Positions 1 through 23,433 of a stretch of DNA of 23,433 nt are shown here, in pieces; position 1 is the first letter of the stretch, and each line of letters starts with the position of its first letter. The notes below the pieces were generated by a model that was given only the letters and a program-made list of their open reading frames with translations, had not been told where the DNA came from and searched no databases. The position numbers were made by a program, and so were the translations under genes. Origin of the DNA: a virus; the IMG/VR virus record IMGVR_UViG_3300024062_000070, positions 1-23,433 of that record; one strand, written 5' to 3'.

Positions 1-336
1 AACTCAGCGGGTGGGTCCTACTTCGGACAACAAGTCTCACCAACTAAGTTGACAGTCATCCGACAAGATATAGCCAATGTTTCCGAGATTGGGTCACTGA
101 TTTTTTCAGAGGATTTAATCTTTTCTGACCTAACAACGGTGACGGTCGATGGTGTCGAGTTGGCCGGAGTGGGGTGGGACACTGACCTGGTAACAACCTT
201 AACAGCCATTGCAGTTGAAATTGCAGGTGTCGCAGAAGTTGCATCGGCTGTGAGTAATGGTGTCGATGGCATTGATATAACCTTCAATGACTTCGTAAGT
301 CACACAGTAACGGCAGAGATCACGACTACCCCGTAG
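1..336 (+). CDS. Tail sheath protein, N-terminal part (5' end outside window)
   Basis: The frame is open from the first base, so the gene starts upstream; 111 codons are visible. The first residues (SAGGSYFGQQVSPTKLTV) fit the 'A..YF.Q.P.P' segment that I recall from DUF3383-type contractile tail sheaths. Next comes a small beta-alpha-beta module (VTVDGVELAGVGWDTD, LTAIAVEIAGV, GIDITF), a common sheath insertion. The stop at 334-336 falls just where a DUF3383 protein would continue, and that continuation is the next gene (378-1220). The two ORFs therefore look like halves of one sheath. The frame of the second ORF is open back to 291, but its translation there is not sheath-like, so the stop appears to be the true end of this chain. 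The family call rests on motif memory plus the neighbour; a separate structural protein is the alternative. Confidence 0.7.
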   Translation, partial: NSAGGSYFGQQVSPTKLTVIRQDIANVSEIGSLIFSEDLIFSDLTTVTVDGVELAGVGWDTDLVTTLTAIAVEIAGVAEVASAVSNGVDGIDITFNDFVSHTVTAEITTTP

Positions 337-377
337 TTACTAAACCTGCATTTTCTAAAATATTTAAGGAGGACTTC

Positions 378-1220
378 ATGACTACTGCCACTTACACTGT
401 TTCCACCCCGGCAGCAGCAATCCAGACTATACCTGAAGCACTAGCAGCGGCCATTGATTACAACAATGATTGGTACGGTCTTTCAATCTACTCTAGGACT
501 TTAGCAGATATCGAAGCTACCTCGGACTACATCCAAGGACTTGGTGCCTCTAACCCTAAAATCTTTTTCGCCCAAAACGCTGCCTCAGAGATGTTGGATG
601 TTGGTGCCTCCAGCGATATCGCTTCACTCCTTACAGCCAAGGCGAATTTCAGAACTTCAGTTTGGTACCATGCTGACAATACCGAATTTTTGGAAATGGC
701 ATTGATGGGTGGACAACTACCAACCCTTCCAGGTTCGATCACTTGGGCCTACAAATCCCTTTCAACCATTACAGTCGACACCTTGACCGATGGGCAAAAG
801 GCAGCCGTACATAGTAAGAACGCTAACACTTATGACACCGTTGCTAGCGTAGCTATCACCGAGGAGGGTAAGACTTGCGACACTGCCAGCGGGGAATGGA
901 TTGACGTTATCCGAGGGGTAGATTGGATTCAGGTCAACATGAGTGCAGACCTTTACACCCTATTAGTCAATAGCCCGAAGGTACCTTACTCCACGGCTGG
1001 CATCTCGAGTGTGAAAGGGGTACTTATCAATGTGCTAGCTACAGCACAGACTCAGGGAATTTTGACCCTAGATGAACCAGCTACCGTAACCGTTCCAGAT
1101 ATTGCAGATGTGTCGGCAGGAGATAAAGGAACTAGAACCCTTAACGATGTGACCTTCACTGGTATACTTGCTGGGGCGATTCAGAAAATTAACGTTCAGG
1201 GTACTGTTACCCTAGTCTAA
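378..1220 (+). CDS. Tail sheath protein, C-terminal part (DUF3383-like)
   Basis: 280 residues, shorter than full DUF3383 sheaths (roughly 350-500 residues). DUF3383 hallmarks are present: EALAAAIDYNNDWYGL near residues 20-35, a WAYKSLSTITVDTLT strand with the following TDGQKAAVHSKNANTYD near 123-155, GEWIDVIRG near 175, and a C-terminal RTLNDVTFTGILAGAIQKIN that forms the tube-facing sheath core. The sheath polymer contracts to drive the tube through the host envelope. The start is supported by AAGGAGG at 366-372, five bases before ATG. It lies 41 bases after the preceding ORF, which seems to carry the N-terminal half, so this is probably a two-polypeptide sheath. It is followed directly by the tail tube gene, the usual order. 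The C-terminal core supports the call well; whether the split is natural is unknown. Confidence 0.85.
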   Translation: MTTATYTVSTPAAAIQTIPEALAAAIDYNNDWYGLSIYSRTLADIEATSDYIQGLGASNPKIFFAQNAASEMLDVGASSDIASLLTAKANFRTSVWYHADNTEFLEMALMGGQLPTLPGSITWAYKSLSTITVDTLTDGQKAAVHSKNANTYDTVASVAITEEGKTCDTASGEWIDVIRGVDWIQVNMSADLYTLLVNSPKVPYSTAGISSVKGVLINVLATAQTQGILTLDEPATVTVPDIADVSAGDKGTRTLNDVTFTGILAGAIQKINVQGTVTLV

Positions 1221-1232
1221 GGAGGGCTATAG

Positions 1233-1682
1233 ATGGCGACGATAAAGACAAAAGATTATGACCCGCTGAAAATTACAGTCCTCCTAGGGACTCATATTGC
1301 AAGCGGTTTTGCGGACGGTACATTTGTAACCGCCAATCGAAGCAATCAAACTTGGACAGTCTCCAGGGGCGCTTCAGGTGAGTCGGCAAGGGCCAAGTCA
1401 AACGACAAGTCTGGAACAATTGAGATAACACTCATGCAGACCAGCTTGACCAATGATTTCCTATCCGCTCAAATGCTTTTAGATGAAAGTTCTTTGAGTT
1501 CAGGAAAGTTTCCCTTTACCTTAATCGATTCACATGGAACTACAGTCCTAGCAGCAACGGAAGCTTGGGTCCAACAACCCGCTTCAGTCGAATATGGGAA
1601 AGAAATGAGTGACAGAGTGTGGACTATAGAGTCTGGAGATATTGACTTCTTTGTAGGTGGAACCGCTCTACCTGCAGAATAA
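1233..1682 (+). CDS. Tail tube protein (DUF3277-like)
   Basis: 149 residues, the usual size for a contractile-phage inner tube subunit. The sequence follows the DUF3277 'phage structural protein' pattern as I remember it: HIASGFADGTFVTANR (about 21-36), AKSNDKSGTIEITLMQTS (about 53-70), LSAQMLLDE, EAWVQQPASVEYGKEMSDR (about 110-128), and a terminal WTIESGDIDFFVGG. The protein should form stacked hexameric rings inside the sheath, built around the tape measure. AGGAGGG lies just upstream of ATG 1233, and the gene follows the sheath by 12 bases. The pairing of sheath and tube in this order is standard. High confidence in the role. Confidence 0.9.
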   Translation: MATIKTKDYDPLKITVLLGTHIASGFADGTFVTANRSNQTWTVSRGASGESARAKSNDKSGTIEITLMQTSLTNDFLSAQMLLDESSLSSGKFPFTLIDSHGTTVLAATEAWVQQPASVEYGKEMSDRVWTIESGDIDFFVGGTALPAE

Positions 1683-1704
1683 CTTTAACATTTAGGAAAA
1701 CCGC

Positions 1705-2130
1705 ATGTCGAAAGAACCCACAAAATTTACCATAGGTAGCAATAGCTACATTGTTGGTGATTGGCCCGTTGACAAAGCATTGGAAACGATGGTTTGGCTT
1801 ACCAAAACTTTTGGTGAAGGTCTCCTATCCTTATTCATGAATGAGGACGGTATGGAAATGCTTAACGATATGGCCGACGGTCAAGGCGTTGAGGGCGAAA
1901 AGAACCAAGGTGCTATGGAGAAATTTGTCGCCAAGTTGTTCGAGAAGTTGGACGCAAAAGAGTATGTGAAATATTCCAAACTCATTTGTGCTGGTTCTCA
2001 TGTGAACGGTCAGGAAATAAATTTCAACCAACATTTTGCGGGCAAGGTGTCTGAGTTACACCAAGTCATGTTTCGGATTTTGAGGCACCAGTATGGTGAT
2101 TTTTTGGGAGGAAACGCCGCCGACGAATAA
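1705..2130 (+). CDS. Tail assembly chaperone, short (unshifted) form
   Basis: 141 residues, mostly helical, with acidic segments (NEDGMEML, ADGQGVEGE) and no export signal. It occupies the slot between tube and tape measure where gpG-type tail assembly chaperones sit. Such chaperones coat the tape measure and recruit tube subunits. The decisive evidence is the end of the gene: codons GAT TTT TTG at 2098-2106 form a T TTT TTG slippery heptamer, and the -1 frame is open from there to 2339. A GAGG at 2082-2085, 14 bases upstream, could act as the stimulatory Shine-Dalgarno-like element known from other bacterial -1 sites. The start is ATG 1705 with AGGAAA upstream. The function is assigned from position and frameshift architecture rather than from a strong motif. 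Confidence 0.82.
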   Translation: MSKEPTKFTIGSNSYIVGDWPVDKALETMVWLTKTFGEGLLSLFMNEDGMEMLNDMADGQGVEGEKNQGAMEKFVAKLFEKLDAKEYVKYSKLICAGSHVNGQEINFNQHFAGKVSELHQVMFRILRHQYGDFLGGNAADE

Positions 2131-2339
2131 AGGGTGGTGCGTCCTACGCAAAACAATTTGATATTGGAAATACCAATATCAACTACTTTAAGTGGCGGCC
2201 AATCCTGGAGGGGGTTACAACTTTACATGAAGTAAATACCTTCTGGAATATATGCGACTTGGCCGATGCAAATGAAGCGATAGATATAAAATCTGACGCT
2301 GAAGTTTTTTATCAGCGGGAAGCTAACAAGAGAAGGTAG
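1705..2339 (+). CDS. Tail assembly chaperone, long -1 frameshift product
   Basis: Joining 1705-2106 to 2106-2339 gives about 211 residues, of which the last 77 come from the -1 frame. That extension reads as a real protein after a basic stretch (GRKRRRR): YFKWRPILEGVTTLHEVN, then WNICDLADANEAIDI, ending REANKRR just before the tape measure ATG. The 'WRPI.EG..TL.E....W.I.DL.DANE..DI' pattern matches, from memory, DUF6889-type phage proteins found after a DUF6848-like chaperone gene. It is a gpGT-like partner that binds the tape measure. No convincing start codon with its own ribosome site begins the extension, so frameshifting is the best explanation. Expression in this ratio-controlled way is well known in long-tailed phages; here it is inferred from sequence. 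Confidence 0.8.
2100..2106 (+). promoter_or_regulatory. -1 ribosomal frameshift slippery site T TTT TTG
   Basis: The zero frame reads GAT TTT TTG and the -1 frame reads TTT TTT GGG. This is the X XXY YYZ heptamer form. The zero-frame stop is 24 bases downstream, and the -1 frame stays open to 2339. No strong downstream hairpin is obvious by eye; the upstream GAGG (2082-2085) may stimulate slippage. Confidence 0.82.
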
Positions 2340-2341
2340 GT

Positions 2342-4165
2342 ATGAGCAAAATTGTAAAAGAGCTCCTGACCAAGTGGACCTACAAGGTTGATAGCCGCCA
2401 ATTAAAGGCTACAGCTGCAGTTATCCAATCCCTTCAAAAGTCGATGGCCGAAGTTCGCAGGGAGTCGGTGGGGTTCCAACGTGGGGAGCTCCAGCGACTT
2501 CGCAGCATTAAAGCTGGTTGGAACGGTGTCAACAAACAAGTTCAAAAATATAAAACCAACCTTCGAGGTGCCGGGGGTATTGGTAGAGGTGGCGGTGCTA
2601 GAGGTGGCGGTGCTAAAGGTGGCGGTGCTAAAGGTGGCGGACGTAGCGGTTTCATGGGTGGCCGGGGCCAGAGTCTATCCTTTCTAGCAGGTAATGTAGC
2701 TGGAAGTCCGACACTAGGTTCGGCCCTTTTAGCTGCAGGGGGAAACCCAGCAATCTTAGGCGGACTAGCCGCTGCAGGAGGTTTAGCTAAATCAGTCCAA
2801 CTAGCCTCTAAGAAACAACAAGCCCAAGTAGGACTGGAGACTTTCGCCAGGGCCGATGCTGGTGGTAACCGAGAAGTAGGTAAGGAAAAAACGGCAGAAT
2901 TTCTAGGTCAACTAAATACCTTCGCTAAGGCTACACCTTTCGGTGTGAACCAGTTAAGGGAGTTGGCCCTCCAAATGCGAGGTTTCGGTTTCGAAACCAA
3001 AGAAATTATTCCAAACCTACAACGGTTGGGAGATCTAACTGGTGGACGTGCTGACGTTCTACGTAGAATGCTTGTCAACTTATCCCAAATTCGAAACCTT
3101 GGGAAAGCCCAAACGGTCGACTTAAAGCAGATCGCCAATGCTGGTATTCCAATCCTACAACAACTTGAAAAACAGTTAGGAAAAACAGCGGCCCAAATTC
3201 AGGAAATGATACCTAAAGGCCAAATAACTTCAGCAATGATCGACGAAGCCTTTAGGCAAATGACTAGTTCTAGTGGCCAATTCTTCGAGCAAATGAAGGA
3301 AAGGTCTAAAACCTTTGGTGGCCAGGTCGATAAGCTAGCCGAGCAATTCACAATATTAGGTGAGGCTATTGGTGGGGTATTCATTGGACCGCTAACCGAT
3401 GCACTGACGATAGTAAATGAGAGTTTCGATAGCTATGGAGCTCTAGCTGGGGCGGTTGGTGATTTCTTCGGTGAGTTCGAAAAAGGCGATAGCATCGTTA
3501 GGTATATATTAAGTGAGATTACAAATTTTGCTATGAAAGCGGGTGCATTATTCCTACTCCTAAATCCATTAGTTTGGCTGGAGGACATAGGAGCATTCTT
3601 CGCAGGTAAAGAGTCATTCACTGGCGACTTTATAAAGTGGTTAGGCTTCGACGACAACATGGGCATAGTCGAAAAAGGAAAAGTATTTATTGGAAAACTG
3701 ATAGGCTTGTTCGATGACTTCTTTAAATCGATAGAGGAGTTAGGGGCTGGTTGGTGGGAAGCCCTATTTTCCTCCGAAATTTTCAAGGCTGTTAGTACGA
3801 AGTTCGAAGCTATTATTGAGTCAGTTAAAATGTCCATGATAAGTATTTGGGACGGTGTAAAAGAGCGAATAGATAAAATCGACACTTGGTTCGAGAACAC
3901 CACCATCGGCAAATTTGTTAAGAACACACTTGGTCCCAGCCTATTTAACAAAGTCTTAGGTAGAGGGGAAGCATCTCCTAGCGACACCGAGGGGGTAAGT
4001 GCTCCACCTAGTTCAAGTCAAACTACCTCCAGTCTGAACGACAATCGAAATCAGAATAATGTTTTCAATGTCCAGCAAGGGGGACTATCTGAAGCTGTAG
4101 CATCGGCTACCGATGGTGGACTTAACTCTAGGAACCGACAATTCCAATCACAGCTAGTAGGATAG
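2342..4165 (+). CDS. Tape measure protein
   Basis: 607 residues, the longest gene of the tail-core block and directly after the chaperone, as expected for the tape measure. Residues about 1-75 are charged and helical. A Gly-rich basic linker follows (about 78-105, RGGGA/KGGGA repeats), then an Ala/Gly-rich segment. Residues about 165-330 (FAKATPFGVNQLRELALQM, GDLTGGRADVLRRML, IANAGIPILQQLEKQLG, MIPKGQITSAMIDEAFRQMT) are typical of the tape-measure N-terminal domain family that controls tail length. A hydrophobic patch lies near 395-415 (AGALFLLLNPLVWL) and may be membrane-active on DNA ejection. At about 1.5 angstrom per residue, the length suggests a tail near 90 nm (inference). The C-terminus is Ser/Asn/Gln-rich. 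The start is ATG 2342, two bases after the frameshift-product stop. Confidence 0.9.
   Translation: MSKIVKELLTKWTYKVDSRQLKATAAVIQSLQKSMAEVRRESVGFQRGELQRLRSIKAGWNGVNKQVQKYKTNLRGAGGIGRGGGARGGGAKGGGAKGGGRSGFMGGRGQSLSFLAGNVAGSPTLGSALLAAGGNPAILGGLAAAGGLAKSVQLASKKQQAQVGLETFARADAGGNREVGKEKTAEFLGQLNTFAKATPFGVNQLRELALQMRGFGFETKEIIPNLQRLGDLTGGRADVLRRMLVNLSQIRNLGKAQTVDLKQIANAGIPILQQLEKQLGKTAAQIQEMIPKGQITSAMIDEAFRQMTSSSGQFFEQMKERSKTFGGQVDKLAEQFTILGEAIGGVFIGPLTDALTIVNESFDSYGALAGAVGDFFGEFEKGDSIVRYILSEITNFAMKAGALFLLLNPLVWLEDIGAFFAGKESFTGDFIKWLGFDDNMGIVEKGKVFIGKLIGLFDDFFKSIEELGAGWWEALFSSEIFKAVSTKFEAIIESVKMSMISIWDGVKERIDKIDTWFENTTIGKFVKNTLGPSLFNKVLGRGEASPSDTEGVSAPPSSSQTTSSLNDNRNQNNVFNVQQGGLSEAVASATDGGLNSRNRQFQSQLVG
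2585..2644 (+). repeat. 15-bp in-frame tandem repeat in tape measure gene
   Basis: Four units of the form A(G/A)AGGTGGCGGTGCT run at 2585-2599, 2600-2614, 2615-2629 and, degenerate, 2630-2644. Units one and two are identical. They encode RGGGA/KGGGA in the flexible linker of the tape measure. The array is a likely slippage site that could change protein length in 5-residue steps. Confidence 0.9.
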
Positions 4166-4173
4166 GGGGAGCT

Positions 4174-4989
4174 ATGGGTGTTTTGAATTTCTTCAAAACT
4201 TCAGAGACGACGATAAGCTACACCGATGAGTTCACTTTTATACCTGTAGAGTTTACCCTCGATGTTACGGAAGCTATCGAAACTACAGTCAGTGCCAAGG
4301 TCACAGAATTTCCAATCGAAGGTCGAGATAATATCACAGATCATGTACAACCTGGACCCAGACAAATAACCTTGACCGGATTAATATCTGAATCACCTTC
4401 CCAACCTCTACTAGTCTTAGCCCAAGCGTTAGCTTCAGGTGCAGCAACAAATGTTGCTGCACTTAGCGGTGTGTCTGGGACGGCCCAACCTATACCTGGA
4501 GGAAACACTCTCGGTTTAGCGGGAACATTCGCATTGGCAGCGGGGGCAGCTGCAGCGGGGGCACTAGCCTTGGGGGGCGAAAATATATCGGCCCTTCTAT
4601 CCGTAAGGAGCATTGTAGACCCAGACTACCCGAAGAGGGCAATGAAGGGCCTCATATATATGCTAGAGGCTGGTCAAAGGTTCACGGTTAGAACCTATAT
4701 GTCTGACGACCTTTACCACGATATGGTTCTAACGTCAGTTAGTTTTAAGAATAGTGCTGCGACTGCAGGTTCGGTCCCTTTCACTCTAACTTGTAGGCAG
4801 ATAAAAACAGTTTCATCCTTTGGAAAAATCCCAGTTGAAGTTAAGATGCTCGCCCCGGCTGGTACATCTGCAGCTAAGGCGGTGTCCAAAGGGAATAAAT
4901 CACCTGCACCACCAAAGACAACCCCTTCAACAGGGCAATCCAAAGGTTCGTCGGTAGCTAAGAAAGCAGCTGCAGTACTTGCTAAGTAG
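4174..4989 (+). CDS. Dit-like baseplate hub / tail protein
   Basis: 271 residues. The N-terminal half carries AKVTEFPIEGRDNITDHVQ followed by PGPRQITLTGLIS (about 41-73), the 'V..hPVE.g..isDHv...P..i.l.G.is' pattern of the Dit-like phage tail N-terminal domain. That protein forms the ring joining tail tube to baseplate hub in Mu- and Pam3-type phages. The middle (about 90-140) is an Ala/Gly-rich hydrophobic stretch. Residues about 150-210 (RAMKGLIYMLEAGQRFTVRT, DMVLTSVSFKN, TCRQIKTV) complete the beta domain. The tail from about 225 is Lys/Ala/Pro/Ser-rich and probably disordered. GGGGAG precedes ATG 4174, and the gene starts nine bases after the tape measure stop. The order tape measure, Dit-like, plug, hub matches known simple contractile baseplates. 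Confidence 0.78.
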   Translation: MGVLNFFKTSETTISYTDEFTFIPVEFTLDVTEAIETTVSAKVTEFPIEGRDNITDHVQPGPRQITLTGLISESPSQPLLVLAQALASGAATNVAALSGVSGTAQPIPGGNTLGLAGTFALAAGAAAAGALALGGENISALLSVRSIVDPDYPKRAMKGLIYMLEAGQRFTVRTYMSDDLYHDMVLTSVSFKNSAATAGSVPFTLTCRQIKTVSSFGKIPVEVKMLAPAGTSAAKAVSKGNKSPAPPKTTPSTGQSKGSSVAKKAAAVLAK

Positions 4990-5000
4990 GAGGTAAAGAA

Positions 5001-5348
5001 ATGGCAATACTAGAAATACCGTTAGACAATTCAGCCCCAGCTTTCAACTTCTTTGCCCCTTTGGAAGGTTCCAACTTCGAATTTTCTTTCAGGTGGAACG
5101 GTAGAATAGGGGTTTGGGTTTTCGATTTGTTCGACAAAGATGGTGTAGCGGTTCAGACTGGAAACCCACTCATATCGGGTTTCGCACTACTCGCCCAAAA
5201 CGTCAGAACCAATGGGCCCCCCGGTATGCTATACGCTGTAAACTATAATCAGGAGGGGCTTAACGCTGGTCGCTTCGATATAGGTGTAGACGTTAGGTTA
5301 CTTTATGCCGAGAAGGGGACAGACCTCGGGGATGGGGTGGTGATCTAA
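5001..5348 (+). CDS. Baseplate plug protein (cyanophage Pam3 gp18-like)
   Basis: 115 residues, all-beta in character. FEFSFRWNGRIGVWVFDLFD (about 26-45), then GNPLISGFALL and the C-terminal LLYAEKGTDLG fit the small baseplate plug family described in cyanophage Pam3 (DUF6983 as I recall). The signature is an 'F.WN....W..DL.D.....G..L..G' core. Such proteins close the central hub channel before contraction. The start has GGAGG at 4988-4992, and the stop TAA overlaps the ATG of the next gene by one base (TAATG), implying coupled translation with the hub protein. Position between the Dit-like and gpD/gp27-like genes supports the call. Confidence 0.8.
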   Translation: MAILEIPLDNSAPAFNFFAPLEGSNFEFSFRWNGRIGVWVFDLFDKDGVAVQTGNPLISGFALLAQNVRTNGPPGMLYAVNYNQEGLNAGRFDIGVDVRLLYAEKGTDLGDGVVI

Positions 5349-6247
5349 TGCCTGGAATACCCGGTGGAGATTTAAATTATAGACGGTCAGTGAGTATAAC
5401 TTGTACGGATACCTCCTCAAAAAACTTCCTATTCAATAGCATTACAGTTGAGGGCCTAAGGGTTACATTCGATATTAAGAAGGGCCCAAAGGTAAAGACC
5501 AATAAGGCCACAATTAAAGTCTACAATATGTCGGAGGACTCGAGGGGATTCGTTCAGACTCCAGTGGACGATATAAAATTACCAACACTCCAAATCCAAG
5601 TGGACGCTGGGTATAACTTCGATGAGAAAATTGTTTTCCTAGGTAGAGCTAGCGTAGCTTCGAGTTGGGAACCACCGAATTGGGTCACTACCTTCGAAGC
5701 TACTGACGGTGATGTACAATGGGATTTGTTCCAGTATGAAAAGAAATTCCCAAAATTCACTCCGATAGCTACGGTCCTAAACGATATAATGGCCCAATCT
5801 GGTTTGGAACTAGGAAAGATAACCCCTATACCAGGGTCCTTAGATAAATCCAGGACCTTTAGTGGCCCACCACTCCAGATAATCCAGGACCTCCAATCTA
5901 CCTATGGATTTGCATTCGATGTCCAAGATGAAAGAATTAGACTGGTGCCGGGGGGCCCCAGCATAGTAGACAGCACACTGATTATACTAAACTCATTCAC
6001 TGGAATGTTAAATTCGCCGAGGGTTAAAGATAACTTAGTTGTAGTTGACATGCTCCTAAACCCGGATGTCAAGCCCGGAACCTTTATCGCATTAACCAGC
6101 ACTGAAATTCCAACCCTTTCAGGTTTATATCTTGTCTTAAAAATGAGCATAAAAGGGGATAATTGGGGTTCTAGTTGGATGGCAAGTTTGGAAATGCAAT
6201 CCTTCGACCAGAATGAACAACTTTCCCTATCGGGGGTATTTATATGA
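5348..6247 (+). CDS. Baseplate hub protein (gpD / gp27-like)
   Basis: 299 residues. The N-terminal part (about 23-60: NSITVEGLRVTFDIKKGP, NKATIKVYNMSEDS) is the first beta-barrel of hub proteins, with the common 'ATI.VYN(L/M)S' pattern. Residues about 110-135 (WVTTFEATDGD) and 150-160 (TPIATVLNDIM) continue the gp27/gpD fold. FSGPPLQIIQDLQSTYGFAF (about 176-195) matches the 'G....il..l....g..w' segment of phage protein D families. The protein trimerises and holds the spike encoded next. Its last four bases overlap the spike gene start (ATGA), so the two are translationally coupled. The fold assignment is by pattern and position; the role is close to certain from context. Confidence 0.82.
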   Translation: MPGIPGGDLNYRRSVSITCTDTSSKNFLFNSITVEGLRVTFDIKKGPKVKTNKATIKVYNMSEDSRGFVQTPVDDIKLPTLQIQVDAGYNFDEKIVFLGRASVASSWEPPNWVTTFEATDGDVQWDLFQYEKKFPKFTPIATVLNDIMAQSGLELGKITPIPGSLDKSRTFSGPPLQIIQDLQSTYGFAFDVQDERIRLVPGGPSIVDSTLIILNSFTGMLNSPRVKDNLVVVDMLLNPDVKPGTFIALTSTEIPTLSGLYLVLKMSIKGDNWGSSWMASLEMQSFDQNEQLSLSGVFI

Positions 6248-6963
6248 GTCTAGCAGAACAGGTCGGCAATGAGTCGGCAGAGATAGACGACATGATTCAG
6301 GGCTACATTCGAATGAATCAGTTGGAGCTCAACACGGCCATACCCGGAACAATTACCGAGTACGATGCCCTAACTCAAACCTGCAGTGTCCAGCCCTCTA
6401 TCAAACGGAGACGTTTGAGTGGCGAAACTTTTTCCAGGGCTGAAATCTCTGAGGTCCCAGTGGTATTTCCGAGGAGTGCAACGGGCGGGATAAGTTTTCC
6501 ACTATCGGTAGGGGATGGGGTTTTGCTGGTCTTTTCTCAACGCTCCATTGAAGAGTGGGGGCTGACTGGAATTGAGACTGCTACCAAAGACACCCGGCTA
6601 CACAACATCTCTGACGCTATAGCTATTCCAGGTCTATTCTCCTTAGCCGGGGCTATGCTTCCACCTCCGGAGGAAGCCACCGAAGTCCGGGGGGAGAAAA
6701 TATTTGTTGGTGACCCACTCCAATTCCTGACACCTTTTGCGACAGTACCAGCCTCACCAGTCCCAGGGACTCTAACTTCCACTATGCCGACCGAGGTAAT
6801 CGTCGCCAAACTAGATATTGTGAATGTCTTAGCGGTGTTTATGGAATTAATGTTGAATGCTTCCTACGGTGGGGCACCAAATACAGGGGGTGGTGGGATT
6901 GACACCACAACTAAACCAGCCTTGGCAGGGCTTTTAGCCGATCTCAAAAAACTGAAAACGTAG
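6244..6963 (+). CDS. Membrane-puncturing spike protein (Gp138 N-terminal domain)
   Basis: 239 residues. Residues about 33-110 match the Gp138 OB-fold domain of cell-puncturing spikes: IPGTITEYDALTQTCSVQPS, VPVVFPRS, FPLSVGDGVLLVFSQRSIEEW. The central region is Pro/Val-rich, and a low-complexity glycine segment (GGAPNTGGGGIDTTTKPAL) sits near the C-terminus. No separate apex domain with HxH iron ligands is visible, so the tip may be a short beta-helix or another subunit. The spike crosses the outer membrane on contraction. It overlaps the hub gene by four bases and is followed by the wedge gene after ten bases carrying GGGAGGG. Confidence 0.87.
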   Translation: MSLAEQVGNESAEIDDMIQGYIRMNQLELNTAIPGTITEYDALTQTCSVQPSIKRRRLSGETFSRAEISEVPVVFPRSATGGISFPLSVGDGVLLVFSQRSIEEWGLTGIETATKDTRLHNISDAIAIPGLFSLAGAMLPPPEEATEVRGEKIFVGDPLQFLTPFATVPASPVPGTLTSTMPTEVIVAKLDIVNVLAVFMELMLNASYGGAPNTGGGGIDTTTKPALAGLLADLKKLKT

Positions 6964-6973
6964 GGAGGGCCGG

Positions 6974-7327
6974 ATGAATATATTACTAAACAATGAAGGT
7001 GACATTGAAGTTGTTGATGGGGGCCTCCCTTTAGTTGAGGGTGTAGATGAGATAGCCCAACTATGCAAACAACATCTATTGGCCTCAGAGGGGGACTGGT
7101 TCCTCAACCTAGATCTCGGTCTCCCATTCTTCCAGCACATATTCAAAAAGACGACTACCTTAGCTGGAATAGAAGGAATTTATTTATCCGCTATCGCAGC
7201 GGTCCCAGGCATAATCAATATCAATACTTTTTCTTTAGCTTTTGAACCGACTACTCGGACATTAGATGTTACATTTCAAGCACAGACTACCTCGGGTGTT
7301 CTGAACTTCAACCTGGCGGAGACTTAA
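6974..7327 (+). CDS. Baseplate wedge protein (gp25 / Mu GP46-like)
   Basis: 117 residues. The pattern DIEVVDGGLPLVEGVDEIAQ, then LLASEGDWFLNLDLGLPFFQ (about 36-55) is typical of the gp25/W/GP46 family: 'a..q.i...L.t..GeWf.d...G.p.....'. The C-terminal NINTFSLAFEPTTRTLDVTF is the closing beta hairpin. The protein sits at the sheath-baseplate interface and starts sheath contraction. It is placed immediately before baseplate J, the near-universal order. GGGAGG is present at 6963-6968. An alternative family name such as DUF2634 is possible; the wedge role is secure. Confidence 0.85.
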   Translation: MNILLNNEGDIEVVDGGLPLVEGVDEIAQLCKQHLLASEGDWFLNLDLGLPFFQHIFKKTTTLAGIEGIYLSAIAAVPGIININTFSLAFEPTTRTLDVTFQAQTTSGVLNFNLAET

Positions 7328-7328
7328 A

Positions 7329-8825
7329 ATGGCTAGTTTTGATGGCAACGGCTTACAAATAGATCGGCTAGCCGACGTTAGGGAGGACATAGAAAATGCC
7401 CTCAAGGAAGCTTTCGGAGATGGCATCAATCTTGGAGAAGAAAGTCCCTTCGGAGTTATCACCGGGATAATGTCTGAGCGATATTCACTCCTATGGGAAA
7501 TCCTGGAGTCGATATATCAAGCTTCATTCCCCAACACTGCCTTTGGAATTTATTTAGATGAGCTAGTAGCATTAAACGGAATAATTAGGGAAGCGGCTAC
7601 AAAATCTGCAGTGGACTTAACATTCCAAAGATCGACCGACACCGGGACTGGAGATGTAACCATCCCAGTAGGTACTCAGGTTACAGCTTCAGGGGCCTCA
7701 AATGTAGTGTGGACTACCGAGATTGAAGGCACTATAGCTAGTGCAGTAGAAACCACTGTAGTACAAGCGTTTGCTGACGACTTCGGGCCGATTGGAGCAC
7801 TAGCTGGGACACTTACGGTCCTAGTCAGTACCCCAGCGGAGGTGGAAAGTGTCACCAATCTAAACGATGCCGAGCTAGGTGACATCGAGGAAACGGACTC
7901 GGAGCTCAAACTGAGACGTAACATCCAACTAGGGAGGGAAGGCACTTCCACCGAGTCTGGTATTAGGTCGGCTTTACAACTTTTGGATGAGGTTAGGGCT
8001 ACAGCCGTTGTAGTTAATGACACCGATGCAACAGATGGTGACGGTAGACCTCCTCACTCCTTCGAAGCATATATAGGCCCCGAGACTGGGGTTGATTTAA
8101 GTCAAACAATAACTCTATCATATGACGCTACCTTGGTTGATCTCAACTCGATAAGTATTGAGTTCGACGCTATTGCTATAGCTGGTTCCCCTGTAGTGTT
8201 CAACACGACTGAAGCCCAAACCTTGATCGACATAGCGACTGCAATAGAGGCTGAATCTAATATTCTATCGGCAGAATCGGATGGCACTACCATAACTATA
8301 ATAGGTGCCACTACTACAGATATAGCCCTGACCTCAACGGTAACACTTGGAGCATCTCAGGCAAACTCAGTGGTAAGTGTTGTTAACGCTGCAAATATAA
8401 CCACCCTAGATTTGATATCCCAAACCCTTTGGGATTCAAAGGCAGCGGGAATTCAAACTCATGGGGGCTTAACTGGAACCGCTGTAGACACCCAGGGAGA
8501 TAACCATGCTATGTCTTTCTCCCCAATTTCAGATAGACAAATTTGGGTAAGGGTGACCCTGACAACTAACGGGGACTATGACTCTATCACTGCAGAACCA
8601 GCAATAGCCCAATCCCTTGCAGACTATGCGACTAACAATTTATTTCCAGGGGTTGACGTTCTAAATTATAAATTAGTTTGTGCTGTAAGTGATGTGAATG
8701 TCGCAGGGATTGAAGGTATACTAATTGAAACTTCTGTAGATAACTCGATATTTAATACAGATAAGATAGAAATTCCAGTGAACGAATTCGCAACAATTGA
8801 CTCCGGTGACGTGACGTTCGTATAA
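7329..8825 (+). CDS. Baseplate J-like protein with an inserted domain
   Basis: 498 residues. The N-terminus (NGLQIDRLADVREDIENALK, then YQASFPNTAFGIYLDELVAL about 60-82) and the beta region (TFQRSTDTGTGDVTIPVGTQ about 98-117) are typical of gpJ/gp47-like wedge proteins. ETDSELKLRRNIQL (about 195-208) is the conserved 'tds.lR.R' helix. The normal 'SFEA.v.gg..q.Ia..iw..kpaGi.t.G' segment is interrupted: SFEAYI ends near residue 248 and resumes as LISQTLWDSKAAGIQTHG near 361. The roughly 110 residues between include a beta-alpha-beta module like that in the sheath N-half. The C-terminal half (VWVRVTLTT-like, VAGIEGILIETSVDN) is ordinary. It starts one base after the wedge gene stop. Confidence 0.9.
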   Translation: MASFDGNGLQIDRLADVREDIENALKEAFGDGINLGEESPFGVITGIMSERYSLLWEILESIYQASFPNTAFGIYLDELVALNGIIREAATKSAVDLTFQRSTDTGTGDVTIPVGTQVTASGASNVVWTTEIEGTIASAVETTVVQAFADDFGPIGALAGTLTVLVSTPAEVESVTNLNDAELGDIEETDSELKLRRNIQLGREGTSTESGIRSALQLLDEVRATAVVVNDTDATDGDGRPPHSFEAYIGPETGVDLSQTITLSYDATLVDLNSISIEFDAIAIAGSPVVFNTTEAQTLIDIATAIEAESNILSAESDGTTITIIGATTTDIALTSTVTLGASQANSVVSVVNAANITTLDLISQTLWDSKAAGIQTHGGLTGTAVDTQGDNHAMSFSPISDRQIWVRVTLTTNGDYDSITAEPAIAQSLADYATNNLFPGVDVLNYKLVCAVSDVNVAGIEGILIETSVDNSIFNTDKIEIPVNEFATIDSGDVTFV

Positions 8826-8835
8826 AGGGGAAGTT

Positions 8836-10734
8836 ATGACGGTCAAGCAAATAGTCGAAATAACCGACCACTCTAGCGACGGCCACGATAGATTGCACCA
8901 GCAATACAAGGACCCTGGTGGTACTCTATCTGTCCCTAGTATTGGGCCAGATTTAGTAACTGGTTGGCGAGCTATTTTAAATGCTTTCATTCTACCCTCC
9001 CAAGAATTCGAGACTATAGCTAATAAGATGTTGAATGAGCGGGGGATTGGCAATGCCGAAGGAGTTAACCTAGATAGGATTGGCCAGATAGTTGGTATTG
9101 GTAGAGGCGGTAGTTCGGATGAGGACTACGCTAACTTAATTGTAGGACAGATTGCTGCCAACAACTCTGACTCTACGGCTAGGGACCTTTTAGGTATTGC
9201 CACTATTATACTCGGTGACAACCTTCGCAGTTTAACACTTGTGGAAAGTTTCCCGGCTAAAGCATTGATCGACTATATTTCAGAGATTTATTTTACCATA
9301 GATGAAACCAATAATTACCTTGAAGTTCAGACGGACGGGGGAGGGGTGTCCCCCCTATTACCAGTTACTCTAACCCAAGGGTCCTACTTCCCGTACGAGT
9401 TAGCAAGTATTGTTTCTGGACAGATTGAAACAGCTTGGGGGGAACCTATAGGGGTGACCTTCACTTCCTTACGGGAATTTCAGTTTGAGGTAGGCACCGT
9501 CCCAAATCTGCCTGACCCAACAATAACTTTTAGGAGTGCAGGTCCGCTTTACGGTTTTGCTGTAGATCAGGTTATTAGTTCTACTGTGACGGGTTCCCCG
9601 GTGGCAGGACCCAACACCGATGAGATAGCCGTTCAGGATTCTTTAGAACAGGCAAAAGCGGCAGGAGTTGATATCTCCAGTCAGTCGGTTCCACCTGGAA
9701 CATTCTTTGGATTCTCAAATGATAATGACTCCCTCGGTTGGAGTAGTTCATTCGACACCTTTTTTACTATATCCGCACCTGGAACTAACTTTACCTTGAA
9801 TGAGTGGCAAGATAATACATACAAGTTTTCCCAATCTTTCCAGACTCTAAACTCCGCTGGCCAAATAACAGAAGTAGCTTGGGAACTAAATACAGGAGTA
9901 GGTAATCCTACAGGTCTAATTAGAATGGCAATTTATGATTTTACCTACGACCCCCCCGCTTACTACACCACGTTTACCTACGATGCAGGTCCACTAGATG
10001 ACAGTAGGCGAATATATATGGATGGCAACGGAACCACTGACATATCCCTAGCCCTGGTTTTTCCCTCTGGAACTCACTGGCCCTTTCTAACAGAATCCAA
10101 TGACTTTAGGCTACAAGGAGGAACCCTAGGTGTAGTAGATGAAAACGGAGACGACTGGGTATTGGTGGGGATAAGCAACATATTCAGTAATTTTGCTACG
10201 GTAGGAAATGTGACTACCGTATTCCTTGATCTAAGATCAAGTGGTACTACTGCCGCTGGTTTAACAAAGAATGGTACTCCAGAAACCCTTGATAATATGT
10301 TCACTATGTTCCCTGAATATAATGAAGCAAATAAAGCTGCCTACGATGCAAACAACCCCTCTGGATTATTTAAAGGTGAGGCCGCTAGGGACCCCGATGA
10401 GGGTAGCCTACTGGGGGCCTCAGATAGTGTGGAAATAAGTAGTTTAAGCCTTCCGGCATTACAACCATTTACTTTTTCTACCACCGTCCCCATTACGCCT
10501 GACACTAAATATTGGATGACATTGGAGTTGGATGGCGCAGGTTTCATGGACTTGAATAACTACATAGAAATAAAAGGGGCGGCGGGTGGCACATCATATC
10601 CAGATGGGGACTACTATGTATTCGATGGTGTAGATTGGGGTACAGGGCTAGGGGATACTGAGTTTCAGATAACAGTTAATGGGGAACCACTCATCCTCGG
10701 TGGTGGAATTTATACTAGTATACTAACGTTTTAA
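8836..10734 (+). CDS. Baseplate protein (DUF2612-like) fused to a beta-rich adhesin region
   Basis: 632 residues. The first ~160 resemble DUF2612-type tail proteins that follow gpJ: LHQQYKDPGG, FETIANKMLNERGI, GVNLDRIGQIVGIGRGGSSD, DYANLIVGQIAANNSDSTAR, then SFPAKALIDYI. Such family members are usually about 200 residues, so about 400 residues are extra. The extra part is beta-rich: QSFQTLNSAGQITEVAWELN with NPTGLIRMAIYDFTYDPPAY (about 335-380), and FTFSTTVPITPDTKYWMTLE (about 550-570). This two-part pattern resembles 'choice-of-anchor'/jelly-roll domains of surface adhesins. I infer that it binds host glycans or carries fibres from the baseplate. AAGGGGAAG precedes ATG 8836. The N-terminal call is moderately firm; the C-terminal fold is a pattern guess. 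Confidence 0.72.
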   Translation: MTVKQIVEITDHSSDGHDRLHQQYKDPGGTLSVPSIGPDLVTGWRAILNAFILPSQEFETIANKMLNERGIGNAEGVNLDRIGQIVGIGRGGSSDEDYANLIVGQIAANNSDSTARDLLGIATIILGDNLRSLTLVESFPAKALIDYISEIYFTIDETNNYLEVQTDGGGVSPLLPVTLTQGSYFPYELASIVSGQIETAWGEPIGVTFTSLREFQFEVGTVPNLPDPTITFRSAGPLYGFAVDQVISSTVTGSPVAGPNTDEIAVQDSLEQAKAAGVDISSQSVPPGTFFGFSNDNDSLGWSSSFDTFFTISAPGTNFTLNEWQDNTYKFSQSFQTLNSAGQITEVAWELNTGVGNPTGLIRMAIYDFTYDPPAYYTTFTYDAGPLDDSRRIYMDGNGTTDISLALVFPSGTHWPFLTESNDFRLQGGTLGVVDENGDDWVLVGISNIFSNFATVGNVTTVFLDLRSSGTTAAGLTKNGTPETLDNMFTMFPEYNEANKAAYDANNPSGLFKGEAARDPDEGSLLGASDSVEISSLSLPALQPFTFSTTVPITPDTKYWMTLELDGAGFMDLNNYIEIKGAAGGTSYPDGDYYVFDGVDWGTGLGDTEFQITVNGEPLILGGGIYTSILTF

Positions 10735-10747
10735 AAGGAGAAGGCAA

Positions 10748-11536
10748 ATGGCTAAACCTGTAGAAGTGACAGATTGGGCGACCTCGGGTTCAGCACTCAA
10801 GACGGCCACTGATTCGTCCAGGTGGACGTTGGGGTGGCAAACACTACCCGGCAACCAACCCAGCGACACTGGGGAACGTCCCAACCTCAACCAACAAAAC
10901 TATTGGCAGAATGCAGTCCACACTTGGATTCAGTACCTTGATGAAACCGTAGATGCAGCTATCGCTAACTATTTTGCGGTCGGGTCGGTCCAACAATCCA
11001 TGTTATCAGAGGTTCAATTCCAAAATGAGTTGGGGACGACATGGGTTATAATGGATGGCCGGAACGTCGCTGGATCACGTTATGAGGCTATAACCGGAAA
11101 CTCCAACATCCCTAACGCTTTCGGTAGATTTTTTCGGATGACAGGTGGTGCTCAAGCTGCTCCACTTGGTCAGGCCCAGGCAGAGGGTACGGCTGTTAAC
11201 GGATTAACTAACCAGTCAAGCGGTGTGTCAGGAACGGCAGCGGGGCAGGGTGGTGGTGCTACAACATCTGGTGGGCGAAGTAATGCCCATACTCACACCA
11301 TACCCACTATACTATCAGGAGATGTGTTCCAAGCTGGTACTGGCCGCCAAGCGTATGGGTCCGGGGCCGGACTATCTACGGCTGGCGAAACTACTGATCA
11401 CTCTCACTCAGTCCCAGCACATACTCATAGTTCCTCAAGTGTAAGCGGTACAGCGTCTGCACAGTTTATGACAGGTGATGGTGAGACAAGGCCAGTCAAT
11501 ATAGCCTTTAATTACTTTATAAAAATAGATAACTAG
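10748..11536 (+). CDS. Short tail fibre with collar-type tip
   Basis: 262 residues. The N-terminus (WTLGWQTLPGNQPSDTGERP, NQQNYWQNAVHTWIQYLDE) is a likely baseplate attachment segment. The rest is a phage tail-collar/receptor tip: GTTWVIMDGRNVAGSRYEAI (about 97-116), NIPNAFGRFFRMTGG, and the terminal GETRPVNIAFNYFIKI, which is the standard end of collar domains. Three HxH motifs occur: NAHTHTI, DHSHSV and AHTHSS. HxH pairs bind iron inside the trimeric tips of T4 gp12 and gp37, so a metal-stabilised needle is likely. The middle is Gly/Ala/Ser/Gln-rich. AAAGGAGAAGG lies before ATG 10748. Adjacent downstream genes probably add to the same adsorption apparatus. Confidence 0.85.
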   Translation: MAKPVEVTDWATSGSALKTATDSSRWTLGWQTLPGNQPSDTGERPNLNQQNYWQNAVHTWIQYLDETVDAAIANYFAVGSVQQSMLSEVQFQNELGTTWVIMDGRNVAGSRYEAITGNSNIPNAFGRFFRMTGGAQAAPLGQAQAEGTAVNGLTNQSSGVSGTAAGQGGGATTSGGRSNAHTHTIPTILSGDVFQAGTGRQAYGSGAGLSTAGETTDHSHSVPAHTHSSSSVSGTASAQFMTGDGETRPVNIAFNYFIKIDN

Positions 11537-11548
11537 TAGGAGTTAACA

Positions 11549-11920
11549 ATGAGCGATTGCGGAGGAGCAATAACAAATCCAATCTACCTAGTGGACCATG
11601 ACTCCTCTACCCCTTACACGTCCCCGATCATTGATCTTAGAAAACCTCTAGCTTCAATCTGCTATCAAATGAAATGGTCGAGTAGTAATGTTATAGGGAA
11701 ATTCGTTTGGGAAGCTTCAATATTTCCTGACCCGTATTGTTGGGAACAACTTGTCTCTTGTGAAGCTGTAGAGCTCATAACTAAAGATCAGGAAACTTTA
11801 AGTGGTATAGTGTCCCTACCCAACATTTGGCTAACGGTTGGGTTTGTTAGATTTAGGTGGGTACCCGACGTGGGAAGCACTGGGACATTTAATGTAGCCA
11901 TAAGATTGGTGCCCATATGA
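11549..11920 (+). CDS. Small beta-rich structural protein near fibre genes
   Basis: 123 residues, no signal peptide, four cysteines. The pattern of alternating aromatic strands (YQMKWSSS, GKFVWEASIFPD, CWEQLV, IWLTVGFVRFRWVPD, GTFNVAIRLV) resembles small beta-sandwich proteins often encoded beside tail fibres in environmental phages, where 'W..leaS....W..l' and 'vrf.W.p..gstG.lnv.i' recur. No named family is assigned. TAGGAG precedes ATG 11549. The stop overlaps the start of the next gene (ATGA at 11917), so the two are co-translated. A fibre accessory or baseplate decoration role is inferred from position only. Confidence 0.7.
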   Translation: MSDCGGAITNPIYLVDHDSSTPYTSPIIDLRKPLASICYQMKWSSSNVIGKFVWEASIFPDPYCWEQLVSCEAVELITKDQETLSGIVSLPNIWLTVGFVRFRWVPDVGSTGTFNVAIRLVPI

Positions 11921-12156
11921 AAACATACAATCCTTTAAATTGCGGTGGTGGCGAGGTAGGACCAGAAGAGTTCGGTAGCTTAGTGGACTTAATACTCACG
12001 AGTGCAACGGCTGTACCTGTCACGCCAAGCCCATACCCCATAGAGTTCGGAAATCCTCCTAGGATTTATTTGGAAGTCGAAAACGAGTTCCATACCCTGC
12101 ATGACTGGAGGGGTAGGGTTTTAACCACTAGCATAGTAGAGGAGGATACAGAGTAA
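11917..12156 (+). CDS. Small protein between fibre genes, unknown function
   Basis: 79 residues. The start overlaps the preceding stop and the stop TAA overlaps the ATG of the large fibre gene by one base, a tight translational coupling that supports a real gene. Visible features are NCGGGEVGPEEFGSLVDLIL at the N-terminus and RIYLEVENEFHTLHDWRGRV near the end, which could be a beta hairpin. No signal, helix bundle or catalytic motif is evident. It may be an adaptor or chaperone for the 1131-residue fibre, given its size and coupling; that is inference only. Confidence 0.68.
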   Translation: MKTYNPLNCGGGEVGPEEFGSLVDLILTSATAVPVTPSPYPIEFGNPPRIYLEVENEFHTLHDWRGRVLTTSIVEEDTE

Positions 12157-15100
12157 TGGCCATACATGTTATCAAAGGTGAAGGATCACCAATAAGCTTC
12201 ACGCCACCATCAACAGGCGTACATTATATAGATACGCTTAACCAGGATACTTATATATCAGTTGGAAATACTTCCCCTACTGACTGGATATTAACAGGTG
12301 GTAGTGGAACAAACTTCACAAATTTCCTAGCCCTTCTAGATACTCCAGCAAGCTATAACGGCCAACAAAGCAAAGTTCCTGTTGTGAGTGGGAACCAACT
12401 AATTTTCGACAATGAAAAATTGATTGACTTAAAAGATGTCGATAATTCAGGCTTGGCCGACAATCAAGTATTCGTGTATGACTTCGCAGGAGGTCAGACA
12501 TTTAAGCCAGCATATAGAATGGATTGGCAAGATTCATGGTCTGCCGGAACCTATAAATCCAACATAGTTGTAAAAGATCAAGGTTGGGTGATGATCTCTA
12601 ACAAGGAAACCTCGGAGCGTGCAGCACCACAACCAGATGGTGAAAGTGCCTGGGGATTAAGTGATAATCCAACTTGGCAACCTGGCACAACATCCCCTAT
12701 TGCAATACAAGGCTTGCGTTTTACCATCGGTAGCGAAGTCGTAACGATAGATGGTTTCAGGGCTTGGAGGGCTACTGACACAGCCAATGAAAGCTATAGC
12801 TATTTAATACAAGATATCACTGACCCTGCTAATACTACTGTTATCACTTCAGGTACGCTACCTCAAGGTCCGGTTGGTTGGGTTGAGATTACCACCTCAG
12901 GCTCATTCTTTTATGAAGGCCAAGTAATAGATATAAAATTTGCTACTGAGGTTAGTACATCCTCAAGTGCTTGGACTCACACTTGGACTCTACAAGATTC
13001 ATCCGGGGGTTTACCTGCCAGTGGGACTTACACACATAACGCAGCGCATGACCTTCTAAGAATAAATATTGAGGCCGATGGTCCGGTAAATATAAAAGGC
13101 GATCTCGACCAACTTAAAGTCGGCGATACACTTTTAATGTTTGAGTTCTTAAGTGCTAGTAGGTTCAATGATTACCAGGTAGCTTCCACACCTAGTTATT
13201 CAAACGGTGATACTGTTTTAGAGCTACCTGTTATTAGGATTGGAAATGGTCAAGCCGTTAGGACTGGTACGCTTTCACAAGGGGATGCAGTAATAAAAGC
13301 AGGTTCTTTACCAGCTGACTATGTTAGCATCCCTAACTATTGGTTCCTCAACCCACCCGTAGGCGGTGGATCTGTTAATGGGTATTTAATCACGGATTGG
13401 AATGCCACACCCAGCCTTACTGATGATGCTCTAGGACTTGATATAAGAGGACACGGCTGGATTGATTCTGATGATTGGGATGTAATAACCACAGTTGTTG
13501 CAAGTGGTGGCGGTGGTGGTGGCAGTGGTGGTGTAGATCAATTTAGGCAATTGGTTGACACTCCAAATTCATATGCAGGGGAGCAGGGGAGACTTGTCTC
13601 TGTTAATACATCCCAAGATGGATTAGAATTTATTGACCCCCCAAGTAGTTCCGTGAATAGCGTCTTTACGAGGCAAGGTGATGTGGTGGCGCAGACGGGA
13701 GACTACTCTGCCTCCCAGATAGGAGCTGATACTAGTGCTGAGGTTGACGCTAAAGATGTTGCTTCAATTAATGCCCATGTCGCCTTACCAGACCCCCACA
13801 CCCAATATTTAACCAGCGCAGATCTGCCCTCGATAGTGATCACTTATTTCACTGGCGTTACATCCACTATTGATGTTGGATATCTACAAAAAGTTCCTTT
13901 ACCGTTAGGCAACTCAGAGAATAGCGTTAGTGCTAATGGTAATACTGAGGACGTTCCTGTATTAATTGCACAGTGGTTAAATGAACCAGTATTTTCAGAA
14001 GGCGGCACACTCCTAGAAACTGGTTCAACATTCACACTAGATTATGAGGCGAGTGATGACTTTACCGATTTAAGTATAGAGGTTGGTGTAAGGACTATCG
14101 GTGGTGCTTTTGTCAGTGTAGCGACACAGGATTTTCCAGTAAATCAGGGTAGGTCAGTTTCAACTTTTCAACTAACAATACCAGAAACATCTTACAACAC
14201 AGGGGACACCTCATACACTAGAATATATGTCGTAAAAAGGGAATCTGGAGGTGTGAAAACACTCACCATATACCAAGAAGGCAGTTATGTTTCGAGGGTT
14301 TTAACGACAATTCCAATTGCAAGTCAGCCAGGGCCTCACGCTACCACTCATGAAGTTGGCGGTTCCGACCCCGTTTTACACGATAATTTAACGAATGCTC
14401 AAGGCTTCCAATCCCATGCCACCATTGATGCTCAACTATCCGACAATGGAACTAGGATTGACGACAATGAAAAAGACATAATACCTCTACAACAAAACAG
14501 TCCACCCGCTGACGGTAAGGTAGCTGGTAGATATTTAGGGGTAGCTAACGATGGTGTGGCATCATTCACAATATCTGATGCTGGTAGCTATAACACCGAT
14601 GGGACATACAGGTTCACACAACAATCAACTACCATAGGCGGCATAGGTATATTTGGTGACTGTGTAATATCTGGTAATGTCCTAACAGGCATTAGTGTTT
14701 TAAGAAGTACCGGGTTTGGGTATGTAGTCAGTGAAGTTGTCACCCTAGATATTCCTGGCGCTTCCGAAAATGTACCAGCCAAGATTACTATTGATGGGCT
14801 TGGAGTAGGACAAGAATGGCAGGAAATTGTAATACCGCCTGGAGGAGTGACTAGTTGGAATTCTAGGGTTGGTGATGTTGTTCCTGAAAGTGGCGACTAT
14901 AATGCAGACCAAATTGATGACGTTGCCACCCTCAAGAAATTCGCATCTCAAGCGCAGCTCGATCAAATCGCTACTAATACAGGCGACATTGCAGGTAAAG
15001 AGAATGAAATAACCGCCACTACTACAGCCGATTATTGGCAAGGCGATAAAACTTTCCAGCCAAAACTTGGTCTACCAATTTCAACGGATACTCAAACTGC

Positions 15101-15551
15101 ATTGGATCTTAAAGAGGATGAAATAACGGCTGCTACTACAGCCGACTATTGGCAAGGCGACAAGACTTTTCAGCCAAAGTCAGGTCTACCAATTTCAACG
15201 GCTACTCAAACGGCTTTAGATGCCAAGCCAGATATAATTAGTGCCAGTGGTAATATGGACGGTGACTTTACTGCAAAAACTTGGGTTATTACAAAAGTAG
15301 GGAGCATGGTAATCTTCGCATGGGAGTCTGGTAATCACCCAACGGCAAGTAGTGCAACCACAGCCACGCCAATCCCAGAAGAATATCGTCCAAGCCTACC
15401 TGTTAGCAACGTCTATATCTCCACTAGCAGTGACATAAGGATGGGCCAAATGAGAGATACTGGCCTATTTACAACGAGCTATAAAGATTGGAGTGGAGTA
15501 GGCTGGGACAGAACTGCCTCTGGCGGTGGTTCTCTGTGTTGGTCAGTTTAA
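12156..15551 (+). CDS. Long tail fibre protein
   Basis: 1131 residues, the largest protein here. It is a mosaic of known fibre motifs: LLDTPASYNGQQ (about 60-71) and LVDTPNSYAGEQGRLVSV (about 463-480), the common 'L.DTP.SY.gq.gk.v.V' unit; a Gly/Ser linker near 450-458; VNSVFTRQGDVVAQTGDYSA (about 498-517) and VTSWNSRVGDVVPESGDYNA (about 897-916), the 'V.s...R.GdV....GDY.a.qI' unit; PDPHTQYLTS (about 547); GPHATTHEVGGSDPV (about 726). A 38-residue tandem duplication follows near 948-1023. The C-terminal domain with RPSLPVSNVYISTSSD and the ending SLCWSV should be the receptor-binding tip. GGAGG lies 10 bases before ATG 12156. No endosialidase-type auto-cleavage motif was recognised. Confidence 0.88.
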   Translation: MAIHVIKGEGSPISFTPPSTGVHYIDTLNQDTYISVGNTSPTDWILTGGSGTNFTNFLALLDTPASYNGQQSKVPVVSGNQLIFDNEKLIDLKDVDNSGLADNQVFVYDFAGGQTFKPAYRMDWQDSWSAGTYKSNIVVKDQGWVMISNKETSERAAPQPDGESAWGLSDNPTWQPGTTSPIAIQGLRFTIGSEVVTIDGFRAWRATDTANESYSYLIQDITDPANTTVITSGTLPQGPVGWVEITTSGSFFYEGQVIDIKFATEVSTSSSAWTHTWTLQDSSGGLPASGTYTHNAAHDLLRINIEADGPVNIKGDLDQLKVGDTLLMFEFLSASRFNDYQVASTPSYSNGDTVLELPVIRIGNGQAVRTGTLSQGDAVIKAGSLPADYVSIPNYWFLNPPVGGGSVNGYLITDWNATPSLTDDALGLDIRGHGWIDSDDWDVITTVVASGGGGGGSGGVDQFRQLVDTPNSYAGEQGRLVSVNTSQDGLEFIDPPSSSVNSVFTRQGDVVAQTGDYSASQIGADTSAEVDAKDVASINAHVALPDPHTQYLTSADLPSIVITYFTGVTSTIDVGYLQKVPLPLGNSENSVSANGNTEDVPVLIAQWLNEPVFSEGGTLLETGSTFTLDYEASDDFTDLSIEVGVRTIGGAFVSVATQDFPVNQGRSVSTFQLTIPETSYNTGDTSYTRIYVVKRESGGVKTLTIYQEGSYVSRVLTTIPIASQPGPHATTHEVGGSDPVLHDNLTNAQGFQSHATIDAQLSDNGTRIDDNEKDIIPLQQNSPPADGKVAGRYLGVANDGVASFTISDAGSYNTDGTYRFTQQSTTIGGIGIFGDCVISGNVLTGISVLRSTGFGYVVSEVVTLDIPGASENVPAKITIDGLGVGQEWQEIVIPPGGVTSWNSRVGDVVPESGDYNADQIDDVATLKKFASQAQLDQIATNTGDIAGKENEITATTTADYWQGDKTFQPKLGLPISTDTQTALDLKEDEITAATTADYWQGDKTFQPKSGLPISTATQTALDAKPDIISASGNMDGDFTAKTWVITKVGSMVIFAWESGNHPTASSATTATPIPEEYRPSLPVSNVYISTSSDIRMGQMRDTGLFTTSYKDWSGVGWDRTASGGGSLCWSV
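14997..15224 (+). repeat. Two tandem 114-bp repeats in the long fibre gene
   Basis: Units 14997-15110 and 15111-15224 encode 38 residues each, beginning KENEITATTTADYWQGDKTF and KEDEITAATTADYWQGDKTF and sharing QPK.GLPIST.TQTALD. Differences are mostly synonymous, which suggests an older duplication kept under protein-level selection. They probably add one shaft repeat before the fibre tip. Confidence 0.92.
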
Positions 15552-15568
15552 TTTAAAGGAGATTTATA

Positions 15569-15904
15569 ATGGCTTTCAAGGCAGTATTCACAAATTGTAC
15601 TTATGACAGTGACTCGCAGAATGCTAACACGCTACGAGCTGACTACACAGTTATCGACAATAACAACAATGACCCCGACTATGAAAATAGCGGTAGTGTC
15701 TACGTTAGCCCAGGAGACGGGACTATTCGGTGTGTTAATTTTGATCCAGCCGCTTGGAGTAGTCCAGCAGGTCAGGGCTTAATTAATACTTTACTCAATG
15801 GCGCTAACAGAAACTCACTAAGCTTGGGCACTGTCGCTTCCACAAACGATCAGAAAAATGCGGCTAATGAAGTAGTGCTCAGACAGGAAACCTACAGCGA
15901 TTAA
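15569..15904 (+). CDS. Small protein after tail fibre, unknown function
   Basis: 111 residues, no signal peptide. It begins MAFKAVFTNCTYDSDSQN, with an Asn/Asp-rich segment (VIDNNNNDPDYENSG) and a middle containing GDGTIRCVNFDPAAWSSPAG, and ends in Asn/Gln-rich sequence. AAAGGAG stands before ATG 15569, 17 bases after the fibre stop, so it is likely the last gene of the fibre operon. Small proteins at this place are often fibre chaperones or virion decoration proteins, but no motif proves it. Confidence 0.68.
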   Translation: MAFKAVFTNCTYDSDSQNANTLRADYTVIDNNNNDPDYENSGSVYVSPGDGTIRCVNFDPAAWSSPAGQGLINTLLNGANRNSLSLGTVASTNDQKNAANEVVLRQETYSD

Positions 15905-15922
15905 TAAGACGTAAAATCAGAG

Positions 15923-15961
15923 ATCTCCCTACCATGATATACTCATGGTAGGAGGTGAGAT
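15923..15961 (+). promoter_or_regulatory. Extended -10 promoter-like site inside an inverted repeat that covers the ribosome site
   Basis: CCTACCATGA (15928-15937) and TCATGGTAGG (15943-15952) form a perfect 10-bp inverted repeat around TATAC. ATCTC (15923-15927) can also pair with GAGAT (15957-15961), leaving AGGT of the Shine-Dalgarno in an internal loop. TGATATACT (15935-15943) fits an extended -10 element; no good -35 is seen. A full-length transcript would fold over the ribosome site of the SGNH gene. A transcript starting at about 15950 would lack the 5' arm. Interpretation as a promoter, an operator or a translational switch is inference. Confidence 0.55.
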
Positions 15962-15962
15962 T

Positions 15963-16559
15963 ATGAAGATATTTATATTATTATTTTTTCTGGTAATGCC
16001 AATGATTGAAGTTAAAGCCGACACTTTAATTGTAGGCGATTCAATATTCGCTTTAACCGGGGACGTACCCGACAACCTAAAAGCTGCAGGGCTTGATTTC
16101 GAAATCAGAGCTCAAGTGGGAGCTAAGATAGAACAGATCGCCCTGCAGTACCAAACCTATAAAGAAGAAAACGGGGTACCTTCTTTAATAATAATGGATG
16201 GTGGTGGGAACAATATCCTACGGGGGGCTTTCTTAGAGTGCTTACGTGGGACTCAAAAATGCTACGAAATAATAGATGAAATTTATACTATGAAACGGCA
16301 GATAACAGATGAGATGAAAGCCGATGGTGTGGAGAAAATAATATACGTAGGCATTCACTACCTACATGGTTGGAGATCTCCACTCAACATCCCTATAGAT
16401 TACGCAATGGACAGATTTAAAATTAACGACGTAACAACTCTGATCGATATTCGAGAACCATTTAAAGAGGAGGGGTTACTCCTGGTAGATGGGTTACACC
16501 CAAACGCAAAAGGTTCAAAGATCATATCCGATCTAATTTTACTAGAGCTCCAAGAATGA
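15963..16559 (+). CDS. Secreted SGNH/GDSL-family esterase or lipase
   Basis: 198 residues from ATG 15963. An upstream ATG at 15945 is rejected because its first codons are the AGGAGGTGAG ribosome site. Residues 1-19 are a signal peptide (MKIFILLFFLVMPMIEVKA, cleavage before DTL). Block I is IVGDSIFA with Ser27 as nucleophile; block III is GGGNN (Asn83/84); block V is DGLHPNAKG with Asp176 and His179. These are the SGNH hydrolase hallmarks, and the length is normal for the family. It should act in the periplasm or outside the cell, on acylated sugars, phospholipid or peptidoglycan O-acetyl groups; the substrate cannot be told from sequence. Two cysteines (LECLRGTQKCYE) could form a disulphide. 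It is not attached to a fibre and looks like an accessory gene. Confidence 0.85.
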   Translation: MKIFILLFFLVMPMIEVKADTLIVGDSIFALTGDVPDNLKAAGLDFEIRAQVGAKIEQIALQYQTYKEENGVPSLIIMDGGGNNILRGAFLECLRGTQKCYEIIDEIYTMKRQITDEMKADGVEKIIYVGIHYLHGWRSPLNIPIDYAMDRFKINDVTTLIDIREPFKEEGLLLVDGLHPNAKGSKIISDLILLELQE

Positions 16560-16565
16560 TATAAT
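16557..16565 (+). promoter_or_regulatory. Extended -10 promoter-like site TGATATAAT
   Basis: TG-A-TATAAT is a perfect extended -10, overlapping the stop of the SGNH gene. Transcription would begin near 16572, leaving a leader of about ten bases before ATG 16583. No good -35 is visible (TTTTAC at 16537). A weak dyad, CTCCA (16548-16552) and TGGAG (16571-16575), flanks it. Confidence 0.5.
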
Positions 16566-16582
16566 CCCCCTGGAGGTGATAT

Positions 16583-16828
16583 ATGGAACCAACAAGTAAA
16601 ATATCATTCGTAGTAGTAGCTGGCCTTGTGGCTGGCATATTTTCACTCTATCAAGTTCTTGGTCCAATTTTCGAGGAGGTAAAAGTTAATTCCTCAAAAT
16701 TGGCAATACACCATGAAGCTATAGTCTCCACTAAAGGGACAGAAAAAAGTGCTCAAGACTTCAGACTTAAAATATCTGATCGCCTTGGATTTATTGAAGG
16801 TTCAATAGCTCCTTGTGTGAAGCCATAA
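16583..16828 (+). CDS. Small single-helix membrane protein, possible holin or spanin part
   Basis: 81 residues. A single transmembrane helix (ISFVVVAGLVAGIFSLYQVL, about 7-26) is followed by a charged, helix-prone tail (EEVKVNSSKLAIHHEAIV, DFRLKISDRLGFIEGS) and one cysteine near the C-terminus. TGGAGGTGAT precedes ATG 16583. This layout is seen in holins, inner-membrane spanins and many unrelated phage membrane proteins. It resembles in layout, not clearly in sequence, the minus-strand protein at 19706-19909. It lies between an exported esterase and a haem lipoprotein, so a lysis role is not assured. Confidence 0.68.
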   Translation: MEPTSKISFVVVAGLVAGIFSLYQVLGPIFEEVKVNSSKLAIHHEAIVSTKGTEKSAQDFRLKISDRLGFIEGSIAPCVKP

Positions 16829-16856
16829 ATAATATGTTAAGATAGATAATATTATT
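16828..16856 (+). promoter_or_regulatory. Promoter-like site flanked by an AT-rich inverted repeat
   Basis: AATAATAT (16828-16835) and ATATTATT (16849-16856) are perfect inverted arms 13 bases apart. Between them TGTTAAGAT (16835-16843) fits an extended -10 (TG-N-TAAGAT). A start near 16850 would give a short leader to ATG 16874 with GGGGAT as the ribosome site. The position ahead of the cytochrome-like gene suggests separate control of that gene. Prediction by eye only. Confidence 0.45.
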
Positions 16857-16873
16857 CTCATGGGGATTTTATT

Positions 16874-18328
16874 ATGAAGAAAATTGTCTTAGCTTTATTT
16901 ATCTTAACGCTGGGTTGTGAGGGTAATAAAAGCGTTGAAGGTGGCAGACCGATCTTTGTATTACCAAATAGGCCCGCCCCACCTATTAGACCTGCACCTA
17001 GACCAGGATTTTATACCGACGATAGACTCCAGCAATCGATAGAAAACGACCTGCAGAGTCTAGGTTCCGACGCTGAAAGGCAACGGACACGTTATTTAGT
17101 AGCTTGCGAGCGTCACAATCAAAATGAAAACCTAGAGCAATTTGAACAAGGCGTGAACCTGGGATTGAATAGGTTGAGTGCTGAACGGTTTATAAATTTT
17201 ACGACTCCTATAACTGAATCGGGTTGTGCCTATCGGGTGGACTTAGACGACTTCTCCATAACTAGGAGTGAGTGGGAATTAGTCGAAAGGGCATCCCTTC
17301 TACAATTTGATATTGGCGGTTCGGTTCGGGGTCAAACTATACAGGCACTCACTAATACTAGACGACCGTGGCTATTCGCTACAGATTTTATAGTAACCGC
17401 TTTTGAAGGCGATGAATCTGCCGACCAAGGGGGGTTGGTGTACTACGATATTATCGATCAAGCGAACACGACAAATCAGTTTTTAGCAGATCAAGGCGTA
17501 ATTTTGCAGGAGCTAGTGGACACGGAGGGGGACATATTATACTCGGGTTTTTCGCAGTCGCAAATTGCGCTTGGAAAAACTCGCCTCCTAGTTTTTGCTG
17601 AAAGCGACAACGGGACGTGCATGGGTACGTATGACACACAACTCGGTGGTGACGATTTATTTTTGAACCCGTTCAGTCTTGAGTTGATTCAATTCCAAGG
17701 GGTGTTGCAATCTAATAAGCTTTTCAAACATGACGCTCAAGAATGGATATGTGCCCAATCAAACGGGCTATTTGGAAACTTCAGATTGAACAATGCTCTA
17801 GGTAATGAAGGTGGTTTTGCTGAAGTGGAAGCCCCAACAAACGTGGTGATCAATGTTAACAATAGAATCGATGCCAGCATTAGGCCACTAGATTGTAACG
17901 GGTGCCACTTCTCCCAGATAGCAATCCCATTCTCCGACCAGATTGGTGCTTTCATTTTGAGAAATTCAAACTTCGATCAGAATGAAAAACTTCTAGCTCA
18001 ACGTTTCTTTAAATTTGATGAAATGCAAGCGATCATTGGAGATATAAATAGAAGGAATAGATCAGCACTTGATGAGGTAGGTATAAATGGGAACCAGGAC
18101 CCGATCACAAAAGCTATAGCCGAACCGTTCCGTAACGAAATGAACTTAGCACAAGTCGCAGCATTCACATTTCTGACACCAGAAGAGTTTTCGGAAAGGC
18201 TGGGAGGTACTGCTATCAGTGCTCAAGTTTTCGGTAACCTTCTTAATGGGGGGACAGTTTCTTTGGCTACGTTAAGCGACAATTTCGAAACGCTTTCCAT
18301 AGAATTAAATTTATTTCAGGACTTTTAG
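16874..18328 (+). CDS. Lipoprotein with a c-type cytochrome (CxxCH) motif
   Basis: 484 residues. MKKIVLALFILTLGC is a lipoprotein-type signal with Cys15 (the lipobox is not perfect), followed by a Pro-rich linker. RYLVACERHN (about 73-82), LNRLSAERFINF (about 98-109), CAYRVDLDDFSITRSEWELV (about 117-136), ATDFIVTAF (about 168), the GFSQSQIALGKTRLLVFAES region (about 224-243) and LDCNGCHF with C341-C344-H345 follow in order. This resembles, from memory, uncharacterised bacterial proteins that share 'RYL..HN...LN.LS..R', 'DLRD.GW' and 'ADWFV' motifs with a late CxxCH, seen in Bdellovibrionota, Myxococcota and Planctomycetota. CxxCH binds haem c after export and needs host cytochrome c maturation. 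Four other cysteines lie in the mature part. It is followed after six bases by a mini-cytochrome, so the two likely work together on the periplasmic side of a membrane. Function unknown. Confidence 0.75.
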   Translation: MKKIVLALFILTLGCEGNKSVEGGRPIFVLPNRPAPPIRPAPRPGFYTDDRLQQSIENDLQSLGSDAERQRTRYLVACERHNQNENLEQFEQGVNLGLNRLSAERFINFTTPITESGCAYRVDLDDFSITRSEWELVERASLLQFDIGGSVRGQTIQALTNTRRPWLFATDFIVTAFEGDESADQGGLVYYDIIDQANTTNQFLADQGVILQELVDTEGDILYSGFSQSQIALGKTRLLVFAESDNGTCMGTYDTQLGGDDLFLNPFSLELIQFQGVLQSNKLFKHDAQEWICAQSNGLFGNFRLNNALGNEGGFAEVEAPTNVVINVNNRIDASIRPLDCNGCHFSQIAIPFSDQIGAFILRNSNFDQNEKLLAQRFFKFDEMQAIIGDINRRNRSALDEVGINGNQDPITKAIAEPFRNEMNLAQVAAFTFLTPEEFSERLGGTAISAQVFGNLLNGGTVSLATLSDNFETLSIELNLFQDF

Positions 18329-18334
18329 GGGGCT

Positions 18335-18658
18335 ATGATGAGACTAATCTTTGCATTTTTATTTTTCTTGGGGTGTGGTGGTGAGACAACCCGAACCGAG
18401 TACGTCCCAATACCAGGTGGTGGAAGCACTGGAGGCAATACTGGTGGTGGAAATCAAAATGGGAAACCTAGTTATCAGGAAACCCAGGCCCTACTAATCA
18501 CTCATTGTCAGAGTTGCCATGCTAACAGCAATTTTCTGAAGTCTGAGAGACAGTTAAGAGCTAGTAGTACCCTGAATAGAGTTAGGAGTCGCTCGATGCC
18601 GCCAAACGGTGGCAGTCTCGGTGACATTGATAGAAGGCGTATTATTTCTTTTTTCTAG
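18335..18658 (+). CDS. Lipoprotein mini-cytochrome c
   Basis: 107 residues. MMRLIFAFLFFLGC is a signal with probable lipid-bearing Cys14, then a Gly/Asn linker (GGGSTGGNTGGGNQNG, about 31-46). The domain has the haem motif C58-Q-S-C61-H62 and RSMPPNGGSLGDIDRRRI with Met88 as likely sixth haem ligand; 'MPP.gg.L...d...i..fl' is the usual class I cytochrome c end. The domain is very short (about 60 residues), with only 25 residues between His62 and Met88. The stop follows directly after IISFF. AGGGGGCT precedes ATG 18335, and an ATG at 18338 is equally possible. Its pairing with the 484-residue CxxCH lipoprotein suggests an electron-transfer or haem-sensing couple. Cytochrome identity is quite firm; the purpose in a phage is unknown. 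Confidence 0.82.
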   Translation: MMRLIFAFLFFLGCGGETTRTEYVPIPGGGSTGGNTGGGNQNGKPSYQETQALLITHCQSCHANSNFLKSERQLRASSTLNRVRSRSMPPNGGSLGDIDRRRIISFF

Positions 18659-18681
18659 GGTATGACGGCTGGGAGTAGGTT

Positions 18682-18936
18682 ATGGCAGCAATAGTCCTAG
18701 TGATAACTTTTCTAATCACCGTACCCACGTACCTGATCAGTGGTTGTATGACCGTCAAACCACAAATAACAGCGTCCCATTTTAGGGCTTGTATAGAGTT
18801 ATGTAGAGGTAACAAGGGGGCATCTAAAATGTACTCAGTGATAGAAGTAAATTATGCAGGTAACACCCAAGTCCTGTCAGAGAAATGCGCTTGCAAAAAC
18901 AACAGAACGTTCGATATTATTAGTTCTCAAGATTAA
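18682..18936 (+). CDS. Small Cys-rich lipoprotein
   Basis: 84 residues. The signal MAAIVLVITFLITVPTYLISGC has a good lipobox (ISG-C22). The mature part has HFRACIELCRGN and, about 35 residues later, SEKCACKNN, giving a C-x3-C ... C-x-C pattern. The same layout is seen in the minus-strand lipoprotein at 19487-19705 (YHCEAICDG ... LKCRCHMG). Short lipoproteins of this pattern are frequent in phage genomes, and some act as outer-membrane spanins or superinfection-exclusion factors; neither can be shown here. GGGAG lies seven bases before ATG 18682. Confidence 0.75.
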   Translation: MAAIVLVITFLITVPTYLISGCMTVKPQITASHFRACIELCRGNKGASKMYSVIEVNYAGNTQVLSEKCACKNNRTFDIISSQD

Positions 18937-18951
18937 TTTTGGAGGTATATT

Positions 18952-19278
18952 ATGGGATTTTGGAAGTATTTAATTGTCCTGATCATGTTATCAGGTTCAC
19001 AAATGGTACTAGCAGATGAGCTCGAGGACCCAGGCTACCCAGGCGGTGGGAATGGTGGAAATGGTGGTGGGAGCAATTTTCGATGTGAGGTAACGATTGT
19101 TGTCATTAATGTAAACAATAGATTTGAACGTCAGAGACATAGTGTATTTGGAAACGGTAGGTCCTGGGGCGATAGCCGGAGTCAGGCTTTTAATCAGTAC
19201 GGTCAATGGATTGGTAGAAATCGATTCTGGGGGAACCAATTCCGACACAGTTTCTATTTCAACAACTGTTTCAGTTAG
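18952..19278 (+). CDS. Small secreted Gly/Asn-rich protein
   Basis: 108 residues. The signal peptide MGFWKYLIVLIMLSGSQMVLA is followed by DELEDP and a Gly-rich spacer (GGGNGGNGGGSN). The rest has FRCEVTIVVINVNNRFERQR, then a region rich in Trp, Arg, Asn and Phe (GNGRSWGDSR, QYGQWIGRNRFWGNQFRHSF), ending FNNCFS. The two cysteines may pair. It resembles no family I know. VVINVNNR also occurs in the haem lipoprotein at 16874-18328 (about residue 325). TTTGGAGG precedes ATG 18952. Its TAG stop overlaps the TAA stop of the convergent minus-strand gene by three bases. Confidence 0.72.
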   Translation: MGFWKYLIVLIMLSGSQMVLADELEDPGYPGGGNGGNGGGSNFRCEVTIVVINVNNRFERQRHSVFGNGRSWGDSRSQAFNQYGQWIGRNRFWGNQFRHSFYFNNCFS

Positions 19279-19490
19279 CGTCCCGGTATACACCAACCGA
19301 CTTTCAAGATGCAATTCTGATCTTGATTGTTCCTAAAACCTTTCTCGCATTCAAAACCGCCAAACTCCATACGATAAGCCCACCGAACACTCCGCTTGTT
19401 ACATTTAAAAGCTTTCTTGGCCCAACCTGGCGAAGCTTCAACACTGTTACAATTTGTTAGTAGAAACATTAACGCCAATACTTTAATCAT
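19275..19490 (-). CDS. Small exported Cys-rich protein or lipoprotein
   Basis: 71 residues from ATG 19490, which overlaps the stop of the upstream minus-strand gene (ATGA). A longer upstream frame to 19598 overlaps that gene and is not needed. GGGAG and AGGGA lie just before this ATG. MIKVLALMFLLTNC is a signal with either a poor lipobox (LTN-C14) or cleavage after NSVEA. The mature part is basic with four cysteines (AFKCNKRSV, GFECEKGF, DQNCILK, GWCIPGR), suggesting two disulphides. No family is recognised. It is the last gene of the minus-strand block. Confidence 0.68.
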   Translation of the reverse strand: MIKVLALMFLLTNCNSVEASPGWAKKAFKCNKRSVRWAYRMEFGGFECEKGFRNNQDQNCILKVGWCIPGR

Positions 19491-19705
19491 TCCCTGTAAC
19501 TCCCATCTATCTCCCCCCATTGTTTCGGTGGTTCCCCCACCTCTATAGCTTTCCCCATATGACACCTGCATTTCAAACCATCTATAGGATTTCGACAAGC
19601 CTCAACCGTCATACCATCACAAATAGCTTCGCAGTGGTACCAGTCAAAATCTGAAATAGGCGTGACACAACCTTGGAGACTAAATAAGAATAGAAGTTTT
19701 TTCAT
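19487..19705 (-). CDS. Small Cys-rich lipoprotein (possible outer-membrane spanin)
   Basis: 72 residues. MKKLLFLFSLQGC is a lipoprotein signal (LQG-C13). The mature part has YHCEAICDG, EACRN and LKCRCHMG, then an acidic, Pro-containing end (VGEPPKQWGEIDG). The C-x3-C ... C-x-C layout is like the plus-strand lipoprotein at 18682-18936. The start ATG immediately follows the TAA stop of the minus-strand helix protein, and no strong ribosome site is seen, so translation is probably coupled. A one-helix protein followed by a small lipoprotein is the genetic layout of an i-spanin/o-spanin pair, but neither has diagnostic sequence. Confidence 0.75.
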   Translation of the reverse strand: MKKLLFLFSLQGCVTPISDFDWYHCEAICDGMTVEACRNPIDGLKCRCHMGKAIEVGEPPKQWGEIDGSYRE

Positions 19706-19909
19706 TTATTTTATCCGTAGCAGTAGGACTTCTAGGAGACCTTCAATTTTTGCAAGCCGCCTGTCAATAGATTTCTGGGTGGCGGCTAGGGACTGGACTT
19801 CTGCAGTGGCATGAGACAAGTCGGAGTGCATTGCAGAAAGCCATAAAATGCCCCCTGCCAGCAATATAATGAAGCTTAGGGGGACCATAGTATTAACATC
19901 TATTTTCAA
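19706..19909 (-). CDS. Small membrane protein with coiled-coil tail (holin- or i-spanin-like), TTG start
   Basis: 67 residues, starting at TTG (19907-19909). The only other early start, ATG at residue 8, has no ribosome site; the TTG has GGGG and AGGAC upstream. One transmembrane helix (VPLSFIILLAGGILWLSAM, about 9-27) is followed by a heptad-like helix (LSHATAEVQSLAATQKSIDR, RLAKIEGLLEVLLLRI). The size and shape match one-helix holins such as that of T7 (67 residues) and also inner-membrane spanins. It heads a minus-strand block transcribed away from the M15 peptidase gene. Membrane topology is clear; the role is inferred from the location. Confidence 0.75.
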   Translation of the reverse strand: MKIDVNTMVPLSFIILLAGGILWLSAMHSDLSHATAEVQSLAATQKSIDRRLAKIEGLLEVLLLRIK

Positions 19910-19925
19910 CGTCCTAGCCCCCTAT

Positions 19926-19956
19926 TTGACAGTCTGACACCCCTCTATGGTACACT
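19926..19956 (+). promoter_or_regulatory. Promoter-like site between divergent blocks
   Basis: TTGACA (19926-19931) matches the -35 consensus. TGGTACACT (19948-19956) is an extended -10-like element, with 19 bases between -35 and -10 (long). It precedes ATG 19983, which has AAAGGAGG. The 73-base gap between the minus block and the plus block must hold promoters for both directions; the minus one was not identified. Confidence 0.5.
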
Positions 19957-19982
19957 ATTTATAACGCTCAAAGGAGGACACC

Positions 19983-20156
19983 ATGGAAACAATATTAAAA
20001 AAACTTCTAGAAAGTATTACACCTTATTTAATTGACTTCCTACTGGATAATAGACATGTCCTGATCGACTTCTTAGTCAGGGAAGCCCAAAAATCGGACA
20101 ACGTTTTGGACGACTTTGTTGTAGACGCTGTAGCGGACTACATAAACGGTTTATAG
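19983..20156 (+). CDS. Small acidic protein upstream of the M15 peptidase
   Basis: 57 residues, METILKKLLESITPYLIDFL to DYINGL. It is amphipathic helical and acidic (DNVLDDFVVDAVAD), without a clear transmembrane segment or signal. AAAGGAGGACACC precedes ATG 19983, and the stop is two bases before the peptidase start, so the two are probably co-translated. The strong ribosome site and spacing support a real gene. It could be a regulator or partner of the peptidase, which is a guess. Confidence 0.75.
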   Translation: METILKKLLESITPYLIDFLLDNRHVLIDFLVREAQKSDNVLDDFVVDAVADYINGL

Positions 20157-20158
20157 TT

Positions 20159-20521
20159 ATGGGTACCATCACTAAGAACTTCTCATTTTCTGAATTTGCC
20201 TGTTCATGCGGAAAGTGTTCATTTGTCGATGGCTATCAGATCGACAATAAATTAGTTCGAGATCTCCAAATAATAAGGAATGGATTTGGTAAAGAGATTC
20301 GCATCAATTCTGGTCTCCGCTGTGCTGACTTCAATCGGAGTATTGGCGGGAGTCCTAATTCTTACCATGTACTTGCTAGGGCTTGTGATATTTCCTGCAC
20401 TACTAGTCGTGATAGGTACCTCCTGGTTAGGCTAGCCTTAGGATTAGGTTTAGCGGTTGGTATATCTAAAACTTTCATTCATATTGATAATAGAGAAACG
20501 CCTATAATTTTCCTTTACTAA
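20159..20521 (+). CDS. M15-family zinc peptidase, probable endolysin
   Basis: 120 residues. The peptidase M15A (D-Ala-D-Ala carboxypeptidase/endolysin) zinc site is complete: His70 and Asp77 in SYHVLARACDIS and His108 in FIHID. FSFSEFACSCGKC at the N-terminus and INSGLRCADFNRSIGG (about 49-64) are typical of phage M15_3 enzymes, which cut peptidoglycan peptide stems. There is no signal peptide, so a holin would have to release it. Several extra cysteines (CSCGKC) are present. It follows the 57-residue gene by two bases and precedes a zinc-finger-like gene. It could be a virion-associated lysin instead, but the small size and lysis neighbours favour the endolysin. Confidence 0.88.
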   Translation: MGTITKNFSFSEFACSCGKCSFVDGYQIDNKLVRDLQIIRNGFGKEIRINSGLRCADFNRSIGGSPNSYHVLARACDISCTTSRDRYLLVRLALGLGLAVGISKTFIHIDNRETPIIFLY

Positions 20522-20533
20522 GGAGGTGTACTA

Positions 20534-20707
20534 GTGGGCCACTTACTTGACTTCCCAATTATTATATATCGTCAGTGTACGGCCTGTAAGCGAAGGTATA
20601 AAAAACTCACTATCCTAATGCTTAGGGGTGGAGGAGGTTTCTGTTCCGATGAATGTTATATATATTATTATGAAGAAGTAAGTGACCTAGTGGACCAGTT
20701 AGATTGA
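20534..20707 (+). CDS. Small zinc-finger-like protein, GTG start
   Basis: 57 residues, starting at GTG 20534, with AGGAGGTG six bases upstream. QCTACKRRY (C-x2-C) and, about 20 residues on, FCSDECYIYYYE (C-x3-C) form a four-cysteine site in the style of small FCS/zinc-ribbon fingers; the C-terminus is acidic (DLVDQLD). It may bind nucleic acid or protein. It follows the M15 gene by 12 bases, and its stop overlaps the TTG of the following small ORF. Confidence 0.72.
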   Translation: MGHLLDFPIIIYRQCTACKRRYKKLTILMLRGGGGFCSDECYIYYYEEVSDLVDQLD

Positions 20708-20859
20708 AGGCTATAATAATTTTTGAACGCAACGGTAACTTAAAATTAAAAATACCTCCATATATCACCCAGAATATTTCAGAGTTTTCCAAAACTTTAT
20801 TTTTTCGGCCCGCAAAAAAATCGTACGGTAAATGTTTAGTTCGGAAGTCGTACACTTAG
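20704..20859 (+). CDS. Possible small ORF, 51 residues, TTG start
   Basis: It overlaps the preceding stop (ATTGA) and reads MKAIIIFERNGNLKLKIPPY, then SEFSKTLFFRPAKKSYGKCL. The composition is basic and protein-like, but there is no clear ribosome site. The first codons recur at 20870 (MKAIITIRLC then stop), so this may be a small gene with a damaged copy, or coincidence. A minus-strand frame in the same bases (about 48 residues from ATG near 20915, GGAGG upstream) competes. Low confidence. Confidence 0.4.
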   Translation: MKAIIIFERNGNLKLKIPPYITQNISEFSKTLFFRPAKKSYGKCLVRKSYT

Positions 20860-20883
20860 AATTGAAACAATGAAGGCTATAAT
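20705..20883 (+). repeat. Direct repeat TGAAGGCTATAAT, two copies
   Basis: TGAAGGCTATAAT occurs at 20705-20717 and again at 20871-20883, 166 bases apart. Each contains TATAAT and an in-frame start (TTG or ATG) encoding MKAI. The repeat could be a promoter pair, a repeated gene start, or a duplication scar. Confidence 0.7.
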
Positions 20884-20929
20884 TACTATTAGATTGTGTT
20901 GATCTTAACATTTTATACTACCTCCATTG

Positions 20930-20966
20930 TTTAGGTTTGACAGGTTAGGGAGGCTGTCAACCTAAA
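20930..20966. terminator. Strong inverted repeat, possible terminator or operator
   Basis: TTTAGGTTTGACAG (20930-20943) can pair with CTGTCAACCTAAA (20954-20966), with one bulged T and a 10-base loop. It lies between the end of the minus-strand resolvase and the plus-strand small genes. No U-run follows on either strand, so an intrinsic terminator is only one option. It contains TTGACAG, the same hexamer as the promoter-like sites at 19926 and 21494. Confidence 0.45.
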
Positions 20967-20969
20967 AGC

Positions 20970-21473
20970 CTATCCATTATCGGGTAGGAAATCAATGTAT
21001 TTGTCACGCTCTATGTACAGATTTATACATAGGCAATCTGCCACACCATCGTGATATAGTTTATGACCCCTTTTACTTTTAAATTGTTTAGCGTAGTCAC
21101 TGTAGAATTTTTTAGTAAGTTCTTGAGCTATAGTTTTTGAGGGGTTGGTGGGGCTGACTGATAATCTCTTCGTAAAGGAAGTCCAGCGTTGAGGTGTGAT
21201 ATATTCAACCAGCTGACAGTAGAGGTGGGCTAAAGCATGACACTGTCCAACAATAAACCCTTGTGTAAATGTCGCTTTGGCACCCTGGCCGGGGCGAGCG
21301 GTGATCTTTTCCACGTAAGCTATTTCTGGTTTCCACTCATATAATTTCCTAGCTACATGGAACGTGTCGATGCCCTGGCCTTGGTTTTTAAAGGGTAAAG
21401 CGTCTATTGGTTTCCCTCCTTCAAACAAAACCATTGCACCTTTACGTCCAGTGTCGAGCGTGATGTACCTCAA
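20970..21473 (-). CDS. RuvC-like Holliday junction resolvase
   Basis: 167 residues, starting at TTG (21471-21473), with AAAAAGGAG seven bases upstream. The RNase H-fold RuvC catalytic set is present: YITLDTGRKGA (Asp7), AYVEKI (Glu55), and HDGVADCLCI (Asp142, Asp146) at the C-terminal helix. PQRWTSF (about 94-100) matches the 'v.P..W' strand of RuvC-type resolvases. Size is normal. Such phage enzymes cut branched DNA during replication and packaging. It faces away from the helicase gene, sharing a 99-base region with it. The family is firm; the substrate is inferred. Confidence 0.86.
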   Translation of the reverse strand: MRYITLDTGRKGAMVLFEGGKPIDALPFKNQGQGIDTFHVARKLYEWKPEIAYVEKITARPGQGAKATFTQGFIVGQCHALAHLYCQLVEYITPQRWTSFTKRLSVSPTNPSKTIAQELTKKFYSDYAKQFKSKRGHKLYHDGVADCLCINLYIERDKYIDFLPDNG

Positions 21474-21493
21474 AACTTTTCTCCTTTTTAGGA

Positions 21494-21522
21494 TTGACAG
21501 TCTATTAAGTTTTAAATAACTT
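21494..21522 (+). promoter_or_regulatory. Promoter-like site ahead of the helicase gene
   Basis: TTGACA (21494-21499) is followed after 17 bases by TAACTT (21517-21522); the -10 is weak. The ten bases TTGACAGTCT are identical to those at 19926-19935. It lies in the gap between the divergent resolvase and helicase genes, so it may drive the replication module. Confidence 0.45.
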
Positions 21523-21572
21523 TCACCCTGCTTTATTTGTTACTTTACCATACCCCTAGTGTTGGAGATTGT

Positions 21573-23048
21573 ATGTTGGCTGTAGATGTATGTGCCCACC
21601 TCAAAATGACCCAAGAAATAAAGATTAGATCTAAGCACCGCATTGACGTAGGTAGGTTTATAGACATCCCCCGGAAGAAACTGATAGACACTATCAGGCC
21701 ACTACTAGCTGAAGCTTCCGATAAATTCCCAGACCTAGTAAAAGTTTTAGTTTCAAATGACCAGACCTTTTATACTCAACTGACAGATGAATTATTTAAG
21801 AAGGGTGATTGTGATTGGGTCACACCTGCCCTAGAGCTTTCCAACCTGAAAATATTCATGGACGCTGAGTGCGTGTCCAACGTTGAGACCGATAAATTTT
21901 TCATACAAGATACTGACACCGGGAGGTTATCACCTCTGCCGTACTCTACCTGGTACCACTCTATACCTGACTCTAAAGATAGGGCGAACGCTAGACTTGG
22001 AGCTCCGCTTGGAATTAAAAGGTTTGATAAAGGTAGGAGTGATGGGACCTGGGACGACATCATAGCGTCACCGGGAGGTAAAGATATTCCGGTACTAGCT
22101 TTCCAGGAGCATGAACCTCCTCTATGGGCGAGGGTTTCCCTTCCAGCTGATAGTAGTACGATAGTGCTTCAAGATATTCTAGACCTATGGGACATTGTTT
22201 TCCTGCAGAATAAGGAGCAGATCAATGCGGCTAAAAGTTGGCTACACTACGCCCAAACATATAGAGCACTCACAATCCCTGTTCTTTCTGGAGTGAAAGG
22301 TGCAGGTAAATCTTTGTGGGTGGCCACCAACAAACTTGTGTTCAATCACATACATGACCCCAACCGAAACTCCACCGACACCAGGTTCAACACCTTCCTT
22401 TCTAAAGTAGAATACTGTCCACTAGAAGAATTTAAAATCAAGCCCGTCACGCTTCGGAGATATATCGGTGACTACCAGGCCATTGAACGTAAGGGTCAAG
22501 ATCAAGTAATGGAAAGGGTGTGGGCTAACTTTAGTGTAACAGTTAACCCCTCTACTAGAGTCCCCCTTGAACCCGACGAAAGAATATTTTCTGTTTTCGA
22601 TATCAGTAACGTGGACCTTAAAACCCTTTGGTCCGAGGAAAAGCTTAGGACTTTTTATAATGCTATCGAGGACGGTAAGCCTCATAAGTTTAAAACTGAC
22701 TGGTATAATTATATAAAAAATTTCCAGCCAACTATCCCCAACAATAAATCCTTCAAAGGTAAGCGGTTCAGGACTCTAGTTCTGGAGGGCCTAAGCCCCA
22801 AGTGGGCTTTCCTCCGAGAGACCTGTCTTGACACTAAGACTAGTATTTCCCTCAAGCAATTACGTACCAGATTTAATGAGAAGTCTAAAAACTCAATAGG
22901 TTCACTATATCTAGATCATGAGGTCAAGTATTGGCTGATTAAAATGGCTGATATAGGTGAGGTGATTGGCACTCTAGTCTACGATGAGGACGGTAAAGCT
23001 AGTATAGCATGTAGGGTTGACCCTCGGGACGACCTTTCCCTGCTATAA
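21573..23048 (+). CDS. SF3 / D5-like DNA helicase (DUF5906-like NTPase)
   Basis: 491 residues from ATG 21573, chosen because TTGGAG lies five bases upstream; the frame is open to TTG 21537, but no ribosome site supports that. Walker A is SGVKGAGKS (about 239-247), LEEF (about 288-291) could be Walker B, and NFSVTVNPS (about 320-328) with the following PDERIFSVFD fits sensor/motif C and the 'R(R/I)F' segment of phage D5/DUF5906 replication helicases. The N-terminal ~230 residues show no clear primase motif (no zinc finger or DxD set), so primer synthesis may lie elsewhere. It forms rings that unwind DNA. A terminator follows the stop at once. Confidence 0.78.
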   Translation: MLAVDVCAHLKMTQEIKIRSKHRIDVGRFIDIPRKKLIDTIRPLLAEASDKFPDLVKVLVSNDQTFYTQLTDELFKKGDCDWVTPALELSNLKIFMDAECVSNVETDKFFIQDTDTGRLSPLPYSTWYHSIPDSKDRANARLGAPLGIKRFDKGRSDGTWDDIIASPGGKDIPVLAFQEHEPPLWARVSLPADSSTIVLQDILDLWDIVFLQNKEQINAAKSWLHYAQTYRALTIPVLSGVKGAGKSLWVATNKLVFNHIHDPNRNSTDTRFNTFLSKVEYCPLEEFKIKPVTLRRYIGDYQAIERKGQDQVMERVWANFSVTVNPSTRVPLEPDERIFSVFDISNVDLKTLWSEEKLRTFYNAIEDGKPHKFKTDWYNYIKNFQPTIPNNKSFKGKRFRTLVLEGLSPKWAFLRETCLDTKTSISLKQLRTRFNEKSKNSIGSLYLDHEVKYWLIKMADIGEVIGTLVYDEDGKASIACRVDPRDDLSLL

Positions 23049-23052
23049 AAAA

Positions 23053-23093
23053 AGACCCCCCTATAAATAGGAGGGTCTAATTTGCTTTATTTT
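23053..23093 (+). terminator. Rho-independent terminator after the helicase gene
   Basis: AGACCCCCCTA (23053-23063) pairs with TAGGAGGGTCT (23068-23078), with one C-A mismatch and loop TAAA, giving a G/C-rich stem. A T-rich run (AATTTGCTTTATTTT) follows. The A-run before the stem could make it work in both directions. It lies directly after the helicase stop TAA. Confidence 0.85.
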
Positions 23094-23195
23094 GGTACCA
23101 ACACCCCTGAGTGTCGTCTCCACAAATTCTATATAGCCTATGTTTGGGCGTAGATCAATATTTTTTAGTCAATTTTTTACAGGTAGGGATTAGTT

Positions 23196-23369
23196 ATGGG
23201 AAAGTTCAAAGTTTTAAACATCTTAGAGGGTCGTCCAAGGCTAGTAAATGTAGACCGGATTGAATCTGCAGAGATAAGAGAGGGGAGGTTGGTTATCTTT
23301 ATTGGCGACGAAATGTTGAAGTTGATTGGATATGATCTAGAAGATTTCGGGAGGTACCTCAATGAGTAA
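23196..23369 (+). CDS. Small protein, unknown function, before polymerase gene
   Basis: 57 residues: MGKFKVLNILEGRPRLVNVD, then ESAEIREGRLVIFIGDEMLK and ending GRYLNE. It is probably a small beta-rich fold with a helix at the end; no motif is recognised. GGTAGGGAT precedes ATG 23196. Its stop overlaps the next gene start (ATGAGTAA), so it is co-translated with the putative polymerase and might be an accessory of it. The 147 bases between the helicase stop and this start hold the terminator and no other gene that I can see. Confidence 0.72.
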   Translation: MGKFKVLNILEGRPRLVNVDRIESAEIREGRLVIFIGDEMLKLIGYDLEDFGRYLNE

Positions 23370-23433
23370 ATTGTTTATAGATTTTGAATTTAATTCCACG
23401 TCCGAACCGCTCCTAAACGTGTGGTGTGTAGCG
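23362..23433 (+). CDS. Probable DNA polymerase with N-terminal 3'-5' exonuclease (3' end outside window)
   Basis: Only 24 codons are visible: MSKLFIDFEFNSTSEPLLNV followed by WCVA. FIDFEFNS carries the DxE (Asp7, Glu9) Exo I motif of DnaQ-like exonucleases, as at the start of phage family A DNA polymerases. GGGAGG lies eight bases before the ATG, and the gene overlaps the previous stop. After a resolvase and helicase, a polymerase is the expected gene; a stand-alone exonuclease is the alternative. Confidence 0.6.
   Translation, partial: MSKLFIDFEFNSTSEPLLNVWCVA

Follow-up and report, generated by a model that had tools for sequence, protein, structure and literature searches.

In a tailed phage, two adjacent genes encode as separate proteins the two haem-binding parts that a family of uncharacterised bacterial proteins carries in a single chain. 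The viral record that we analysed in full (23,433 bases, hereafter the window) contains a gene for a predicted exported haem-c-type protein of 484 amino acids (the core; 16874-18328, plus strand), followed after 6 nt by a gene for a 107-amino-acid lipoprotein-type mono-haem cytochrome c (the partner; 18335-18658, plus strand). Sequence comparison identifies the 484-residue protein as the core domain of the bacterial haem-c family, and the fused arrangement in bacteria corresponds to the split one in the phage, which makes the phage pair the split counterpart of a two-haem redox module. Given the two adjacent CxxCH genes, the homology to bacterial proteins, the contrast between fused and split forms and the conserved haem motifs, the two genes probably specify one exported two-haem module made during infection, in which the small cytochrome would serve a likely reactive haem in the core.

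The core gene is an open reading frame with an ATG start and a TAG stop codon. A first-pass annotation had described a 484-residue frame with a lipoprotein-type signal and one CxxCH motif, placed between tail-fibre and lysis genes; this description was upheld, although the second haem-c gene next to it had been overlooked. Read directly from the sequence, the signal (16874-16918, plus strand) ends in LTLGC at Cys15, a lipobox-like motif that is non-canonical owing to the Thr at position -3. The haem c motif, C341-N-G-C344-H345 (17894-17908, plus strand), is the only CxxCH in the protein, and shuffled versions of the protein contain one by chance in 0.045% of trials. Among the 45 ATG-started frames of at least 60 amino acids in the window, only the core and the partner encode a CxxCH.

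The surroundings of the pair are those of a phage. Upstream lie a sheath gene (phrog_205, E = 6e-71), baseplate genes (phrog_6, phrog_196 and phrog_120) and tail-fibre-type genes (10748-15551), with tape measure families also matched; downstream are an M15 endolysin (20159-20521; phrog_894, E = 5e-27) and, further on, genes for a Holliday-junction-resolvase-like protein and a DUF5906 protein. The pair sits within a phage genome with phage genes on both flanks, in keeping with a phage auxiliary metabolic gene, and contamination by bacterial DNA was rejected as its source. The closest sheath proteins come from ordinary phages with contractile tails, for instance Pectobacterium phage Arno162 (36% identity). 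Several small genes share this region. A secreted GDSL/SGNH hydrolase is encoded immediately upstream of the pair (15945-16559), and no homologue of it was found in the phage collection. Two small lipoprotein-like products with clustered Cys residues are encoded on opposite strands (18682-18936, plus; 19487-19705, minus) and possibly have a spanin-like role in lysis; BLAST detected no relatedness between them. Two further short products (16583-16828, plus; 19706-19909, minus) each combine one membrane segment at the N-terminus with a charged tail, in a holin- or inner-spanin-like layout.

Used alone as a query, the window core returned nothing useful from Pfam, PHROGs, NCBIfam, PADLOC, PDB, or the viral_contigs, genome_contigs and phages collections. 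Seven plasmid matches to HDOD proteins (E = 0.7), a match to cytochrome c nitrite reductase (E = 0.57) and one weak match to fatty acid cis/trans isomerase were dismissed as chance. Relatives were reached through a degenerate DNA pattern based on a motif of planctomycete proteins, with homology tested afterwards. This pattern matched two contigs of the viral collection, both encoding proteins collinear with the window core, and an alignment of the three recovered 195 relatives from bacterial genomes; we retained 80 of them, and the E-values of this search are relative to the candidates only. A profile built from the bacterial sequences alone then scored the window core at E = 7.8e-35 (Z = 100,000) and all nine other viral core proteins at E ≤ 2e-29; none of 2000 shuffles reached E ≤ 10. 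Pairwise, the window core is 27% identical to one relative (L005) over 407 columns, and its homology to the core of the bacterial fusion family is collinear. The haem-site cysteines are conserved throughout: CxxCH occurs once per core domain in 110 of 110 members, and the search patterns lay elsewhere and did not require it. The ordered motifs which the first-pass annotation had compared with uncharacterised c-type cytochrome-domain proteins are likewise real and collinear in the relatives. Of the phyla that it had named (Bdellovibrionota, Myxococcota and Planctomycetota), Planctomycetota was confirmed, and Poribacteria and a few Alphaproteobacteria were added. The profile search led to a bacterial haem-c family as it had expected; the structure search gave no fold match. 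The family is patchily distributed, being present in 8 of 294 Planctomycetota genomes and 2 of 289 Alphaproteobacteria genomes (each count includes the centre genome).

The partner also begins with a signal sequence, again read directly from the letters, that ends in a lipobox-like FLGC at Cys14 (18335-18376, plus strand). Its haem c motif, C58-Q-S-C61-H62 (18506-18520, plus strand), is followed by Met88 within SMPP (18596-18598, plus strand), the proposed distal haem ligand. C58, C61, H62, M88 and P89 are invariant in all 34 aligned partner domains (that of the window and 33 cytochrome c domains), a pattern that fits His/Met ligation of the partner haem. CxxCH with a downstream Met in a small exported protein is the arrangement of class I-type mono-haem cytochromes, and the Pfam PSCyt1 and Cytochrome_CBB3 domains show CxxCH and Met-Pro in the same order. 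The score of the partner against Cytochrome_CBB3, however, is below the curated cut-off (E = 0.0015; 19.3 bits against 27), and its AlphaFold (AF2) model is poor (pTM 0.54), with no fold match at E ≤ 1e-3 and cytochrome cz as the top non-significant match, so that the partner falls short of both the Pfam threshold and a confident fold match. When scored with a profile of the bacterial cytochrome c domain, the window partner was equalled or exceeded by 4 of 2000 motif-keeping shuffles; because it outscores only the other 1996, we consider its exact kinship with this domain likely rather than proven. The junction of the two genes (18325-18337, plus strand) carries, on our reading, a ribosome-site-like AGGGGG run that overlaps the core stop codon and lies 6 nt ahead of the partner ATG. 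Together with the 6-nt gap, this makes a single transcript likely, and the arrangement suggests that translation of the two genes is coupled.

The relation between the two genes becomes clearer when phages and bacteria are compared. The bacterial c-type cytochrome proteins (from Planctomycetota, Poribacteria and some Alphaproteobacteria; e.g., WP_227705619.1 of Neorhizobium petrolearium) share with the phage the homologous core of about 430 amino acids, its invariant CxxCH and a companion cytochrome c domain of the same type. In 96 of 96 assessable bacterial proteins this domain is fused N-terminal to the core; outside this count are three proteins that run off contig ends and one that is interrupted by a stop (L014), its cytochrome c being encoded by the frame fragment ahead of the stop. 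An IMG/VR record, 2740892559_000001 (L001/L003), was set aside and counted with the bacteria, as it encodes a fused Poribacteria-type protein; no Terminase_6N was found in it. In contrast, the core is unfused in 10 of 10 viral proteins (the window and nine others), the window protein having no N-terminal cytochrome c domain. A separate exported mono-haem cytochrome c gene lies downstream of the core in all 12 viral records in which the downstream DNA is covered (the window, L004, L085 from LR756511.1, L089, L090, L091, L093, L094, L095, L123, L124 and L127), with one small gene in between in L094 and L095. Three other records carry the core and end too early for the partner to be judged (L117, L120 and L122), and L092 apparently duplicates the stretch recorded as L091. 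Several of these contigs are those of huge phages (254 kb for L004, 595 kb for LR756511.1, 343 kb for L089 and 341 kb for L091), and a terminase was found in the contig of L004 and in LR756511. The latter has a second core of 392 amino acids with a CIACH motif and no partner (L086:11162-13068); its gene immediately follows one that matches Peptidase_C39 weakly. A common gene order is seen in three huge-phage loci (L085:10389-14955, L091:4405-9319 and L004:46-4513), in which a papain-like protease, a helical protein, the core, the cytochrome c and a secreted repeat-rich protein follow one another. The pair that the first-pass annotation had thought worth seeking in other phages is thus present in at least 11 other viral records, and its description of the family as non-phage does not stand.

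Domains that share a single chain in bacteria but are encoded by neighbouring genes in phages are a classic "Rosetta stone" sign of physical partnership, and the fusion predicts that the core and the cytochrome c are partners both physically and functionally. The recurrence of the same two-gene version in the other viral records, among which are several huge phages, suggests a redox device common to unrelated phages. The phage version differs from the bacterial one in more than the split, in that the order is reversed and the C-terminal extension is missing: the bacterial chain runs from cytochrome c to core and usually on to WD40, LRR-cohesin-dockerin, FGE or DUF4384 domains, continuing beyond the core CxxCH for a median of 803 residues, compared with 133-179 in viral proteins, although a few bacterial members are also short. 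TPR domains and an N-terminal protein kinase are further additions in bacteria; one planctomycete protein (L106:79-2850) comprises a Ser/Thr protein kinase, a PSCyt1 cytochrome and the core. Each of the three alphaproteobacterial loci that we examined has caspase (Peptidase_C14) genes adjoining the fused gene (L012:14374-15963, L077:11929-15890 and L087:3095-4546), which keeps alive a link to cell death or conflict. The Neorhizobium plasmid operon with the fused gene additionally encodes one protein of the ferric-reductase type and one of the OmpA family.

Besides the haem Cys-Cys-His, the residues Y190, R237, G247, E290, N297 and D355 are invariant in the core, and no second conserved His, Met or Lys column was found across the family alignment. 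The lack of a conserved distal ligand, combined with the invariant Tyr-Arg-Glu-Asn set, leads us to consider the core haem more likely to be catalytic or ligand-binding than a plain carrier; different members can alternatively use different distal ligands. The AF2 model of the core is good (pLDDT 79.5, pTM 0.81), and a Foldseek search with it returned nothing at E ≤ 1e-3 in PDB or in BFVD, a set of predicted viral structures; judged from this model, the fold appears to be without a solved relative. The core also matches no Pfam family.

The explanation that we consider most probable is that both proteins are exported, lipid-anchored in the case of the window, and receive their haem from the cytochrome c maturation machinery of the host. 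The small His/Met cytochrome c would then dock on the core, and electrons would be exchanged between it and the core haem, in the way expected of the fused domain in bacterial proteins. This core haem, held by the single conserved His of CxxCH, would lie among Tyr190, Arg237, Glu290, Asn297 and Asp355, and its chemistry may be peroxidase-, oxidase- or MauG-like, or may consist in ligand binding. The place of action would be the periplasm or the cell surface, for example in the removal of peroxide or radicals or in the alteration of a surface component. Di-haem cytochrome c peroxidases and MauG offer an analogy in how such a module may work, as they combine an electron-transfer haem with a reactive haem of low coordination, but the phage haems are on two chains, and no CCP_MauG domain or fold was found in the window core by Pfam, NCBIfam, PDB-sequence or fold searches (stray sub-threshold matches occurred in relatives only).

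Among candidate functions we accordingly rank a peroxidase-, oxidase- or MauG-like one first and plain respiration second. One may postulate that the two proteins are simple carriers that sustain periplasmic electron transport, and thus the energy supply, of the host during infection. The small His/Met-type partner would suit this scenario, as would the ferric-reductase-type gene that adjoins a fused homologue on an alphaproteobacterial plasmid, and electron-transport genes are known in cyanophages (for example PMC5082946). We nevertheless regard it as unlikely, since a core of 430 amino acids is far larger than a carrier requires, shows no conservation of a second axial His or Met, and is associated in bacteria with WD40, LRR-cohesin-dockerin, FGE, kinase and caspase contexts and not with respiratory operons. 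The cyanophage genes, which serve photosynthetic electron transport, resemble the window pair in being phage-carried redox genes; their proteins are unrelated, however, and the window pair is c-type and needs export and haem attachment by the host. An improbable alternative is that the bacterial fusions sense or trigger cell-death-like systems, and that the phage version, being devoid of effectors, blocks them as a decoy. The caspase genes beside the fused gene and the long C-termini of many bacterial members, set against the short viral ones, point in this direction, but the caspase-linked loci number only three from one class, the cytochrome proteins have no PADLOC match, several bacterial members likewise lack a long C-terminus, and the invariant haem and pocket residues of the viral copies are more suggestive of an active protein than of an inert decoy. 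That the two proteins sit on the surface as lipoproteins which exclude superinfecting phages or modify the envelope, with a purely structural haem, is very improbable: both window proteins have lipobox-like signals and a small lipoprotein-like gene and the SGNH hydrolase are nearby, yet a structural role would need neither invariant charged and polar residues around the haem domain nor a second cytochrome consistently paired with it, and several huge-phage proteins have ordinary signal sequences with no lipobox.

In the phylogenetic tree, nine viral cores form one group, and the window core falls outside it, nearer to the bacteria, on a very long branch. We set aside a firm placement of the window core with bacteria from this unconstrained tree given that branch, and an approximately unbiased (AU) test did not reject a single viral clade (p = 0.45). 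It is a doubtful, if specific, scenario that unrelated lineages (a contractile-tailed phage and huge phages) separately took up the two-haem core from bacterial cytochromes linked to death or conflict, split it in two and stripped its effectors, leaving an enzyme with an unsolved fold that interferes with a cytochrome-caspase response of the host.

Phage-encoded c-type cytochromes are seldom reported, because they require export and haem attachment by the host. Both c-type cytochromes and phage redox genes are already known kinds. In a literature search whose coverage excluded most subscription journals, we found no report of such a split pair, of its repeated occurrence in distant phages or of the core fold, which appears to be unsolved. 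The main text of a paper on huge phages does not mention cytochromes (PMC7162821). A conserved pair in distant phages that mirrors a bacterial fusion makes the partnership directly testable, and a structure of the core would show a new haem-c fold and the purpose that it serves in phages and bacteria alike.
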